This document shows positions 1-64,000 of a stretch of 64,000 nucleotides of DNA, piece by piece. The translations under genes and the position numbers were made by a program. The stretch spans positions 3,038,001-3,102,000 of the forward strand of contig NZ_JACHZG010000001.1 in the NCBI RefSeq assembly GCF_014193425.1. Direction: 5' to 3'. The notes beneath the pieces were generated by a model, which worked only from the letters and a program-made list of their open reading frames with translations, did no database searches and had not been told where the DNA came from. How positions within the stretch are numbered: position 1 is the stretch's first letter; every line of letters starts with the position of its first letter. This DNA is from Microlunatus antarcticus (lineage in GTDB: Bacteria; Actinomycetota; Actinomycetes; Propionibacteriales; Propionibacteriaceae).

Positions 1-994
1 CGGCCGCTCCGGCCCAGGGTCCCCCGACGACGATCGCCGCCGGGTTGAGGAGCGCGGCCACGGAGACCAGCGCACCCGCGACCGCCGTCACGATCGCGTC
101 CCGACGCGCGTGGTCCTCCCGGCGGTCGCCGGTCAGGACACGTTCGACCGCCTCGACGTCGATGGTGTCCGAGGCCGGCCGCAGCAGGCCGAGGTCGCCG
201 AAGCACTCGACCAGGCGCCGCGCGCGGCCGTCCGGCCCGGTGGTCAGGACGTGCGCGGGCTCGCCGGCCAGACCGGCGTGACCGCGGACGAGCCGGCCGT
301 CGTGGACCACCGCACCCCCGAGGCCGTGCCCGAGGTGGAGGTAGCAGAAGTCGTCCAGGCCGACCGCCGCTCCCGCGTCGTGCTCGGCGAGCGCGGCCCA
401 GTTCACGTCGTTGTCGACCTCGATCTCCACGTCGACGAGCGGCGCGAGCAGCGCCCGCGGGTCGAGCTCGTCGACGACGAACGGCGAGTGCGGCAGGTGC
501 ACGAGCCGGCCGGAGCCCCGGTCCACCGGCCCGGCCAGCGAGAGCGAGCACGCCCGTACGGGTCCCGGCAGGTCCCCCGTCGCGTCGGCGACGAGGGCGA
601 GCAGCAGCGGGTCGAGCTCGGCGGCCGTCACCGGGCTGGGCGTGTCCCGCTCGACGCGGCGCAGCACGGTCCCCCGGACGTCGAGGAGCTCCGCGACGAG
701 GCCGTCCGGCCCGCCCTCGACCGCGAGCGCGACGCCCAGGTCCTCGCGGAGCCGGTAGTGGACGCCGGCGGGTCCACGCCGGCCCAAGGGCGCGGCCCCG
801 GCCTCCACCACCACCCCGTCGAGCTCGAGGCGCCGCACGCTCTCCGACACGGTGGGCTTCGAGATGCCCGTCACCGCCGCGATCTCGGCCCGGGTCATGT
901 TGTCCCCGCGCAGCAGCTGGTCCACCACGTGCCGGTCGGTGATCCGACGCAGCAGGGCGAGGGACGCCCGCGGTGGGTCCTGCACGTCGGTCAT
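1..994 (-). CDS. ROK-family transcriptional repressor, C-terminus cut by window edge
   Basis: The frame opens with ATG at 994 and stays open to the left edge (331 codons visible). The N-terminus is a MarR-like winged helix (about residues 12-65, with the recognition-helix motif TGISKPTVSESVRRL), followed by a ROK sugar-kinase-like fold with LSLAGPVD, EVDNDVNWAAL and HLGHGLGGAVV. The usual ROK zinc signature CxCGxxGC is absent: after GLAGEPAH the chain reads TTGPDGRARRLVECFGD. It is divergent from a DUF1479 gene, and paired TTAGGA half sites lie between them, so it probably controls that gene and itself in response to a sugar. The ligand cannot be read from the sequence. Confidence 0.9.
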   Translation of the reverse strand, partial: MTDVQDPPRASLALLRRITDRHVVDQLLRGDNMTRAEIAAVTGISKPTVSESVRRLELDGVVVEAGAAPLGRRGPAGVHYRLREDLGVALAVEGGPDGLVAELLDVRGTVLRRVERDTPSPVTAAELDPLLLALVADATGDLPGPVRACSLSLAGPVDRGSGRLVHLPHSPFVVDELDPRALLAPLVDVEIEVDNDVNWAALAEHDAGAAVGLDDFCYLHLGHGLGGAVVHDGRLVRGHAGLAGEPAHVLTTGPDGRARRLVECFGDLGLLRPASDTIDVEAVERVLTGDRREDHARRDAIVTAVAGALVSVAALLNPAAIVVGGPWAGAA

Positions 995-1013
995 CGGCAC
1001 CTCGGGTCAGATC

Positions 1014-1092
1014 AATGGTTAGGAGTCCTTGCACTTTATCCGAACGGTGTCCTACAGTTCCAGCCACGGAACCAGAAAGAGTCCTAACCATT
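1014..1092. promoter_or_regulatory. Divergent promoter with paired ROK operator-like sites
   Basis: Two perfect 11-bp inverted arms, AATGGTTAGGA (1014-1024) and TCCTAACCATT (1082-1092), bracket a plausible promoter, TTGCAC (1029-1034), an 18-nt spacer and TACAGT (1053-1058), that reads toward the DUF1479 gene. Each arm belongs to a small imperfect palindrome (TTAGGAGTCCTT and its counterpart), the type of site ROK repressors use. One site abuts the -35 element and the other lies downstream of the predicted start point. Assignment to the adjacent ROK protein is inference. Confidence 0.6.
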
Positions 1093-1110
1093 CCCCTGGA
1101 GGCCCAGCGC

Positions 1111-2421
1111 ATGACCACCACCGCCACCCCGGCCACGCCCGTCAGCCCCAGCTCCGGGCTGCCGCACTGGGAGACCCTCCCGGACGACCTTCCGGCCGCG
1201 ACGGCCGAGATCAAGGCGGCGATCCGCGCCCGCATCGAGGCCTCGGGCCGCACGGTCGCGCAGGTGGTCGACGAGATCGAGACGTTCCTCGAGGGCGAGA
1301 TCGCCGACATCGAGGCCACCCGGGCCCGCGGCGAGGAGGTCTGGCCGGTCGTCGACTACGCCGACGTGGAAGCCGGAACCGTGACGGAGGAGACGCTGGC
1401 CCTGGTGAAGCGGCGCGGCTGCGCCGTCGTGCGCGGCCACTTCGACCGCGCCCGGGCCGAGGCCTGGGACGCCGACGTCGTGGACTACGTCGAGTCGAAC
1501 CGCTTCTTCGAGACCTACGCCGGCCCGGCCGACGACTTCTTCGGCACCCTCGGCTCGGAGATGAGCAAGCCCGAGATCTACCCGGTCTACTGGTCCCGCG
1601 CGCAGATGGAGGCGCGCCAGGACCCACGCATGGCGACGGTGCAGGCGTTCCTCAACCGGCGCTGGACCTCCGACAGCGAGGGGCGCCGGTGGTTCGACCC
1701 CGAGGTCGACACCCTCTACCCCGACCGTCTCCGCCGCCGCCCGCCGGGCGCGACCTCGGGCGGGCTCGGCACCCACCTCGACCCCGGGACGCTCGACCTG
1801 TGGATGACCGAGGGCTACCAGCAGCACTTCCGTCACCTCTTCTCCGGCGACGTCGCGGCGTACGACCCGTGGGACGCGGCCTACCGCACCGAGGCCGCGC
1901 AGTACCCGGGCTCGACGATGTGCTCGGCGTTCCGCACGTTCCAGGGCTGGACCGCGCTCAGCGAGATGCAGCGGGACCAGGGCGTCCTGCACACCGTGCC
2001 GATCCCGAAGGCGATGGCCTACCTGATGCTCCGCCCGCTGCTCGACGACGTGCCCGCCGAGGAGATGTGCGGGGTGCAGCCCAACCGGACGTTCCCGGTG
2101 AACGAGCGCTACCACGCCATCCTGACCCGGGCCCTCTCCGGCATCCCCGACGTCGCGCCCGGCGACTCCGTCTGGTGGCACTGCGACATGATCCACGCGG
2201 TCGCCCCGGTGACGGACCAGCAGGGCTGGGGCAACGTCATCTACATCCCGGCCGCACCGCAGTGCGCCAAGAACGACGCGTACGCCGCCTCCGTGCGCGA
2301 GGCGTTCCTGTCCGGGCGGAGCCCGCACGACTTCCCCGAGGAGCACTACGAGGCGAGCTGGCCGAACCGGTTCGCGCCCGAGGACCTCAACGCGGTCGGC
2401 CGGCGCGGGCTGGGTCTCTAG
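1111..2421 (+). CDS. DUF1479 (YbiU-like) family protein, probable Fe(II)/2-oxoglutarate-type oxygenase fold
   Basis: The protein is 436 residues from ATG 1111, which follows a CTGGAGG ribosome site by about 9 nt; the frame is open upstream but has no better start. The sequence matches the DUF1479/YbiU family along its length: LVKRRGCAVVRGHFDR, THLDPGTLDLWM, and a C-terminal WWHCDMIHAVAPV that can supply a metal-binding His. Family members are structurally related to cupin-type 2-oxoglutarate dioxygenases, but the substrate is unknown. It sits alone behind an apparent ROK-controlled promoter, which suggests sugar-responsive expression. Confidence 0.88.
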   Translation: MTTTATPATPVSPSSGLPHWETLPDDLPAATAEIKAAIRARIEASGRTVAQVVDEIETFLEGEIADIEATRARGEEVWPVVDYADVEAGTVTEETLALVKRRGCAVVRGHFDRARAEAWDADVVDYVESNRFFETYAGPADDFFGTLGSEMSKPEIYPVYWSRAQMEARQDPRMATVQAFLNRRWTSDSEGRRWFDPEVDTLYPDRLRRRPPGATSGGLGTHLDPGTLDLWMTEGYQQHFRHLFSGDVAAYDPWDAAYRTEAAQYPGSTMCSAFRTFQGWTALSEMQRDQGVLHTVPIPKAMAYLMLRPLLDDVPAEEMCGVQPNRTFPVNERYHAILTRALSGIPDVAPGDSVWWHCDMIHAVAPVTDQQGWGNVIYIPAAPQCAKNDAYAASVREAFLSGRSPHDFPEEHYEASWPNRFAPEDLNAVGRRGLGL

Positions 2422-2434
2422 CCCTCCTTCGCCC

Positions 2435-2500
2435 GTCTGCTCGCTCTTGTCGAGTCTGCGCGCGTTCGAACGCGCGCAGACTTCACCAGATCGAGCAGAC
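2435..2500. terminator. 66-bp long palindrome between convergent genes, likely bidirectional terminator
   Basis: The core 2453-2482 is a perfect 30-nt palindrome centred on GCGTTC/GAACGC. It is embedded in larger arms (2435-2467 and 2468-2500) that match at 29 of 33 positions, with the outer 9 bp (GTCTGCTCG/CGAGCAGAC) perfect. It lies between the stop of the DUF1479 gene and the stop of the gene at 2527-3573, so it can end transcription from both sides. There is no U tract. Confidence 0.7.
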
Positions 2501-2526
2501 GTGGCGTCGGGTGCTGAGCTACGCGG

Positions 2527-3573
2527 CTACGCCGGGCGCCACGCCAGCGGCCCGAGGCTGCTGAGCGGCACGGCCGGGACGACGACGCGGTCATCCTCTG
2601 CGTCGTAGAGCATCAGCTGGTCGACGCTGATCAGGGCCAGCCAGCGGTCGTCGAGCCAGACGGCGTCGCGTGTGCTGCCGCGCGGCTGGTCGAAGATCTC
2701 GTCGATCTGGCCCGTGCCCACGACGCTCACCCGCAGGGTGCTCGTGTCGCCGACCGTCTCGGTCACGGCCAGCCGCCGGTTGGCCGGCGAGAGGGTGCCG
2801 CCCGTCGTGTCCTCGCCGACCGCGGTGCTCAGCACGCTGTCCGGCTCCTCGGCGTGGCGGTGCAGCGTGAAGCGGCACTCGCCCCGCGCGCAGGTCCGTC
2901 GGACGTAGCCGTCGGGGCCGGTCGCGATGACGTCACCGACCTGACGGGCCCGGGAGGACGTCGGGAAGGCGGAGCGGAAGCCGGCGTCGGTGACGCTCAG
3001 CAGGCCGCCGGCCCCGTCGCTCGCCGCGTCCCCGTCGACGCTGACACGCGTGGACGCCTTGCCGTCCGCGTCGACCCGGCGCCAGGTCGTCCGCCTCGAG
3101 CCCGGGTCCTCCGCCGCCCAGACCGAGCCGTCCGGGCCGGGCAGGAACGCGGCGGCCGTGCGCAGCGCTCCGCTCACCGGCTGGACGGACCCGTCGGACA
3201 TGACGACGGACCTCGAGCGCTTCGTGGCCCCCCACACGAGCACGCCCGTGCCCAACGAGGTCATCGACGTCTCGCTCGAGTAGGCCGGCACCCTCGTCGG
3301 CGTCACCCTGCCGTCGCGGCTGTCGACGGCGTAGACCCGCCCCGCCGACCCGACGAGCAGCAGGCCCGGCGGCAGGTCGGCGGGCCAGGTGTGACTGGTC
3401 GCCGACGCGCTGATCATCGGCCGCGGGGCGGGCCGGGGTGAGACGTCCGGTTCCTGCGAGGTGAACCGGAGGACGACGAGGCCGACGACGACGGCGAGCA
3501 CGACCCCGAGGACCAGCCACGATCGTCCACGACCCAGGCGGGCGCCCTCGGCGTCGAGGTGCTCGGGCTCCAT
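2527..3573 (-). CDS. Membrane-anchored extracytoplasmic protein, beta-propeller-like, function unknown
   Basis: The protein has 348 residues. A short cytoplasmic head is followed by one transmembrane helix (about residues 18-41, LVLGVVLAVVVGLVVL), a Pro-rich stretch and a long outside domain. The domain has repeated short motifs such as GRVYAVDSRDGRV, DGSVWAAEDPG and DDRWLALISVDQLMLYDAEDDRVVV, typical of propeller or PQQ-like repeat proteins. I recognise no catalytic residues and no family. The lar genes follow on the same strand, with only 10 nt between this start and the upstream larC stop, so it may be co-transcribed at the end of that operon. Confidence 0.75.
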   Translation of the reverse strand: MEPEHLDAEGARLGRGRSWLVLGVVLAVVVGLVVLRFTSQEPDVSPRPAPRPMISASATSHTWPADLPPGLLLVGSAGRVYAVDSRDGRVTPTRVPAYSSETSMTSLGTGVLVWGATKRSRSVVMSDGSVQPVSGALRTAAAFLPGPDGSVWAAEDPGSRRTTWRRVDADGKASTRVSVDGDAASDGAGGLLSVTDAGFRSAFPTSSRARQVGDVIATGPDGYVRRTCARGECRFTLHRHAEEPDSVLSTAVGEDTTGGTLSPANRRLAVTETVGDTSTLRVSVVGTGQIDEIFDQPRGSTRDAVWLDDRWLALISVDQLMLYDAEDDRVVVPAVPLSSLGPLAWRPA

Positions 3574-3583
3574 CGCGGTGCCG

Positions 3584-4795
3584 CTACTCCGGGGCCGGCG
3601 CGCCCTGCGCGAGCCCGGCGGAGGCGGCCGCTGCCAGCGCGGCGGCCATCGCGTCCAGCTCGGAGCGGCCCGTCGCCCGCGCCAGCCCGGCGACGGCGTC
3701 GAACTCGGGCGTGACCCGGATGATCACCCCGCCGTCGTGGCTGATCTTGACCGGCACGGCATGATCATCGACCTGCACGTCCACCCACGTCCGCGGCAGC
3801 ATGAACTTCGTCGTGGGGGCCTGCCGTACGCCGATCGTCGACGTGTGCGCGTAGACGACGTCGCGCAGCCGCGGGGCCGCGTCGGGCGCGCAGAGGACGT
3901 GCAGCGTGTGGGCCGGTCGTCCCTTCTTCATGAGGATCGGCACGAGCCAGGCGTCCTGGGCCCCGGCGTCGAGCAGGGCGGCGAGCACGCCGGGCCAGAG
4001 CCGCGGGTCGAGGTCGTCGACGTTGGCCTCGATCACCAACGCTGGGGTGCCCTCCGACGCGGCCGTCGACGCGGTGTCGGCGCGCGACCCCAGGAACACG
4101 CGGGTGACGTTCGGACGGCCGGCCGCGTCACGGGTGCCCGCGCCGGTCCCCGAGCCCTCCAGGCTCATCGACGGGAGGTCCTCGCAGGTGTCGCCGAGGG
4201 TGACCACCAGCGCCATGCCCGTCGGTGTCGTGAGCTCGCCCTCGCCGCCGGCGCGGACCCGCCACCCGCGCGAGAGCTCGACGACCGCCGGTCCCGGCAC
4301 CGCGATGCGGCCGTGCGCCATGCGGACGGTGCCCGAGCCGACCGACACCTCGCTCCCGCTCACCGCCTCGACGCCGAGGTCGGCCACGGCGGCGCAGACG
4401 CCCACGACGTCGGCGATCGAGTCGAGCGCCCCGACCTCGTGGAAGTGCACGTCCTCGGCGGAGATCCCGTGGGCCCGGGCCTCGGCGTCGGCCAGGCTCT
4501 GGAACACGCGCAGCACGTCGGCCCGCACCCGGTCGGCGAGGTCGGCCTCGGAGACCATCCGCCGTACGGTGCGCCAGTCCCGGTGCGGCGGGTCGTCCAC
4601 CCGCATCACGACGTCGGCCTTCGTGGCTCGCATCCCGGCGCGCGTCACCTGGTGCGCCTCGACGGTGACCGAGGCCGCGACCACCGCGTCGACCGCACGC
4701 TGGACGACGGCCAGGGAGGCACCGGCGTCGAGCAGCGCCCCGAGCAGCATGTCCCCGGCGACGCCAGCCGACGCGTCGATCCAGAGGTGCCTCAC
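3584..4795 (-). CDS. larC: LarC, nickel insertion protein for the nickel-pincer cofactor
   Basis: The protein is 403 residues and matches LarC (DUF111) over its whole length. It has the N-terminal WIDASAGVAGDMLLGALLD signature, FHEVGALDSIADVVG in the middle, and the C-terminal half starting at EANVDDLDP with VPILMKKGRPAHTL. Known function: LarC uses CTP to insert nickel into the pyridinium dithiocarboxylate made by LarB and LarE, giving the NPN cofactor of lactate racemase and related enzymes. Both halves are in one frame here, unlike Lactiplantibacillus, where a programmed frameshift joins them. The start overlaps the larB stop by 4 nt. Confidence 0.95.
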   Translation of the reverse strand: MRHLWIDASAGVAGDMLLGALLDAGASLAVVQRAVDAVVAASVTVEAHQVTRAGMRATKADVVMRVDDPPHRDWRTVRRMVSEADLADRVRADVLRVFQSLADAEARAHGISAEDVHFHEVGALDSIADVVGVCAAVADLGVEAVSGSEVSVGSGTVRMAHGRIAVPGPAVVELSRGWRVRAGGEGELTTPTGMALVVTLGDTCEDLPSMSLEGSGTGAGTRDAAGRPNVTRVFLGSRADTASTAASEGTPALVIEANVDDLDPRLWPGVLAALLDAGAQDAWLVPILMKKGRPAHTLHVLCAPDAAPRLRDVVYAHTSTIGVRQAPTTKFMLPRTWVDVQVDDHAVPVKISHDGGVIIRVTPEFDAVAGLARATGRSELDAMAAALAAAASAGLAQGAPAPE

Positions 4796-5457
4796 GCCGG
4801 CTCGGCGATCTGTGCGGCAAGGTGGCCGGCGCCGTACCCGTTGTCGATGTTGACCACGCTGACGCCGGGCGCGCAGCTGTTGAGCATGGTCAGCAGGGCG
4901 GCGACGCCGCCGAAGGACGCCCCGTAACCGACGGAGGTCGGGAGCGCGACGACGGGCGCGCGCACGAGGCCCGCGACCACGCTCGGCAGGGCTCCGTCCA
5001 TCCCGGCCGCCACGACGACGACCCGCGCGGAACGCAGCAGGTCGAGCTTGCCCAGGACCCGGTGCAGCCCGGCGACGCCCACGTCCACGACGAGCTCGGC
5101 CTCCCGACCCAGGTAGCGCGCGGTCAGCCAGGCCTCCCGGGCCACGGGGAGGTCGGACGTGCCAGCCGCCAGGACCAGGACGAGGCCGCCGGTGCTGGGC
5201 GGGACCGTCGGCGGCCAGGCCAGCAGCCGGGCCTCGGGGTCCCAGGCGGCGTCCGGCAGCGACGCGAGCACCGCGGCCGCGTGCTCCTCACCCGCACGGG
5301 TGAACAGCGTGACGACGTCCGGCCGGCCGGACACGGCCTCGGCGATCAGGCGGACCTGCTCGGGCGTCTTGCCCGCGCAGTAGACGGCCTCCGGGTAGCC
5401 GCGACGGTCCTGACGTCCCAGGTCGAGGTCCGCGAAATCGGCCAGGGGGTCGCTCAC
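4792..5457 (-). CDS. larB: LarB, pyridinium-3,5-biscarboxylic acid mononucleotide synthase
   Basis: The protein is 221 residues, with a C-terminal AIR-carboxylase (PurE)-like domain. Motifs include PEAVYCAGKTPEQV, AAGTSDLPVAREA, DVGVAGLHRVL, AGMDGALPSVVAGL and ALPTSVGYGASFGGV. Known function: LarB carboxylates and hydrolyses nicotinic acid adenine dinucleotide to start nickel-pincer cofactor synthesis. It lies between larE and larC with 4-nt overlaps on both sides (4792-4795 and 5454-5457), so the three proteins are probably made by coupled translation. Confidence 0.95.
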   Translation of the reverse strand: MSDPLADFADLDLGRQDRRGYPEAVYCAGKTPEQVRLIAEAVSGRPDVVTLFTRAGEEHAAAVLASLPDAAWDPEARLLAWPPTVPPSTGGLVLVLAAGTSDLPVAREAWLTARYLGREAELVVDVGVAGLHRVLGKLDLLRSARVVVVAAGMDGALPSVVAGLVRAPVVALPTSVGYGASFGGVAALLTMLNSCAPGVSVVNIDNGYGAGHLAAQIAEPA

Positions 5458-6350
5458 GCGCGGCCCTGCAGGACGGTGAGGGTGAAGGCGCCCGGCTGCA
5501 TGGTGCCCAGGTCGAGCACCGCGTAGCGGAACCCGGCGCCCAGCACGACCTCGCGCACGGCGCTGCGCAACGGCTCCTGCGCCGCGCGGGCCAGGTCCTC
5601 GCCGGGCAGCTCGACGCGCGCGATCTCGTCGTGGTGACGCACCCGGAGGTCGCCGAGGCCGAGGCGGCGCAGACCGCTCTCGGCCTGCTCGACCTGCCGC
5701 AGCTTCTCCGGGCTGACCACGGAACCGTGCGGGATCCGCGAGGCCAGGCAGGGTGCGGCCGGCTTCTCGGCGCAGGGCAGCGCCCAGGCGCGGGCGAGGC
5801 GGCGTACGGCGGCCTTGTCGAGCCCGGCGTCGCGCAGCGGGGCCAGCACGCGGTGCTCGGCGGCGGCCCGGCTTCCGGGGCGGTCGGAGCGGGCGGCGTC
5901 GTCGAGGTTCTCCCCGTACGCGACCGCGTCGAGCGCGTGCTGACGGACGACCTCGTCGGAGATCCGCGTGAAGAGCTCGTTCTTGCAGTGGAAACAGCGG
6001 TCGGCGTCGTTGGCCTGGTAGGCCGGGAGGCTGCCCTCGTCGGTGGTCACCTCGACCAGGGCGGCGCCGATCACGCTCGCGACCTCGTGCGCGGCGGAAC
6101 GTTCGTCGGCCGCCAGGCTCGGCGAGACGCCCAGGACAGCGACGACGCGGCTGGGCCCGAGGACCCGGACCGCGGCCGCGAGCAGCACCGACGAGTCGAC
6201 GCCCCCGGAGAACGCGACGCCCAGGCGACCGACGCCGGTCAGCGACCGGGCGATCGCCTCCAGCGCCTCCGTCTCGGTCGTCGGCTCGATCAGGACGTCA
6301 GCACTGCCGTTCACGGGGACCACCTCACCATCCTCGTCCGAATCCCCCAC
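5454..6350 (-). CDS. larE: LarE, ATP-dependent sulfur transferase for the nickel-pincer cofactor
   Basis: The protein is up to 298 residues and belongs to the PP-loop (N-type ATP pyrophosphatase) family, with FSGGVDSS at about residues 47-54. LarE installs the two sulfur atoms of the cofactor. Cysteines occur in DRCFHCKNE and in LPCAEKPAAPCLASRIPHG; the last is the region of the sacrificial cysteine known from LarE. I cannot tell whether this is a sacrificial or an iron-sulfur type. The open GTG at 6350 has its GGAG directly against it; GTG 6314, preceded by GGTGAGG, may be the true start. First gene of larE-larB-larC. Confidence 0.92.
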   Translation of the reverse strand: MGDSDEDGEVVPVNGSADVLIEPTTETEALEAIARSLTGVGRLGVAFSGGVDSSVLLAAAVRVLGPSRVVAVLGVSPSLAADERSAAHEVASVIGAALVEVTTDEGSLPAYQANDADRCFHCKNELFTRISDEVVRQHALDAVAYGENLDDAARSDRPGSRAAAEHRVLAPLRDAGLDKAAVRRLARAWALPCAEKPAAPCLASRIPHGSVVSPEKLRQVEQAESGLRRLGLGDLRVRHHDEIARVELPGEDLARAAQEPLRSAVREVVLGAGFRYAVLDLGTMQPGAFTLTVLQGRA

Positions 6351-6413
6351 CTCCAGGTGCGCTCACCCCCGGCGGAGCCGGTCCAGAGGCGCGCCGTGCG
6401 GTAGACCGTCCTG

Positions 6414-7076
6414 GTGCCCGGTGATCTCTCGGTCCTGCTGGTGCTCGACCTGGTCGGCACCTTCGCCTTCGCGCTGAACGGTGCGCTCACGGCCATCCGC
6501 GCGGTGGACGTCGACCTCGTGGGCGTCCTCACGCTCGGCGTCATCACCGCGGTCGGGGGCGGGATCATCCGCGACGTCCTGCTGGGCGCGCTGCCGCCGG
6601 CGACGTTCGTCGACTGGCGCTACCTGGCCGTGGCGGCCGCGGGGGCGCTGATCGCCTTCGGCTTCAGCCGCCAGCTGCGGCGGCTGCGGATCTCCATCCA
6701 CGTGCTCGACGCCGCCGGGCTCAGCCTCTTCGCGGTGAGCGGGGCCGGCAAGGCGCTCGAGCTCGGCATGGGTCCGGCCCAGGCCGTCCTGCTCGGTGCC
6801 CTCACCGGGGTCGGCGGCGGGACCATCCGCGACGTGCTGATCCGCCGCGTGCCCGACGTGCTGCGCACGGGGCTCTACGCCATCCCAGCTCTCCTCGCCG
6901 CCGCCCTGGTCGTGATCACCAGCCGCGTCGGCGTCGACCAGGTCCTCGGTGCGCCCGCCGCCCTCACCGCGGCCGGCGTCTGCTTCGCCGTCCGGATGCT
7001 CGGGCTGCGGTTCCGGCTGAACGCGCCGCGCCCGCCCGGGCACGGACCCCGCCCCGGCGTCGACCCCCGACCCTGA
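6414..7076 (+). CDS. TRIC-type (UPF0126/YicG) cation channel family membrane protein
   Basis: The protein is 220 residues from a GTG start and is an integral membrane protein of about seven helices. It contains the two repeated glycine-rich signatures of the UPF0126 family, TAVGGGIIRDVLLG (about residues 43-56) and TGVGGGTIRDVLIR (about 124-137). Prokaryotic members are structurally TRIC-like homotrimeric potassium or cation channels; some homologues are discussed as amino-acid transporters, so the substrate is open. The start lies only 63 nt from the divergent larE start. It is convergent with the GH3 fusion gene, 4 nt away. Confidence 0.85.
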   Translation: MPGDLSVLLVLDLVGTFAFALNGALTAIRAVDVDLVGVLTLGVITAVGGGIIRDVLLGALPPATFVDWRYLAVAAAGALIAFGFSRQLRRLRISIHVLDAAGLSLFAVSGAGKALELGMGPAQAVLLGALTGVGGGTIRDVLIRRVPDVLRTGLYAIPALLAAALVVITSRVGVDQVLGAPAALTAAGVCFAVRMLGLRFRLNAPRPPGHGPRPGVDPRP

Positions 7077-7080
7077 CGCC

Positions 7081-10000
7081 TCAGCCGACCCGTACGGGCG
7101 TGCGGTGCGGGGTGTCGGCGGCGGACGTGCCGACGAAGACCGTGTACTCCCCCGGCACCACCACGAACGCGCGGTGCCCGTCGTCCCACACGCCGAACGG
7201 GTGGTGCGTCGCCGCCGGGTCAACCGTGATCGTCACGGCAGCCGAGGCACCGGCCGCGAGGTGCACCTTGCCGAAGCCGACCAGGCGCTTCGGCGGCTCG
7301 CCCTCGACCGGGACCCCGAGGTAGACCTGCACGACCTCGGCCCCGGCGACCGTCCCGGTGTTGGTGACGCGCGCCGTCACGACCATGGGCTGCCGGCCGG
7401 CGTCGGCGGTGTCCACCACCACGTCGTCGAGGACGAAGGTCGTGTACGAGAGCCCGTGGCCGAAGCCGAAGAGCGGCTCGATCCCCTGGGCCTGGAACCA
7501 GCGGTAGCCCATCTCGAGGCCCTCGGAGTAGCGGATGACCGGGTAGCCGTCGCCCTCGTCGGTGCCCGGGTAGCGCTCCGGACGTCCGGCGTGGAGGGTG
7601 TCGTCGGCCGAGCGCGGGTAGGTGGTCGGGACCTTGCCCGACGGGTTGACCACGCCGAGGAGCAGGTCGGCGACGACGTGGCCGTCCTCCGCACCCTGGT
7701 TCCAGACCTCGAGGACCGCCGGCGCCCGGTCGACCCACGGCATGAGGACCGGGTTGCCGTCCTTGAGCACCACGACGGTGCGCGGGTTGAGCCCGAGGAG
7801 CTCGGTGATCATGCGGTCCTGGTCGTGCATCAGGTGCGCGTCGGGCTGGTCCCACCCCTCGGTCGCCACGAGCCCGGCCATGATCACCACGGCATCCGCC
7901 GCCGTGGCGGCCGTCCGGGCGCGCTCGAGGTCCGAGAGGTCGTCGGCGACGGTGATCCTGGTGACCTCCGCGCTGGAACCAAGATCGTCGAGGACGTCGC
8001 GCAGGCCCTCCAGCGGCGGGACCGTGTAGAGCGGGATGACCTTGGACGAGCCGCCGCCGCCGAGGCAGGCCTCGTCCACGAACGTCGACTGCCCGATGAT
8101 CACGATCGAGCCGACGTGCGGGTCGAGGGGCAGGACCGCGCCGTCGTTCTTGAGCAGCACGGCGATCTGCGCGCCGATCTCGCGCGCGGCCGCGCCGTGG
8201 CCGACGGCGTCGATCGCGCCGGGGGCGTACGGGCGCTCGAACTGCCCGAGGCGGAACATCGGGGTGAACCGCCGGACGAGCGCACGGTCGACCGTCTCGA
8301 TCTCCACCGCGGTCTCGGCCAGCGCCCTCTTCACGGTCCGCTCGTCGAACCACTTGGAGTCCGGCATCTCGTGGTCGAGGCCCGCGTTCAGCGACGCGAC
8401 GGCCGAGCGGGCCGACCAGAAGTCCGACTGGACGTAGCCCTCGAAGCCCCAGTCGTGGCGCAGCACCTCGGTCAGCGTGTGGCGGTACTCCGACGCGAAC
8501 ACGCCCCGGATGCGGTTGTACGCGCTCATCACCGCGGCGATGCCGGCGTCCTTGACCAGCATCTCGAAGGGCAGCAGGTAGAGCTCGCGCAGCACGCGCT
8601 CCTCGACCTCGACGCTGGTCCGGAACCGTTCGTGCTCCTGGTCGTTGAGGACGAAGTGCTTGGCCATGGCGATGACGCCGTGGTCCTGGATCGCCCGCGC
8701 CACCGCGACCGCCATGGCCCCGGTCAGGTAGGGGTCCTCGGAGAAGTACTCGAAGTTGCGGCCGGAGACGATCGTGCGGTGCAGGCAGACGCCCGGGCCC
8801 TCGAGCACGTGCTGGCCGAGCGTCGCCGTCTCGGAGCCGATCAGGTCGCCGTAGCGGCGGGCGAGCTCGAGGTCGAAGCCGGCGGCGAGCCCGATCGTCA
8901 TGGGCAGCGAGGTCGCGGCCGGGCTCGGCGTGCCGTCGCCCAGCCCCACGCCGACCGGCCCGTTGGTGATGCGGAAGCGCGGGATCCCGAGCTCGTCGAT
9001 CTCGTCGACGTGCCGCACGACCTCCACGGGCTCCCCCACCAGGTCCGGGTCGCCGCCGTTCTCCGGCGCCGCGGCGGTGAGGGCGTAGAGGTCGACGCCG
9101 GTCGCCATCGCGCCGTGCAGCTGGGCGATCTTCTGCTCCAGCGTCATCGCCGCCACGAGGGCGAGCGCCCGCTCGCGGGGCGCCCGGGCGGGGTCGAGCC
9201 AGACGCGGTCGTCGGCCGTCGGGGCAGGGGTCGGGGTCGGCCGGAGCTCCTCCGCCTGCGTCAGGACGGCGTCGACCAGCGGTGCGTCGTCGCCCAGCCC
9301 GGGCGCGAGGACGTCGAGGACACCGACGACCGCGGTGCGCAGGTCCTCGGCCGCCGCCGCCTCCCGGGCCGGTCCCGCCCCGGCGTCGCGGACCGGTGCC
9401 CCGGCGCCGCGCAGGTGCAGGACCCAGGCGGCCAGGGTGGTGGCGCAGCCGGTCGGGACGCGCCCCGCGGAACGTTCCGCCCGCAGCACGGGCAGGATGC
9501 GGACGCCCAGCTTGGTCGAGCCGTCGGCGGCGATCTGAGCCAGCAGGTGGCGTACGCGCGGGTTGCCGAACCGCTCGAGCAGCGCCCGGCGGTACTCGGT
9601 GAGCGCGTCGGCCGGCAGGGTCAGGTGCCGGCACGCCTCGTCCCACAGCTGCTCGACCCACGCCCGGCACAGCGGGTCCGCCACCGCCTCGTCGATCGTG
9701 GCGTGCCCGCGGATGCTCGCGGCGTACGCGAGGAGCGAGTGCGATCCGTTCAGCAGCCACAGCTTGCGCTGCTCGAAGGGGGTGACGTCGTCCACGAGCG
9801 TCACCCCGGCGGTCTCCCACGCCGGCCGGCCGGCCGGGAAGCGTCCGGACACGACCCACTCGTGGAACGGCTCGGTGGGCACGGGCTCGGCGTCGACGTA
9901 GCCCTGCGTCTCCGCCACGAGCCGGCGGTCCTCGTCGGTCGTCGCCGGGGTGATCCGGTCGACCATCGAGGTGGCGAAGTCGACGTGCTCCTCGACCCAG

Positions 10001-10623
10001 CCGGGCAGCGTGTCGTCCACCAGCCGAGTGAGCTCGGTGACGACGCTCGCGGTCACCGCCCCGTTGTCGGGGAGGTTGTCGCAGGACAGCAGCGTGATCG
10101 TCCCGGCCCCGGCGGCCCGGCGGGCCAGTAGCCCGCCGACGAGGCGCGCCGGCATGGAGATGACCGCGGCTCGCGGGTCCTCCCGCAGCGCGGCGACGTC
10201 GGACCGGACGACCTCGTCGCCGGCGTCGAGGTGGCCGTCGCGGTCGAGGACGTAGCCCCGCTCGGTGACGGTGATGGTCACCACGGCGACCTCGGGCCTG
10301 GCCAGGTGGCCCAGGAACCGTTCGTGGTCGGCCGCCGGGTGCACCTCCGCGAGCGAGCCGACGACCTCGTACGCGTCGCCCTCCGCGCTGCGGGTGATGA
10401 GCGTGTAGAGCCCGTCCTGCGGCGCGAGCGCGTCGGCGACGTCGGGCCGGCGCCCCGTGAAGGCGGCGATCCCCCAGGCGTCGGCGTCGGCGGCGTGCGC
10501 GGTGTACCAGGCCTGGTGGGCGCGGTGGAAGTTCCCGACGCCGAGGTGCACGATCCGGACCGGCGGTGCGGCCGGGGTGCCGGGCAGGTCGCGCGACAGC
10601 CGCGGGCGCGTCTCGGTGCTCAC
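7081..10623 (-). CDS. Fused fructuronate reductase/mannitol dehydrogenase and glycoside hydrolase family 3
   Basis: One uninterrupted frame of 1180 residues starts at GTG 10623, which overlaps the uxaC stop by 4 nt. Residues 1-460 are a complete long-chain mannitol dehydrogenase family member (VRIVHLGVGNFHRAHQAWY for NAD binding; FEQRKLWLLNGSHSLLAY in the catalytic domain), most likely fructuronate or tagaturonate reductase given uxaC. Residues 461-471 are a Pro/Thr linker. Residues 475-1180 are a complete GH3 enzyme with KHFVLNDQEHER, the nucleophile region VQSDFW (Asp about 734) and a C-terminal fibronectin-III-like domain. No in-frame start codon exists in the linker; the first internal ATG (9147, codon 493) has no ribosome site. 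It has no signal peptide. Confidence 0.88.
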   Translation of the reverse strand: MSTETRPRLSRDLPGTPAAPPVRIVHLGVGNFHRAHQAWYTAHAADADAWGIAAFTGRRPDVADALAPQDGLYTLITRSAEGDAYEVVGSLAEVHPAADHERFLGHLARPEVAVVTITVTERGYVLDRDGHLDAGDEVVRSDVAALREDPRAAVISMPARLVGGLLARRAAGAGTITLLSCDNLPDNGAVTASVVTELTRLVDDTLPGWVEEHVDFATSMVDRITPATTDEDRRLVAETQGYVDAEPVPTEPFHEWVVSGRFPAGRPAWETAGVTLVDDVTPFEQRKLWLLNGSHSLLAYAASIRGHATIDEAVADPLCRAWVEQLWDEACRHLTLPADALTEYRRALLERFGNPRVRHLLAQIAADGSTKLGVRILPVLRAERSAGRVPTGCATTLAAWVLHLRGAGAPVRDAGAGPAREAAAAEDLRTAVVGVLDVLAPGLGDDAPLVDAVLTQAEELRPTPTPAPTADDRVWLDPARAPRERALALVAAMTLEQKIAQLHGAMATGVDLYALTAAAPENGGDPDLVGEPVEVVRHVDEIDELGIPRFRITNGPVGVGLGDGTPSPAATSLPMTIGLAAGFDLELARRYGDLIGSETATLGQHVLEGPGVCLHRTIVSGRNFEYFSEDPYLTGAMAVAVARAIQDHGVIAMAKHFVLNDQEHERFRTSVEVEERVLRELYLLPFEMLVKDAGIAAVMSAYNRIRGVFASEYRHTLTEVLRHDWGFEGYVQSDFWSARSAVASLNAGLDHEMPDSKWFDERTVKRALAETAVEIETVDRALVRRFTPMFRLGQFERPYAPGAIDAVGHGAAAREIGAQIAVLLKNDGAVLPLDPHVGSIVIIGQSTFVDEACLGGGGSSKVIPLYTVPPLEGLRDVLDDLGSSAEVTRITVADDLSDLERARTAATAADAVVIMAGLVATEGWDQPDAHLMHDQDRMITELLGLNPRTVVVLKDGNPVLMPWVDRAPAVLEVWNQGAEDGHVVADLLLGVVNPSGKVPTTYPRSADDTLHAGRPERYPGTDEGDGYPVIRYSEGLEMGYRWFQAQGIEPLFGFGHGLSYTTFVLDDVVVDTADAGRQPMVVTARVTNTGTVAGAEVVQVYLGVPVEGEPPKRLVGFGKVHLAAGASAAVTITVDPAATHHPFGVWDDGHRAFVVVPGEYTVFVGTSAADTPHRTPVRVG

Positions 10624-12035
10624 AGCTTGAAGGCCTTCCTGGGGTTGGTCACCACGAGGTCGTGGAGGACCGCGTACGCCTCCTCCTCGTCGAGCCGGTG
10701 CTCGGCGACGAGGCCGGCGACGAAGCCCGCGTCGATGCGGCGGGCGAGGTCGTGGCGGGCGGGGATGGAGCAGAAGGCGCGGGTGTCGTCGACGAAGCCG
10801 GACGTCTTGGCGAAGCCGGCGCTCTCGGTGATCGCCGCGCGGTAGCGCCGGATCGCGTCCGGGGCGTCGAGGAACCACCAGGGCGCGCCCGCGTACACGC
10901 TCGGGTAGAAGCCGGCCAGCGGCGCGATCTCGCGGGAGAAGACAGTCTCGTCGAGGGTGAAGAGCACCACCTGGAAGCCCGGGTGCGTGCCGTAGCGGCT
11001 CAGCATCGGCCGCAGCGCGTCGGTGTACTCGACCGCGACGGGGATGTCGGTGCCGACGTCGGCCCCGTACCGCTCGTACGTCGGCCGGTGGTGGTCGCGC
11101 CACACGCCCGGGTGCAGCGTCATCACCAGGCCGTCGTCGCACGACATCCGCGCCATCTCGCCGACCAGGTGGCGCCGCAGGGCCGTCGCCTCCGTGACCG
11201 TCACCTGCCCGCGCCGGGCGGCGGCGTAGAGGCGGCTCGCCTCCGCCGGGTCGAGCGGGTCCGTCCGGGCGTCGCGGTGGCTGTGGTCGGTGGAGACCGC
11301 GCCGTGCGCGACGAAGTGGGCGCGACGGGCCTCGAGCGCGCGGACGAAGCCCGCGTAGTCGCCCACCTCGACGCCGCTGACCTCGCCGAGCCGGTCGACG
11401 TCGGCGTTCCACCCGTCGCGCGCGGTCTCGAGGTAGCGGTCCGGGCGGAAGGTCGGGACGACCCGGCCAGTCCAGGTCGGGTCGTCGCGCAGCCGGGCGT
11501 GGGCGGCGAGGTCGTCGCACGGGTCGTCGGTCGTCGCCAGCACCTCGAGGCCGAAGCGGGCGTAGAGCGCCCGCGGCCGGAACGCCTCCGTCGCCAGCGC
11601 CGCGGCCACCGCGTCGTAGATCCGGTCGGCCGTGCCCGCGCTCGGGCGCAGGGCCACGCCGAAGAGGTCGACGAGCTGGGCCTCGAACCAGAGGCGTACC
11701 GGCGTCCCGCGGACGACGTCCCACCGCGCGCACACAGCGCGGAACGCCGCCCGTGCCTGCTGCTCGGTGAGCGGCCCCTCGCCGACGCCGAAGGTGGACA
11801 GCTCCGCGCCGTCCGCGTGCAGGAGCCGCGTGACGTAGTGGTCCGGCGTGATCAGCAGCGAGGTCGGGTCGGTGAACGGGACGTCGTCGGCCAGCCAGTG
11901 CGCCGGCACGTGCCCGTGCGGGGAGATGATCGGCAACCCCGCGACCGAGTCGAGCAGCCCGCGGGCGATCGCGCGGACCCCTGGGTCGGCGGGCAGCAGC
12001 CGGTCCGGGTGCGGGGCGAGGGTCACGTCGGGCAT
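10620..12035 (-). CDS. uxaC: Uronate isomerase (glucuronate/galacturonate isomerase)
   Basis: The protein is 471 residues from ATG 12035. Family signatures include HPDRLLPADPGVRAIAR, LPIISPHGHV (metal-site His-x-His), LEVLATTDDPCDDL and TSFVDDTRAFCSIPARHD-like text near the end. UxaC isomerises D-glucuronate to D-fructuronate and D-galacturonate to D-tagaturonate in the cytoplasm; the next gene's reductase domain would use these products. An ATG at 12071 is also in frame, but it would overlap the kinase gene by 32 nt and precede the conserved start of the family, so 12035 is preferred. mannonate dehydratase (uxuA) is not in the window. Confidence 0.93.
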   Translation of the reverse strand: MPDVTLAPHPDRLLPADPGVRAIARGLLDSVAGLPIISPHGHVPAHWLADDVPFTDPTSLLITPDHYVTRLLHADGAELSTFGVGEGPLTEQQARAAFRAVCARWDVVRGTPVRLWFEAQLVDLFGVALRPSAGTADRIYDAVAAALATEAFRPRALYARFGLEVLATTDDPCDDLAAHARLRDDPTWTGRVVPTFRPDRYLETARDGWNADVDRLGEVSGVEVGDYAGFVRALEARRAHFVAHGAVSTDHSHRDARTDPLDPAEASRLYAAARRGQVTVTEATALRRHLVGEMARMSCDDGLVMTLHPGVWRDHHRPTYERYGADVGTDIPVAVEYTDALRPMLSRYGTHPGFQVVLFTLDETVFSREIAPLAGFYPSVYAGAPWWFLDAPDAIRRYRAAITESAGFAKTSGFVDDTRAFCSIPARHDLARRIDAGFVAGLVAEHRLDEEEAYAVLHDLVVTNPRKAFKL

Positions 12036-12039
12036 GACC

Positions 12040-12558
12040 TCATGCTCGTCCTGCGGCTTCGTCGTCACCATGGCGGGCGGCGAGCGCGAGGATCCGGTCG
12101 ACGACCTCCGTCAGCGGAGCGGTCGCGTCGACGACGGTGCCGTCCGGGACGTCCTCGCCGGTACGGTGCAGCCGCTCGACGAGCGCGCGCTCCTCCCCCC
12201 GCCCGCCGAACTCGTCCTCGCCCCGCGCGTCGAGGCGCCGCCGCAGGGTGTCGAGGTCGACGTGCAGGACGAAGACCTCGTCGAAGAGGCCGAGGAAGCG
12301 GGCGACGTTCCGCGAGCCGCCGCAGAAGAAGGTCGCCGGACGGCTCCGGTCGGCGACCAACGCCGTGACCTTCTCGACGTCCCACAGGTGGTGCTCGTGC
12401 GAACCACCCGGCACCGGCTCACCCGTCGCCGGGTCGCCCGGGTAGGCCAGCTCCCGGTCGCCGTGGACGGCCTGGTGACCGCGCCGCAAGAGCTCGTCGG
12501 CGACGGACGTCTTGCCCGTCCCCGAGACGCCCTCGACGAGGTAGTTCCGCCGACCCAT
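12040..12558 (-). CDS. Small P-loop kinase/ATPase (AAA_33-like)
   Basis: The protein is 172 residues, with a Walker A motif GVSGTGKTS (about residues 10-18) near the N-terminus, HGDRELAYPGDP in place of a substrate-binding segment, and a LID-like region VDLDTLRRRLDARGEDEFGGRG. This fits a small-molecule or nucleoside kinase. The substrate cannot be read. It lies 4 nt upstream of uxaC and is probably in the same transcript, so a sugar kinase role is possible but unproven. TAGGTT sits 6 nt before the ATG, which suggests a leaderless mRNA. Confidence 0.75.
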   Translation of the reverse strand: MGRRNYLVEGVSGTGKTSVADELLRRGHQAVHGDRELAYPGDPATGEPVPGGSHEHHLWDVEKVTALVADRSRPATFFCGGSRNVARFLGLFDEVFVLHVDLDTLRRRLDARGEDEFGGRGEERALVERLHRTGEDVPDGTVVDATAPLTEVVDRILALAARHGDDEAAGRA

Positions 12559-12711
12559 GAGGCGAACCTAGCCCGAGGCCCCGACCGACGCGTGGCCGAG
12601 AACACACGGCTTCCTCTCAGGTTCCGCCGTGTGAGGGGAGTGCGCCCCTTAGGTTGACCGGACCACCGGAACAACACGTCGACGCCCGGTCGCCGACGAC
12701 CAGGAGAACAC

Positions 12712-13209
12712 GTGCGCATCACCCCTCTCGTCGCCGCCGCCGCACTCGCGGCCGGGCTGGTCGTCGGAGCCCCGTCGGCCGCCCAGGCCGCTCCCCCGAC
12801 GATCTCGGCGACGTCGTCGACGTCGTCGGTCCACGCCTGGCACGCGGACAACGCGGACGTCGCCAAGAAGGCGTCGAAGGCCAAGACCAAGATCAGCGCG
12901 AAGGCGCCGGCCGAGGTCACGGTCGGGGACGACATCGAGATCAAGGCGAAGCTGACGCGCAAGTCCGGCAGCAAGTACAAGGCGTACGCGAAGCAGAAGC
13001 TCGAGCTCGTCCTCCTCGACGCGCCCGACGCCGAGACCGGCGGCATCATCACGACGAAGAAGACGAGCAAGAAGGGCAACGTCACCTTCGCGCTGGAGAC
13101 GGACCCCGAGATCGCCGGCCAGAGCTTCGACTTCCTCGTGGCCTACGAGGGCGGGTCCAAGGCGAAGGCGTCCGAGTCCGAGGTCTTCACCGTCACCGTC
13201 ACGAGCTAG
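12712..13209 (+). CDS. Small secreted lysine-rich Ig-like protein
   Basis: The protein is 165 residues from GTG 12712, preceded by a good AGGAGA site. It has a clear Sec signal peptide with the likely cut after APSAAQA (about residue 26). The mature part is rich in Lys, Ser and Thr and has the beta-strand spacing of a bacterial Ig-like domain (KAPAEVTVGDDIEIKAKLTRKSG, then VTFALETDPEIAGQSF). No enzymatic motif is seen. It is followed by a strong hairpin, so it is probably a single-gene transcript. Function unknown. Confidence 0.78.
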   Translation: MRITPLVAAAALAAGLVVGAPSAAQAAPPTISATSSTSSVHAWHADNADVAKKASKAKTKISAKAPAEVTVGDDIEIKAKLTRKSGSKYKAYAKQKLELVLLDAPDAETGGIITTKKTSKKGNVTFALETDPEIAGQSFDFLVAYEGGSKAKASESEVFTVTVTS

Positions 13210-13218
13210 ACCCGCTGG

Positions 13219-13250
13219 GCGTACGCCGGAGCCGTGGCTCCGGCGTACGC
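13219..13250 (+). terminator. Hairpin terminator after the secreted protein gene
   Basis: Arms 13219-13233 and 13236-13250 are perfectly complementary (15 bp, GCGTACGCCGGAGCC) around a 2-nt loop, beginning 10 nt after the stop codon. There is no U tract, which is common for terminators in high-GC actinobacteria. Confidence 0.75.
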
Positions 13251-13301
13251 GTCTCGTGAGACCCCCCGGCCCCGAGCACGTGGGTCCCGAGACTGGACGG
13301 C

Positions 13302-14054
13302 GTGAGCGCCGGGGTGATGCAGGCCGTCCTGCTCTTCCTCGCCGGCATCGGGTCGGGGCTGACCGGGTACGGCGCCGGGCTGGCGTCGGTCGTGTCGTAC
13401 CCCGCCCTCCTCGCGGTCGGGCTCTCGCCGCTGGCGGCCAACGCCACCAACACGGCCGCCCTGACCGGGATCGCCCTCGGCGGGGTGAGCTCCGCGCGCC
13501 AGGAGCTGACCGGCATGCGGTCACGCCTCGTCCGGTTCGGCGCGGCGGGGCTGCTCGGCGGGGCCGTCGGCGCCGGTCTGCTCGTCGTGCTGCCCGAGTC
13601 GACCTTCACCGCCGTCATCCCCTGGCTCGTCGCGACGGGCGCCGTCGTGCTGCTGCTCCGCCCCTGGCTGCAGCGCCTGCACCGCGGGCGGTGGTCCGAG
13701 CACCACCCGTTCACCCTGGTGGCCATCGGCCTGCTCGCGGTCTACGGCGGCTACTTCGGCGCCGGGGCGGGGACGCTGGTCGTCGCCGTGCTCGGGCTCG
13801 CCCTCACCGACCCGCTCTCCCGCATCACCGCGCTCCGCGCCGTGGTCCTCGGGCTCGCCAACCTGGTCGCGACGCTCGTCTTCGTCAGCCAGGACCTGGT
13901 CGCGTGGACGGCGATGGTGCCCCTCGCCGTCGGGATGGTCCTCGGCGGCGCCCTCGCCCCGCGGATCCTGCGCCGCCTGCCCGAGCTCGTCGTCCGGGTC
14001 GTCGTCGCGGTCGCGGGGCTCGGGCTGGCCGTGTTCCTGCTCGTCCAGCCCTGA
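13302..14054 (+). CDS. TauE/SafE-family sulfite/anion exporter
   Basis: The protein is 250 residues with about eight transmembrane helices and the family's two-repeat pattern, GIGSGLTGYGAGLASVVSYPALL near the N-terminus and YGGYFGAGAGTLVVAVLG in the second half, plus ANATNTAAL. TauE/SafE proteins move sulfur-containing anions such as sulfite or sulfoacetate, or other organic anions. The start is GTG 13302 after the preceding gene's terminator. Co-regulation with the sulfur genes 18 kb away is possible but not shown. Confidence 0.87.
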   Translation: MSAGVMQAVLLFLAGIGSGLTGYGAGLASVVSYPALLAVGLSPLAANATNTAALTGIALGGVSSARQELTGMRSRLVRFGAAGLLGGAVGAGLLVVLPESTFTAVIPWLVATGAVVLLLRPWLQRLHRGRWSEHHPFTLVAIGLLAVYGGYFGAGAGTLVVAVLGLALTDPLSRITALRAVVLGLANLVATLVFVSQDLVAWTAMVPLAVGMVLGGALAPRILRRLPELVVRVVVAVAGLGLAVFLLVQP

Positions 14055-14073
14055 GCCGGCTCAGTCCCCAGCG

Positions 14074-14523
14074 TCAGCCGGGGTGCACGGCCCGGCGTAC
14101 GAGGTCGCCGACGGCTGCCTCGACCTCGGCGGACATCCGGCTGACGGCGTACTCGGTCGGCCACAGGTCGCCGTCGTCGAGGCGGGCCACGTCGCTGAAG
14201 CCGAGGGTCGCGTAGCGCGACCCGAACTTGCTCCCGGCCTTGAAGAAGCAGACGACCTTGCCCTGCTCGTCGACGTAGGCCGGCATGCCGTACCAGGTCT
14301 TCGGTCGCAGCCCGGGCGCCACCTCGCCCACGAGGGCGTGGACCCGCTCGGCCAGCGCCCGGTCCCCGTCGGGGAGGGCCGCGATCGCGTCGAGGCAGGC
14401 TTGTGCCTCGTCGGCCTTCTTCGCCCCGCCCCGTCCGGAGGAACGGAGCTCGTCGTGGCGGGCCTTCATCGCGGCCTTCTCGGCCTCGCTGAAGCCGACG
14501 CGCTGGTCGGTGGTGGTGGACAT
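14074..14523 (-). CDS. DUF1801-type protein (YdhG/iron-chaperone-like)
   Basis: The protein is 149 residues. The C-terminal 100 residues form a DUF1801/YdhG domain with LRPKTWYGMPAYVDEQGKVVCFFKAG and ATLGF; the N-terminal 40 residues are a charged helix (FSEAEKAAMKARHDEL). Members are small cytoplasmic proteins sometimes annotated as frataxin-like iron chaperones; direct evidence for this is limited. It is convergent with the TauE gene and lies alone on its strand. Confidence 0.75.
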   Translation of the reverse strand: MSTTTDQRVGFSEAEKAAMKARHDELRSSGRGGAKKADEAQACLDAIAALPDGDRALAERVHALVGEVAPGLRPKTWYGMPAYVDEQGKVVCFFKAGSKFGSRYATLGFSDVARLDDGDLWPTEYAVSRMSAEVEAAVGDLVRRAVHPG

Positions 14524-14606
14524 GGCGACCTCTTCTCTGCGGGACGGACGTCCCTGCCCTCCTGACGCCCGGGGGCCCGCCGGTGTGACGCCGGGGCGGA
14601 CGGTCG

Positions 14607-15053
14607 TCAGCGCGGCGAGGAGGCGAGGCGCTGCAGCAGCTCGCGCAACCGGGTGGCGTCGGCCTGGTCGAGGGCGCCGAGCAGGCGACGTTCCGCCTCG
14701 TCGCTCGCCCGCGTCGCCTCCGCGAGCGTCCGCCGGCCCGCCTCGGTCAGCTGGACGACGTTGCGGCGGCGGTCGCTCGCGTCCGCGCGGCGCTCGACGA
14801 GGCCGAGGCGCTCCAGCGCGTCGATCAGCCCGACCATCGTGGTGCGGTCGACCCCGAGGTGGCTCGCGACCTGCTGCTGCGACTCCGGCTCACGGCCGTC
14901 GAGGAACTGCAGCACCGTCAGCTCGCGCACGTTGATCCCCGTGCTCGCGAGGTGGTCGCGGTGCAGGTCCTCCAGGTCCAGGAGGGCGCGCTTGAGCAGG
15001 TAGGTGAGGCGAGAGCTCAGCTGCGGCCCGAGGTCCTCCTGTCGCGCGACCAT
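14607..15053 (-). CDS. MarR-family transcriptional regulator
   Basis: The protein is 148 residues, a full-length MarR dimer subunit. Winged helix at about residues 50-110: ELTVLQFLDG, SQQQVASHLGVDRTTMVGLIDALERLGLVERR, then the wing DASDRRRNVVQLTEAGR. TAGTCT followed by six bases and ATG 15053 suggests a leaderless transcript, so this ATG is preferred over GTG 15056. It is divergent from an NAD-dependent epimerase-like gene, with a 15-bp palindrome between them, so it probably controls that gene in response to a small aromatic or oxidising compound. Confidence 0.9.
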   Translation of the reverse strand: MVARQEDLGPQLSSRLTYLLKRALLDLEDLHRDHLASTGINVRELTVLQFLDGREPESQQQVASHLGVDRTTMVGLIDALERLGLVERRADASDRRRNVVQLTEAGRRTLAEATRASDEAERRLLGALDQADATRLRELLQRLASSPR

Positions 15054-15079
15054 CACCCCAGACTACTGCTAGCCTGATC

Positions 15080-15094
15080 GTCAGTATGACTGAC
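15080..15094. promoter_or_regulatory. MarR-type operator candidate
   Basis: GTCAG-TATGA-CTGAC is a perfect 5-bp inverted repeat with a 5-nt spacer. It lies between the divergent marR-type gene and the epimerase-like gene, just downstream of a TAGCCT -10-like hexamer (15070-15075) for the latter. Size and position suit a MarR dimer site. Confidence 0.5.
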
Positions 15095-15114
15095 CATCAC
15101 CGAAGGGAACCATC

Positions 15115-15933
15115 ATGGCGACGCTTCTGCTCACCGGCGCAAGCGGTCTCGTGGGTTCGCGGCTCCTGCCGCGGCTCGTGGAGGCCGGTCACACCTGTCG
15201 CGCTCTCGTGCGCAGCGAGGTGGCGCTGCCCGACGGGACGACCGGCGTCCGCGGCGACCTGGCCGACCCCGACGCGTTGCGTCAGGCCGTCGAGGGCGTG
15301 GAGGCCGTGGTCCACCTCGCGGCCCTCTTCCGCACGACCGACGAGGACGCGGTCTGGCGCGCGAACCTCGACGGGACGCGGAACCTGATCACCGCCGTGC
15401 AGACGTACGCGCCCCGGGCCCGCTTCTTCATGGCCAGCACCGGCAACGTCTACGACGCGGCTGCCGCGCAGCCGGGTCGGGAGACGGACACGTGCTCGCC
15501 GACCGCGGCCTACCCCGCGAGCAAGCTGGCGGCCGAGGCGCTCCTGGCCGACAGCGGGCTGACGTGGTCGGTGGTCCGCCTCCCCTTCGTCTACGGCGAG
15601 GGTGACGGCCACCTGGCCTCGATGCCCGGCCTGGTCGACCGCTTCGGGCTGCACCCCGCGCACACGTACTCCGTCGCCCACCACCGCGACGTCGCGACCG
15701 TCGTCGGCATGGCGCTGGCGGGGACGTTCGACGGGCGGGTCGTCAACCTCACCGACGACGCGCCGGTCACGGTCTACGAGATGGCCGCGTTCGCCGGCCA
15801 GCCGATCGACGGCTCGAGCGAGCCGCTCGTCAACCCCTGGGCGGGCCGGATGGACAGCACGGTCCTCCGCGGGTTCGGCTTCCGACCGGCGGTCCCGACC
15901 ATGCAGGCCGCCGCGCGGGACGGGATCCTCTAG
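15115..15933 (+). CDS. NAD(P)-dependent epimerase/dehydratase-family protein (extended SDR)
   Basis: The protein is 272 residues and belongs to the extended SDR family. It has the glycine motif LTGASGLVGSRLL at the N-terminus, the active-site Tyr-Lys in YPASKLAAEALL, and VVRLPFVYGEGDGHL for the substrate domain. The C-terminus is shorter than in sugar epimerases, so substrate identity is uncertain (sugar nucleotide or small carbonyl). The start is ATG 15115 after GAAGGGA. Divergent from marR; the stop overlaps the convergent downstream gene by 4 nt. Confidence 0.85.
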   Translation: MATLLLTGASGLVGSRLLPRLVEAGHTCRALVRSEVALPDGTTGVRGDLADPDALRQAVEGVEAVVHLAALFRTTDEDAVWRANLDGTRNLITAVQTYAPRARFFMASTGNVYDAAAAQPGRETDTCSPTAAYPASKLAAEALLADSGLTWSVVRLPFVYGEGDGHLASMPGLVDRFGLHPAHTYSVAHHRDVATVVGMALAGTFDGRVVNLTDDAPVTVYEMAAFAGQPIDGSSEPLVNPWAGRMDSTVLRGFGFRPAVPTMQAAARDGIL

Positions 15934-16442
15934 CCGCCGTCGGTCAGGGACGCCAGCTCCTCGTACGCGGCCGACCGGTCGGCGTGGTCGGGGCCGATCA
16001 TGATCCCGCTCCGCTGGCGCTGGAAGCAGTACAGGTCGATCATCAGCGGACCGGGGTGCCACAGGCAGGCGGGCTCGGCGGCGCTCCCCCACTCCTCGAC
16101 CGGGGGGCCGAGCCGCCGGCTCACCAGCTCGCGCACGGCCGCGTACCCGACGCGCGCCCGTTCGCCGTCCTCGACCGGCTCGTCGTAGGCGAAGAGGCCG
16201 AGCCCGAGGAACTCGCCGCGGAACATGGTCGCCGTCCCGCCCAGCCCGCTCGACAGGTCCGAGGCGAACCAGCGGCGTTCCGCACCGGGCACGTTCTCGT
16301 CGGGCCGGGGGCTCTCCACGTCGTGGAGGCCGAGCTGGTCGAAGAGGACGAGGCGTTCGTCCTCCGTGGTGGGCCACGCGAGCTCGGTCATCCGCACGAC
16401 CAGGTCCGCCAGGTCGGCCGCGGTCGGCTCGAGATCCACCAT
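15930..16442 (-). CDS. Conserved hypothetical protein (possibly DUF6301-like)
   Basis: The protein is about 170 residues from ATG 16442; the frame is open to 16487, but the extra residues are low-complexity. It is a soluble alpha/beta protein with ADLVVRMTELAWPTTEDERLVLFDQLGL, WFASDLSSGLGGTATMFRGEFLGLGLFAYD and CLWHPGPLMIDLYCFQRQRSGIMIGP. It resembles small actinobacterial proteins with an N-terminal Trp-Pro motif; I cannot assign a function. It is divergent from the Gfo/Idh/MocA gene. Confidence 0.65.
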   Translation of the reverse strand: MVDLEPTAADLADLVVRMTELAWPTTEDERLVLFDQLGLHDVESPRPDENVPGAERRWFASDLSSGLGGTATMFRGEFLGLGLFAYDEPVEDGERARVGYAAVRELVSRRLGPPVEEWGSAAEPACLWHPGPLMIDLYCFQRQRSGIMIGPDHADRSAAYEELASLTDGG

Positions 16443-16498
16443 GGGCCCATCGTCTCTCGTGCGCCCGCCGGCCGGGGCTCTCCGCATAGGTTGCTCCG

Positions 16499-17500
16499 GT
16501 GAGGCTCGGGGTCGTCGGTGTCAGCCCGCTCGCGACCGTGCGCGTCGACGCGCTGCTCGCGACCGGGTCGGTCGAGCTGGTGGCGGTGGCGGCGCGCCGC
16601 CAGGAACGGGCGGCCGCGTTCGCCGAGCGGTACCCCGGTGCGCAGGGCGGGACCGTCGACGACCTCTTCGCCCGGGACGACCTCGACGCGGTGCTGGTCG
16701 CCCTGCCGCACCGCGTGCAGGACGAGGTCGTCCTCCGCTGCCTCGACGCGGGTCTCGACGTCCTGATCGGCGGCCCGCTCGCCTCGACGCTCGCGGCCGG
16801 GCAGCGCGTCGTCGACGGCCAGCGCGCGGCCGGTGTCGTGGTCGAGGCCGGGTACGAGGCCCGCTACAAGAGCGTCTGGCGACGGGTCGCCGAGCTCCTC
16901 GGCGAGAACGCGGTCGGCGAGCTCGTCAGCGTGCGGTCCAACGCCGGCTACGAGCAGCAGGAGCGCGGCTGGCACTACGAGCAGGAGGCCAGCGGCGGCA
17001 TGCTCGTCACGCACCTGACCTACGCGTTCCTCGACCCGTTGCGCTGGCTGCTGGGCGAGCCCGTGATCAAGGGGGCGATCGGCAACGTCAAGCGGGTCCT
17101 GGACCCGGGCGGCGTACGGCCGGAGACCGTCATGGTGCTGGCCGAGTTCCCGGGCCGGGTCGTCGCGGCGATGACCGCCTCGTACGTCAAGCCGTCGGAC
17201 CTCGACGACTGGGACCTGCTCCTCGTCGGCACCGACGGTGCGCTGGAGATCCACCCGGGGGACCAGGACGGCGGTCGGCTCCGTCTCTCGAGGCGTGGGG
17301 CCGAAGCGGCCGTCGAGACGTTCCCGGCCGACGGCTTCCTCCGGCAGGCCGCGGCCTTCGTCGGCGCCGTCGAGGAACGTCGTGGCCGGACGACGAGCAC
17401 GGCCGGTCCCCTGCTCAGCCCACCGGCAGACGCGGTCCTCGACCTGGCCCTGTGCGCCGAGATCGACGCGGCCTGGGACGACCGGGGTCCGGAGTCGTGA
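16499..17500 (+). CDS. Gfo/Idh/MocA-family oxidoreductase
   Basis: The protein is 333 residues from GTG 16499. It has an N-terminal Rossmann domain (LGVVGVSPLATVRVDALL, then DDLDAVLVALPHRVQDEVVLRCLDAG), IGGPLASTLAAGQRVVDG in place of the usual EKP motif, and a C-terminal substrate domain with GWHYEQEASGGMLVTHLTYAF. The classical catalytic Lys of the EKP motif is not seen (GGPLA), so activity may differ from typical sugar dehydrogenases. TAGGTT lies 6 nt before the start, consistent with a leaderless mRNA. Its stop overlaps the next start (GTGA). Confidence 0.85.
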   Translation: MRLGVVGVSPLATVRVDALLATGSVELVAVAARRQERAAAFAERYPGAQGGTVDDLFARDDLDAVLVALPHRVQDEVVLRCLDAGLDVLIGGPLASTLAAGQRVVDGQRAAGVVVEAGYEARYKSVWRRVAELLGENAVGELVSVRSNAGYEQQERGWHYEQEASGGMLVTHLTYAFLDPLRWLLGEPVIKGAIGNVKRVLDPGGVRPETVMVLAEFPGRVVAAMTASYVKPSDLDDWDLLLVGTDGALEIHPGDQDGGRLRLSRRGAEAAVETFPADGFLRQAAAFVGAVEERRGRTTSTAGPLLSPPADAVLDLALCAEIDAAWDDRGPES

Positions 17501-18021
17501 GCGTCCTGACGCGTCCCGTACGGCGCCAGGCGAACCTGGACGACGTGGTCGTCTGGCTCGGCGGGGCCTGCGGCGCGGTGGGAGCTGTCGGTGGATGCCT
17601 CGTCGGCTGGCTCTACGGGCGGGACGAGGCGACGGAGGTCACTCAGACGAGCAGCCTGGTCCTGTCCGCCGGGGTGGGCCTGGTCGCCGGCCTCGTGCTC
17701 GGTCTCGTCGTCGCGCCCGGGGCGGTTCTCGTGCTGGTCGCGCTCGAAGGCCGGGCGTGGGCGTCCGCGTCGGCGCTGCGGGCCGTGCTTGCGGCGGCGG
17801 GTGCGGCGTTCCCGGTCACGGCGCTGCTCCTGCTGCTGTCGGGCTTCGAGGTCAGCCCGGGAGCGCTCGCCTTCTGCGTCGCGGTGTCAGCGGTGCCGGC
17901 CGGGCTGGCCACCCTGGCCCTGGACCGGCGCGCTCTCAGCCGAACACGTCCTGGGCCGCAGTCCAGGACGAACGGTCCTCGAGGTCGTCGGGGAACCGCA
18001 GGGACTCGGCGAGCGCCATGA
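17497..18021 (+). CDS. Small integral membrane protein, function unknown
   Basis: The protein is about 174 residues from GTG 17497, which overlaps the upstream stop by 4 nt and argues for co-translation with the oxidoreductase. Four hydrophobic helices are visible: VVWLGGACGAVGAVGGCLVGWLY, LVLSAGVGLVAGLVLGLVV with the following segment, LRAVLAAAGAAFPVTALLLLLSG, and ALAFCVAVSAVPAGLATLAL. The last 29 residues are Arg/Pro/Gly-rich and lie opposite the C-terminal codons of the next, convergent gene (86-nt overlap), so the real end of the conserved protein is near residue 147. Confidence 0.65.
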   Translation: MSVLTRPVRRQANLDDVVVWLGGACGAVGAVGGCLVGWLYGRDEATEVTQTSSLVLSAGVGLVAGLVLGLVVAPGAVLVLVALEGRAWASASALRAVLAAAGAAFPVTALLLLLSGFEVSPGALAFCVAVSAVPAGLATLALDRRALSRTRPGPQSRTNGPRGRRGTAGTRRAP

Positions 18022-18838
18022 TCATCGGCAGCTCCGCGGAACGGTCGGGGTAGGGCCCGGTGTCGCTCGCGTCCGTCCTCACGCAGACGTCGTGACCCTG
18101 GACGTCCAGGCAGACGCCCGGGAACCTCGCCGTCTCGTCGATCATGGCCGGACGTCCGTTGATCACGGTCTTCCGACCCTCCGGCTGGTCGAGCTCCCCG
18201 TCGAAGGACAGCACCAGCGCGCCCTCCTCGGTCCCGACCCGGCCGGCGCCCGCGAGGCGGACCGTCGTCTCGCCGGACGGCACGTCCTGCTCGACGCTGC
18301 TGACCTCGAGGCCGGCGGGGAGCGACACGTCGAAGGGCAGCAAGATCTCGGACGGCTCGTCGACGACGATCTCCGCCAACCGGTCCTGGAAGGCGGACTG
18401 ACCCTCGTCCTCGCACATCGACTGCGTCCAGGCACCGTCGGCCCGCTGCCATATCAGGTAGTCGCCCTCGGCGCCGGCACCGTTCCGCACCGCCGGGCGA
18501 CCCTGCACCGTCGTCGGCACCTTCTCGCCCACCATGTTCTCCGGGCCGCCCCACCCGGGGGCGGAGACGGAGACGGAGCACCGCACCTCCGCACCACTCG
18601 CGTCCCGGCCCAGGCTCACGGTCGTCGACTCGGCGTACGCGTCGACCCGCTGGCCCACCACGCGTACGGAGGTCGACCCCGGCACCCGGTGGCTCAGCGC
18701 CCAGTGCTCGCGGGTCGGGCCGGGCGGAGCCTGCTCGCCGACGTCGGTCGGACGCTGCAGGGGGACGCCGCAACCGACCAGCAGCACGGCGGTGGCGGCG
18801 CCGGCGAGCGACGTCGACCTCCGCAGACCCGGCCGCAC
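17936..18838 (-). CDS. Secreted lipoprotein, function unknown
   Basis: The protein is 300 residues, with a lipoprotein signal peptide ending in a lipobox (AVLLVGC, Cys about residue 23). The mature part has two similar halves with paired cysteines (EVRCSVSVSAPGW with QSMCEDEG; GVCLDVQGHDVCVRTDAS), suggesting disulfides and a duplicated beta-rich domain. No enzymatic motif was recognised. The GTG at 18838 has a GGGGAG very close to it. Monocistronic and convergent with the membrane-protein gene. Confidence 0.75.
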   Translation of the reverse strand: MRPGLRRSTSLAGAATAVLLVGCGVPLQRPTDVGEQAPPGPTREHWALSHRVPGSTSVRVVGQRVDAYAESTTVSLGRDASGAEVRCSVSVSAPGWGGPENMVGEKVPTTVQGRPAVRNGAGAEGDYLIWQRADGAWTQSMCEDEGQSAFQDRLAEIVVDEPSEILLPFDVSLPAGLEVSSVEQDVPSGETTVRLAGAGRVGTEEGALVLSFDGELDQPEGRKTVINGRPAMIDETARFPGVCLDVQGHDVCVRTDASDTGPYPDRSAELPMIMALAESLRFPDDLEDRSSWTAAQDVFG

Positions 18839-18863
18839 CTCCCCGCCCCCGCCCTGTTCCGCC

Positions 18864-19826
18864 TCAGTCCAGCAGCGTGTCGAGGACCCCGCGGATGTAG
18901 GTGCGGTTGCGCGCGATCACGCCGAGGCTGTCGCTGCCGTAGTGCTCGCAGAGGAACGCCCCGGAGAAGCCCAGCTCGAGGGCCCGGCCGATCACGGTCC
19001 GGTAGTTGATCAGGCCGAACTCCATCGGCAGCGGGAAGGTGGAGACCGTGCCGGACGCCGGGTCCTCGTCGCGCGCGTAGTTCTTCACGTGCCAGTAGTT
19101 GGCGTAGGGCAGGACCTTCTCGAACATCTCCAGGACGGGCTCGAGCGGGCGGTGCAGCCGGATGAAGTTGCCGATGTCGGGGTTGAGCCCGCACGCCGGG
19201 TGGTCGACCTCCTGGAGGAAGGCGACCGCGGAGTCGCACGTGCCGACGTAGGTGTCCTCGTACATCTCGAGGGTGATCTGCTGGCCGTTCCCGGCGGCGT
19301 GCTCGGCGAGCTCCCGGATCCGGGACGCGGCGAGCGCCCGGGCCTCCGCGGACTCGTCGTCCTGCCAGCCCTCCTCCAGCCAGAACCACAGCGCCTTCGC
19401 CTGCGCGGGGGTGAACGGCTGGAAGAAGCCGAAGCTGACCAACGGGATCTCGAGCTGGGCCGCGGCGTCGAGCAGCCGGTGGCTGTAGTCGAGGTACTCC
19501 GCGCCGTGCTCGGGGTCCATCACGCTGCGCCGCGAGGTCGAGATCGCGGGGATGGTCAGCCCGGCGTCGGCCAGCACGGCCGAGAAGTCGGTGAGCCGCT
19601 CGGGCGCGAGGTCGGCGATGCGCACCCAGGTGTCGGTCGGGTCGACCTCGGTGAAGCCCATCCGCCGGACGAGACGCAGCTGCTTGGCCCACTCCGCGGG
19701 GTCGGCGTCCTGGATCGGTCCGCCCTTGGAGTCGTTGCTGCCGAAGGCGAGCATCGCCGCGGCGATCGGCCAGGTGTCGGCCGTGTACGGCGGGGTCGCG
19801 CCGGGGGTGTTCGTGGTGAGGGTCAT
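18864..19826 (-). CDS. Sugar phosphate isomerase/epimerase (AP endonuclease 2-like TIM barrel)
   Basis: The protein is 320 residues from ATG 19826, after GAGGAGG with suitable spacing. It is a xylose-isomerase-like TIM barrel: FTEVDPTDTWVRIADL, GLTIPAISTSRRSVMDPEHGAEYLDYSHRLLDAAAQL, ITLEMYEDTYVG, GLNPDIGNFIRLH and YWHVKNYARDEDP supply the metal-site Glu/Asp/His residues. Such proteins interconvert ketoses or inositol derivatives. The 4-nt overlap (ATGA) with the upstream hydroxyacyl-dehydrogenase gene suggests both act on the same sugar-acid substrate, which I cannot name. Confidence 0.85.
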   Translation of the reverse strand: MTLTTNTPGATPPYTADTWPIAAAMLAFGSNDSKGGPIQDADPAEWAKQLRLVRRMGFTEVDPTDTWVRIADLAPERLTDFSAVLADAGLTIPAISTSRRSVMDPEHGAEYLDYSHRLLDAAAQLEIPLVSFGFFQPFTPAQAKALWFWLEEGWQDDESAEARALAASRIRELAEHAAGNGQQITLEMYEDTYVGTCDSAVAFLQEVDHPACGLNPDIGNFIRLHRPLEPVLEMFEKVLPYANYWHVKNYARDEDPASGTVSTFPLPMEFGLINYRTVIGRALELGFSGAFLCEHYGSDSLGVIARNRTYIRGVLDTLLD

Positions 19827-20845
19827 CGCTGGTCCTCCTCGGTGGTCGTCAGGGGCTCGGGGTTCTTCAGGGCTTCGGGAGTAGCCACGGCCTCCCCGAC
19901 CGTCGGCGCCGGACCGAGCTCGCGGAGGAGCTGGCCGAGGCGGGCGTACGCGCGGTTCCGGTAGGCGACGAGCGGGGCCGAGTCGCCGGCCGGGATGACG
20001 AACCCGCCGTCCTTCTTGACCCCGAGGTGGCCGCCCTCGACGAGGTCGGTGATCACCGCCGGTGCTGCGAACCGGTCCCCGTAGTGCTCGGCGAGGGTGT
20101 TGAAGCCGGCCGCGTAGATGTCGAGCCCGGCCATGTCGGCGATGGCGAACGGGCCGAAGAACGGCAGCCGGTAGCCGAAGGTCGTCCGGACGACGATGTC
20201 GACGTCCTCGGCGGTGGCGACACCCTCCTCCACCAGCGAGGCGGCCTCCTTGAGCAGCACGTACTGGAGGCGGTTGAGCACGAAGCCCGCCTTGTCGCTC
20301 ACGCGCGCGCTGAGCTTGCCCGTCCGGGCCACCAGCTCCTCCGACGCCACCACGGCCGCCGGGTCGGTGCCAGCGTGGGCGATGAGCTCGACGCCGGGGA
20401 TGAAGGGGGCCGGGTTGGAGAAGTGCACGCCGAGGAAACGGGCGGAGTGCTGCAGGTTCACGGCGAGCCCGCCGATCGGCAGGGTCGAGGTGTTGGTCCC
20501 GATGATGGCGTCGGGACGGGCGGCGGCCTCGATGGCGGCCAGCACCGCGCCCTTGACCGCCGGGTTCTCCGAGACGGCCTCCTCGACGAAGTCCGCTTCG
20601 GCGACGGCCTCCTCCAGGCTGGCCGCGGCGCGGATGTTGGCCTCCACCAGATCGGTCGACCCCGGGTCGAAGAGGCCCTGGTCCTCGAAGGCGCGAGCCT
20701 CCTGCCGGATCCGCTCGAGCTGGCGCCGGGTGGTCTCGGCGTCGGCGTCGGTGACGACGACCCGGAACCCGGCGATGGCGAGCACCTGGGCGATCCCGCC
20801 CCCCATGTAGCCCGCTCCGACGACGGCGACGTCCCTGATGCTCAC
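19823..20845 (-). CDS. 3-hydroxyacyl-CoA dehydrogenase-family NAD-dependent oxidoreductase
   Basis: The protein is 340 residues from GTG 20845, after GGGGGAG. The N-terminal Rossmann domain has VAVVGAGYMGGGIAQVLAIAGF and VVTDADAETT; IIGTNTSTLPI and LGVHFSNPAPFIPGVELI contain the catalytic-site residues of the family (His in HFSNPAP); the C-terminal domain has KAGFVLNRLQYVLLKEAASLVEEGVAT. The family includes L-gulonate and carnitine dehydrogenases as well as fatty-acid enzymes; pairing with a sugar isomerase favours a sugar-acid substrate (inference). Confidence 0.87.
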   Translation of the reverse strand: MSIRDVAVVGAGYMGGGIAQVLAIAGFRVVVTDADAETTRRQLERIRQEARAFEDQGLFDPGSTDLVEANIRAAASLEEAVAEADFVEEAVSENPAVKGAVLAAIEAAARPDAIIGTNTSTLPIGGLAVNLQHSARFLGVHFSNPAPFIPGVELIAHAGTDPAAVVASEELVARTGKLSARVSDKAGFVLNRLQYVLLKEAASLVEEGVATAEDVDIVVRTTFGYRLPFFGPFAIADMAGLDIYAAGFNTLAEHYGDRFAAPAVITDLVEGGHLGVKKDGGFVIPAGDSAPLVAYRNRAYARLGQLLRELGPAPTVGEAVATPEALKNPEPLTTTEEDQR

Positions 20846-21021
20846 GCAGTGCTCCCCCACCCGGGTCCGGGTGGCGCCGTTGCCCCTCCCGCGGACGCCC
20901 CGGTCGGGTGGTGGGGCGTCGACGCTCAACGTAGCCCGAGGGTGCCGCTCGAGACGGAGCGGGCGGGGGCGGTGGAGGTTCCGCGGGGCGGTTGTCGGTG
21001 GGGCCTCGTAGGCTCCCTCCC

Positions 21022-21291
21022 GTGAGCAAGGTCGACGCCCAGCGGGCGATGCGTGAAGCCAAGTACGCCCGGGACAGCGCCAGCGGTCCCACCCGCCGTG
21101 AGGCGGCCGCCACGCAGGGCACTTCTCCGGCCCCCGCCGCCGCGGCACCGGCGGTCAAGCCGGCGAAGGCCCCCAAGGCGGCCCCCGCTGCCGCGGCCCC
21201 CCAGGGCGAGCTCTGCGGCCACAAGTCCATGAACGGGCGGGCGTGCACCCGCGAGGCCGGCCACCCGGAGAAGAACCACCGCTACGGCTGA
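21022..21291 (+). CDS. Small Ala/Pro/Lys-rich protein with Cys-His zinc-knuckle-like tail
   Basis: The protein is 89 residues from GTG 21022. The first two thirds are basic and low complexity (RAMREAKYARDSASG, then an Ala/Pro/Lys linker). The tail CGHKSMNGRACTREAGHPEK carries the spacing C-x-H-x7-C-x5-H, which could bind zinc. TAGGCT lies 7 nt before the start, so it may be leaderless. I do not know a function. The last 10 nt overlap the convergent membrane-protein gene. Confidence 0.6.
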   Translation: MSKVDAQRAMREAKYARDSASGPTRREAAATQGTSPAPAAAAPAVKPAKAPKAAPAAAAPQGELCGHKSMNGRACTREAGHPEKNHRYG

Positions 21292-21995
21292 GCCGTCGCC
21301 CTCGTCCGTCGTTCGGTGGACGGCGCCCGGTCCCTGAGCCGCGAGCGCACCACGAGGGCGGCACCGCAGAGCAGCAGCGTCGCCGCCATCCCGAACCCGG
21401 CCCCGGGGCGGGGGTAGCCGTCGCCCAGGTGGCCGTGGAAGACGACCAGCTCCGCCATCCAGCGCACCAGCCCGAACGTGGTCGTACCGACGAGGGCGAT
21501 CACGGGCCAGACGAGGCGGAGCGGGATCTTCTCCTCGTCCACCGAGCTCAGCACCATCCCCAGGGCGAGCGCCACGGCGAGCAGCTCGCCGCCGACGTAC
21601 CAGAGCCCAGAGATGTCCATCTCGGGGTCGATGAGCGGCGTGAAGGCCGAGACCACCGACCAGACCCCGATCGACACGGCCTGCAACGCCAGCAGCGTCC
21701 CGACGACCCGCCCCGCCCGCCGGAGCGGGAGAGCCATCATCGCGACCGGCCAGGCCAGCCCGGCCAGCAGCGAGGCGATCGCGACGGGCCCGACCACCCA
21801 GGGGACGCGGTCCGGCGGGTCTGCCATGTAGGGCGGGGTCAGCCAGGTGTCCCGCCGGTGCGAGCAGAGGTCCGAGCGCACCCCGCCGTCGAAGCACGGC
21901 GACCAGTGCGCGACGTACGAGACGGCTGTGAGCGCCCCCGCGACGAGCAGGAGCACCCCCGCGAGGAGCCAGGCGTTCCGCGCTCGACTGATCAC
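21282..21995 (-). CDS. Multi-pass membrane protein, function unknown
   Basis: The protein is about 237 residues from GTG 21995 (a TTG at 22016 is less likely). Six hydrophobic segments are visible, for example NAWLLAGVLLLVAGALTAVSYVA, WVVGPVAIASLLAGLAWPVAMMAL and FGMAATLLLCGAALVV. Two cysteines (SPCFDGG, SDLCSHRR) in the first outside loop could form a disulfide. No transporter signature was recognised. Confidence 0.65.
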   Translation of the reverse strand: MISRARNAWLLAGVLLLVAGALTAVSYVAHWSPCFDGGVRSDLCSHRRDTWLTPPYMADPPDRVPWVVGPVAIASLLAGLAWPVAMMALPLRRAGRVVGTLLALQAVSIGVWSVVSAFTPLIDPEMDISGLWYVGGELLAVALALGMVLSSVDEEKIPLRLVWPVIALVGTTTFGLVRWMAELVVFHGHLGDGYPRPGAGFGMAATLLLCGAALVVRSRLRDRAPSTERRTRATAQP

Positions 21996-22034
21996 GGCGT
22001 CACCGTACGGCCCCAATGCGTCCGGGGGGTTGCG

Positions 22035-22733
22035 TCAGAGGGCGAGCAGCAGGTCCACGACCGCGTCGGGCTGCGACAGGAACACGTGGTGCCCGGCCTC
22101 GAGCTCGACGACGCGGCCCGCCCGACGCGCGAAGTCGCGCTGCCGGTCCGCCGGCGTCCCGCGGTCGTCCGTACAGACGACGTAGGTCGAGGGCACCTGC
22201 TGCCAGGCGGCCGCACCCACGGGCTCACCCGTGACGCGCACGCTCTGGTCGGCCAGGTGCTCCCCCGCCTCGGCCTGGACCTCGGGGTCGCAGTCCTGGA
22301 GGAAGGTGCCGACGAGCAGCTCGGGCCGGACGCGGAACACCCCCGCCGCCGGGTCCACGTCCAGGAACGGCGCCGGACCGCCGTCGCCCCCGAAGTCCGA
22401 CAGGCTCTGGCCGATCTCGGGCAGGTAGCTGGACACCAGCACCAGGTGGCGCACCGACGCGATCCCGGCCGCCGCCTCGGCGGCGACGATGCCGCCGTAG
22501 CTGTGGGCGACGACCACGGTCGGTTCGTCGCCGTCCTGCAGCACCTGCCGCACCGCGGCGACGTCCTCGGCGAGCCCGGCGCCGTCCGTCCCCCCGGGCA
22601 CACCGGTCTCGCCGCAGCTGGGCAGCGGCGGGGCGACGCTCACGACGCCGCGGTCCTGCAGCAGCGCCGCCGCGCGGTGCCACCACCACGACCCGTCCTT
22701 CACGCACGCCCCGTGCACGAACACGACCCTCAT
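22035..22733 (-). CDS. Alpha/beta hydrolase (EstC/salicylate-esterase-like)
   Basis: The protein is 232 residues from ATG 22733 after GAGGAG. Short alpha/beta hydrolase with FVHGACVKDGSWWWHRAAALL at the oxyanion site, the nucleophile elbow VVAHSYGG, an acid near PELLVGTFLQDCDP or VCTDDRG, and the catalytic His in LEAGHHVFLSQPD. This is the pattern of plant methyl-esterase-like and EstC-type hydrolases. It is divergent from a TetR regulator with an operator-like palindrome between, so its expression is probably ligand-controlled. Confidence 0.85.
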   Translation of the reverse strand: MRVVFVHGACVKDGSWWWHRAAALLQDRGVVSVAPPLPSCGETGVPGGTDGAGLAEDVAAVRQVLQDGDEPTVVVAHSYGGIVAAEAAAGIASVRHLVLVSSYLPEIGQSLSDFGGDGGPAPFLDVDPAAGVFRVRPELLVGTFLQDCDPEVQAEAGEHLADQSVRVTGEPVGAAAWQQVPSTYVVCTDDRGTPADRQRDFARRAGRVVELEAGHHVFLSQPDAVVDLLLAL

Positions 22734-22788
22734 CACGTCTCCTCGTCTGCTGCGCCCGACGGCCCGGACACCTGTTCCCGACGTTAGA

Positions 22789-22804
22789 CGTAGCGGTTGT
22801 TACG
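22789..22804. promoter_or_regulatory. TetR-type operator candidate
   Basis: CGTAGC and GTTACG form an imperfect 6-bp inverted repeat with a 4-nt centre (5 of 6 pairs) in the 86-nt gap between the divergent hydrolase and tetR-type genes. Confidence 0.35.
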
Positions 22805-22819
22805 CGAAAAGATGGCGGC

Positions 22820-23464
22820 ATGGGACGACGTCCTCAGCCCGACATCCGCGAACGGCTGCTCGATGCCTGCACCGACCACGCCCTGGCGCACGGCCTGCCC
22901 GACCGGCTCGAGCCGTTCACCCGCGCGACCGGCGCGTCGGCGCGCGTGCTGATCTACCACTTCGGCACCCGCGACGCCCTGCTGCGGGCCGTCCTCGGGC
23001 AGGCGCGGCGCCGACAGGTCGAGCTGTACGGCGACCTCCTCTCGGTCCGGCCCGGGGAGGCCTACACCGACACCCTGCTGCGCTTCTGGACCTCGATGAC
23101 CGGACCGGACGGGCAGCCGTACCTGCGCCTGTTCGGTCCGCTGCGCGAGAGCGCCGAGCAGCGGCTGTGGCCCGGCTTCCGCCGGGTCGCGACCACCGAC
23201 TGGCTCGGACCCCTCGAGGAGGGCCTGCGCAGCCTCGGCCGGCCGGACCTCGCCACGCTCGTGCTCGCCGTCGTCCGCGGCCTCCTGGCCGACCTCGACG
23301 CGACCGGCGACGCCGAGCGCACCGACCGGGCGTTCCGGGCCTTCCTCGACGCGATCGAGCCGCGGGCGGCCGACGGTCAGCGCGCGCCGGCCGCGACCTC
23401 CGGACCGAGCACGGCGAGCAGGCCGAGCGCGTCCGCGGCGGAGGACCCGCGCGGCGCGCTGTAG
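22820..23464 (+). CDS. TetR-family transcriptional regulator
   Basis: The protein is 214 residues. The N-terminal HTH spans about residues 10-55 (IRERLLDACTDHALAHG, then RATGASARVLIYHFGTRDALLRAVL), followed by a ligand domain. The family-like part ends near FLDAIEP; the last 35 residues are Ala/Ser/Pro-rich and lie opposite the C-terminal codons of the convergent XRE gene (88-nt overlap), suggesting loss of an earlier stop. Likely represses the divergent hydrolase. Confidence 0.88.
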   Translation: MGRRPQPDIRERLLDACTDHALAHGLPDRLEPFTRATGASARVLIYHFGTRDALLRAVLGQARRRQVELYGDLLSVRPGEAYTDTLLRFWTSMTGPDGQPYLRLFGPLRESAEQRLWPGFRRVATTDWLGPLEEGLRSLGRPDLATLVLAVVRGLLADLDATGDAERTDRAFRAFLDAIEPRAADGQRAPAATSGPSTASRPSASAAEDPRGAL

Positions 23465-24225
23465 AGGACGAGGTGCTGGTCCTGCTCGACCAGGTCGAGG
23501 GCGTCGCACTCGACGGTGAGTGCGCCGACGACGGGGTGGTCGAAGGTTTTCGTCAGCACGGGCGCCGCCTGGACGTCGTGACGTTCCCACCGCCGGGCGA
23601 AGTCGTCGCTGCCTGCGAGGAGCTCGTCGACGAGCCCGGTGACGACCGGGTCGGTCGGGTAGCGCCCGAGGGTGACGCGCAGCCCGGCGACGACGCCGAG
23701 CCGGAAGTCGGCCAGGTCGGACACCCCGTACAGCGGGCTGGGTCCCGTCGTGCCGAGGAACGCCCGCCGCGCGAGGTTGCGGTCTCGCGGGGCGAGGAGG
23801 GCGAAGTCCTCCATGAGCGCGGCGGCGAGGTCGTTCCAGGCGAGGACCTCGAACGCGGCCGACACCACGAAGGCGGCGGTCTGCGGGAGCCGCTCGACCA
23901 GCGCGAGGATGCTCGGGCGGACGTCGCGCCGGTGCAGGCCCCCGCGGGTCGGCGCGGTCCCGGCGAGGACGTGGAGGTGGTCGGACTCGGCGTCGGTGAG
24001 CCGGAGCGCCCGGGCGATGCCGGACAGGACCTCGCTCGACGGCCGCGGAGCGCGCCCCTGCTCCAGCCGCACGTAGTACTCGATCGAGATGTAGGCGAGC
24101 ACCGCGACCTCCTCACGGCGCAGACCCGGCGTACGCCGTCGCGCGCCGGCCGGCAGCCCGACGTCCTCCGGCCGCAGCCGCTCCCGACGGCTGCGGAGGA
24201 ACGCTCCCAGCTCCTGCTTGTCCAC
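23377..24225 (-). CDS. XRE-family regulator with MmyB-like ligand-binding domain
   Basis: The protein is 282 residues. The N-terminal HTH has the family's RRTPGLRREEVAVLAYISIEYYVRLEQGRAPRPS signature split over residues about 29-62, followed by the MmyB-like domain (AFVVSAAFEVLAWNDLAAALMEDF, RNLARRAFL). Members in actinobacteria usually repress an adjacent, divergent SDR or oxidoreductase; here an SDR gene (24321) is divergent, 95 nt away. GTG 24225 follows GGAGGG. Confidence 0.88.
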   Translation of the reverse strand: MDKQELGAFLRSRRERLRPEDVGLPAGARRRTPGLRREEVAVLAYISIEYYVRLEQGRAPRPSSEVLSGIARALRLTDAESDHLHVLAGTAPTRGGLHRRDVRPSILALVERLPQTAAFVVSAAFEVLAWNDLAAALMEDFALLAPRDRNLARRAFLGTTGPSPLYGVSDLADFRLGVVAGLRVTLGRYPTDPVVTGLVDELLAGSDDFARRWERHDVQAAPVLTKTFDHPVVGALTVECDALDLVEQDQHLVLYSAPRGSSAADALGLLAVLGPEVAAGAR

Positions 24226-24320
24226 CCCTCCAGTCTGCGCACCGCCGGGCGTCGGCGGGCCGCTCAGCCTGGTACCGCCTGTGCCTGCCTGCGGACGTCG
24301 ACGCCACGCACGCTGGCGGC

Positions 24321-25055
24321 ATGACCACCACGAGCACCCCCACCCCCGTCGGCCTCCTCAGTGGCAAGGTCGTCCTCGTCACCGGCGCCAGCCGCGGCAT
24401 CGGCGAGGCCGCCGCGCACCTCTTCGCCCGGGAGGGCGCCACCGTCGTCCTGGCCGCGCGCAGCACGGACGCCCTCGACCGCGTCGTCGCCGGCGTGCGG
24501 GACGAGGGCGGGACCGCCGACGCCGTCGCCCTCGACCTCGCCGACCGCGCGAGCATCCGCGCCGCCGTCGACCACGTCGAGCGCCTGCACGGCCGCCTCG
24601 ACGGCGCCTTCAACAACGGCGCCACGATCCAGCAGCCCGGGCCGCTCGACACCACGAGCGACGACGACGTGGACGAGCAGTTCACGGTCAACTTCCGGGC
24701 CCACTGGACCGCGATGAACGCCGAGGCCGCCCTCATGCGGCGGACGGGCGGCGGCGCGATCGTCAACACCTCGAGCATCGGCAGCCGTCGGGCCAACCCC
24801 GCGCTGCCCGCGTACGGGGCGATGAAGCGGGCGCTCAACAGCATCACCGAGACCGCCGCCGTGACGTGGGCACGAGACGGCATCCGGGTCAACGGGATCA
24901 CCCCCGGCGGCACGGCCACCTCGATGATCGACGCCTGGGAGGCGGCGACGCCCGGCATCGTGGCCCAGGTGAGCAGCTCGATCCCGATGGGGCGGATGGC
25001 CGAGCCCCGCGAGGTCGCCGAGGTGGCGGCGTGGCTGCTCAGCGACCGCGCCTAG
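24321..25055 (+). CDS. SDR-family oxidoreductase ended early by an in-frame amber codon
   Basis: The visible protein is 244 residues: glycine motif VTGASRGIGEAA, NNGATIQ in place of NNAG, NTSSIGSRRANPALPAYGAMK with catalytic Ser-Tyr-Lys, and GGTATSMIDAW. Translation stops at TAG 25053-25055 after LLSDRA. The next 15 codons, in the same frame up to TGA 25101-25103, read MVTGAIVPVDGGAGA, the normal SDR C-terminus. A TCG-to-TAG change would explain this. The missing tail helps pack the active site and tetramer, so activity may be reduced or lost unless TAG is read through. Confidence 0.85.
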   Translation: MTTTSTPTPVGLLSGKVVLVTGASRGIGEAAAHLFAREGATVVLAARSTDALDRVVAGVRDEGGTADAVALDLADRASIRAAVDHVERLHGRLDGAFNNGATIQQPGPLDTTSDDDVDEQFTVNFRAHWTAMNAEAALMRRTGGGAIVNTSSIGSRRANPALPAYGAMKRALNSITETAAVTWARDGIRVNGITPGGTATSMIDAWEAATPGIVAQVSSSIPMGRMAEPREVAEVAAWLLSDRA

Positions 25056-25129
25056 ATGGTGACCGGTGCGATCGTCCCGGTGGACGGCGGCGCCGGCGCC
25101 TGACCGCCCCGACCTGGCCGCCACGGCGC

Positions 25130-26011
25130 CTAGCGCAGGGCCGCGATCGCGCCGCCGCCGAGGCCGGCGATCACCACACCGGTCAGGACCCGGCGCGCCT
25201 GGCTCGTCCCGGGCCGCGGGACGCGGAAGAACCAGATGCCGATGCCGGCGTTCACGGCGAGGCTGAGCTGGGCGATCGTGAAGCCGGCACCCGCGCCCAC
25301 CCGGGCGACGAGCCCGAGCAGGGCGAGGTTGCCGACGCCGAAGAGGAGGCCGGCGCCGAGCAGGGTCGCCGCGGGGCGCAGACCCAGCCGGACGGGCTCT
25401 CGGGCCGGGAGGCACAGCACCACGGCGCCGAGCAGGATGCCGAGGGCGAGCGGGACGTTGCTCACCTGCGCCGGCACGCCGGCCCACTGCGCCGGGATGA
25501 AGTAGCTCCCCCAGAGGATCCCGGCCGCACCCGCCCACAGGAACCCGGACCCCCGGGCCCTGGTCGGCTGGCCCGTCGACTCGTCCCGCGCCCCCGCGAT
25601 CAGCAGCACCCCGGCCACCACGGCCACGAAGCCGGCGACCAGGACGCCGACCTGCAGGCCGGAGAAGCCGGCGAGCTCGCCGAAGAGCAGCCCGCCCCAC
25701 GCGAACGCGACGACGATGTTGAGCGGCGTCCAGGTGCCGGACGCCCGGGCGAGCCCGATCAGCCGCGTCGCCCGCAGCACGCAGTAGTTCCCGGCGGCCC
25801 AGACCACGCCCCCGAGGAGCGGGAGCCAGAAGGTGCGCCAGCCGAGCTCGAGCCGGCCCCCGGTCACCAGGAGCGCGGCCACGGCCAGGACCACGTTGCC
25901 GACGGCGACGTAGAGGATCCGGGTCCGCTCCGGCGTCGACGGCGTCAGCTGGGTCAGCGGGATCCACGTCCCCAGGGCGACCACCATCATGATGGCGAGC
26001 AGCACGGTCAT
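25130..26011 (-). CDS. GRP/DMT-family sugar transporter (GlcU/RhaT-like)
   Basis: The protein is 293 residues from ATG 26011, with ten hydrophobic helices in two related halves. LLGGVVWAAGNYCVLRATRLIGLARASGTWTPL in the first half and GAAGILWGSYFIPAQWAGV in the second are typical of the glucose/ribose porter branch of the drug/metabolite superfamily, which imports monosaccharides with H+. The adjacent, divergent ROK regulator supports a sugar substrate (inference). No ribosome site is obvious before the ATG. Confidence 0.8.
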   Translation of the reverse strand: MTVLLAIMMVVALGTWIPLTQLTPSTPERTRILYVAVGNVVLAVAALLVTGGRLELGWRTFWLPLLGGVVWAAGNYCVLRATRLIGLARASGTWTPLNIVVAFAWGGLLFGELAGFSGLQVGVLVAGFVAVVAGVLLIAGARDESTGQPTRARGSGFLWAGAAGILWGSYFIPAQWAGVPAQVSNVPLALGILLGAVVLCLPAREPVRLGLRPAATLLGAGLLFGVGNLALLGLVARVGAGAGFTIAQLSLAVNAGIGIWFFRVPRPGTSQARRVLTGVVIAGLGGGAIAALR

Positions 26012-26018
26012 GGACCCA

Positions 26019-26041
26019 TTAAACTCTATGTACGAGTAAAA
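26019..26041. promoter_or_regulatory. Operator-like inverted repeat in the GRP/ROK divergent promoter
   Basis: TTAAACTC (26019-26026) and GAGTAAAA (26034-26041) form an imperfect 8-bp inverted repeat with a 7-nt spacer in the only AT-rich stretch of this region, between the divergent transporter and ROK genes. Likely a binding site for that ROK protein; not proven. Confidence 0.4.
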
Positions 26042-26054
26042 GGAAGGGGTCGCG

Positions 26055-27167
26055 GTGGCGACGCGTTCGACGGAGCTGTTGCAGGCCGCCCACGCGCACC
26101 CTGGGCTCACCCGCAGCGAGGCCGCCCGGCTCCTCGGCCTCGGCACGGGCGCGACCACGGAGATCGTCGGCCGGCTGACCGGGGCCGCCCTGCTGGCCGA
26201 GGTCCCGGCCTCACCGAGCGGCGTACGCGGCCGGCCGACGACCGCGCTGGTGCCGCACCCGGCGGGCCCGCTCGTCCTGGCCGCCGCCATCACCCACGAG
26301 ACGTGGCGGGTGGACGTCGTCGAGCTGGGTGGGGCCGTGGTCGCGAGCACGGAGGGCGAGCACCGGGCGGAGTGGGCGACCCTCGCCACGGTGCTGGCGG
26401 CGACGATCGCCACGTTCCGGGACCGGTACGCCGACCGGCCGCAGGCGCTCGGCCTGGCCGTCCCGGGCACCGTGACGCCCGACGCCCGCCTCGACGCGGC
26501 CACCCTGCTCTGGCGCGACGTCGACCTCCACGCGCTGTGGCCCGACGCGCCGGTCCTCGTCGCCCGGAACGACGCCACGCTGGCGGCCGCCGCCGAGTCC
26601 CGCCGCGGTGCCGCGGTCGGCGCCCACCTGCACCTGCACCTGCACGTCGAGGCGGGTCTCGGCGGAGCCGTGGTCCAGGACGGGACGGTGCTGGCCGGGG
26701 CCACCGGCGCGGCCGGCGAGTTCGGGCACATGCCGTTCGGCGATCCGGGAGTCGGCTGCCCCTGCGGCGCGCAGGGCTGCTGGGGCACCGCCGTGGACGG
26801 AACCGCCCTCGCCCGGCTCCTCGGCCGTGCCGTCCCCCGGGACCACGTGGCGTACGCCCGGCGCGTGATCCGGACGGCGACGGACCCCCGCGAGCGCGAC
26901 GCCGTGGCGTCCGTCGCCGCCGCCCTCGGCCGCGGGACCGCGGGGCTCGTGAACGGCCTGGACGCCGACGTCGTGACGCTCGGCGGGCTCGGCGCCGACC
27001 TGCTCGCGCACGCACCCGAGGCCCTCGGCGCCGCCTACCGGTCCGGGCTGATGGCCTTCCGCCGTGACGCCCCGCCGCCGCTGGTCGCCGCTGCGCTGGG
27101 TGAGGACGGTCCGGTCGCCGGCGCCGCCGAGGAGGCCTGGACGGCGCTGCTGCCCACGCTCACCTGA
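26055..27167 (+). CDS. ROK-family transcriptional regulator with intact zinc motif
   Basis: The protein is 370 residues from GTG 26055, which follows AGGAAGGGG. N-terminal winged helix (LTRSEAARLLGLGTGATTEIVGRLTGAALL), ROK domain with VARNDATLAAAAESRRG, EAGLGGAVV, GEFGHMPFGDPG and the zinc signature CPCGAQGCW. It is divergent from a GRP-type sugar transporter, which it probably represses until a sugar binds. Contrast with the ROK protein at the left edge, which has lost the zinc cysteines. Confidence 0.92.
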   Translation: MATRSTELLQAAHAHPGLTRSEAARLLGLGTGATTEIVGRLTGAALLAEVPASPSGVRGRPTTALVPHPAGPLVLAAAITHETWRVDVVELGGAVVASTEGEHRAEWATLATVLAATIATFRDRYADRPQALGLAVPGTVTPDARLDAATLLWRDVDLHALWPDAPVLVARNDATLAAAAESRRGAAVGAHLHLHLHVEAGLGGAVVQDGTVLAGATGAAGEFGHMPFGDPGVGCPCGAQGCWGTAVDGTALARLLGRAVPRDHVAYARRVIRTATDPRERDAVASVAAALGRGTAGLVNGLDADVVTLGGLGADLLAHAPEALGAAYRSGLMAFRRDAPPPLVAAALGEDGPVAGAAEEAWTALLPTLT

Positions 27168-27191
27168 GGCCGCGCCGCCGCTGCTCGGCGA

Positions 27192-28115
27192 TCAGGCGTG
27201 GTGGGCGGGCTCGTGCGCCCGGTGCCCCTCCGGCTCCAGCTGGAACGTGCAGTGCGCGACGTCGAAGTGCTCGCCGAGGCAGTGGCCCAGGGAGTCGAGG
27301 ATCTCGCCCGACCGGCCGGCGGCGAGATGGTCGCGGTCGACGACCACGTGGGCCGAGAGCACGGGCAGCCCGCTGGTGATGGTCCACACGTGCAGGTCGT
27401 GGACCTCGACCACGCCGGGCGTCTCCTCGATGTGCGTCCGCACGGTCCCCAGGTCGACACCGCGCGGCGTCGCCTCGAGGAGCACATCCACGACGTCGCG
27501 GATGAGGGACCAGGCCCGCGGGAGGATCAGGCAGACGACGAGGACCGAGGCGAGCGGGTCGGCCCGCGTCCAGCCGGTCGTCATGATGACCACCGCGGCC
27601 ACCACGACGGCGACCGAGCCGACGAGGTCGCCGAGCACCTCGAGGTACGCGCCGCGCAGGTTGAGGCTCTCGTCCTTGCCGCCGCGCAGGAGGAGCAGGC
27701 CGACGACGTTCGCGACGATGCCGACGCCGGCGACAGCGAGCATCAGCCCGCTCGACACCTCGGTCGGGTCCGACCACCGCTGCACGGCCTGCACGAGGAC
27801 CCAGCCGGCGATGGCGACCAGCAGCACGCCGTTGACCAGCGCCGCGAGGACCTCGGTGCGCTGCAGCCCGTACGTCCGCGCACTCGTGGCCGGTCGCGCG
27901 GCCAGGACGGACGCGACGAGGGCGATGACCAGGCCGGCGGAGTCGGTGAGCATGTGCCCGGCGTCGGCCAGGAGGGCCAGCGATCCCGACAGGAGGCCGC
28001 CCACCACCTCGGCGACGAACACGGACAGCGTGATGACCATGACGATCACGAGGCGCTTGCGGTGCCGTCCGGTCGCCGTCAGCGTGCCGTGCGCGTGCCC
28101 GTGGTCGTGGCCCAT
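27192..28115 (-). CDS. Cation diffusion facilitator (CzcD-like metal exporter)
   Basis: The protein is about 307 residues from ATG 28115. It begins with a His-rich metal-binding tail (GHDHGHAHG) and has six transmembrane helices with the two metal-site motifs LADAGHMLTD in helix 2 and YLEVLGDLVGS in helix 5, then a cytoplasmic ferredoxin-like domain (VVEVHDLHVWTITSG). The HxxxD / HxxxD-type variation in helix 5 (EVLGD) is common. Exports Zn2+ or a similar divalent ion by proton exchange. Single gene. Confidence 0.9.
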   Translation of the reverse strand: MGHDHGHAHGTLTATGRHRKRLVIVMVITLSVFVAEVVGGLLSGSLALLADAGHMLTDSAGLVIALVASVLAARPATSARTYGLQRTEVLAALVNGVLLVAIAGWVLVQAVQRWSDPTEVSSGLMLAVAGVGIVANVVGLLLLRGGKDESLNLRGAYLEVLGDLVGSVAVVVAAVVIMTTGWTRADPLASVLVVCLILPRAWSLIRDVVDVLLEATPRGVDLGTVRTHIEETPGVVEVHDLHVWTITSGLPVLSAHVVVDRDHLAAGRSGEILDSLGHCLGEHFDVAHCTFQLEPEGHRAHEPAHHA

Positions 28116-28170
28116 CAACGAACCCGTTCGGACCGGTCGCGCATCGTGGTCGACTCTCCAGACATCGGGA

Positions 28171-28845
28171 TCAGCGTACGTCGGCGTCGGTCTCCGGGGG
28201 CCGGTCGTCCGGGCGTTCCGGCCGCTTCGACCACCGCCACCTGAGCAGCCGCTCGACCGGCCCGGTGGCGAACAGCAGCAGCAGCGCCCAGTAGTTCACC
28301 GTGTCCGCGAAGGTCGTCCCGAGGACCAGCGCGACGATCAGCACGGCGAAGGAGCTGCCGATGCCGAGGACCTCGTCGCGCGTCTCGCGGTCTCGACCGG
28401 CGCTGAGGGCCGGGTCGCGGTGGACGACGACGGCCAGGGCGGTCAACGACCCGGTGCTGACGACGAGGGTCCCGGAGTAGAGCAGCACGGTCAGGGGCGA
28501 GGTGTCGTACGCCGTGATGATCGCGGTCGGCCAGGGCAGGAAGACGATCGAGAGCAGCCAGAGGAGGTTCCAGCGCACGAGGGACGGGCTCAGGCCCGAG
28601 ACGTGGCGGAACAGCTGGTGGTGGGACCACCAGAACCGGAAGATCACCACGAAGCTCAGCAGGAACGACCCGAGCTCGGAGACGTTCTCGCGCAGCAGGT
28701 CGCCCAGGTCGAGCCCCGACCGGCTCGCCTCCGGGACGAGGTCGACCAGCGGCAGGACCAGCAGCGTCAGGGCGATCGCGACCACCGCGTCGGTGAAGAA
28801 GACGAGGCGTTCCGCCGAGTCGGTCGGACGGGCGGGTCGTGGCAC
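28171..28845 (-). CDS. TMEM175-type (DUF1211) potassium channel family protein
   Basis: The protein is 224 residues from GTG 28845. The first helix carries the family motif as ERLVFFTDAVVAIALTLLVLPLVD (RxxxFxDAxxAIAxTLL), and about six helices follow (FRFWWSHHQLFRHVSG, LLWLLSIVFLPWPTAII). Bacterial TMEM175 proteins form tetrameric K+ channels with one such domain per chain. The start is 2 nt after the stop of the upstream SDR gene, so they are probably co-transcribed. Confidence 0.87.
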   Translation of the reverse strand: MPRPARPTDSAERLVFFTDAVVAIALTLLVLPLVDLVPEASRSGLDLGDLLRENVSELGSFLLSFVVIFRFWWSHHQLFRHVSGLSPSLVRWNLLWLLSIVFLPWPTAIITAYDTSPLTVLLYSGTLVVSTGSLTALAVVVHRDPALSAGRDRETRDEVLGIGSSFAVLIVALVLGTTFADTVNYWALLLLFATGPVERLLRWRWSKRPERPDDRPPETDADVR

Positions 28846-28847
28846 GG

Positions 28848-29609
28848 TCAGCTCGGGCGACCGGGATCGAGCACCCGGTGCACCTTGTGCTGCGCGGCCT
28901 GCGCGCGCGGGCGAACCGTGAGCCGGTCGACGTCGACGTGGCGCGGGAGCGACGCGATCCAGCGCACGGTCTCGGCCACGTCCTCGGCCACGAGCGGCTC
29001 GGCGACCCCGGCGTAGACCGCCCCGGCCCGGTCCGCGTCGCCGGCGTAGCGGTTGAGCGCGAACTCGTCGGTCCGCACCATGCCGGGCGCGACGTCGTGG
29101 ATGGTCACCGGCTGGTCCACGAGCTCGAGACGCATCGCGCCGGCGACCATCCGCTCGGCGGCTTTCGCCCCGCAGTAGCCGGCGCCACCCTCGTACGCGG
29201 TGTCGGCCGCGGTCGAGGTGATGAAGACGATCTTGCCCTCAGCCTTGATCAGCCGCGGGAGCAGCGCCTGGGTGACGCGGGTCGTGCCGATGACGTTGGT
29301 CGCGTACATCCGCTCCCACGCGTCGAGGTCGGCCTCGGCGACCGGCTCCTGGCCGAGCGCCATGCCGGCGTTGTTCACCAGCAGCGACACCTCCTCGCCC
29401 AGACCCGCGGCGAACGCCTGGACCGAAGCGCGATCGGTCACGTCGAGCACGGCCGGCACCCCGCCGATCTCCGCCGCGAGGGCCTCGACCCGGTCCTGCC
29501 GCCGCGCGGCGCAGACGACGGTCCAGCCGTCCCCGGCCAGCGCGCGGGCCGTCGCGGCCCCGATCCCGCTGCTCGCACCCGTGACGACCGCTGTCCTCGT
29601 GCTGCTCAT
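28848..29609 (-). CDS. Short-chain dehydrogenase/reductase
   Basis: The protein is 253 residues, a classical SDR with VVTGASSGIGAATARAL, LLVNNAGMALG, FITSTAADTAYEGGAGYCGAK containing Ser/Tyr/Lys, and DVAPGMVRTDEFALNRY. This corresponds to the YdfG-like 3-hydroxy acid dehydrogenase branch by its DEFALNRY-type segment; substrate not certain. The 65-nt gap to the divergent QOR-like gene holds both promoters. Confidence 0.87.
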   Translation of the reverse strand: MSSTRTAVVTGASSGIGAATARALAGDGWTVVCAARRQDRVEALAAEIGGVPAVLDVTDRASVQAFAAGLGEEVSLLVNNAGMALGQEPVAEADLDAWERMYATNVIGTTRVTQALLPRLIKAEGKIVFITSTAADTAYEGGAGYCGAKAAERMVAGAMRLELVDQPVTIHDVAPGMVRTDEFALNRYAGDADRAGAVYAGVAEPLVAEDVAETVRWIASLPRHVDVDRLTVRPRAQAAQHKVHRVLDPGRPS

Positions 29610-29674
29610 GCCTCGATCACACGCCCATCCTCGCGGCCGGGAAGAGTTCGCCCGAGGCCGGGGTTGCGGAGGGC

Positions 29675-30517
29675 ATGAGCATCGCCGTCACCGGAGCCAC
29701 CGGACAGCTGGGCCGTCTGGTCGTCGCCGGCCTCACCGACCACCTCCCCGCCCACCAGGTCGTCGCCGTCGTGCGCGACGCGCAGAAGGCCGCCGACCTC
29801 GGCGTCACCGTGCGCGTCGCCCCGTACGAGGACGAGGACGCGCTCGCCGCCGCCTTCGCGGGGGTGGACGTCGTCGTCTTCATCTCCGGCGACACCCCGG
29901 GCGCCCGCGTCCCGCAGCACACCAACGTCGTGCGCGCCGCCCAGCGCGCCGAGGTCGGTCGGGTCGTCTACACCAGCGCCCCGCACGCCGACGACACCAC
30001 GCTGATCCTCGCGCCCGAGCACAAGGCGACCGAGGCGCTGCTGCGGGAGTCGGGCCTGACCTGGACGTTCCTGCGGAACAACTGGTACAGCGAGAACTAC
30101 GCCGGCACTCTCCAGACCGCCGCCGCGACGGGCGAGGTCGTCTCCGCCGCGGGCGAGGGCCGCGTGGCCAGCGCCTCGCGGCCCGACTTCGCGGCCGCCG
30201 CCGTCGTCGTCGCGACGACCGAGGGTCACGACGACACGGTGTACGAGCTCGGCGGCGACGAGGCGTGGGACTTCGCCGGCTTCACCGCGGCCGCGAGCAC
30301 CGCGCTGGGCCGCGAGCTGACCTACCGGCCGGTGTCGCCGGAGCAGCTGGACGCCGAGCTGACCGCCGCCGGTCTCGACGCGGGCACCCGCGGGTTCCTC
30401 GTCGGCCTGGACGCCAACATCGCCGAGGGCACGCTCGCCGAGGTGACCGGTGACCTCAGCCGGCTCATCGGCCGGCCGACGACGCCGCTCGTGACCACGC
30501 TGAAGACGCTCGCCTAG
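29675..30517 (+). CDS. NmrA-like SDR, NAD(P)H:quinone oxidoreductase 2 (QorB/YtfG) type
   Basis: The protein is 280 residues, an atypical SDR with an NmrA-like fold: AVTGATGQLGRLVV for cofactor binding, VVFISGDTPGARVPQHTNVV, YTSAPHADDTTLILAPEHKATE and TFLRNNWYSENY match the QorB type. It reduces quinones with NAD(P)H. ATG 29675 follows GGAG with short spacing. It is divergent from the SDR at 29609; its stop overlaps the convergent next gene by 4 nt. Confidence 0.87.
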   Translation: MSIAVTGATGQLGRLVVAGLTDHLPAHQVVAVVRDAQKAADLGVTVRVAPYEDEDALAAAFAGVDVVVFISGDTPGARVPQHTNVVRAAQRAEVGRVVYTSAPHADDTTLILAPEHKATEALLRESGLTWTFLRNNWYSENYAGTLQTAAATGEVVSAAGEGRVASASRPDFAAAAVVVATTEGHDDTVYELGGDEAWDFAGFTAAASTALGRELTYRPVSPEQLDAELTAAGLDAGTRGFLVGLDANIAEGTLAEVTGDLSRLIGRPTTPLVTTLKTLA

Positions 30518-30930
30518 AGCGCGCCGTAGGCGTACGTCGGCCGGAGGCGGATGACGAGCCTCCGGTCGGCGACCATCGTGCGGCGGTAGTCGCCCCAGTC
30601 GGGGTGCTCGCCGGCGATGCCGCGGTAGAGCTCGACCAGCTCGTCGACGGCGGCGTCCGCCGGGTCGGCGGCCACGTCGGACAACGTGACGTCACCCTCG
30701 AGCACCGCGTACGACCAGAAGCTCTCCCCGTCGACCTTGAGCGAGCCCCAGGGCGTTCGCCGCAGGTTGTGGAACTTCGCCCGGTCGGCCGTGGTCGACA
30801 CACGGACGAGCCCGTCACCGCCGACCTGGTGGACGACGTTCGACAGCTGTGGGCGACCGTCCTGACGCAGCGTCACGAGCACCGAGCGGTCGTTCGCGCG
30901 GGCGGCGTCGAGGGCTCGTGCGAGGTCCAT
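30514..30930 (-). CDS. PPOX-class F420/FMN-dependent oxidoreductase
   Basis: The protein is 138 residues from ATG 30930. Split-barrel flavin-binding fold typical of the F420-dependent PPOX family: SVLVTLRQDGRPQLSNVVHQV, LVRVSTTADRAKFHNLRRTPWGSLKVDG, SYAVLEGDVTLSDVAADP and DWGDYRRTMVADRRLVIRLRPTYAYG. Small actinobacterial F420 enzymes of this kind act on quinones, biliverdin or other substrates; identity unknown. Confidence 0.85.
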   Translation of the reverse strand: MDLARALDAARANDRSVLVTLRQDGRPQLSNVVHQVGGDGLVRVSTTADRAKFHNLRRTPWGSLKVDGESFWSYAVLEGDVTLSDVAADPADAAVDELVELYRGIAGEHPDWGDYRRTMVADRRLVIRLRPTYAYGAL

Positions 30931-30983
30931 CTCCCCACTCTGGCACGCGGGGCCGTACGGCCGGCTTCGGCTACGGTCGGGGC

Positions 30984-31178
30984 ATGAGCCCGGACGAGAC
31001 GAACGACCGCGACCCCCGGGTCGAGGAGCGCGCCCTGCTGCTGCCCGAGGAGCGCGCCGCGGGCAGCGACGACCCCGAGGCCCAGGCCGCGGCGATCCTG
31101 GCCGACTCCGACGAGCGCGAGGACCACCCGGAGCGGACGCAGCAGGACTCGCCGCAGTCGCCGGACCTCGAGGGCTGA
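30984..31178 (+). CDS. Small acidic protein, function unknown
   Basis: The product is 64 residues, strongly charged (RDPRVEERALLLPEERAAG, AILADSDEREDHPERTQQD) and lacking hydrophobic segments, so likely disordered or helical. TACGGT lies 6 nt before ATG 30984, giving a leaderless pattern that supports it as a real gene. Divergent from the PPOX gene. No function known to me. Confidence 0.55.
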   Translation: MSPDETNDRDPRVEERALLLPEERAAGSDDPEAQAAAILADSDEREDHPERTQQDSPQSPDLEG

Positions 31179-31250
31179 GGCGCGCGGCCGCCTCCACTGA
31201 GACGGCCGTCCCACATCGCGGTACGGGTGGACGTGGGCGCGCCGATTCCC

Positions 31251-31256
31251 TACGTT
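31251..31256 (+). promoter_or_regulatory. -10 element for leaderless polycysteine leader ORF
   Basis: TACGTT ends 6 nt before the A of ATG 31263, the spacing expected if transcription starts on that A. TGGACG at 31228-31233, 17 nt upstream, is an acceptable -35. Confidence 0.5.
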
Positions 31257-31262
31257 TCTACT

Positions 31263-31331
31263 ATGGAAACAGAGCAGCGGAGCCGAATGCGCTCCGGCCG
31301 GTGCTGCTGTCGTCCCCGCTGCGGGCGCTGA
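31263..31331 (+). CDS. Leaderless 22-codon polycysteine leader peptide (cysteine attenuator)
   Basis: Begins at ATG 31263, with TACGTT 6 nt upstream. Translation: M-E-T-E-Q-R-S-R-M-R-S-G-R-C-C-C-R-P-R-C-G-R. Three consecutive Cys codons (TGC TGC TGT, 31302-31310) and a fourth at 31320 lie 118 nt before a sulfonate transport operon. Polycysteine leaderless small ORFs that act as cysteine-responsive attenuators of sulfur operons are established in mycobacteria. Here GCTCCGG (31291-31297), just before the Cys codons, can pair with CTGGAGC (31436-31442) over the tauC ribosome site. A ribosome stalled for lack of Cys would open that pairing. Confidence 0.75.
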   Translation: METEQRSRMRSGRCCCRPRCGR

Positions 31332-31389
31332 CGCGCCTGCCCGTCGCCCTGGTCGCGCCCGGTCCCTGACCGACGGTCGACCGCGACGA

Positions 31390-31406
31390 GGCCGTGACCG
31401 ACGGCC
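31390..31406 (+). promoter_or_regulatory. Leader hairpin between the Cys ORF and tauC
   Basis: GGCCGT-GACCG-ACGGCC forms a 6-bp stem with a 5-nt loop; a smaller GACCG-A-CGGTC stem precedes it at 31368-31378. These could be parts of the attenuator structure. The rest of 31332-31448 is C-rich with no ORF. Confidence 0.4.
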
Positions 31407-31448
31407 GACCCCCTCCCCGCCCACCGCCCCACCCCCTGGAGCACGCGT

Positions 31449-32327
31449 ATGGCCGCCGTCGTCGTCACCCCCGAGGACCAGCGCGCCGTGCGCTCGGGAT
31501 CGCTCGACGCCAGCGACACCTCGGCGGTCCTCGGCGCCCGCGGCGGCTTCGGCCGTCGGGCCGGGCTCCGGGTCCTGGCCGTCGCGCTGCTGCTCGGCGT
31601 CTGGTGGGTCATCTCGGCGTGGGGCGAGCCCGACGAGGTCATCCGGCCTTCGCCGGGGCTGGTCTGGGACACCTTCGTCCAGCTGAACACCGTCCACGAC
31701 GGGGTCCGCGGCTACAACGACATGTTCCTGTGGGAGCACCTGGCCATCAGCCTGCGGCGCATCCTGCTCGGCTCCGTGATCGGCGTCGTGGGCGGGCTCG
31801 TGCTCGGTGTGGTGCTGGGCACGGTGACGCCGATCCGGATCATGCTCGAGCCGCTGGTCACCTTCGTCCGGGCGCTGCCGCCGCTCGCGTACTTCAGCCT
31901 CTTCGTCATCTGGTTCGGCATCGACGAGTCGCCGAAGATCTGGCTGCTCGCCGTGGCGGCGCTGCCGCCGGTCGCCGTGGCCACCGCCGCCGCCGTGGTC
32001 GCCGCGCCGGTCGGGCTCGTCGAGTCGGCCCGCGCCCTCGGGGCGAGGCGGATCGACGTCGTCCGCGACGCCGTGATCATGTCGGCCCTGCCGGAGATCG
32101 TCACCGGCATCCGGATCGCCGTCGGCATCGCCTACTCCTCCGTCGTGGCCGCCGAGACGATCAACGGCCTGCCCGGCATCGGCGGCATGGTCCGCGACGC
32201 CCAGCGCTACAACAACACCGCCGTCGTCCTCGTCGGGATCATCGCCATCGGCATCTCGGGCCTGGTCATCGACGGGCTCCTCAGCGCCGCCGGACGTCGC
32301 GTCGCGCCCTGGCGCGGCCGGGTCTGA
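31449..32327 (+). CDS. tauC: Taurine/sulfonate ABC transporter permease
   Basis: The protein is 292 residues, a binding-protein-dependent permease with about six helices (VLAVALLLGVWWVISAWG, then SVIGVVGGLVLGVVLG). The EAA loop that contacts the ATPase is seen as LVESARALGARRIDVVRDAVIMSALPEIVTGIRIAVG. It matches the SsuC/TauC branch for aliphatic sulfonates, supported by the adjacent SBP, ATPase and TauD. ATG 31449 follows CTGGAG, the site predicted to be masked by the leader. Confidence 0.92.
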   Translation: MAAVVVTPEDQRAVRSGSLDASDTSAVLGARGGFGRRAGLRVLAVALLLGVWWVISAWGEPDEVIRPSPGLVWDTFVQLNTVHDGVRGYNDMFLWEHLAISLRRILLGSVIGVVGGLVLGVVLGTVTPIRIMLEPLVTFVRALPPLAYFSLFVIWFGIDESPKIWLLAVAALPPVAVATAAAVVAAPVGLVESARALGARRIDVVRDAVIMSALPEIVTGIRIAVGIAYSSVVAAETINGLPGIGGMVRDAQRYNNTAVVLVGIIAIGISGLVIDGLLSAAGRRVAPWRGRV

Positions 32328-32378
32328 AGGCCCCACCACTTCCTCCACGACCTCGTACGACCCTCTCAAGGAGATCGC

Positions 32379-33446
32379 GTGACCCACCCCGCCAGCCCCC
32401 GTCTCACCCGCCGCCTCGGCGTGGCCGTGACCGCCCTCGCGCTCGTCGCGCTCGCCGCCTGCGGAGGTGGCGGTGCGTCCGGCTCCGACGCCGGCGGCTC
32501 GGCCGACAAGACCATCCGCATCGCGTACCAGAAGTTCCCGAGCGGCGACCTGATCGTCAAGAACAAGAAGCTGCTCGAGACCGCCCTGCCCGACTACAAG
32601 ATCGAGTGGAGCGCGTTCGACTCCGGCGCCAGCATCAACACCGCCTACATCGCCAAGTCGATCGACGTCGCGGCGATCGGGTCGAGCCCCGTGGCCCGCG
32701 GGCTGTCGCAGCCGCTGAACATCCCGTACCAGGTCGCCTTCGTGCTCGACGTGGCCGGCGACAACGAGGCGCTCGTCGCCCGGAACGCCTCCGGCGTGAC
32801 CGACGTCGCCGGGCTGCGCGGCAAGAAGGTCGCCACGTCGTTCTCCTCGACCGCGCACTACAGCCTGCTCGCGGCGCTGAACCAGGCCGGGCTGAGCGAC
32901 AAGGACGTGACCCTGGTCGACCTCGAGCCCCAGGACATCGCCTCCGCCTGGAAGCGCGGCGACATCGACGCGGCGTACACCTGGCTGCCGGTCCTCGACA
33001 CGCTGCGCGCCGACGGCACGCAGCTGATCGCGAGCAAGGACCTGGCCACGGCCGGCAAGCCCACGCTCGACCTCGGTGTCGTGAGCACCGACTTCATCAC
33101 CAAGCACCCCGAGGCGGTCGACGCCTGGCGCAAGGCCGAGGCCTCCGCGCTCGAGACGATCAAGAACGACCCGACCGCGGCCAGCACCGCCATCGGGGCC
33201 GAGCTCGGCATCAGCCCCGAGGAGGCGGCCGGCCAGATCAAGCAGGGCGTCTACCTGACCCCGGCCGAGATGACCAGCTCGACCTGGCTCGGCACCGACG
33301 GCAAGCCGGGCAACGTGGGCAAGAACCTGCACGACGCCGCCGTCTTCCTGAGCGAGCAGAAGCAGATCCCGGCCGTGCCGGAGCAGTCGGTCTTCGACGC
33401 GGCCGTCTACACCAAGGGTCTGCCCGGTGTCCTCTCCCAGTCGTGA
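32379..33446 (+). CDS. tauA: Taurine/sulfonate ABC transporter substrate-binding lipoprotein
   Basis: The protein is 355 residues from GTG 32379 after AAGGAG. Lipoprotein signal with lipobox VALAAC (Cys about residue 28) and a Gly/Ser-rich linker. The binding domain is TauA/SsuA-like: IRIAYQKFPSGDLIVKN, FDSGASINTAYIAKSIDVAAIGSSPVARGL and AYTWLPVLDTLRADG. Outside of the membrane it captures taurine or alkanesulfonates and delivers them to TauC. Ligand specificity is inferred from the neighbouring tauD. Confidence 0.92.
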   Translation: MTHPASPRLTRRLGVAVTALALVALAACGGGGASGSDAGGSADKTIRIAYQKFPSGDLIVKNKKLLETALPDYKIEWSAFDSGASINTAYIAKSIDVAAIGSSPVARGLSQPLNIPYQVAFVLDVAGDNEALVARNASGVTDVAGLRGKKVATSFSSTAHYSLLAALNQAGLSDKDVTLVDLEPQDIASAWKRGDIDAAYTWLPVLDTLRADGTQLIASKDLATAGKPTLDLGVVSTDFITKHPEAVDAWRKAEASALETIKNDPTAASTAIGAELGISPEEAAGQIKQGVYLTPAEMTSSTWLGTDGKPGNVGKNLHDAAVFLSEQKQIPAVPEQSVFDAAVYTKGLPGVLSQS

Positions 33447-34257
33447 GCTGCGGGCGGCCGGCGCGGGGTCGCCGGCCGCCCAGCCAGCCGCCGAGCCGGT
33501 CGTCGAGGTGCAGGGCGTCGAGCACGCGTACGGTCACGGCCGGTCCGCCGTCGTGGCCGTCGGACCCGTCGACCTGACGATCGAGCCGGGCGAGTTCGTC
33601 GTGCTGGTCGGCGCCTCCGGGTGCGGCAAGAGCACCCTGCTGCGCCTGGTCGCGGGCTTCGAGACGCCGACCTCCGGCGCCGTCCGCGTCGGTGGCCGGA
33701 CGCCGGTCCCGGGGCGCGACGCCGGCCTGGTGTTCCAGCAGCCGCGGCTCTTCCCCTGGCGCACCGTCGGCGGCAACATCGAGCTGGCGCTGCGCTACAA
33801 GGGCCTCCCGCGCGACCAGCGCGTCGCGCGGCGTGACGAGCTGCTCACCCGGGTGGGCCTGCCCGACATCGCGGACCGTCGCGTCTGGGAGATCTCCGGC
33901 GGTCAGCAGCAGCGGGTCGCGATCGCCCGGGCCCTCGCCGTCGACTCCCCGCTCCTGCTGCTCGACGAGCCGTTCGCCGCCCTCGACGCGCTGACCCGGG
34001 AGCGGCTGCAGGAGGACGTCCGCCGCGTGAGCGCGGAGCCGGGCCGCACGTCGGTCTTCGTCACCCACAGCGTCGACGAGGCCGTGTTCCTGGGCAGCCG
34101 GGTCGTCGTGCTGAGCAAGCGGCCCGGCCGGGTCGCGCTGGACCTGGAGGTCGACCTGCCGCGGGCGGGCGTCGACCCCGACGACCTGCGGCTGCTGCCC
34201 GAGTTCGCCGCCGCCCGCACCGAGATCGCACACGCCGTCCGCAGCGCCGCCGCCTGA
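33427..34257 (+). CDS. tauB: Taurine/sulfonate ABC transporter ATP-binding protein
   Basis: The protein is 276 residues from GTG 33427, overlapping tauA by 20 nt. ABC ATPase with Walker A GASGCGKST (about residues 62-70), Q-loop GLVFQQPRLFPW, signature EISGGQQQRVAIARAL, Walker B LLLLDEPFAALD and a switch His in VFVTHSVDEAVFLG. This is the nitrate/sulfonate branch (SsuB/TauB). Confidence 0.93.
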   Translation: MSSPSRELRAAGAGSPAAQPAAEPVVEVQGVEHAYGHGRSAVVAVGPVDLTIEPGEFVVLVGASGCGKSTLLRLVAGFETPTSGAVRVGGRTPVPGRDAGLVFQQPRLFPWRTVGGNIELALRYKGLPRDQRVARRDELLTRVGLPDIADRRVWEISGGQQQRVAIARALAVDSPLLLLDEPFAALDALTRERLQEDVRRVSAEPGRTSVFVTHSVDEAVFLGSRVVVLSKRPGRVALDLEVDLPRAGVDPDDLRLLPEFAAARTEIAHAVRSAAA

Positions 34258-34279
34258 CCCGAGAGAAGGAGACCCACCG

Positions 34280-35176
34280 ATGACGCTCACCTCCACCACT
34301 GCCGGAACCGACCCGGCCGAGACCGGGGACCTGACGCTGGACCTGCTCGGACCGTCCTTCGGCGCCGAGGTCGTCGGGCTGGACCTCCGGAGGGCCACCG
34401 ACGCGCAGATCGCGGCGATCGGCGCCGCCCTCGTCGACCGCAAGGTGCTCTTCTTCCGCGGCCAGGACCTCACCGACGACGACCAGGTCGAGCTCGCCCG
34501 CCGGCTCGGCTCCCCCACCGCGGCGCACCCGGTGGTCGCGGGGCTCGACGACGCCCACCCCGAGATCTACAACATCGACAGCGCCGACCCGGCCTTCTCG
34601 TTCTCCGACGTGTGGCACACGGACGTCACGTTCATGGAGAGCCCGCCCGCCGCGTCGATCCTGCGCGCCATCCAGCTCCCCCCGTCCGGCGGCGACACGA
34701 GCTGGGCCGACAGCCAGCTGGCGTACGAGTCGCTCGCGGCCCCGGTGCGCGCCATGATCGACCAGCTCGACGCCGTTCACGACGGGGACCGCGAGTGGGG
34801 CATGCACCTGCGTCGCGGACGCGGCGGCGAGGGCAACCTCTGGGACGGCAAGCGGGTCACCGAGCTGCTCCCCGTCGCCCACCCGGTCGTCCGCGTGCAC
34901 CCAGTCACCGGGCGCAAGGGCCTGTTCGTCAACCCGGGCTTCACCTCGCACGTCGTGGGCGTCTCCGAGCACGAGAGCCGCGGCATCCTCGACCTGCTCT
35001 ACGCCCACCTCACCAAGCCCGAGCACACGATCCGCCACCGCTGGCAGGCCGGCGACGTCGGCCTCTGGGACAACCGCAGCACGTCCCACTACGCCAACCG
35101 CGACTACACCGACGTCCGTGTGATGCGCCGCATCACGCTCGCCGGAGACAAGCCGGTCGGGCCGCGCAAGCCCTGA
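34280..35176 (+). CDS. tauD: TauD/TfdA-family alpha-ketoglutarate-dependent (taurine) dioxygenase
   Basis: The protein is 298 residues from ATG 34280 after GAGAAGGAG. Non-heme Fe(II) dioxygenase with the facial triad H113-x-D115 (VWHTDVTFME) and a distal His about 270 (NRSTSHYANRDY); the 2-oxoglutarate-binding Arg lies in RVMRRITLAG. With 2-oxoglutarate and O2 it releases sulfite from taurine or a related sulfonate. Last gene of tauCABD, followed by a long hairpin. Confidence 0.92.
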   Translation: MTLTSTTAGTDPAETGDLTLDLLGPSFGAEVVGLDLRRATDAQIAAIGAALVDRKVLFFRGQDLTDDDQVELARRLGSPTAAHPVVAGLDDAHPEIYNIDSADPAFSFSDVWHTDVTFMESPPAASILRAIQLPPSGGDTSWADSQLAYESLAAPVRAMIDQLDAVHDGDREWGMHLRRGRGGEGNLWDGKRVTELLPVAHPVVRVHPVTGRKGLFVNPGFTSHVVGVSEHESRGILDLLYAHLTKPEHTIRHRWQAGDVGLWDNRSTSHYANRDYTDVRVMRRITLAGDKPVGPRKP

Positions 35177-35183
35177 TCGAGCC

Positions 35184-35246
35184 CCGCGAGCGGGAGGTTG
35201 CCGCGCCTTCTCGGGCGTCTCGGGCGCGGCAACCTACCGCTCGCGG
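35184..35246. terminator. Long bidirectional hairpin between tauD and ssuD
   Basis: Arms 35184-35207 and 35223-35246 are complementary at 23 of 24 positions (one G/T mismatch) around a 15-nt loop. The element sits 7 nt from both the tauD stop and the convergent ssuD stop, so it can serve both operons. Confidence 0.8.
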
Positions 35247-35253
35247 TCGTCTC

Positions 35254-36384
35254 TCAGGCGGCGAGGCCGCGGCGTCGGAGGATCGGCAGGACGCCCTCGG
35301 CGAACCAGTACGCCTCCTCGACGTGCGGGTAGCCGGACAGGACGAACTCCTCGATGCCGACGGCCGCGTACTCCCCGATCAGGTCGGCGACCTCGGTGTG
35401 GCTGCCGACCAGCGCGGTGCCGGCGCCGCTGCGCATCAGGCCGATCCCCGACCACAGGCCCGGGTGCACCTCGAGCTGGCGGGCCTCGGTGTACGTGGTC
35501 AGGCCACCGTGCAGCGCGCGCATCCGGCGCTGTCCCTCCGACTCGCTGGCCGCCAGCGCGGCCTGCGCCTTCGCGACGTCAGAAGGGTCGAGCTGCGCCA
35601 GCATGTCGTCGGCCACCCGCCACGCGTCCTCGGAACGGTCCCGGCTGATGGTGTGCAGGCGTACGCCGAAGCGCACCTGCCGGCCGGCCGCCTCGGTCAG
35701 GCCCCGGATCCAGGCGATCTTCGCCGCGACGGCCGCCGGCGGCTCGCCCCAGGTGAGGTAGACGTCGGTCTGCTCGGCCGTCACCGGGCCGGCGGCGGCC
35801 GACGAGCCGCCGAGGTAGATCTCCGGCACGGGCGCGGGTTGCCGCGTCCGGGCGTCGGTGACGTCGTAGAAGTCGCCGGTGAAACTCGTGCCGGCCGCCG
35901 TGAACGCCCCGCGGAAGACCTGCAGGAACTCGGCCGCCCGGGCGTAGCGGTCGTCCTTGCCGACCCGGTCGCCGAAGCGCAGCTGCTCGTCCCGGTCACC
36001 GCCGACGACGACGTTCAGCAGGAGGCGGTTGCCCGACATCCGCTGGAACGTCGACGCCATCTGCGCCAGCAGCGTCGGGCTGATCAGCCCGGGCCGGAGC
36101 GCGACCAGGAACTTGAGCCGCTCGGTCTGGGTGATCAGCGCCGAGGCGACGACCCACGCGTCCTCGCACGGCGTCCCGGTCGGGGTCAGGACCGCGTCGA
36201 AGCCGAGGTCCTCCGCCGTCCGGGCGACGTGCGCGAGGTAGCGCAGGTCCGGCTCGCGGAACCGTCCGGCCGTGTCGAGCGAGCCACCGGCCCGGCCGAC
36301 GTCGACGGGGACGCTGTGCCCGCCCCCGACGAGGGACCGGCTGTCGCCGGTGGTGGGCAGGAACCAGTCGTACGTCGGCGTCAC
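35254..36384 (-). CDS. ssuD: Alkanesulfonate monooxygenase, FMNH2-dependent (SsuD-type LLM)
   Basis: The protein is 376 residues, within the SsuD size range. It is a luciferase-like TIM barrel: YLAHVARTAEDLGFDAVLTPTGTPCEDAW contains the conserved Cys, RLKFLVALRPGLISPTLLAQMASTFQRMSGNRLLLNVVVGGD, and FGVRLHTISRDRSEDAW. SsuD uses FMNH2 and O2 to split alkanesulfonates into aldehyde and sulfite. It lies 19 nt downstream of osmC; flavin reductases needed for FMNH2 supply are in the same block. Confidence 0.93.
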   Translation of the reverse strand: MTPTYDWFLPTTGDSRSLVGGGHSVPVDVGRAGGSLDTAGRFREPDLRYLAHVARTAEDLGFDAVLTPTGTPCEDAWVVASALITQTERLKFLVALRPGLISPTLLAQMASTFQRMSGNRLLLNVVVGGDRDEQLRFGDRVGKDDRYARAAEFLQVFRGAFTAAGTSFTGDFYDVTDARTRQPAPVPEIYLGGSSAAAGPVTAEQTDVYLTWGEPPAAVAAKIAWIRGLTEAAGRQVRFGVRLHTISRDRSEDAWRVADDMLAQLDPSDVAKAQAALAASESEGQRRMRALHGGLTTYTEARQLEVHPGLWSGIGLMRSGAGTALVGSHTEVADLIGEYAAVGIEEFVLSGYPHVEEAYWFAEGVLPILRRRGLAA

Positions 36385-36403
36385 GGGTCGATCATCCCAA
36401 CTC

Positions 36404-36865
36404 TCAGGCCAGCGGCAGCGCGGTCCACGTCGAGCTGTAGTCCAGCCCGCTCCGCTTGAACAGCTGGGTCACGGGGCAGCGGCGCTCGAGCTCCGACACC
36501 AGGGTCGCGAAGGTCTCCTCGTCCGCATCGGTCTCGACGGACGCCACCACGGTCACGGCGTCGAAGTTCGCGTTCCCGTCGGCGCCGCCCACGAACACGG
36601 ACGGGTCGAAGTCCCCGCGCGCGGAGATCCGGAACTCCCCCAGCCGCACGCCCAGGCCCTTCGCGACCAGCTGCGCCGAGATCTGGTTGCACGAGGTGAG
36701 GGCCCCGAGCGTGTACGACAGCGGGCTCGGCGCGGCGTCGGCCCCGCCGAACGCCGGGTAGGTGTCCGAGCTGAACGTGTGCGCGTGCTCGCCGACGACC
36801 GTCAGCTGCTGCGCGACGCCGGTTCCGTGTCCCTCGACGGTGAACGGGACGATCTGCTTGGGCAC
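36404..36865 (-). CDS. OsmC-family protein (thiol peroxidase-like)
   Basis: The protein is 153 residues, with the two redox Cys motifs of the family, LGALTSCNQISAQLVAKGLG and LERRCPVTQLFKRSG. OsmC-type proteins reduce organic hydroperoxides or handle reactive sulfur species. ATG 36865 follows AAGGAG. The position between the monooxygenase operon and ssuD suggests protection against peroxides or persulfides made by flavin monooxygenases (inference). Confidence 0.87.
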   Translation of the reverse strand: MPKQIVPFTVEGHGTGVAQQLTVVGEHAHTFSSDTYPAFGGADAAPSPLSYTLGALTSCNQISAQLVAKGLGVRLGEFRISARGDFDPSVFVGGADGNANFDAVTVVASVETDADEETFATLVSELERRCPVTQLFKRSGLDYSSTWTALPLA

Positions 36866-36918
36866 AGGGCTCCTTCTGGGGTGGGCGTACGGAACTGGTC
36901 GGACAAGGTTGATCGGCG

Positions 36919-36931
36919 GGTGCCGAGCACC
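36919..36931 (-). terminator. Small hairpin after the flavin reductase gene
   Basis: GGTGC-CGA-GCACC, a 5-bp stem and 3-nt loop, touches the flavin reductase stop codon. It may weaken read-through from the six-gene operon into osmC; stem is short. Confidence 0.3.
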
Positions 36932-37449
36932 TACAGCGCGGAGCCCTCGTGCAGCGAGTGGTAGGCGCGGTCGTGGTAGACGAGCGGAGGGCCGCCACCG
37001 ACCTGGGAGGTCTCGAGCGCCTGGACCACGACCAGGTGGCTGGCCCCGACCGCCACGCGCTGCACGACCTCGCCGCGGATCCAGGCGGGGACGTCGTCGA
37101 GCACCGGCTCGCCGGTGGGCAGCCAGTGCCAGTCGACGCCGGCGAAGCGGTCCACGCCGCTCGTGGCGAACCGGGCCGACACGTCGACCTGCCCGGCGGC
37201 CAGGAAGCTGATGGTCAGGGTCTCCGCGCGGGACAGGGCGGGCCAGGAGGACGAGGTGCCCGCGACGGAGAAGGTCAGCAGGGCCGGGTCGGCCGAGACG
37301 GAGACGACCGACGTGGCCGTGAAGCCGACCGGTCGGTCGCCGTCACGCAGCGCCACGACGGCGACCCCGGCCGGGTGCTGCCGGAAGATCGACCGGAAGG
37401 CGTCGGAGGTCACCGCCTCCGACGGTCGGGTGCGCGGCTCCGCGGTCAT
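36931..37449 (-). CDS. Flavin reductase (FMN-binding split barrel)
   Basis: The protein is 172 residues from ATG 37449, which overlaps the upstream stop by 4 nt. It belongs to the flavin-reductase-like domain family: FRQHPAGVAVVALRDGDRPVGFTATSVVSVSADPALLTFSV, ISFLAAGQVDVSARFA, GEVVQRVAVGASHLVVVQAL, and YHDRAYHSL at the end. Supplies reduced flavin to two-component monooxygenases such as the two LLM proteins in this operon and SsuD. Confidence 0.9.
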   Translation of the reverse strand: MTAEPRTRPSEAVTSDAFRSIFRQHPAGVAVVALRDGDRPVGFTATSVVSVSADPALLTFSVAGTSSSWPALSRAETLTISFLAAGQVDVSARFATSGVDRFAGVDWHWLPTGEPVLDDVPAWIRGEVVQRVAVGASHLVVVQALETSQVGGGPPLVYHDRAYHSLHEGSAL

Positions 37450-37976
37450 CGTGCTCCCGTTCCGATGAGCGCCGACACGGTGACCGCCGCCTCGTCGGCC
37501 CAGGTCGCCGCGAGGGCGTCGAGGTCGGCCAGCTTGGACTCCGTGACCGCGAACGGGCGGGTGGGGGCGGAGGCCCCGAGCTCGACGAGCAGCGGACGCA
37601 GCAGGTGCTCGGCCACGAACGAGTGCGCGGGGCTGGCCGACACGACGACCGGCACGGCGAGGACGCCGCGCAGCCCGCCGGTCGGGTAGCGGTCGAGGAA
37701 CGCCTTGAGCAGGCCGGTGTAGCTGGCCTTGTAGACCGGCGTCGCCACGACGGCGACGGCCGCCCCGGCCAACGTCTCGGCAAAGCGGTCCGCGTCGGGC
37801 GCGCTCTCCGCGAACAGCTGCGGCGCGACCTCGGCGAGGTCGAGCGAGGTGATCTGCCCGGCGCCGAGACGCTCGGCGAGCGCGCCGGCCAGCGTCCGCG
37901 CGACGAGCAGGGTCCGCGAGCCGGGGCGTGGGTTGCCGGAGAGCGCGACGACCTGCGGACGGTCGGCGGCGCTCAC
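37446..37976 (-). CDS. NADPH-dependent FMN reductase (MsuE/SsuE-like)
   Basis: The protein is 176 residues with a flavodoxin-like fold: VVALSGNPRPGSRTLLVARTLAGAL binds the FMN phosphate, and VVATPVYKASYTGLLKAFLDRYP is the SsuE/MsuE signature. Such enzymes make FMNH2 for sulfonate monooxygenases. The start (GTG 37976) overlaps the upstream monooxygenase stop, and its stop overlaps the next start. Two different flavin reductases in one operon suggest separate partners for the monooxygenases. Confidence 0.92.
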   Translation of the reverse strand: MSAADRPQVVALSGNPRPGSRTLLVARTLAGALAERLGAGQITSLDLAEVAPQLFAESAPDADRFAETLAGAAVAVVATPVYKASYTGLLKAFLDRYPTGGLRGVLAVPVVVSASPAHSFVAEHLLRPLLVELGASAPTRPFAVTESKLADLDALAATWADEAAVTVSALIGTGAR

Positions 37977-39358
37977 GAGAGCGCCCCCGTCGAGACGTCG
38001 CTCCGCATGACCCGAGGCGCGGCGCCGAGCCCAAGGTGCTCCCGCAGGGTCGCGCCCTCGTACGCGGTGCGGAACACGCCGCGTTCCTGGAGCAGCGGCA
38101 CCACCTCGTCGACGAAGCGGTCGAGCCCGCCCGGGGTGATGTGCGGGACCAGGATGTAGCCGTCGCAGACGTCGGCCTGGACGTGGTCATCGATCGCCTG
38201 AGCGACCGTCGACGCGGTGCCCACGAAGGTCTGCCGGTTCGTCGTCTCGACGATCAGCTCGCGGAGCGACAGGTGCTCGGCCTCGGCCTTGGCCCGCCAC
38301 TCGCGTGCGGTCGCGACCGGGTCCTTGTGCATGCGCACGCTGGCCCTCCCCTTGGCGATCGTGTTCTCGCCGACGACCGGGTCGAAGGACGGCGGCGGCC
38401 CGTCCGGGTCGAGGTCGGAGAGGTCGGTGTTCCACAGCTGCTCGGCGAGCTTGATCGCGGTCGCGCCGCTGACCTGCTGCAGGCGGACCTGCTGGGCGAT
38501 CTCCTCGGCCTCCGCGTCGGTGTCGCCGAGCACGAAGGTCGCGGCCGGGAGCACGACGAGCTGCTCGGGCCGGCGCCCGTGCGCGGCGAGGCGGCCCTTG
38601 ACGTCGGCGTAGAAGGCGCGGCCGGCGTCGTACGTGGCGTGCCGGGTGAAGATCGCGTCGGCGGTGGCCGCCGCGAACTCGCGTCCCTCGTCGGAGTCGC
38701 CGGCCTGGAAGATCACCGGTCGCCCCTGCGGGCTGCGCGGGGTGCTGAACGCCCCGTCGATGGCGAAGTGCTGGTCGTGGTGCGAGAACGTCCCCACGTC
38801 CGGCCGGCTCAGGAACTCGCCCCCGGCCCGGTCGGCCAGGACCTCGTCGCCGTCCCAGGTGTCGAAGAGCGCGAACGCGGCGTCGAGGAAGTGCTGGGCG
38901 CGGGAGTAACGCTCCTCCTGCGGCAGGTAGCCGCCGCGGCGGAAGTTCTCGCCGGTGAATGCGTCCCATGACGTCACCACGTTCCAGGCGGCCCGGCCGG
39001 CCGAGAGGTGGTCGAGCGTCGCGAACTGGCGCGCGACCTCGTACGGCTCGTTGAACGTCGAGCTGACCGTCCCCGCGAGACCGAGGCGGTCGGTGATGGC
39101 GGCGAGCGCGGACAGGACGGTGAAGGTGTCGGGCCGGCCGACGACGTCGAGGTCGTAGATCTCGCCGTTCTGCTCGCGCAGCCGGAGGCCCTCGGCGAGG
39201 AAGAAGAAGTCGAAGAGGCCGCGCTCGGCGGTCTGGGCCAGGTGCCGGAACGAGCTGAACTCGATGTGGCTGCCCGCCTGCGGGTCGCTCCAGACCGTCG
39301 TGTTGTTGACGCCCGGGAAGTGGGCGGCGAGGTGGACCTGCTTGCGGGGCGTGCTCAT
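37973..39358 (-). CDS. NtaA/SnaA/DszA-family FMN-dependent monooxygenase
   Basis: The protein is 461 residues, the normal length of this LLM branch. Typical segments: VHLAAHFPGVNNTTVWSDP, FDFFFLAEGLRLREQNGEIYDLDVVGRPDTFTVLSALAAIT, VSSTFNEPYEVARQFATLDHLSAGRAAWNVVTSW and FQAGDSDEGREFAAATADAIFT. Members oxygenate nitrilotriacetate, dimethyl sulfide, dibenzothiophene sulfone, sulfonate esters and others with FMNH2. Context favours an organosulfur substrate. ATGA overlap with the upstream LLM gene. Confidence 0.92.
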   Translation of the reverse strand: MSTPRKQVHLAAHFPGVNNTTVWSDPQAGSHIEFSSFRHLAQTAERGLFDFFFLAEGLRLREQNGEIYDLDVVGRPDTFTVLSALAAITDRLGLAGTVSSTFNEPYEVARQFATLDHLSAGRAAWNVVTSWDAFTGENFRRGGYLPQEERYSRAQHFLDAAFALFDTWDGDEVLADRAGGEFLSRPDVGTFSHHDQHFAIDGAFSTPRSPQGRPVIFQAGDSDEGREFAAATADAIFTRHATYDAGRAFYADVKGRLAAHGRRPEQLVVLPAATFVLGDTDAEAEEIAQQVRLQQVSGATAIKLAEQLWNTDLSDLDPDGPPPSFDPVVGENTIAKGRASVRMHKDPVATAREWRAKAEAEHLSLRELIVETTNRQTFVGTASTVAQAIDDHVQADVCDGYILVPHITPGGLDRFVDEVVPLLQERGVFRTAYEGATLREHLGLGAAPRVMRSDVSTGALS

Positions 39359-40551
39359 CGGGTTCCTCCGGTCGCGTAGCGGTTGGCGGGCCGCTCGAGC
39401 CCGAGCCGGTCGCGCAGGGTGCCGGCCTCGTACGCGGTCCGGAAGGCCCCGCGCCGCTGGAGCTCGGGGACCAGGCCGTCGACGATCGCGTCGAGGTCCT
39501 GGGGCAGCGCGGCCGGGCGGAGCCGGAAGCCGGTGAGGCCGGCCTCGGCCCGGGCGAGCAGCAGGTCGGCGAGCCCCTGCGGCGTCCCGACGAACACCTC
39601 GGCGTCGCTGGTGAACGGTTCGCCCGACCAGGCCTCGAGCTGCGCCCAGCGCTCGTCGGCACGCGCCTGGTCGTCGTCCAGCAGCACGACGAGCTCGCCG
39701 AACACGTGGTCGACGCCGGTCCGCCCCGCGTCGCGGCGGACGGCCACGATCTCGGCGACCTGCGCCGTCGCGCTCGCGTTGTCGGCGGGCGTGATCAGGA
39801 CGACGTCGGCCGAGCGCGCGGCGAAGGCGCGCGGCACCTCGGCGTGGGCCAGGGCGACGACGACCGGCTGCCCCTGCGGCGGGCGCGGGGTGATCGACGG
39901 CCCGCGGACGCTGAAGAACCGGCCCTCGAAGTCGACGTAGTGCAGCTGGTCGCGGTCGACGAAGCGACCCGACGCGACGTCGCGGATCTCCGCGCCGTCC
40001 TCCCAGCTGTCCCAGAGCCGGCGCACGACCTCGACCGCGTCGCCCGCCTCCTCGAAGAGGTCCCGCACGAGCGCACGGGTCGCCTCGTCGTCGACGAACG
40101 GGTCGCCCCAGACCTCCCGGCGGCCGAAGAGGGCGACCTCCTCGGGACGGGCGGAGACCTGCGGGCGCCAGCCGCCACGGCCCTCGGACACGTAGTCGAG
40201 AGTCGCGATGGCCTTGGACACGTGGAACGGCTCGGTGTGGGTCACCGTCGCCGTCGGCACCAGCCCGACGTGCTGCGTCAGCGGTGCGACGCGGGCGGCG
40301 ACCAGGACGGCGTCGAGGCGACCGCGGACCCGGTCGGTCCGGTGGTCCGGACCCGTGGTCGAGGTGCTCTGCAGCGCGAACGCGTCCTCGAACGTGACGA
40401 GGTCGAGCAGCCCCTCCTCCGCCCGGCGGGCGAGGTCGACCCAGTAGCCGGCGGTCAGGAGCTCGGTCGGACGCGCGGTCGGCAGCCGCCACGCCGACGG
40501 GTGCCAACCGGCGCCGTCGAGGGCGACGGCGAGGTGCAGGGGGCGGGTCAT
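39355..40551 (-). CDS. Second LLM-class flavin-dependent monooxygenase
   Basis: The protein is 398 residues, LLM superfamily: LHLAVALDGAGWHPSAWRLP, LDLVTFEDAFALQ, LVPTATVTHTEPFHVSKAIATLDYVSEGRGGWRPQ, GRFFSVRGPSITPRPPQGQPVVVALAH. It is only distantly similar to its operon partner at 37973. Both ends overlap neighbouring genes by 4 nt. Probably acts on the same compound or the next intermediate. The arrangement resembles the sulfonate-ester (seu) genes of corynebacteria, but I cannot prove orthology. Confidence 0.9.
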   Translation of the reverse strand: MTRPLHLAVALDGAGWHPSAWRLPTARPTELLTAGYWVDLARRAEEGLLDLVTFEDAFALQSTSTTGPDHRTDRVRGRLDAVLVAARVAPLTQHVGLVPTATVTHTEPFHVSKAIATLDYVSEGRGGWRPQVSARPEEVALFGRREVWGDPFVDDEATRALVRDLFEEAGDAVEVVRRLWDSWEDGAEIRDVASGRFVDRDQLHYVDFEGRFFSVRGPSITPRPPQGQPVVVALAHAEVPRAFAARSADVVLITPADNASATAQVAEIVAVRRDAGRTGVDHVFGELVVLLDDDQARADERWAQLEAWSGEPFTSDAEVFVGTPQGLADLLLARAEAGLTGFRLRPAALPQDLDAIVDGLVPELQRRGAFRTAYEAGTLRDRLGLERPANRYATGGTR

Positions 40552-41468
40552 CGGACGTCTCCCTCGAGGAAGGACGGGGTGGCTCCGGGGGCGCTGAAGG
40601 CCGACCACCGGGTGCTCGCGGCGAAGGCGGGCAGCCCGGCGAGGTACGCGGCGTAGCGGGCCAGGTGCGGGTAGTGGCTCAGCGGCGGGCCGAGCCGGCC
40701 GGCTCCTGCTTGTCCCTGGTTGCCCTGCACGTCGTAGCGCGCGAGCGTCACCCAGAGCCGGATGTCGGCCTCGGTCAGCCCGTGCCCGACCAGGAACCCG
40801 CCGTCGACGAGCCGGTCGTCCAGGCGCCGGAACGCGGCGTGCAGCTCGGTGCGCGCCTGCTCGGCCGCCGGGCCCTCCCCCGCGGCGCGACCCACACCGG
40901 AGTTGACCGCCGGCCCGACCCAGGCGTCGAGCTCGTCGATCTCCGCGCGGTACGCCTCCGGATAGGTGTCCACGCCCGGGCTCCGCAGCTCGGCGAACTC
41001 GGTGGCGACGTCGAGTCCGAGGGTCCGGTAGTCGTTGCTGACGATCCGGCCCGTCTGGGTGTCCCACAGGGTCGGGACGCTGACGTGGCCGTCGAAGCCG
41101 GGCTCGGTGGCCTCGTACGCGTCGCGCAGCAGGGTGAAGCCGTGGACCGGGTCCGGGCCGTTCGCCTCGCGGAAGGCCCAGCCCCGGCCGTCCCGGGCGC
41201 CGTCCACGTACGACACCCCGACCACGTCCTGCAGCCCGTTGACCTCGAGCTCGAGCACCACGCGCTGCGCCCAGGGGCAGAACCAGCCGGCGTAGAGGTG
41301 GTAGCGCCCGGCCACGGCCGGGAAGCCGCTGGAGCCGTCGCGGGTGAGCCGGCCGGTGAAGCGGTAGAGCGGGCGCGGGTCGCCGGGGCGCTGCGGGACG
41401 GCGTAGGTCCCGTACCGGTCGGTATCGACCGGGCTCGCGTACGAGGCCCGGGTGGTGGTGCTGGTCAT
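40548..41468 (-). CDS. Xi-class glutathione S-transferase / glutathionyl-hydroquinone reductase-like
   Basis: The protein is 306 residues from ATG 41468, overlapping its upstream neighbour by 4 nt. It has the xi-class active site YAGWFCPWAQRVVLELEVNGL (Cys-Pro-Trp-Ala), SVPTLWDTQTGRIVSNDYRTL, and the all-helical domain FLVGHGLTEADIRLWVTLARYD. The family (ECM4/YqjG) reduces thiol-conjugated hydroquinones. Actinobacteria normally use mycothiol, so the thiol partner here may be mycothiol or a substrate-derived thiol. A role in cleaving a thiol conjugate before oxygenation is plausible. Confidence 0.9.
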   Translation of the reverse strand: MTSTTTRASYASPVDTDRYGTYAVPQRPGDPRPLYRFTGRLTRDGSSGFPAVAGRYHLYAGWFCPWAQRVVLELEVNGLQDVVGVSYVDGARDGRGWAFREANGPDPVHGFTLLRDAYEATEPGFDGHVSVPTLWDTQTGRIVSNDYRTLGLDVATEFAELRSPGVDTYPEAYRAEIDELDAWVGPAVNSGVGRAAGEGPAAEQARTELHAAFRRLDDRLVDGGFLVGHGLTEADIRLWVTLARYDVQGNQGQAGAGRLGPPLSHYPHLARYAAYLAGLPAFAASTRWSAFSAPGATPSFLEGDVR

Positions 41469-43426
41469 CGTGCGGCTCCTGCCGTCGTGCGGGACATCAG
41501 GTGGTCGGCCGACCGGCGCGGCAGGGCCAGCAGGGCGCGCGCGACGTGGTCGTTGAGCCGGTGGACCGGACCGTTCGTGCACGGCCGTGCGAACGCGGCC
41601 GCCTTGAGCGCGGTGTGCATCCCGAGCGCCAGCCGTCGCGAGGCGATCGTGCCGTCGGCCCGGACGAGGTGGTGGGTCGCGTCGGTGCGCAGCTGGCCGG
41701 TGTCGAACGGACGCCCGGCAGCATCGACGAGGACCTGGGTCGACGCCTCGCCGCGGGCCGCCAGGGCGGACAGCAGCGGGTCCTCGGTCCGGCCCAGGTC
41801 GAAGGCCGGCAGCGTCGCCTCCACGAAGGCGCGGGCCTCGACCTCGCCGGGCACGGCGGAGGACCGCGCCACGAACGTCCCGCGCTCCGCGTCGGCGACG
41901 ACCTCGAGATCCGGGCCCAGGAACGTGACCACGCCGGCCGCCTGGAGCGCCAGCAGCTGCTCGAGCCGGTCGTGGGGCGGGCCGCTGGCCCAGAAGCTGA
42001 AGAAGCCCATGAACCAGCCGTAGAAGTCATGGGCCAGCGAGGTCGGGTCCATCCGCGGCGAGCCGAGGGCCGGCGCGACGACGGGCACGATCGCCAGCAG
42101 CCCGAAGAAGGCCCCCAGGTCCGCGCTCCACGTGTCGTCGTCACGGCGGGCGAGGTCGGCGGTGATGTGGTCCCGGACCACGCGCCCCAGCTCGGCGGCG
42201 TCGGCGACGCGGAGCCCGCGCAGCGGCCGGTCCAGGACGGCGGGGTCGAAGCGGTCCGCCGGGTCGGGGACCACCTCGGCGATCCAGCGGGCGTACGCCT
42301 CGCTCCCCCACGCCAGGGCGGCGAACGTCTCCGCGAACGTCTCCCACGACGTGGCGACCCGCTCCGGGTGGCCGAGCCCGAGCTCGCGGTAGTACCACCA
42401 CGCGACCTCCCGGCCGACCAGCGGCCACAGGTCCGCCAGGAAGTCGATCGCCTCGTCACGGTCGGCCGCGCGTCGCAGCACGGCGCCGACGGCCTGCGTC
42501 GTGCAGAACGTCGTGGTCGTCGGCTTGCCCGCGCGGAGCCGGTACATCGGCTTCGCGTGGTAGGGCACGCCGCGACGGGAGCCGACGAGCAGGTGGGGCT
42601 CGGCGCCCGAGGGCTCGTAGACCAGGCGGTCGCCGTCGTTCCGGTAGCGCCCGCCGCGACCCTCGGTGAGCAGCACCATCAGGTCGACGAAGTCGAGGCC
42701 GAAGCCGCGGACCAGGACGTCCTCCCCCGCCGGCACACCGGTGAGGTCGAGGTCGCCGGCGTACCCGGGCGGGAGGTAGGTCAGGCCGCGCTCGGCCGCG
42801 AAGGTCTCCAGCGCGGCGAACGGCGGGGCGGGCCGGACGTCGACGTGGCTGTTCACCAGCACGACGGCGTCGGCGGTGAGGCGCTCGCCGTCCTCGAGCA
42901 CGACGACCTCGCGGTCCCCGTCGCCCGGGTCCCCGTCCGTGCCGCCGCTCAGCACGTCCACCGCACGCTGGGCGTGGGTCACGAGCGTCATGCCCGCGGG
43001 CACGCGGCCGAGGGTGCGACGGACGGCGAAGTCGAAGTAGGCGCTGCCCAGGCGCCGGCTCGGGAAGTCCAGCGGACCCAGGGCCTCGGCCTCGGCGGCG
43101 AGCTCGGGGTCCTCGAGGTCCACGCCGTGCGTCCGGGCCCACTCGGCGAGCGTCGGGCCCGGGGTCACGGGTCCGGCCATCGTCACGCTGTCGTCGACGA
43201 ACGCGGTCAGGTCCTCGGCCGTCGTGTTGAGGCGCAGGAGCGACGACTGCTCCGAGCGCCACACCCGCCCGCCGCCGATCGGGTACGGGTCGACGAGGTG
43301 CACCTGGACGGGTCCGGCGTGGTCCGCGGCCGCGTTGGCCACGAGGCGTTCCAGCAGGCCGGCCCCGCGCGGTCCCAGGCCGACGAGCACCAGCACCAGG
43401 CTCGAGGCGTCGTCGGTCGCGGGCAC
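41465..43426 (-). CDS. FAD/NAD(P)-binding protein, large
   Basis: The protein is 653 residues from GTG 43426 after GAGGAG. The N-terminus has a dinucleotide-binding motif VLVGLGPRGAGLLERLVA, with LRLNTTAEDLTAFVDD and VLVNSHVDVRPAPPF, matching the large FAD-NAD(P)-binding family (PF13454 type). Later segments (RGFGLDFVDLMVLLTEGRGG, GVPYHAKPMYRLRAGKP) are also typical of it. The reaction is unknown for most members; N-hydroxylation or C-S chemistry is possible. First gene of a six-gene chain of 4-nt overlaps, so it belongs to the organosulfur operon. Confidence 0.87.
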   Translation of the reverse strand: MPATDDASSLVLVLVGLGPRGAGLLERLVANAAADHAGPVQVHLVDPYPIGGGRVWRSEQSSLLRLNTTAEDLTAFVDDSVTMAGPVTPGPTLAEWARTHGVDLEDPELAAEAEALGPLDFPSRRLGSAYFDFAVRRTLGRVPAGMTLVTHAQRAVDVLSGGTDGDPGDGDREVVVLEDGERLTADAVVLVNSHVDVRPAPPFAALETFAAERGLTYLPPGYAGDLDLTGVPAGEDVLVRGFGLDFVDLMVLLTEGRGGRYRNDGDRLVYEPSGAEPHLLVGSRRGVPYHAKPMYRLRAGKPTTTTFCTTQAVGAVLRRAADRDEAIDFLADLWPLVGREVAWWYYRELGLGHPERVATSWETFAETFAALAWGSEAYARWIAEVVPDPADRFDPAVLDRPLRGLRVADAAELGRVVRDHITADLARRDDDTWSADLGAFFGLLAIVPVVAPALGSPRMDPTSLAHDFYGWFMGFFSFWASGPPHDRLEQLLALQAAGVVTFLGPDLEVVADAERGTFVARSSAVPGEVEARAFVEATLPAFDLGRTEDPLLSALAARGEASTQVLVDAAGRPFDTGQLRTDATHHLVRADGTIASRRLALGMHTALKAAAFARPCTNGPVHRLNDHVARALLALPRRSADHLMSRTTAGAAR

Positions 43427-43476
43427 GGGGGTCTCCTCGGTCGTCGTGCCCGCCGGACGGCGAGCGCATTGCCTAC

Positions 43477-43495
43477 AGGATTACTCGGGAATCCT
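43477..43495. promoter_or_regulatory. Operator-like palindrome upstream of the organosulfur operon
   Basis: AGGATT-ACTCGGG-AATCCT is a perfect 6-bp inverted repeat with a 7-nt spacer, 51 nt upstream of the operon's first start codon and in its likely promoter region. A sulfur-status repressor or activator site is a reasonable guess; none of the regulators in the window is adjacent. Confidence 0.45.
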
Positions 43496-43588
43496 CACGG
43501 TTCCAGCACCGTCCGCTGAGCAGACGGGGTCGGACCGGCAGGACGGTCTCGTGGGAACAGCACCGGGAGCGGCGGAGTTCTTCCCCCC

Positions 43589-44317
43589 GTGGTCATCACC
43601 GTCCCGAACGTGAGCGACGCCTCAGCGGCGTCGCCGCACCCGCTCGACTCCCCGACCTGGGCCTCCCTCGTCGGCGCGCACGCCCGCTTCGCCCTCGGCG
43701 ACGGGCTCGCACGCCGCTACGACCCGGCCGTGTCACCGTTCGCCGCGCTCGCCGACGTCGACGACGCCCGCGCCTGGGGCGACCTGCGCGACCTCTACGC
43801 CGAGGACGAGGTGGCCGCGCTCGCCGGGGACCGGGGCTTCAGCCGTACGGTGCCGCCCGGCTGGGCGCCGGACGGTGTCGTCGCAGGCGTCCAGCTCGTG
43901 TCGACGGACGCGCTCGTCTCCGCGCCCGCCGACGACGCGTTCGTCGTCGGGCCCGCCGACGCGGCCGAGGCGATGGACCTGGTGGCGCGGACCGAGCCGG
44001 GACCGTTCCGGCCGCGCACGTACGAGCTGGGCACCTACCTCGGGCTCCGGCACGACGGCCGGCTGGTGGCGCTGGCCGGCGAGCGGCTGCACCCGACGGG
44101 CTGGACCGAGATCAGCGCCGTCTGCACGGACCCGGCGTACCGCCGCCGGGGCCTGGCCTCACGGCTGGTCCGCGGCGTCGCCCACCTCGTCCGCGAGCGC
44201 GGCGAGACCCCGTTCCTGCACACGGGCGCAGCCAACACGCGGGCGATCGAGCTCTACCTGGCGATGGGCTTCGAGCTCCGGCGCGAGGTCGAGTTCGCGT
44301 CGTTCCGCGCCGTCTGA
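43589..44317 (+). CDS. GNAT-family N-acetyltransferase
   Basis: The protein is 242 residues (GTG 43589; GTG 43610 is an alternative). The C-terminal half is a GNAT domain: YLGLRHDGRLVALAGERLHPTGWTEISAVCTDPAYRRRGLASRLVRGVAHLV contains the acetyl-CoA pyrophosphate loop (RRRGLAS), then LHTGAANTRAIELYLAMGFELRREVEF. The N-terminal 90 residues are a further divergent domain. Substrate unknown. Divergent from the organosulfur operon. Confidence 0.87.
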   Translation: MVITVPNVSDASAASPHPLDSPTWASLVGAHARFALGDGLARRYDPAVSPFAALADVDDARAWGDLRDLYAEDEVAALAGDRGFSRTVPPGWAPDGVVAGVQLVSTDALVSAPADDAFVVGPADAAEAMDLVARTEPGPFRPRTYELGTYLGLRHDGRLVALAGERLHPTGWTEISAVCTDPAYRRRGLASRLVRGVAHLVRERGETPFLHTGAANTRAIELYLAMGFELRREVEFASFRAV

Positions 44318-44358
44318 CCACCGGCGGATCTGCGCCGTCCGATCGCACCGGCTGAGGC

Positions 44359-45192
44359 TCAGACGGTCGAGCGCCGGGCCTCGAGGGCGTCGGCGAGCTC
44401 CTCGAGCCACGTCGCCACACCCGCCGGCCCCTGGACGACGACGTCGGCGATCGCCGACAGCGCGTCCTCCTCGTGCGACGCCGAGCAGACCAGCAGCCCG
44501 CCGAGACCCTCGCGACGCAGCTGCTCGACCTCGCGGAAGGCCGGCAGGTCACCGAGGTCGTCGCCCACGAACACGACCTGCCGGGCGCCGGTCTGCTCGA
44601 CGATCGCCCGCAGCGCGACCCCCTTGTCGATGCCCGGCGAGCGGATCTCGAGGACGTTCTTGCCGGGCTCCACGACCATCTCGTGGCGTTCGGCGAGGTC
44701 GTTCAGCGGCCCGGACAGGGTCGAGAAGGACGCGTCCGGGTCCGGCAGCTGGCGGGTGTGCACGACGACCGCGCGACCCTTGTGCTCGACGTGGGCGGCG
44801 CCCTGGCCGAGCCGGTCGAGCAGCGGCGGGATCTCCTGCGTCAGCGCGGCGACCTGGCCGGGGTCGGGCGGGATGACGAACTCGTCGGTCGACGCGTCCC
44901 AGCGCTCGACGCCGTACTGGCCCAGCACCACGAGGCGGTCAAGACCCTCGACGTCGCGGAAGCCGCCCAGCCGCACGGCGGTCCGTGCGGGGCGTCCGGT
45001 GACGACGGCGACGGTCCCCAGCAGCCGCCCGAGGCGACCCAGCGCGGCGACCGCGCGCGGGTCCGCGTGCGCCTGCTCCGGGTCGGCGACGATCGGCGCG
45101 AGGGTGCCGTCGAAGTCGATCCCCACGAGCGTCTGCTCCGGGTGGTCGAGCACGGCCTGCAGGCGGTTCTGCGCCAGCGCGCCGTCGGTCAT
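44359..45192 (-). CDS. otsB: Trehalose-6-phosphate phosphatase
   Basis: The protein is 277 residues, a HAD-family phosphatase with motif I GIDFDGTLAP (nucleophile Asp 26, Asp 28), VVTGRP as motif II, HKGRAVVVHTR, NVLEIRSPGIDKGVAL with the conserved Lys, and VFVGDDLGD as the acidic motif. Removes phosphate from trehalose-6-phosphate. TAGGCT ends 6 nt before the ATG, suggesting leaderless translation. Divergent from otsA. Confidence 0.94.
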   Translation of the reverse strand: MTDGALAQNRLQAVLDHPEQTLVGIDFDGTLAPIVADPEQAHADPRAVAALGRLGRLLGTVAVVTGRPARTAVRLGGFRDVEGLDRLVVLGQYGVERWDASTDEFVIPPDPGQVAALTQEIPPLLDRLGQGAAHVEHKGRAVVVHTRQLPDPDASFSTLSGPLNDLAERHEMVVEPGKNVLEIRSPGIDKGVALRAIVEQTGARQVVFVGDDLGDLPAFREVEQLRREGLGGLLVCSASHEEDALSAIADVVVQGPAGVATWLEELADALEARRSTV

Positions 45193-45264
45193 GGGCAGAG
45201 CCTAGGAGAAGTTCAGGCTCCGCGCTCCCCGCGCCCGTGGGCACGCGGATGCGCCGTCGCCCCG

Positions 45265-45270
45265 TAACCT
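45265..45270 (+). promoter_or_regulatory. Probable -10 element for otsA
   Basis: TAACCT lies about 22 nt before the GTG start; a GTGAGG ribosome site fits between. The opposite-strand TAGGCT at 45199-45204 is the otsB -10. Confidence 0.35.
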
Positions 45271-45291
45271 TCGGCGGGTGAGGCGACAGCA

Positions 45292-46887
45292 GTGGTGACC
45301 GGTACGGCACACGGGCAGGACGCCGGTCCCGGCACCGTCGAGGCCGACGAGGGGCAGGTCGTCGACCAGCCGCTCGACGCCGAGGTCCGACCGACGCGTC
45401 GGGCCAGCTTCGTCGTGGTCGCCAACCGGCTGCCCGTCGACCGCGTCGAGCACCCCGACGGCACCACCACCTGGCGCACGTCCCCGGGCGGTCTCGTGAC
45501 GGCGCTGGAGCCGGTCATGCACTCGCACCACGGTGCGTGGGTCGGCTGGCACGGGGCGCCCGACGAGGTGGTCGAGCCGTTCGAGAACGACGGGCTCGAG
45601 CTCGTGCCGGTCCCGCTGTCGGAGGCCGAGGTCGCCGACTACTACGAGGGCTTCTCCAACGGCACGCTGTGGCCGCTCTACCACGACGTCGTCGTGCCGC
45701 CGGAGTTCCGCCGGGAGTGGTGGGACGCGTACGTCCGGGTCAACCAGCGCTTCGCCGACCGGACGGCCGCCGTGGCCGACGAGGGCGCGGTCGTGTGGGT
45801 GCAGGACTACCAGCTCCAGCTGGTGCCGCAGATGCTGCGCGAGCTGCGGCCCGACCTCAACATCGGCTTCTTCCTGCACATCCCCTTCCCCCCGACCGAG
45901 CTCTACGTCCAGCTCCCCTGGCGCGACCAGATCCTGCGCGGCCTCCTCGGCGCCGACCTGGTCGGCTTCCAGCTGGGCGGCGGGGCGCAGAACTTCCTGC
46001 GCCTGGTCCGCCAGCGGCTGCACCTCGAGACGCGCCGCGAGTACGTGCACGACGCCGACGGGCGGACCGTGATGGCCCGCGCGTACCCGATCTCCATCGC
46101 CGCCGCGTCACTGCACGAGCTGGCGTCCAGCGACGCGACGGCCGCGCGGGCGGCGGAGATCCGGGCCGACCTCGGCGAGCCGAAGGTCCTGTTCCTGGGG
46201 GTCGACCGCCTCGACTACACCAAGGGCCTGCTCGAGCGCATCCAGGCCTTCGGGGAGCTCGTCGCCGAGGGTCGCATCGACCCCGAGGAGGCGGCGCTGG
46301 TGCAGGTCGCCACGCCGTCGCGCGAGCGGGTCGAGCAGTACCGGAACCTGCGCGACGACATCGACCGCCTCGTCGGGCGGATCAACTCCGAGGTGGCCCG
46401 GATCGGCCGGCCGCCGATCACCTACCTGCACGCCTCGTACCCGCGCGAGGAGATGGCCGCGCTCTACCGGGCCGCCGACGTCATGATCGTCACGCCGCTG
46501 CGCGACGGCATGAACCTCGTGGCCAAGGAGTACGTGGCGTGCCGCCAGGCCGACGACGGCGCGCTGGTGCTGAGCGAGTTCGCGGGCGCGGCGCGCGAGC
46601 TGCGGCAGGCCTACCTGATCAACCCGCACGACATCGACGGGCTCAAGGAGACGATGGTCGAGGCGATGAACGCCCCGGCCCGGATCAAGGCCCGGCGGAT
46701 GCGGCTGCTGCGCCGCCAGGTGTTCGAGCACGACATCGACCACTGGGCGCGCGCGTTCCTCGACGACCTGGACCGCGTGGTGCAGGGCAAGGTCGAGTGG
46801 CCCGCACGGCCGGCCGTCGGCGGCGGGGTCGGTGTCGGGGGCGGCACCGAGGGCGCCGTGCACGGGCCGGCCCGAAGCCAGTCCTGA
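45292..46887 (+). CDS. otsA: Trehalose-6-phosphate synthase
   Basis: The protein is 531 residues, a retaining GT-B glycosyltransferase of family GT20: [86 protein letters not shown] and [18 protein letters not shown]. It joins UDP- or GDP-glucose to glucose-6-phosphate. The N-terminus has about 35 extra residues, and the C-terminus a Gly/Val tail, both poorly conserved. With otsB it makes trehalose for stress protection. Confidence 0.95.
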
Positions 46888-46891
46888 CCAT

Positions 46892-46921
46892 CCCGCCCGG
46901 TCGCTCCGGCGGCCGGGCGGG
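46892..46921. terminator. Hairpin between otsA and the phosphatase gene
   Basis: CCCGCCCGG (46892-46900) and CCGGGCGGG (46913-46921) form a 9-bp GC stem with a 12-nt loop, 4 nt after the otsA stop, in the gap between convergent genes. Confidence 0.7.
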
Positions 46922-46945
46922 GTGAAGGATCGGGTGGAGCAGCGG

Positions 46946-47833
46946 CTAGCGGAGCCGGAGTCGCAGCCGGACGAGGTCGGCGCGGTCCAGGTCGCAACCG
47001 TCCACGAGGTAATCCTCGAGCGTGCCGTAGTCGGTGACGAGCTGGTCCCGGGCGGCGTTCAGCCACGCGAGGTCGATCTCCGACCCGGCGTACGCCCGCG
47101 TGGCCAGGTAGTCGGCGTCGCGCACCTCGCGGCTGACCCCGGCGACGCTCTGCATCAGGTCGCAGACCCAGCCCGTCCGGTCCTTGCCGGCCCGGCAGTG
47201 CACGAGCACCGGGGCGTCGGAGCGGGCGACGCGGCGGAGCACCCGGCCGACCGACTTCCGGCTCGCGGCCCAGGCGACGTAACCCCGGTAGAACTCGAGG
47301 TTCTCCCCCGCGTTGTCGATGTAGTACCGGTACTTCTTCACGCCGGGGATCGACGGGTCGCCGCCCGAGTTCATCGCGATCATCGTCTCGATGCCGAGGT
47401 CGATCACGACCCGCTTCTCGAGCGCCGTGCACCCGTCCAGGTCGCCGGTGCGCCACAGGTCCCGCACCCCGACGACGGGGCGGAAGTTGCGCGAGGTGTC
47501 GAGCCGGACCCGGGGGCCGGCGGTCAGGTCGACCTTGCCCACCCCGGAGCCCCACCAGACGATGCCGCGCTCGAAGCGCTGCGCGTAGGTGTTCTTCGAC
47601 GAGATCCGCCGCTTCACCTCGCCGTGCACGGCGGCACCGAGGACGCGGGCCCCGCCCGCGGCGAGGTAGGTCTCGAGGATCCGTCCGCTGACCCGCGGGG
47701 CGGCCTGGGCGGCGGGGACCCCGACCAGCGCGGTCCCGGCCAGGCCGAGGGCCCCGACGAGGGCCGTACGACGGGTGAGGGCCTGCGGGCCGACGGTCGT
47801 CGCGAGGACGGAGACCTCGGGCTGTGCGCTCAT
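46946..47833 (-). CDS. Tat-exported tyrosine phosphatase with LGFP-type repeat
   Basis: The protein is 295 residues from ATG 47833; the open frame upstream runs through the tRNA gene and is not coding. It has a twin-arginine signal (LTRRTALVGALGLAGTALVG, cut near AAQA). An LGFP-like repeat follows (YLAAGGARVLGAAVHGEV, FERGIVWWGSGVGKV), thought to bind cell-wall glycans. The catalytic domain has the P-loop HCRAGKDRTG (Cys about 213) of the dual-specificity/IphP-type phosphatases. Likely acts at the cell surface. Confidence 0.85.
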   Translation of the reverse strand: MSAQPEVSVLATTVGPQALTRRTALVGALGLAGTALVGVPAAQAAPRVSGRILETYLAAGGARVLGAAVHGEVKRRISSKNTYAQRFERGIVWWGSGVGKVDLTAGPRVRLDTSRNFRPVVGVRDLWRTGDLDGCTALEKRVVIDLGIETMIAMNSGGDPSIPGVKKYRYYIDNAGENLEFYRGYVAWAASRKSVGRVLRRVARSDAPVLVHCRAGKDRTGWVCDLMQSVAGVSREVRDADYLATRAYAGSEIDLAWLNAARDQLVTDYGTLEDYLVDGCDLDRADLVRLRLRLR

Positions 47834-47886
47834 CGATGCTCCTGGATCCCGAGCGCCCCGCGGCTCTGCGACGACCGAACTGTGTG

Positions 47887-47959
47887 CTCCCCCGACTGGA
47901 CTCGAACCAGTAACCTGCCGGTTAACAGCCGGCTGCTCTGCCAATTGAGCTACAGGGGA
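47887..47959 (-). tRNA. tRNA-Asn (anticodon GTT)
   Basis: The 73-nt gene folds into a full cloverleaf on the minus strand. Acceptor TCCCCTG pairs with CGGGGGA (one G-U), D stem GCTC/GAGC, anticodon stem GCCGG/CCGGC with loop CTGTTAA (anticodon GTT), T arm ACTGG-TTCGAGT-CCAGT, and discriminator G. The CCA end is not encoded. It lies just upstream of the phosphatase gene. Confidence 0.97.
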
Positions 47960-47974
47960 TTGGCCTGGATGACG

Positions 47975-48562
47975 CTACCAGCCCTGAGGGGTGGATCCGT
48001 ACTCCGACCGCAGGTCGGCCTCCGCAGCGGCGATCTCGTCGGCCACGCCGGGCTCGTTCCCGGTGAGGCCACGGGTCAGGGTGGAGTGCCAGGAGAGCGT
48101 CCCGGCGGCCCCCAGGTCGCGACGGGCGGTGACCGTGACCCCGCGCTCGCCGCGCAGCGGCACGAAACGTTCCACGGCGATGCTGGCGGCCACCCGCTCG
48201 CGGAACAGCTCCGGCAGCCGGGCCGGGTCGGCCAGCTCGACCCGACCGCGCCGCCCGCCGTAGAGCGTCCAGGACAGGCTGCGCGACTCGGCGTTCCAGC
48301 CGCCGTGCTCGATCTCGTGCCAGCCGATGTGGCGCCAGTCCCGAGGCTGGACGCCGCTGTCGGGCAGCGCGTCGGGCACCGCACCGCTCGTCCCGTCACC
48401 CCCGCCGACCGACAGCACCGACGGGCTCCCGACCGCGAAGCCGTCCTGCGACCGAGCCCAGGCCAGGATCCGGGCCGGCACGCCCTGCCGGTCGCTCAGC
48501 GAGCGACGCCAGGACGCGTGCACCTCGGGCGGCAGCCCTCGGGTGCCGAACCGGGGCCTCAT
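47975..48562 (-). CDS. Conserved hypothetical protein
   Basis: The protein is 195 residues: HASWRRSLSDRQGVPARILAWARSQDGFAVGSPSVLSV, RDWRHIGWHEIEHGGWNAESRSLSWTLYGGRRGRVEL, LPELFRERVAASIAVERFVPLRGERGVTVTARRDL. It looks like a soluble beta-rich cytoplasmic protein of the type often found by dnaG/tRNA-Asn loci in actinobacteria. No function is known to me. The stop lies 15 nt upstream of tRNA-Asn, so co-transcription with the tRNA is possible. Confidence 0.72.
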   Translation of the reverse strand: MRPRFGTRGLPPEVHASWRRSLSDRQGVPARILAWARSQDGFAVGSPSVLSVGGGDGTSGAVPDALPDSGVQPRDWRHIGWHEIEHGGWNAESRSLSWTLYGGRRGRVELADPARLPELFRERVAASIAVERFVPLRGERGVTVTARRDLGAAGTLSWHSTLTRGLTGNEPGVADEIAAAEADLRSEYGSTPQGW

Positions 48563-48789
48563 CGGCGGCGTACGGCGGTGGTGAGCACGCCCTCATTCTG
48601 CCGTGGAACCCCAGGCACCCCGACCGGCCGCTGAGCGGTCCGGCCGGGGCGGGGACGACCCGCACGAGCCGGATCGCCCCCCGCGACCCGTTCGTGCCGG
48701 TACGGGGACAGCGTTGTCGACCAGACTGAACCCCTGTAGTACCGGATCGCACCATTGACACCTCATCTACTTTCGACTAGGACCAGCGT

Positions 48790-49557
48790 GTGCGTGTCGC
48801 CCCTCCCTCCGTCGCGGTCGACGCCCCCCTCGACCTGGCCGGCCGGCTGGCCACGGCCGGCACGCTGACCCGGCAGGTCGACACCACGCTGCCCGCGCTG
48901 GCCGAGCTGTGCGGCGCCACGGTGGCGGTGTTCGCGGTCGCCGGGTCTCACGCGGCCGGGGTCCGGTGCTGGCCGCCCGACCTGGCGTGGGCGGCGACGC
49001 TGCGCGACACGCTCAGCGCCTCCTGGGAGGACGGTGCGCTCACCCGGTGGCTCCGCGAGGTCGGGGTCGTGCCCCCGGTGTCGGCCAAGGCCGTCGCGCC
49101 GGGGTGGGGTGCCGCGCCCGGGCTGGTCCTGGAGCACCGGGGCCGGGTGCTCGGCGAGCTGCTCGTCGTCCCGGTCGCTCGTACGGGTGCCACGATCGCC
49201 ACCTACCTCGCGGCGCGCTACGAGCGGCCCTTCGACGACGAGGAGCTCGCCGCCGCCCGGGCGCTCCAGCCGGTCGTGGTCGCCACGCACGGGCGCTTCC
49301 TGCGCGCTCCCGACCCGGCGCTGACCGCCCGTCAGACCGAGGTCCTGCACCTGCTCGCGGAGGGTCGGACCGTCCGGGCGGTCGGCTCGCGGCTCGGCAT
49401 CAGCCAGAGCACGGTGGACAAGCACGTCCGCGACCTCTACCGCCGGCTCGGCACCCAGGACCGGGCCTCGACGGTCCGCGCCGCGGGGGCACGCGGCCTC
49501 CTCGACGGGCTGGTCGGCGAGCGCTGGCAGGACCTCCTCGTCCCCGGCGAGGCCTGA
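48790..49557 (+). CDS. LuxR-family transcriptional regulator
   Basis: The protein is 255 residues. The N-terminal 170 residues are a GAF-like or novel sensor domain. The C-terminal LuxR HTH is complete: LTARQTEVLHLLAEGRTVRAVGSRLGISQSTVDKHVRDLYRRLGTQDRASTVRAA. The start is GTG 48790. The 227-nt gap before it contains TTGACA (about 48753-48758) but no clear -10 at proper spacing; the segment from 48585 has no ORF. Convergent with the sigma-factor gene. Confidence 0.85.
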   Translation: MRVAPPSVAVDAPLDLAGRLATAGTLTRQVDTTLPALAELCGATVAVFAVAGSHAAGVRCWPPDLAWAATLRDTLSASWEDGALTRWLREVGVVPPVSAKAVAPGWGAAPGLVLEHRGRVLGELLVVPVARTGATIATYLAARYERPFDDEELAAARALQPVVVATHGRFLRAPDPALTARQTEVLHLLAEGRTVRAVGSRLGISQSTVDKHVRDLYRRLGTQDRASTVRAAGARGLLDGLVGERWQDLLVPGEA

Positions 49558-49592
49558 CCGCGCCGCGGGCTCGCGCCGGGCCGTACAGCTCG

Positions 49593-50456
49593 TCACGACG
49601 CGCTCCGGGCCAGCGCGCTCGGGCAGCGCGCCCGCAGCTGCTCGAGGGCCCGCACCTCGGCCCGCCGCACCCGCCCGACCGGGACGTCCAGCTCGCGGGC
49701 GACGGACGCCAGGCTGCTCGGCGACCGGCCGCCGAAGCCGAGCCGGAGCTCGAGCACCTGCCGGTCGAAGCCGGTGAGCGTCGCCATCAGCCGCCGGGCC
49801 CACACCTCGGGCTCCCGCCGGGACGCGTCGTCGCGGTCCTCGGCCGCGTCGGAGAGCCGGTGCAGGGTCCGCTCGTCGACCTCCTCCAGGGAGCGCACGC
49901 CCCGTTGGCCGAGCAGCCCCGCCGTCCACCGCTCGTCCCGGCCGAGCGCCGTGGCCACCTCCGCGACGGTCGGCAGCCGGCCGAGCTGCTGGGTGAGGGC
50001 GCTCTCCACGCCGCGCGCGGCCCGCAGCTGGTCGTTCCGACTGACCGGGACGGTGGTCGCCGAGGCGAAGCGCGAGGTCGCCGAGCTCACGCAGGTCCGC
50101 ACCCAGTAGGTCGCGTAGGTCGAGAACCGGACCCCCCGCCGGTGGTCGAAGCGCTCCACCGCCGCGATCAGCCCGAGGCAGCCCTCCTGGAACAGGTCCG
50201 CGGCCGGCGCACCGGTGCGGACGTACGGGCCGAGGACCGCGCCCACCAGGCCCAGGTTGGCGGCGACGAACTCCTGCTGCGCCCGCGCCCCCGCGCGCTC
50301 GAGCACGGCGAGCTCCTCGTCGGTCGCGTCGTTGCGCCAGGGGACGTGCGGGTCCTCGCGGGCCGCGGCGGCCAGGACGCCCGCCTCGACGGCGTCGGCC
50401 CACGCCGCCACCTGGGAGGTCGCGTAGGGGTGCTGGGTCGGGGCGGGTGCGCTCAC
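49593..50456 (-). CDS. Sigma-70 family RNA polymerase sigma factor
   Basis: The protein is 287 residues from GTG 50456. Region 2 is clear: LVGAVLGPYVRTGAPAADLFQEGCLGLIAAVERFDHRRGVRFSTYATYWVRTCV, region 3 LPTVAEVATALGRDERW, region 4 RQVLELRLGFGGRSPSSLASVARELDVPVGRVRRAEVRALEQLR. This is an RpoD-like group 2 or 3 sigma factor without region 1. The N-terminal 60 residues (HVPWRNDATDEELAVLERAGA) are variable. The gene follows dnaG in a run of minus-strand genes. Confidence 0.92.
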   Translation of the reverse strand: MSAPAPTQHPYATSQVAAWADAVEAGVLAAAAREDPHVPWRNDATDEELAVLERAGARAQQEFVAANLGLVGAVLGPYVRTGAPAADLFQEGCLGLIAAVERFDHRRGVRFSTYATYWVRTCVSSATSRFASATTVPVSRNDQLRAARGVESALTQQLGRLPTVAEVATALGRDERWTAGLLGQRGVRSLEEVDERTLHRLSDAAEDRDDASRREPEVWARRLMATLTGFDRQVLELRLGFGGRSPSSLASVARELDVPVGRVRRAEVRALEQLRARCPSALARSAS

Positions 50457-50551
50457 GACCGGAGTCTGGTGACGCGCAGCGGGACGCGCCGCCCGCCGGG
50501 AGGTGGCTGTGGAGAACCGGCCGGGTCAGCTCCGCCCTGTGGAGGAGCGGC

Positions 50552-52417
50552 TCAGTCCTGCGCGCCGATGCTGCGCGTCTGGAGGGCCTTGCGGCGCGCC
50601 TCGAGGACCACGAGCTCGGAGAACATCGCGTTGTACTTCTGCTGCGCGGAGACGGGGTTCGTCCGCTGCAGCCGCGACTTCAGGGTCGCGATGCTGCGCA
50701 TCACCGTCAGCAGCTGCAGCCCGGCCGTGTGGGCGACGACGAAGCGCTCGTCGGGGGCACCCTGCAGCGGCAGGGGCTCGACGGAGAGCGCGACGACGAG
50801 CGACCGCACCCGCTCGTCCTCCACGGCGTCGCTGACCCGCTGCGTCCACTCCCCCGGGCCGTCGTCCGCCACGGCCTTCTCCACGCCGGTGAAGACCGCC
50901 GCGTACGCCGGGTGGGTGAAGTCGGCCGGGCTCAGCCCGTCCCAGTGCTCCGGGAACTGCTCGGGCGCCTGGACGAGCAGCTGCGCCGTCTCCCGCTCGA
51001 GGGCGAGATGGCGGTCGCGCGGGTCCGGGATCGGGATCCCGGTCGGCTTCGGCTCCGGCGGGGCCGCCACCGGCTCGGGCGCCGGGGCGCGACGGCTGGA
51101 CCGGGACGCCGCGCGGGAGACCTCGGCCCGGACCTCGTCGGGGTCCATCCCCAGCAGCCCGGCGAGCTCGCGGGCGTAGCCGTTGACCAGGCTCGAGTCG
51201 CGGATGCTCCCGACCAGGGGCGCCGTGGCCCGCAGCGCCTCGAGCCGGCCGTCGGCGCGGTCGAGGTCGTGAGAACCGAGCATGTTGCTCATCACGAAGC
51301 GGTAGAGCGGCATCCGGCGCGCGACCAGCTCGCGAACGGCCGCGTCGCCGTGCTGCAGCCGCAGGTCGCACGGGTCGAGGCCGGTGGGCTCGACGGCGAC
51401 GTACGTCTGGGTGATGAAGTTCTGGTCGCCGGCGAAGACCTTGAGGGCGGCGTTCTGCCCCGCCCGGTCGCCGTCGAAGGTGAAGATCACCTCGCCGTGG
51501 AACGCGTCGTGGTCGCCCATCAGCCGGCGGAGCAGCCGGGCGTGGTCGTCGCCGAAGGCCGTCCCGCAGACCGCCACCGCGGTGTCCACGCCGGAGAGGT
51601 GCGCGGCCATCACGTCGGTGTAGCCCTCGACCACCACGGCCTGGCTCTTGGCGCTGATCTGCTTGCGGGCCAGGTCGAGGCCGTAGAGGACGTGCGACTT
51701 CTTGTAGAGCGGCGTCTCGGGGGTGTTGAGGTACTTGGCCGGCATCCGGTCGTCGTCGCGCAGCCGCCGGGCGCCGAAGCCCAGCACCTGCTTGCCGGAG
51801 TCGCGGATCGGCCAGAGCAGGCGACCCTGGAAGAAGTCCCAGCCCGACTCGCGGGTCAGCCCCGCCTTGACCAGCTCGGTGTCGGAGAAGCCCCGCCCGC
51901 GCAGGTGCTTCAGCAGCGCCTTGCCGTCGGTGGGGGCGAAGCCGACGCCGAACCGTTCCGCGGCGGCCCGGTCGAAGCCACGCCCGCCCAGGAACTGCCG
52001 CCCGATCAGCGCGTCGGGCGTCGAGAGCTGCTCGGTGTAGAACTCCTCGGCGGCCTGGTTGGCCTCCATCAGCCGCAGCCGCAGCCCCGGCTCCTGGCGC
52101 GGGCCGCTCTGCTCGGTGTAGCGCAGCACGATGCCGACCCGGTCGGCCAGGCGCTCCACCGCCTCGGCGAAGGACAGGCTGTCGATCTTCTGCTGGAACG
52201 TGATGACGTCGCCGCCCTCGCCGCACCCGAAGCAGTAGAAGAACCCACGCGCCGGCGTGACCTGGAAGCTCGGTGTCTTCTCGTCGTGGAAGGGGCACAG
52301 GCCCTTGAGGGACCCGCCGCCCGCGTTGCGCAGCGCGACGTACGAGCCCACGACCTCGTCGATCCGGGCGCGTTCCCGGACGGCGACGACGTCCTCGTCG
52401 TTGATCCGCCCGGCCAC
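50552..52417 (-). CDS. dnaG: DNA primase
   Basis: The protein is 621 residues from GTG 52417. N-terminal CHC2 zinc site C41-x2-H44...C62-x2-C65 (GLCPFHDEKTPSF, YCFGCGEGGD), a catalytic core with AVVVEGYTDVMAAHLSG and VIFTFDGDRAGQNAALKVF (TOPRIM acidic residues), and a C-terminal DnaB-binding region with low-complexity linker (RAPAPEPVAAPPEPKP). It makes RNA primers at the replication fork. Order dgt-dnaG is typical in actinobacteria. Confidence 0.97.
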   Translation of the reverse strand: MAGRINDEDVVAVRERARIDEVVGSYVALRNAGGGSLKGLCPFHDEKTPSFQVTPARGFFYCFGCGEGGDVITFQQKIDSLSFAEAVERLADRVGIVLRYTEQSGPRQEPGLRLRLMEANQAAEEFYTEQLSTPDALIGRQFLGGRGFDRAAAERFGVGFAPTDGKALLKHLRGRGFSDTELVKAGLTRESGWDFFQGRLLWPIRDSGKQVLGFGARRLRDDDRMPAKYLNTPETPLYKKSHVLYGLDLARKQISAKSQAVVVEGYTDVMAAHLSGVDTAVAVCGTAFGDDHARLLRRLMGDHDAFHGEVIFTFDGDRAGQNAALKVFAGDQNFITQTYVAVEPTGLDPCDLRLQHGDAAVRELVARRMPLYRFVMSNMLGSHDLDRADGRLEALRATAPLVGSIRDSSLVNGYARELAGLLGMDPDEVRAEVSRAASRSSRRAPAPEPVAAPPEPKPTGIPIPDPRDRHLALERETAQLLVQAPEQFPEHWDGLSPADFTHPAYAAVFTGVEKAVADDGPGEWTQRVSDAVEDERVRSLVVALSVEPLPLQGAPDERFVVAHTAGLQLLTVMRSIATLKSRLQRTNPVSAQQKYNAMFSELVVLEARRKALQTRSIGAQD

Positions 52418-52481
52418 GTCGGGAGTCTAGTGGCGCCGTTCGCGCTCGCCCCGGTTGTGCACAGGCCCCGTCCGCGGCCCG

Positions 52482-53390
52482 TCAGCGGGAGGCGGACTCG
52501 GCCCGCGCGGGAATGGGCACAGGGGGCTCGAGGGGTGGGTGGCGGGCGCGCCACCAGGGCGCGAGACGTTCCAGGGGGGCAAAGGCGAGCCAGCAGACGA
52601 CCGTCGGGGCGAAGTGGATGTAGAGCATCGCCACGGTGAAGACGTGGAAGCCCATCCAGAACAGGGCTGCGCAGAGCAGCGCACGACCGCGCAGCCACAG
52701 CACGACGACCGAGCCGAGCTCGGCCAGGATCGAGAACCACTGCATCACGTGCAGGACGCCCGGGTACGGGATCAGCAGCTGCCCGAGCCCGTGCGGCCGC
52801 CGGACGACCGCCCACAGCAGGATGTAGCTCTCCGGCCACCCGGTCAGGCTCCACCCGCGCGGGTCGTTGCTGATCTTGGTCAGCGCCGAGAGGAAGTAGG
52901 TGCCGATGACGGCGATCTGCACCACCTTGAGCGCCCAGCCCGCCTGGGCGGAGCGTCGCCCGGAGGACCAGCCGCCCGGGACCGCGCCGACCGTCGGGAG
53001 CACCCACAGCGCGACGACCAGGGCGAGGTGGTCGTGGTCGACCTTGCCGTAGCTGAAGCCGATGGCGACCCACCAGGTGAACGCGGCGGCGACGACCCAG
53101 CCGGTCGACCGTGGCGCACGTCCGGTCAGCCCGGCGACGCAGCCGGCGACGAGGACGGCGTACAGGCCCCAGGCCAGCGGGAGGCTCGGCGGCGGCAGGT
53201 GCAGCACCTCGGCGAAGATCAGCGGCCGGTAGAGGTCGGGGTGGTGACTGAGCGGGATCGGGTCGCGGACGATCAGGTGCATGTCGAGCAGCACGAAGAC
53301 GTAGAGCACCCGGCGCAGGACCGCCACCCGGGCCTCGGGGAGGACGGGCGCGAACCAGCCGGCCACCGACCCCGGACGGGGCGTGCTCAC
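52482..53390 (-). CDS. HTTM-domain (vitamin-K gamma-carboxylase-like) membrane protein
   Basis: The protein is 302 residues from GTG 53390, which overlaps the upstream stop by 4 nt. Multi-pass membrane protein of the HTTM family: VLLDMHLIVRDPIPLSHHPDLYRP, KVVQIAVIGTYFLSALTKISNDPRGWSLTG, and HVMQWFSILAELGSVVVLWLRG. Homologues are related to vitamin-K-dependent gamma-carboxylase but usually lack proof of activity. Works with the small anchored protein encoded upstream (inference from coupling). Confidence 0.82.
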   Translation of the reverse strand: MSTPRPGSVAGWFAPVLPEARVAVLRRVLYVFVLLDMHLIVRDPIPLSHHPDLYRPLIFAEVLHLPPPSLPLAWGLYAVLVAGCVAGLTGRAPRSTGWVVAAAFTWWVAIGFSYGKVDHDHLALVVALWVLPTVGAVPGGWSSGRRSAQAGWALKVVQIAVIGTYFLSALTKISNDPRGWSLTGWPESYILLWAVVRRPHGLGQLLIPYPGVLHVMQWFSILAELGSVVVLWLRGRALLCAALFWMGFHVFTVAMLYIHFAPTVVCWLAFAPLERLAPWWRARHPPLEPPVPIPARAESASR

Positions 53391-53857
53391 GGCGTGACCC
53401 GCCACTGGGCGAGCGGGACCTCGTCGCGGGACACGACCCTGCCCTTGTGCAGGTAGCTCCGGTCCTGGACGAGGAGGACCTCGACGGGGCGGGGCTGGTC
53501 GGGGTGGCGAGAGCTCCAGCCGTCGCTGACCGCCCGGAGCAGGCTCGGGTCGCGCTCGAAGCGCGGGATCTGCGCCTCGACCTCGGCGCGGCTGATGCCG
53601 GCCGTCTCGACCCGCAGCGGCAGCTCGATGCGCGAACCGTCCGGCATCAGCCCGTAGGTGCGGGTGACGAGGACCGTGTCGTTCGGACCGGGGCGGAACG
53701 CGTACTGCGACAGCGGCCCCAGGGGCCAGGCGTCGTCCTTCACGGCCAGCGAGGTCGACCCGTGCACCAGCAGGACGACGAGGACGATCGCGGCGAACAC
53801 CCGCCAGGCCAGCGATCCGCGGCTGATCGGCCGCACGTCGACGTCGGACCCGCTCAC
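53387..53857 (-). CDS. Small membrane-anchored partner of the HTTM protein
   Basis: The protein is 156 residues with one N-terminal transmembrane helix (WRVFAAIVLVVLLVHGSTSLAV) and a C-terminal outside domain (WPLGPLSQYAFRPGPNDTVLVTRTYGLMPDG, PVEVLLVQDRSYLHKGRVVSRDEVPLAQWRV). The stop overlaps the HTTM start (GTGA). Similar partner proteins are commonly found beside HTTM genes in actinobacteria; function unknown. Confidence 0.72.
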   Translation of the reverse strand: MSGSDVDVRPISRGSLAWRVFAAIVLVVLLVHGSTSLAVKDDAWPLGPLSQYAFRPGPNDTVLVTRTYGLMPDGSRIELPLRVETAGISRAEVEAQIPRFERDPSLLRAVSDGWSSRHPDQPRPVEVLLVQDRSYLHKGRVVSRDEVPLAQWRVTP

Positions 53858-53897
53858 GTCGGCGATTGAAGCACGCAGCAGGCTACGAGGCCGTCAC

Positions 53898-53939
53898 CGA
53901 TGAGGATCGTGCACCGATGTCGGTGCACGATCCTCATCG
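53898..53939. terminator. Perfect 20-bp hairpin downstream of the aldo/keto reductase gene
   Basis: Arms 53898-53917 and 53920-53939 (CGATGAGGATCGTGCACCGA and its exact complement) have a 2-nt loop. It is 16 nt after the aldo/keto reductase stop and 41 nt before the next gene's start, so it probably ends that transcript. No U tract. Confidence 0.75.
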
Positions 53940-53954
53940 CTGTCGGGTGTGTTC

Positions 53955-54818
53955 CTAGCCGGCCGCGTTCAGGCGGGCCAGCTCGTCGCTGCTCAGCTCG
54001 AGGTCGGCGGCGGTGGCGGAGTCGGTGATCGTCTCCGGACGCGAGGCGCCCGGGATCGGGATCACGACGTCGGCCAGCGCGAGCTCCCAGGCCAGGCACA
54101 CGACCTGCGGGCTGACGCCGCGCTCCGACGCGACCTCGGCGAACGGCGCGAACTTGTCGCCCAGCCCCGCCGCGTTGGTGATGCCGCCGAGCGGGCTCCA
54201 CGGCAGGAACGCGATGCCGAGCTCGGCGCACAGCTCGAGCTCGCCCTGGCTGGTGCGGAACGACGGGCTGAACTGGTTCTGCACCGAGGCGAGACGGCCG
54301 TCGAGGAGGTCGTTGGCCTGCCGGATCTGGTCGACGTCGGTGTTCGAGACGCCGGCGAGGGCGATCAGGCCCTCGTCGAGCAGCTCCTTCAGGACGCCGA
54401 CGGACTCCTCGAAGGGGACCTCGGGGTCGGGACGGTGGAACTGGTAGAGCCCGATCTGCTCGACGCCGAGGCGCTTCGCCGACTCCTGCGCGGCCTGACG
54501 GAGGTGCTTGGCGCTGCCGTCGGCGGTCCAGCTGCCGTCGCCCGGACGCAGGTGCCCGCCCTTGGTGGCCACGACCACGTCGTCGGTCGACCCGCCGTAC
54601 GACTTCAGCGCCTCGGCGATGAGCGACTCGTTGTGGCCGACCTCGTCGCCGTGCCAGTGGTAGGCGTCGGCGGTGTCGATCAGGGTGATGCCGGCGTCGA
54701 GCGCGGCGTGGATGGTGGCGATGGACCGGGGGCGGTCCGGGCGGCCCTCGATGGACATGGGCATGCCGCCGAGGCCGATCGCAGAGACGGACCGGCCGGC
54801 GAGAGTGCGTTGCTTCAT
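53955..54818 (-). CDS. Aldo/keto reductase
   Basis: The protein is 287 residues from ATG 54818 after AGGAG. TIM-barrel oxidoreductase with IGLGGMPMS, LIDTADAYHWHGDEVGHNESLIAEAL containing Asp and Tyr, VVATKGGHLRPGDG with Lys, and GLYQFHRPDPEVPFEES with His. NADPH-dependent carbonyl reduction; substrate unknown. Monocistronic, bounded by the hairpin downstream. Confidence 0.9.
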   Translation of the reverse strand: MKQRTLAGRSVSAIGLGGMPMSIEGRPDRPRSIATIHAALDAGITLIDTADAYHWHGDEVGHNESLIAEALKSYGGSTDDVVVATKGGHLRPGDGSWTADGSAKHLRQAAQESAKRLGVEQIGLYQFHRPDPEVPFEESVGVLKELLDEGLIALAGVSNTDVDQIRQANDLLDGRLASVQNQFSPSFRTSQGELELCAELGIAFLPWSPLGGITNAAGLGDKFAPFAEVASERGVSPQVVCLAWELALADVVIPIPGASRPETITDSATAADLELSSDELARLNAAG

Positions 54819-54828
54819 AGCTCCTGCT

Positions 54829-54866
54829 TACCCGCCCGGGCGCAGTCTCTACCCGCCCGGGCGCAG
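54829..54866. repeat. Tandem 17-nt direct repeat carrying the dgt stop codon
   Basis: TACCCGCCCGGGCGCAG occurs at 54829-54845 and 54850-54866 (21-nt period). The right copy contains the dgt stop codon and last codons; the left copy repeats them in the spacer before the aldo/keto reductase. Each copy holds a self-complementary CGCCCGGGCG. Confidence 0.8.
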
Positions 54867-55913
54867 GGGCAGACGCTCCGAGGCCCACCCGAGGTCGCGG
54901 ACGGCCAGGTCGAAGGCGAACCGGTCCGTCATCCCCGCCACGTACGTCACCGCGGTCAGCACCGGGTCGTCGGTCGGGACCACCGTTCCGGGCAGTGCCC
55001 CGGGATGGGCCGTGAAGTGCTCGACCAGCGCCTGCAGCACCTCGACCACCGCCCGCGACTGGGCCAGCGACTCGGGCCGGACGTAGATCCGCTCGTAGTT
55101 GAACGCCCGCAGCGAGGCCAGCGCCGCAGCCGAGTCGGCCGCCATCCCGACCTCGCCGTGCTCGGCCACCCCGGCCACCACCGCGCGGACGAAGTGCCCC
55201 AGCTGCTCGCGCCGCGACCGCCCGGCCACGTCCGCGACGGCGTCGGGGATCTCGTCCGTGCCCAGGATCCCGGCGTGGACGGCGTCCTCGAGGTCGTGGG
55301 CGCAGTAGGCGATCCGGTCGGCCCAGCTGACGATCTCCCCCTCGACGGTGCTCGGTGCCGGGCGGGACCAGGAGTGGTTCCGGATGCCGTCGAGCGTCTG
55401 GGCGCAGAGGTTGAGGTCGAGCAGGGAGACGTCGGCGCCCCACGGGCCGTGGTCGAAGCCGCCGGGCACGTACGCGTCGAACGCGTCCTCGCTGGCGTGC
55501 CCGCCGGGGCCGTGGCCGCAGTCGTGGCCCAGGGCGATCGCCTCGGCCAGCGCCACGTTCACGCCGACGCCGCGGGCGATCGACGTCGCCACCTGCGCGA
55601 CCTCGAGGGCGTGCGTCAGCCGCGTCCGCTGGTGGTCGGTCGGGTGCACGACGACCTGGGTCTTGCCCGCCAGCCGGCGGAACGCGGTCGAGTGCACGAT
55701 CCGGTCCCGGTCCCGCTCGAAGCAGGTCCGCTCGGCGTCGGGCTCCTCGGGCCGGACGCGGTCCCCCGCCCCCGCGGCGAGGGTCGCGCCGGAGCGCAGC
55801 GACTCCCGCTCGTACGCCTCCCGCGTCAGCCGGTCGACCGTCCGGCCGGGCCCGACGTGCCCGTGCGACCCGGCGTGGGCGCGGACGAGGCCCTCGGCCG
55901 CGTGGCCGTGCAT
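54849..55913 (-). CDS. dgt: Deoxyguanosinetriphosphate triphosphohydrolase
   Basis: The protein is about 354 residues from ATG 55913. HD-domain phosphohydrolase: VHSTAFRRLAGKTQVV, RTRLTHALEVAQVATSIARG, ALGHDCGHGPGGHASEDAFD (His-Asp metal site), NHSWSRP, IVSWADRIAYCAHDLEDAV. Splits dGTP to deoxyguanosine and triphosphate. The frame is open to GTG 56012, which overlaps dusB; that longer start would translate the repeat at 55971-55995 as PFDKLRTGSV. Neither start has a clear ribosome site. Confidence 0.88.
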   Translation of the reverse strand: MHGHAAEGLVRAHAGSHGHVGPGRTVDRLTREAYERESLRSGATLAAGAGDRVRPEEPDAERTCFERDRDRIVHSTAFRRLAGKTQVVVHPTDHQRTRLTHALEVAQVATSIARGVGVNVALAEAIALGHDCGHGPGGHASEDAFDAYVPGGFDHGPWGADVSLLDLNLCAQTLDGIRNHSWSRPAPSTVEGEIVSWADRIAYCAHDLEDAVHAGILGTDEIPDAVADVAGRSRREQLGHFVRAVVAGVAEHGEVGMAADSAAALASLRAFNYERIYVRPESLAQSRAVVEVLQALVEHFTAHPGALPGTVVPTDDPVLTAVTYVAGMTDRFAFDLAVRDLGWASERLPLRPGG

Positions 55914-55970
55914 GGTCGTCGCCCACTGCTGGGCGCGCGCCGAGGGCTCGGGCCCGTCGACCGAGCCTGT

Positions 55971-55995
55971 CCTGAGCTTGTCGAAGGGCTCAGGG
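55971..55995. repeat. Palindromic CCTGAGC-TTGTCGAAGG-GCTCAGG repeat
   Basis: CCTGAGC and GCTCAGG form a 7-bp stem over the loop TTGTCGAAGG. The same sequence family occurs at 61105-61133, 61491-61513 and 61571-61593. Read as protein it gives the FDKLRTG-type peptide often seen in bacterial proteomes. Confidence 0.85.
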
Positions 55996-56004
55996 CGCAA
56001 CGGG

Positions 56005-57189
56005 TCAGCCACCCGAGACGTGCTCGTCGTCGTCGAGGTCCAGAGTGGCGCCGCTGGTGTCGTCGAGCCAGTGCTCGGGCAGCGCGACCTTGCTCTTCGG
56101 CGCACCCTGGCGGCCGCGCGGCGTCCCCAGCTCGGTGACCGGGAAGGCCAGGTCGGGGTCGAGCCCGGCCAGCGCGGCGTCGAGCTCGGCGAACGACGAC
56201 ACCATGGCCAGCGCGCGCCGGGTGTCGCCGCCGACGGGATAGCCCTTGAGGTACCAGGCCATGTGCTTGCGCAGGTCGGTCAGCGCGCGGCGTTCACCCT
56301 GCTCGGGGTCGGTCTGGAGCCCGGCGAGCAGCTCGGCGTGCCGGCGGATGGTCACGGCGACCTCACCGGAGGTCGGCAGGGCACGACGCTCCGAGTCGCT
56401 CCCTGAACCGTCCCCCTGCAGCGCCACCGCGAGGTCGTGGAACAACCACGGCCGACCCAGGCAGCCACGGCCCACGACGACGCCGTCGGCGCCGGTCTGG
56501 TCGAGCATGCGGCGGGCGTCCTCGGCCTCCCAGACGTCGCCGTTGCCGAGCACCGGGATGGAGACGTGCTCCTTGAGCTTGGCGATGGTCGACCAGTCGG
56601 CGTGGCCGGAGTAGGACTGCTGCGCCGTACGCCCGTGCAGCGCGATGGAGGCGCAGCCCTCCTCCTCCGCGATGGTGCCGGCGTCGAGGTAGGTCTGGTG
56701 CGCGTCGTCGATCCCGACGCGGGTCTTCATCGTGACGGGGACGCCGTACGGGCGCGCGGCCGCGACGACGGCCCGCAGGATCGAGCGCAGCCGGTCCCGC
56801 TTGTACGGCAGCGCCGCTCCCCCGCCCTTGCGGGTGACCTTGGGGACCGGGCAGCCGAAGTTCAGGTCGACGTGGCCCACGCCGAAGCGCTCGCAGAGGA
56901 TCGCCGTCGCGTCGGCCATCGTGACGGGGTCGACGCCGTAGAGCTGCACGCTCCGGGTCGTCTCCCCGGGGTCGAACTGCAGCATCTCCATCGTCTTGCG
57001 GTCCCCGGCCACGATCCCGCGGCTGGTGATCATCTCGCAGACGAACAACCCGTCCGTCCCGCCGCCGGCCTCGTGCTGCTCGCGGCAGAGCTGCCGGTAG
57101 GCCGCGTTCGTCACCCCCGCCATGGGGGCGAGCTCGACGACCGGGGCCGCCGCAGCCCAGGGGCCGGTTCTCGTCGAGAGCCCGGTCAT
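56005..57189 (-). CDS. dusB: tRNA-dihydrouridine synthase
   Basis: The protein is 394 residues, an FMN-dependent Dus enzyme: LAPMAGVTNAAYRQLC, FVCEMITSRGIV, VQLYGVDPVTMADATAIL, HVDLNFGCPVPKVTRKGGGAAL with catalytic Cys 113, VTMKTRVGIDD, IALHGRTAQQSYSG and VVVGRGCLGRPWLF for phosphate binding. It reduces uridines in the tRNA D-loop. The ATG shares one base with the glyS stop (TGATG), so translation is coupled. The C-terminus has an extra 40-residue tail. Confidence 0.94.
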   Translation of the reverse strand: MTGLSTRTGPWAAAAPVVELAPMAGVTNAAYRQLCREQHEAGGGTDGLFVCEMITSRGIVAGDRKTMEMLQFDPGETTRSVQLYGVDPVTMADATAILCERFGVGHVDLNFGCPVPKVTRKGGGAALPYKRDRLRSILRAVVAAARPYGVPVTMKTRVGIDDAHQTYLDAGTIAEEEGCASIALHGRTAQQSYSGHADWSTIAKLKEHVSIPVLGNGDVWEAEDARRMLDQTGADGVVVGRGCLGRPWLFHDLAVALQGDGSGSDSERRALPTSGEVAVTIRRHAELLAGLQTDPEQGERRALTDLRKHMAWYLKGYPVGGDTRRALAMVSSFAELDAALAGLDPDLAFPVTELGTPRGRQGAPKSKVALPEHWLDDTSGATLDLDDDEHVSGG

Positions 57190-58577
57190 CAGCAGCCCGG
57201 GAGCCGCGCGCCGAGGTACGCGACGACCTGGTCGAGCGCGACACGCTCCTGGGTCATCTCGTCACGGGAGCGGATCGTGACCGCGTCGTCCTCGAGGGTG
57301 TCGAAGTCGACCGTGACGCAGAAGGGGGTCCCGATCTCGTCCTGACGGCGGTAGCGGCGCCCGATGGCCTGGGCGTCGTCGAAGTCGACGTTCCAGCTCT
57401 TGCGCAGCTCGGCCGCGAGGTCGCGCGCCTTGGGCGACAGGGCCTCGTTGCGCGACAGCGGCAGCACGGCGGCCTTGACCGGCGCGAGGCGCGGGTCGAG
57501 CTTGAGCACGGTGCGCTTGTCGACGCCGCCCTTGGTGTTCGGCGCCTCGTCCTCGGTGTACGCGTCGATGAGGAACGCCATCAGCGAGCGGGTCAGCCCC
57601 GCCGCCGGCTCGATCACGTACGGGACGAAGCGGTCGCCGCTCGCCTGGTCGAAGTAGGACAGGTCGTTGCCGGAGTGCTCCGAGTGGGTCTTGAGGTCGA
57701 AGTCGGTCCGGTTGGCGACGCCCTCCAGCTCGCCCCACTCGCTGCCGGCGAAGCCGAAGCGGTACTCGATGTCGACCGTGCGCTTGGAGTAGTGCGACAG
57801 CTTCTCCGCCGGGTGCTCGAAGTGGCGCAGGTTGGCCGCGTCGACGCCGAGGTCGGTGTACCAGCGGGTGCGCTCGTCGATCCAGTACTGGTGCCACTCC
57901 TCGTCGGTGCCGGGCACGACGAAGAACTCCATCTCCATCTGCTCGAACTCGCGGGTGCGGAAGATGAAGTTGCCGGGCGTGATCTCGTTGCGGAAGCTCT
58001 TGCCGACCTGGCCGATGCCGAACGGCGGCTTCTTGCGCGTGGTCTGCACGACGTTGGCGAAGTTGACGAAGATGCCCTGCGCGGTCTCCGGGCGCAGGTA
58101 GTGCAGCCCGGACTCGTCCTCGACCGGGCCGAGGTAGGTCTTGAGCATCATGTTGAAGTCGCGCGGCGCGGTCCACTGCCCGCGCGTGCCGCAGTTGGGG
58201 CACGGCACCGAGGTCAGCTCGACGGTGTCGGGGTCGTCGACCTTGTGCTTCTCCGCGTAGCCCTCCTGCAGGTGGTCCGCGCGGAACCGCTTGTGGCAGT
58301 GGAGGCACTCGACCAGCGGGTCGGTGAACACGCCGACGTGGCCCGAGGCGACCCAGACCTGGCGCGGCAGGATCACCGAGGAGTCGAGGCCGACGACGTC
58401 GTCGCGGCTCTGCACGACGCTGCGCCACCACTGGCGCTTGATGTTCTCCTTGAGCTCGGTGCCCAGCGGGCCGTAGTCCCAGGCCGACCGCGTCCCGCCG
58501 TAGATCTCGCCCGAGGGGAAGACGAAGCCCCGGCGCTTGCACAGGCTGATGACGTTGTCGAGGGTCGTGGGGGCCAC
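57189..58577 (-). CDS. glyS: Glycyl-tRNA synthetase, single-chain type
   Basis: The protein is 462 residues from GTG 58577, with GGAG 8 nt upstream. Class II synthetase: [30 protein letters not shown] at the N-terminus, zinc-site cysteines in ECLHCHKRF and PCPNCGTRG, motif 2 region [28 protein letters not shown], and [13 protein letters not shown] as motif 3. The anticodon domain follows. Charges tRNA-Gly. First gene of glyS-dusB(-dgt). Confidence 0.96.
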
Positions 58578-58734
58578 GAGGAGAGCTCCAAACAAGACGG
58601 TGGGGCGCGGTCGTACGCCGCCCCCGGCTGGGACGGCACGACGCCTGAGCCTAGTGCCGGTGTCGAAGGCAGCGGTTCTCGGCGTCGCGACACCGGAGGT
58701 TCTTTTCTCACGCCGCTGGGCCGGCGGACGGGCC

Positions 58735-59658
58735 GTGAGCGATGATCCTCCGGTGACGGGGGTCCCACGCGTGCTGCTGCCGGCCCTGCTGGCCCTCGCG
58801 CTCGCCGGGTGCGGCACGATCCCTCCGCCGGCCTCTCCGCCCGCTCCGGCCGCGACCGCCCCGGGCCCGTCGCTGACGAGCGACCCCAGCGCGAGCTCCA
58901 CCACGTCGAGCCCCACGGCGCGCCCGAGCGTCTCGGCCACGTCGAGCCCGACGCCCAGGCCGACGAGGCCCACGAAGGCCGCGCCCACCCCGCCGCCGGA
59001 CACCTGGGTCGGGCACTTCAAGGGCCACGAGGTCTGGGTCCCCCGCGGGCACGGGGCCGCGGTGTCCTTCACCTTCGACGACGGGCCCTGGCCCGGCTCC
59101 ACGTCGCAGGTGCTCGGCCTGCTGGCCCAGCACCACGTGCACGCCGTCTTCTGCCTCATCGGCGACCAGGCCAAGACCTACCCCTCGCTGGTCAAGAAGG
59201 AGGTGGCGGGCGGGCACGAGCTGTGCGACCACAGCCGCGACCACGACCTGACGATGAACAAGAAGGGCCGGAAGTACGTCGACGCCGAGGTCGCCGACGG
59301 GCTCGCCGACGTCCGGGCGGCCGCCCCGCACGGCACCCCGGTGACGTTCTACCGGCAGCCGGGCGGGCTGTGGGACCCGACGGTGGTCAAGGCGATGGAC
59401 GCCCACGGGCTCGACCCGCTGCGCTGGTCGGACGATCCGCGCGACTGGTCCCGGCCGGGCAGCGCGGTCATCGTGCACCGCGTGGTCTCGCACCTGCACC
59501 CGGGCGTGGTGATCCTGATGCACGACGGGGGCGGGGACCGGTCGCAGTCGGTCGAGGCCCTCCGCTTCCTCCTCGACGCGGTCGTCGCCGCCGGCTGGCA
59601 CCCGGTGCTCGCGCCGCACGTCAAGCTGTCGGCCAAGGCGGCCGCCCGGCCGCAATGA
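58735..59658 (+). CDS. Polysaccharide deacetylase (NodB) lipoprotein
   Basis: The protein is about 307 residues from GTG 58735 (GTG 58753 is an alternative). Lipobox LALAGC (Cys 26), then a 50-residue Ser/Thr/Pro linker, then a NodB domain: [13 protein letters not shown] (motif 1), [10 protein letters not shown] (motif 2 His pair), RQPGGLWDP (motif 3), DPRDWSRPG and LMHDGGG (motif 5 His). Likely removes N-acetyl groups from peptidoglycan or another wall polysaccharide. The stop overlaps the next start (ATGA). Confidence 0.9.
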
Positions 59659-61109
59659 GCCACGCCCGCCGCTCCTCCCGCAGCCGAGCCCGACGTCCGC
59701 GAGGAAGTGGGCCGATCAGCCGGCGCCTGCAGGTCCTCCTGGCGTTGGCCGCCGGCCTCGTCGTGATGGCCCTCGTCGCCACGGCCGTCGTCGTCCTGGC
59801 CGGGCACGAGCGGCCCGTCGCCGCCCCGCCGGCCGACCCCTCCGGCTGCGCGGCCATGACCGTGCCGGTGCGCTACCAGGTCAACCCGGCCACCCGGACC
59901 GGGCTCTTCACCACCACCGCGAGCGGCGCGACCACGGCGCGCGAGACCGGCTGGACGCAGGACGAGGGGGTCCTCTTCCGCGCGGCGACCGGTCCGACCC
60001 CGGGGCTCGTCGCGGTCCACCAGCTGCGCAAGGGCGAGGGCGACCAGCTCTGGACCGCGGACGCCGACGAGGTCACCGAGGCGGTGCGGAGCTGGGGCTA
60101 CGTGGACCAGGGCGTCGTCGCGTACGTCGCGCGGGCCGCGAGCCCCTGCACCGTCCAGGTGCAACGGTTCCAGGCCGGCGGGGTGCACCGCTACGCGACC
60201 ACCGCGGCCGGGCGCACCGCGCTGCGCGGGGGCGGCTGGGCCGCCGAGGGGTCCTTCTACGCCGCCCGGCCCGAGGCCGCCGCGTCGCCTGGCCCGACCT
60301 TCAGCGGGGAGAGCGACCCGCCCGGCGAGACGGTCATCGACGCCCGCTTCGACGAGGAGACCCTCGGACCGGTCACGCCGGACTCGTTCATCCGTGCGGT
60401 GGGCAAGACCAACCGCTCCGACGCGGAGTACGACTCGATGACGTACGAGCGCGAGCCCCAGGGGCGCAGCCGCTTCGTCCGCACCCACCTGGCAGCGCAC
60501 CGCATCCTCGACCGCAACGACGCTCCCGGCGACGGCAACGTCCTCGTCGTCCCGCTCGAGGACCAGAGCCGGGACTCCGCCTGCGTCACGTACGACGTGC
60601 GCTTCTCCCCCGGCTTCGAGGTCTCGGCCGGGGGCAAGCTCCCGGGGCTGCTCGGCGTCGCGCCGGGCGTCTCGCCCGCCACGCCGACCGGCGGCGGCAA
60701 GACCGACCACGGCTGGTCCGGCCGGGTCATGTGGCTGGGGCCCAAGCTCTTCCGGTTCGTGCGCGAGTCCGGCCAGCCCGACCTCGCGGTCACCTACCTC
60801 TACCACCCGGGCCAGGCCGGCACGTTCGGCGACGACGTGAGCTGGGGGCGCAGCATCGTCGACGGGACCTGGCACACGCTGCGCCAGTGCTACAGGCTCA
60901 ACACGATCGGCCAGGCCGACGGCCGGCTGCAGGCCTGGGTCGACGGCGTCGGGGTCCTTGACCGCAGCGACGTCGTCTACCGCACCGACCACGCGGTGCA
61001 CGTCACCCACCTCGACTGGTCGATCTTCCGGGGCGGCGACAACGACGACTGGACCGCAAGCTCCGGCGGCGACGTCGACCTCGACAACCTCGTGGTGACG
61101 GTGGCCTGA
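59655..61109 (+). CDS. Membrane-anchored protein with DUF5648-like and PL14-type polysaccharide lyase-like domains
   Basis: The protein is 484 residues. Residues 1-25 are basic, 26-49 form one transmembrane helix (LLALAAGLVVMALVATAVVVL). Residues about 60-205 hold three repeats of the type YQVNPATRTGLFTTTASG...GWTQDEGVLF (DUF5648-like). Residues about 240-484 are beta-rich and resemble the PL14 alginate-lyase-type fold: VIDARFDEETLGPVTPDSF, YDVRFSPGFEVSAGGKLPGLLG, WLGPKLFRFVRESGQPDL, GTWHTLRQCYRLN. Coupled to the deacetylase by a 4-nt overlap, so probably the two act on the same wall or extracellular glycan. Confidence 0.75.
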   Translation: MSHARRSSRSRARRPRGSGPISRRLQVLLALAAGLVVMALVATAVVVLAGHERPVAAPPADPSGCAAMTVPVRYQVNPATRTGLFTTTASGATTARETGWTQDEGVLFRAATGPTPGLVAVHQLRKGEGDQLWTADADEVTEAVRSWGYVDQGVVAYVARAASPCTVQVQRFQAGGVHRYATTAAGRTALRGGGWAAEGSFYAARPEAAASPGPTFSGESDPPGETVIDARFDEETLGPVTPDSFIRAVGKTNRSDAEYDSMTYEREPQGRSRFVRTHLAAHRILDRNDAPGDGNVLVVPLEDQSRDSACVTYDVRFSPGFEVSAGGKLPGLLGVAPGVSPATPTGGGKTDHGWSGRVMWLGPKLFRFVRESGQPDLAVTYLYHPGQAGTFGDDVSWGRSIVDGTWHTLRQCYRLNTIGQADGRLQAWVDGVGVLDRSDVVYRTDHAVHVTHLDWSIFRGGDNDDWTASSGGDVDLDNLVVTVA

Positions 61110-61133
61110 GCCCGCCGACAGGCTCAGGGAGCG
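61105..61133. repeat. Repeat-family hairpin between convergent genes
   Basis: CCTGAGCC (61105-61112) and GGCTCAGG (61121-61128) form an 8-bp stem spanning the stop codon of the PL14-like gene; GACAGGCTCAGGGAGCG (61117-61133) matches the inverted repeat pair at 61.5 kb. Likely also serves as terminator. Confidence 0.7.
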
Positions 61134-61450
61134 AAGGGCGGGACGGACCCGCGCGCGAGGTTGGGACCGACCAGGTGAGGGTCCTCGTACGCGGTGGGCT
61201 CGTCGATCGCCCGCGACAGCAGCGGCACGACCACCGAGCGCGACTCGATCCCCGAGAGCGCGCGGCGGTAGGAGCCGACGTCGTCCCAGCGCGCGGTGAT
61301 GGTCCAGAGCTCCTGCTCGTCCAGGTTCCGCGCGAAGTCGAGCGAGCGCAGCCCGCCCCGCTGCCGCAGGACCCCGATCGCCGCCTCCGCCTGCGCGACG
61401 AACGCCTCCGTCTCCTGCTCGGGCACCTGGAAGCGCGTCACGACGATCAC
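61124..61450 (-). CDS. Antibiotic biosynthesis monooxygenase (ABM) domain protein
   Basis: The protein is 108 residues, a dimeric ferredoxin-like fold: MIVVTRFQVPEQETEAFVAQAEAAIGVLRQRGGLRSLDFARN then WTITARWDDVGSYRRALSG. Typical ABM length. Members include quinol monooxygenases and heme-degrading enzymes, but the key Asn/His/Trp residues of heme degraders are not recognisable here. The final codons (PPFAP) lie in the repeat at 61105-61133, so the C-terminus may derive from that repeat. Confidence 0.78.
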   Translation of the reverse strand: MIVVTRFQVPEQETEAFVAQAEAAIGVLRQRGGLRSLDFARNLDEQELWTITARWDDVGSYRRALSGIESRSVVVPLLSRAIDEPTAYEDPHLVGPNLARGSVPPFAP

Positions 61451-61490
61451 GGGGTGAGTATCGCCGTGAGCCGGCCACGAGGTCGAGGAA

Positions 61491-61593
61491 CGCTCCCTGA
61501 GCTTGTCGAAGGGCCTCGAAGAGGTTGGCTCTCACCGACCCCGGGTTCTCGGACGCCGACCACTTCGTGGCCCTTCGACAGGCTCAGGGAGCG
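61491..61593. repeat. REPIN-like inverted pair of the TTGTCGAAGG repeat
   Basis: Arm 1, 61491-61513 (CGCTCCCTGAGCTTGTCGAAGGG) and arm 2, 61571-61593, are inverted copies matching at 22 of 23 positions, separated by 57 nt. The match continues outward (GAGGAA before arm 1, TTTCCTC after arm 2) with one inserted base. The whole can fold as one long hairpin. The rest of 61451-61832 holds the presumed GH92 promoter region, including TAGGTT at 61742-61747, and no ORF. Confidence 0.85.
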
Positions 61594-61832
61594 TTTCCTC
61601 CTGGCCGTATCCGGCCCTTCGCCAGCCTTCAGAAGGCGGTGTCCGGCCTGGTCAGGCAGGCAAACGTTGTCAGTCCCCGCTCGTGACCGGATCGACAGCA
61701 GGGTGTCACCTGCGCGAAACCCAACGGCCACCTGGACGCCCTAGGTTCGGTGAACTCGGGACCGCTCCTCCTCCTCCGTCCGTCCGCTCCGCCGCTGCAA
61801 CGCCCGCTCCCGACGACCTGACGGAGGCACTG

Positions 61833-64000
61833 ATGATCGAGCACGTCGACCCCTTCATCGGGTCCTCCGCGACCGAGCTGCCCCCGCCGGTGGGCCTCGC
61901 CGCGTCGTGGTGGTGGCCCAAGCCGCAGGTCGGCAACACGCACCCGGGCGCGACGTACCCCTTCGGGATGGTCTCGGCCTGCTCCTACTCCGGCGCCTAC
62001 CCGACGGGCTACGGCCTCTACGAGCTCAACACCGAGGGCGTCCCGCCGCGCCTGCTGGAGGAGCCGGTCGCGTCCGGCTTCACGCACTTCCAGCAGTCGG
62101 GGACGGGCGCGATCCGCAAGTACTACAACTACTTCCGCGTCACCCCGATGCTCGAGCCGCTCGACGCCCTCGGCACCAACTGGCCGATCTCGGACGAGGA
62201 GGCCGAACCCGGCTACTACGCCTGCACCCTCGGCGCGGGCTCGCCCTCGGCCGCCGGCCCCCGGACCGGTGGGGAGGGCATCCGCTGCGAGCTCACGGTC
62301 GGGCCCAAGAGCGCGGTCCACCGCTACACGTTCCCCGCCCACGCCGACGCGCGGCTGGTGATCGACTTCTCGATGGGCGGGCTGGCGATCCCGTACGGGG
62401 CGACGGTCCCGCTGCGCGCGCACCTGGAGACGATCAGCCCCGGCGTCGCGAACGCCGAGATCGTCGTCGAGGGCACCCCGCTGGCCACGCACGTCGAGCT
62501 CGACGGCGGCGACTGGCCGCAGCTGCTCTGGTACGACCGCCGCCTCATGCAGGGCGGCACCCGGATGGACTTCGACCGGATCCGCCCGACCACCCTGCGC
62601 CCGTTCGGTCTGATGTGGCGCGGGCGGGCCGAGCCAGGCCAGGTCGTGGAGGTGCGCTTCGGCTTCTCGCTGCGCGGCACGGCGCAGGCGCGCATGAACC
62701 TGCGGCGCGACAACGCCGCCCGCGAGCAGATCGAGGTCCGCCGGCCCGATCTCCCGGAGGACCCGACGCTCGCCGTCGCCGGACCGGCCGCGTTCGAGGG
62801 CCGACGCGCCGGCACCGCCGCCGTGTGGCGCGAGCACCTGGCGCGGATCAGGGTCGAGACGCCGTCGGCGACGCGGCGCAAGATCTTCTCCAGCGCGCTC
62901 TACCACGGGATGATCAAGCCCTGCTTCGCCGTCGACGAGAGCCCGTTCTGGCCCTCGAACGGGCCGTTTGCCTTCGACATCTGCACGATGTGGGACATCT
63001 ACCGCACGCAGCTGCCGCTGCTGACGGCGCTGTTCCCGGCCCGCGCGGTCGAGCTGGCGAACGCGCTGCTCAACGTCTGCGAGGAGGAGGGCAACCTCCC
63101 GATCGGCTACCGGATGGCCAAGGGCGTGGACCGCTTCTCGCGCCAGGGCAGCGCGCTGGCGCAGACGTTCCTGGCCGACCTGTGCACCCTCGGCCTGCCC
63201 GGCATCGACTGGGACTGGGCCCTGGTGCACATGGACAACGATCTCCGACGCGCGTACGGGGAGGAGTTCCTGCTCCGCGGCGTGGCCCACCCGGTCACGC
63301 ACACTCTCGACCTGGCCTTCGGCTACCACTGCACGGCCAAGGTCGCGCGCCACGTGGGCGACACGGCACTCGCCGGGCAGCTCGAGGAGCTCGCCACGCG
63401 GTGGGTGAACGCGTTCGACGCCGTCAGCGGCCTGCTCGTCGACTCCTCGTTCTACGAGGGCGGCAAGTGGAACTACTCGTTCCGCGTCCTGCACGACATG
63501 GCCGCGCGCATCGACCTCGCGGGCGGCGAGGACGCGTACCTGGCGATGCTCGACACGTTCTTCGGCTTCGGGGCGGGGGCGGTGACCCAGGTCGGCGAGC
63601 GCCCCAGCGTCGCCGAGCTCGCCGCCGGCTACGCCCTCAACCGCTTCGAGGGCCTCAACAACGAGCCCGACATGGAGGCCCCGTGGGCCTACCACTACCT
63701 CGGGCGCCCGGACCGGACCGCGGAGATCGTCCACGGGGTCGTCGAGAACATGTTCGGCCTCGGCCGCGGCGGGCTGCCCGGCAACGACGACTCCGGCGGC
63801 TTGAGCTCCTGGTACGTCTGGGCCAGCCTCGGGCTGTTCCCCGTCGCGGGCCAGGGCCTCTACCTGATCAACGCGCCGTCGTTCTCGTGGTCGCGCCTCC
63901 GGCTCGGCCGCGAGCAGCTCGACATCACCACCACCGGGTTCCTCGAGCCCGGCCCGGACCGCCCGCCGCAGTACGTCCAGTCCGTCCGGTTCAACGACCA
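61833..64000 (+). CDS. Glycoside hydrolase family 92 alpha-mannosidase-like protein, cut by window edge
   Basis: Starts at ATG 61833 after GGAGG and is open to the right end (722 codons). GH92 signatures: HVDPFIGSS, VGNTHPGATYPFGMVSACSYSGAYPTGYG, SGFTHFQQSGTGAIRKYYNYF near the start and GNDDSGGLSSWYVWASLGLFPV near residue 650, which holds the catalytic acid/base region. GH92 enzymes are Ca2+-dependent exo-alpha-mannosidases, mainly alpha-1,2. No signal peptide is seen at this start. With the neighbouring deacetylase and lyase-like genes it suggests glycan turnover. Confidence 0.9.
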   Translation, partial: MIEHVDPFIGSSATELPPPVGLAASWWWPKPQVGNTHPGATYPFGMVSACSYSGAYPTGYGLYELNTEGVPPRLLEEPVASGFTHFQQSGTGAIRKYYNYFRVTPMLEPLDALGTNWPISDEEAEPGYYACTLGAGSPSAAGPRTGGEGIRCELTVGPKSAVHRYTFPAHADARLVIDFSMGGLAIPYGATVPLRAHLETISPGVANAEIVVEGTPLATHVELDGGDWPQLLWYDRRLMQGGTRMDFDRIRPTTLRPFGLMWRGRAEPGQVVEVRFGFSLRGTAQARMNLRRDNAAREQIEVRRPDLPEDPTLAVAGPAAFEGRRAGTAAVWREHLARIRVETPSATRRKIFSSALYHGMIKPCFAVDESPFWPSNGPFAFDICTMWDIYRTQLPLLTALFPARAVELANALLNVCEEEGNLPIGYRMAKGVDRFSRQGSALAQTFLADLCTLGLPGIDWDWALVHMDNDLRRAYGEEFLLRGVAHPVTHTLDLAFGYHCTAKVARHVGDTALAGQLEELATRWVNAFDAVSGLLVDSSFYEGGKWNYSFRVLHDMAARIDLAGGEDAYLAMLDTFFGFGAGAVTQVGERPSVAELAAGYALNRFEGLNNEPDMEAPWAYHYLGRPDRTAEIVHGVVENMFGLGRGGLPGNDDSGGLSSWYVWASLGLFPVAGQGLYLINAPSFSWSRLRLGREQLDITTTGFLEPGPDRPPQYVQSVRFND

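Follow-up and report, generated by a model that had tools for sequence, protein, structure and literature searches.

The short ORF at 31263-31331 is probably a leaderless polycysteine leader that makes the downstream tauCABD-like sulfonate operon respond to cysteine supply. Judged from sequence, this reading has a probability of roughly 0.7. It is based on a Cys-Cys-Cys (CCC) ORF that is unique in the window (the whole 64-kb stretch of DNA that was analyzed), on the promoter layout, and on Cys leaders found before orthologous operons and before sulfur genes of the same genome. We infer that transcription starts at 31263, that the ORF is translated, that ribosomes stall on it and that the operon is regulated in this way. 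When Cys-tRNA is scarce, the translating ribosome would slow on the CCC run (codons 14-16) and expression of the operon would go up. When cysteine is plentiful, the ribosome would proceed to the stop codon and expression would stay low. The output step may be a refolding that frees the tauC start, termination by Rho within the C-rich gap, or a combination of the two.

The leader ORF and the tauCABD-like operon

The features of the leader and the operon are as follows.

31228-31256, plus strand: promoter-like hexamers, TGGACG at 31228-31233 and TACGTT at 31251-31256, by direct reading
31263-31331, plus strand: leader ORF of the leaderless type, 22 codons, reading METEQRSRMRSGRCCCRPRCGR, with ATG at 31263 and the stop codon at 31329-31331
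31302-31310, plus strand: tandem Cys codons TGC TGC TGT, codons 14-16, by direct reading
31449-32327, plus strand: tauC-like permease, first gene of the operon; best NCBIfam match TauC, 183 bits (cut-off 342)
32379-33446, plus strand: tauA-like substrate-binding protein; best NCBIfam match taurine-binding protein, 208.5 bits (cut-off 304)
33427-34257, plus strand: tauB-like ATP-binding protein; best NCBIfam match taurine ATP-binding subunit, 214 bits (cut-off 357)
34280-35176, plus strand: tauD-like dioxygenase; best NCBIfam match taurine dioxygenase, 278.5 bits (cut-off 313)

Direct reading confirmed the 22-codon ORF with Cys-Cys-Cys and a fourth Cys (TGC, codon 20, 31320-31322) that the original prediction had placed ahead of a sulfonate operon. 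The stop codon of the leader is 117 nt from the ATG of tauC. A -10 hexamer spaced for a leaderless start had also been claimed. TACGTT is separated by 17 nt from TGGACG and ends 6 nt before the leader ATG. Such a distance between the hexamer and the ATG is expected where transcription begins at the ATG, as in leaderless genes. In the 64-kb window, only one other short ORF has TANNNT 5-7 nt ahead of ATG or GTG. A stricter sigma-70 scan of 30900-31700 reported no promoter at the leader.

The gene order C-A-B-D is based on the best NCBIfam matches, and all four matches are under the equivalog cut-offs. Thus, taurine is the likely substrate and a related sulfonate is possible. Behind tauD, two convergent genes are present on the minus strand, one alkanesulfonate-monooxygenase-like (35254-36384) and one OsmC-like (36404-36865), with matches under the cut-off. 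Their presence suggests that the sulfonate cluster may exceed tauCABD.

The leader ORF is real and beyond chance. Neither strand of the window contains another ORF of 8-45 codons with Cys-Cys-Cys, while 15 shuffled windows had a mean of 0.13 short CCC ORFs per 64 kb. No CCC ORF appeared in 5000 shuffles of the 504 nt upstream of tauC. Real sequence was judged a fairer control than shuffles. In 161 fetched loci (578,967 bases, some overlapping, both strands), 29 short CCC ORFs were observed, 9 of which were judged to be leaders (L143 and L163 among them being one place) and 20 to be background. The background corresponds to ~17 CCC ORFs per Mb and strand in the fetched loci, or ~0.005 expected per 300 nt on one strand. 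A leaderless-like motif accompanied 8 of the 29, namely the window leader and an antisense ORF that recurs in similar form in seven rows from orthologous loci.

Cysteine leaders of orthologous operons and of the same genome

A class-wide sample of 394 genomes yielded 24 TauC orthologs with at least 52% identity, the one from the window excluded. A Cys leader ORF is present upstream of 11 of them (L138-L140, L143, L145-L147, L149, L150, L152, and L155), and 13 are without one. In at least five of these 13, tauC lies directly behind another gene, as seen by eye. In the two closest orthologs (66% identity), leaders of the VYSASWLVRRRHVDLCRLNGAACRS type precede tauC by 114 and 110 nt, compared with 117 nt in the window. 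The leader of the first, the only one of the two that was scanned, passes the cut-off of NF042934. In the family of these two orthologs, a Cys leader was observed in just these 2 of the 17 ortholog-bearing genomes among 120 searched.

Another genus, in which the gap between leader and tauC is short, contains a tauC ortholog in 56 of 158 genomes. Adjacent-Cys leaders precede 38 of these 56. Most of the leaders (34/38) are 10-14 codons long, and 33 of the 38 are preceded by a promoter-like GTA-NN-AAT motif under a loose pattern. The other 18 orthologs have no adjacent-Cys leader; one of them, L233, has two separated Cys. Loci counted as being without a Cys leader include L141, with a broken frame, and L142/L189 and L171, with a leader-like ORF lacking Cys. 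By eye, the leader-like ORFs behind the promoter in L171 and L189 hold no Cys codon (VITTPRRRPRAHP; VNATLPADRDEVARRVRIR). They are perhaps leaders that ceased sensing cysteine.

The leader peptides are very unlike each other across the orthologs, and the recurring feature is Cys toward the end. Two of them are plasmid-borne, VPHTCLTRRITLDLCRLCTVGCR in Pseudonocardia sp. EC080619-01 and MNSELLVRRLVIDLCRRPGSCCC in Streptomyces chartreusis. No Cys leader was recognized ahead of the more distant TauC relatives scanned (L002-L030 and L111-L137). ORFs with Cys codons at the start of tauC in L112, L114, and L116 are not conserved in L115 and L117 and were judged to be due to chance. A TauC scan of named genomes kept 80 loci, nearly all proteobacterial and with 31-37% identity; only the upstream regions of L031 and L032 were scanned, and none of the 80 was used further. 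A motif like TTTTGCTCGCGCTGAGCGCAG recurs ahead of tauC in L142, L143, L144, L148, L190, L193, L202, and L207 (by eye), whether or not a Cys leader is present. It is perhaps the binding site of a regulator.

No homolog of the window leader peptide or of the leader DNA was found. In 19 other genomes of the same genus, no TauC relative above 40% identity was found; one genome has a relative (E ≤ 1e-30) with 40% identity, directly behind another gene. The leader DNA matched 194 of 197 genomes of the family, its own included, at E ≤ 1, and the best foreign match was 1.5e-5. These matches were judged to be due to chance. Those listed are short and GC-rich, and in the one inspected, L271, no Cys leader was seen. 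The peptide matched no NCBIfam family at E up to 10, including the leader families NF042934, NF042933, and NF042936, and Rfam covariance models gave no match at E up to 10 in 31150-31550.

The same genome (an assembly of 4.37 Mb in 18 contigs) contains further candidates. NF042934 detected one leader above its cut-off, MRTLHQRRHIDLSRTASAVCRMTTRS (30.8 bits), ahead of a cysteine dioxygenase gene, and one match below it (19.4 bits) ahead of a nitrite/sulfite reductase gene. NF042933 gave a weak match (14.2 bits, E 0.26) ahead of a rhodanese-type sulfurtransferase gene. Above-cut-off leader matches were observed in 11 of 20 genomes of the genus versus 0 of 14 control genomes. Since weak matches also occur in the controls (6/14 for NF042934 and 7/14 for NF042933), the two weak candidates rest mainly on their downstream genes. 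It is possible that the candidates, L240, L260/L280, and L282, constitute a cysteine-leader regulon of this genome. The cysteine-sensing reading of the original prediction is thus well supported by the uniqueness of the ORF, the promoter layout, the Cys leaders of orthologs, and the candidates in the same genome.

From the leader to tauC

The features between the Cys codons and tauC that bear on the output step are as follows.

31291-31297, plus strand: upstream arm of the proposed pairing, GCTCCGG, forming 7 pairs with 31436-31442, one of them G-U
31332-31448, plus strand: gap of 117 nt from the leader stop to tauC, with a hairpin at 31390-31406 in folds of truncated transcripts
31405-31437, plus strand: C-rich, G-poor tract (25 C and 3 G of 33), a candidate Rho loading site
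31436-31442, plus strand: segment CTGGAGC with the ribosome site of tauC, GGAG at 31438-31441; downstream arm of the proposed pairing

In one explanation, which we hold to be improbable yet the likeliest of the alternatives, stalling acts on transcription: Rho would load on the C-rich gap past the leader stop and terminate the transcript, except where ribosomes or an altered fold stand in the way. The tract has no equal in the window. The only 33-nt place with at least 25 C on either strand is at 31404/31405, and none of 2192 background windows has as large a C-minus-G excess, at a length of either 25 or 33 nt. The terminator scan of 30900-31700 found no intrinsic terminator in the gap, and a role of Rho at actinobacterial cys operons with Cys-run leaders has been proposed in the part of PMC1262725 that treats them. 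However, a Cys-stalled ribosome would end ~80-87 nt short of the tract and cannot cover it, so Rho could respond indirectly only. Nine further relatives with long gaps show a mild C excess (the median share of background windows as high is 0.18 at 33 nt), and that of the short-gap genus is no weaker (median share 0.09). The tract may also reflect plain base composition.

An intrinsic attenuator in the gap was considered and rejected: the hairpin at 31390-31406 appears when truncated transcripts are folded, whether a ribosome footprint is included or not, and no switch was seen. The gap also contains an imperfect 15-nt direct repeat, TGACCGACGG(T/C)CGAC, at 31367-31381 and 31395-31409. The second copy pairs with the first tauC codons in the full fold.

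In the explanation favored by the original prediction, 31291-31297 masks the ribosome site of tauC, and a ribosome stalled at the Cys codons covers this segment and frees tauC translation. This appears somewhat less likely still. The claimed 7-bp pairing with one G-U can form, and it extends with gaps to 31285-31303 and 31430-31450. Its helix, however, has a predicted probability of 0.04-0.05, and the pairing does not exceed chance. Runs of 7 bp that include GGAG turned up in 219 of 2000 sequences when the 41 nt around the Cys codons were shuffled, in 264 of 2000 when the leader plus gap was shuffled, and in 236 of 5000 random genomic 41-mers. The duplex of the whole leader with the start was equalled by 55 and 57 of 1000 shuffles and by 182 of 2000 random genomic 69-mers; with the leader set against random genomic 31-mers, it was equalled by 509 of 2000. 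Comparable runs or duplexes thus occur in ~5 to 25% of the controls.

The stall test asked whether the downstream start takes less energy to open when a simulated ribosome footprint is placed on the Cys codons; it is an equilibrium calculation that ignores folding during transcription. Placing the A site on the second Cys codon decreased the opening cost of tauC from 9.84 to 7.17 kcal/mol, which favors masking, but footprints at the first and third Cys codons were without effect. The stall effect in the window was 0.81, compared with 0.44 ± 1.49 in shuffles. The tauC start is no more masked than in shuffles (56/100 at least as masked) and no more opened by the stall (29/100 as high; 10/100 with a wider and 73/100 with a narrower footprint), which gives no support to the claim that a Cys-stalled ribosome opens tauC.

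In the short-gap genus, the test gave a different result. For 34 leaders with gaps of 21-58 nt, the mean stall opening was 4.94 kcal/mol versus 0.53 kcal/mol in shuffles. The real value was reached by 54 of 408 shuffles, and 30 of the 34 leaders were above their own shuffled mean. This strong predicted opening in relatives speaks for masking as a mechanism. It also indicates that the stall test can detect ribosome-site masking, and none was detected in the window. By eye, the Cys codons and the following CGC TGA in this genus can face CAGC-ACAG beside the ribosome site. Five of the 38 leaders (L187, L196, L220, L222, and L229) were not folded, as the script did not find the tauC start, and the 34 folded leaders include L233, which is outside the 38. 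L190 was dropped as no leader, and L143 and L227 were given a promoter-proximal start by hand. Of the nine further leaders with long gaps (83-213 nt), the Streptomyces leader alone stands out (1/20 shuffles as high); for the rest, 4 to 19 of 20 shuffles were as high as the real effect. The tauC starts of L139, L145, L147, and L149 are the first pattern match past the leader and may be wrong.

As a tentative and rather doubtful generalization, the Cys leaders of sulfonate operons may comprise two designs. In the short-gap design, the Cys codons would lie within the start-masking stem. In the long-gap design, represented by the window and other families, the same sensor would have another output, possibly Rho termination in the C-rich gap. 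If the cysteine-responsive reading is true, how long-gap leaders relay the signal with no detectable ribosome-site masking becomes a testable question.

The least likely alternative is that the ORF is coincidental, TGCTGCTGT being an out-of-frame reading of coding-like, Leu-rich sequence that follows a promoter by accident, with no cysteine sensing: the other frame of 31265-31370 resembles an Ala/Leu/Pro-rich protein by eye, and the peptide has neither a family match nor a homolog found, but the uniqueness of the leader in the real window and against shuffles, the low background expected in 300 nt, and the equally placed Cys leaders of orthologous operons argue against it.

Comparison with known cysteine leaders

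Polycysteine-encoding, leaderless short ORF attenuators of mycobacteria were reportedly described by Canestrari et al. in 2020. The leader in the window resembles the mycobacterial polycysteine attenuators in having adjacent Cys codons within a short ORF that precedes a sulfur-related operon. Their leaderless layout may be shared as well: in the window, TACGTT 6 nt before the ATG fits it, and the stricter scan found no promoter. The leader in the window differs from the mycobacterial attenuators in belonging to another lineage and in that ribosome-site masking is not supported for it; its taurine/sulfonate operon may be a further difference. The families NF042934 (cis_reg_atten), NF042933 (Ms5788A), and NF042936 (Ms4527A) consist of Cys-bearing leader peptides, as in the window. 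Leaders of the closest TauC orthologs match NF042934, whereas the window peptide matches none of the three.

In the parts of the literature concerned, polycysteine leaders are established as cysteine-responsive attenuators in mycobacteria (PMC9031893, PMC9094748, PMC13236596). Leader peptides with Cys runs were predicted in 2005 for cys operons of Mycobacterium spp. and Propionibacterium acnes and for cbs of Bifidobacterium longum, in the section of PMC1262725 dealing with them. As given there, these leaders share with the window a Cys run in a short upstream ORF and the lack of a terminator. Their pyrimidine-rich gap was discussed as a Rho site, comparable to the gap in the window, and the same passage suggested Rho weakly, by the authors' own words. 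They differ from the window in having the Cys run near the stop codon and in their target genes. The uORFC-8-2 motif before cysS in Rhodobacterales, as outlined in part of PMC8632094, is a tandem-Cys upstream ORF interpreted as ribosome-mediated attenuation, like the reading proposed here. It differs in its intrinsic terminator, phylum and target gene. The portion of PMC8079986 that gives a leader list for S. lividans names no Cys-dependent leader.

A literature search, with the loci of Canestrari et al. 2020 lying outside its scope, recognized no paper that ties polycysteine leaders to taurine or sulfonate uptake. The novelty claimed for this use is weakened by the 2005 Cys-run predictions in the relevant part of PMC1262725 and by the Cys leaders on this transporter in several actinobacterial families. 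If the cysteine-responsive reading is true, ribosome-based cysteine sensing would reach from cysteine synthesis to organosulfonate scavenging, and this link would recur across several actinobacterial families despite very different leader peptides. The leader in the window is probably an added case of the established polycysteine-leader type, with sulfonate uptake as its likely target.
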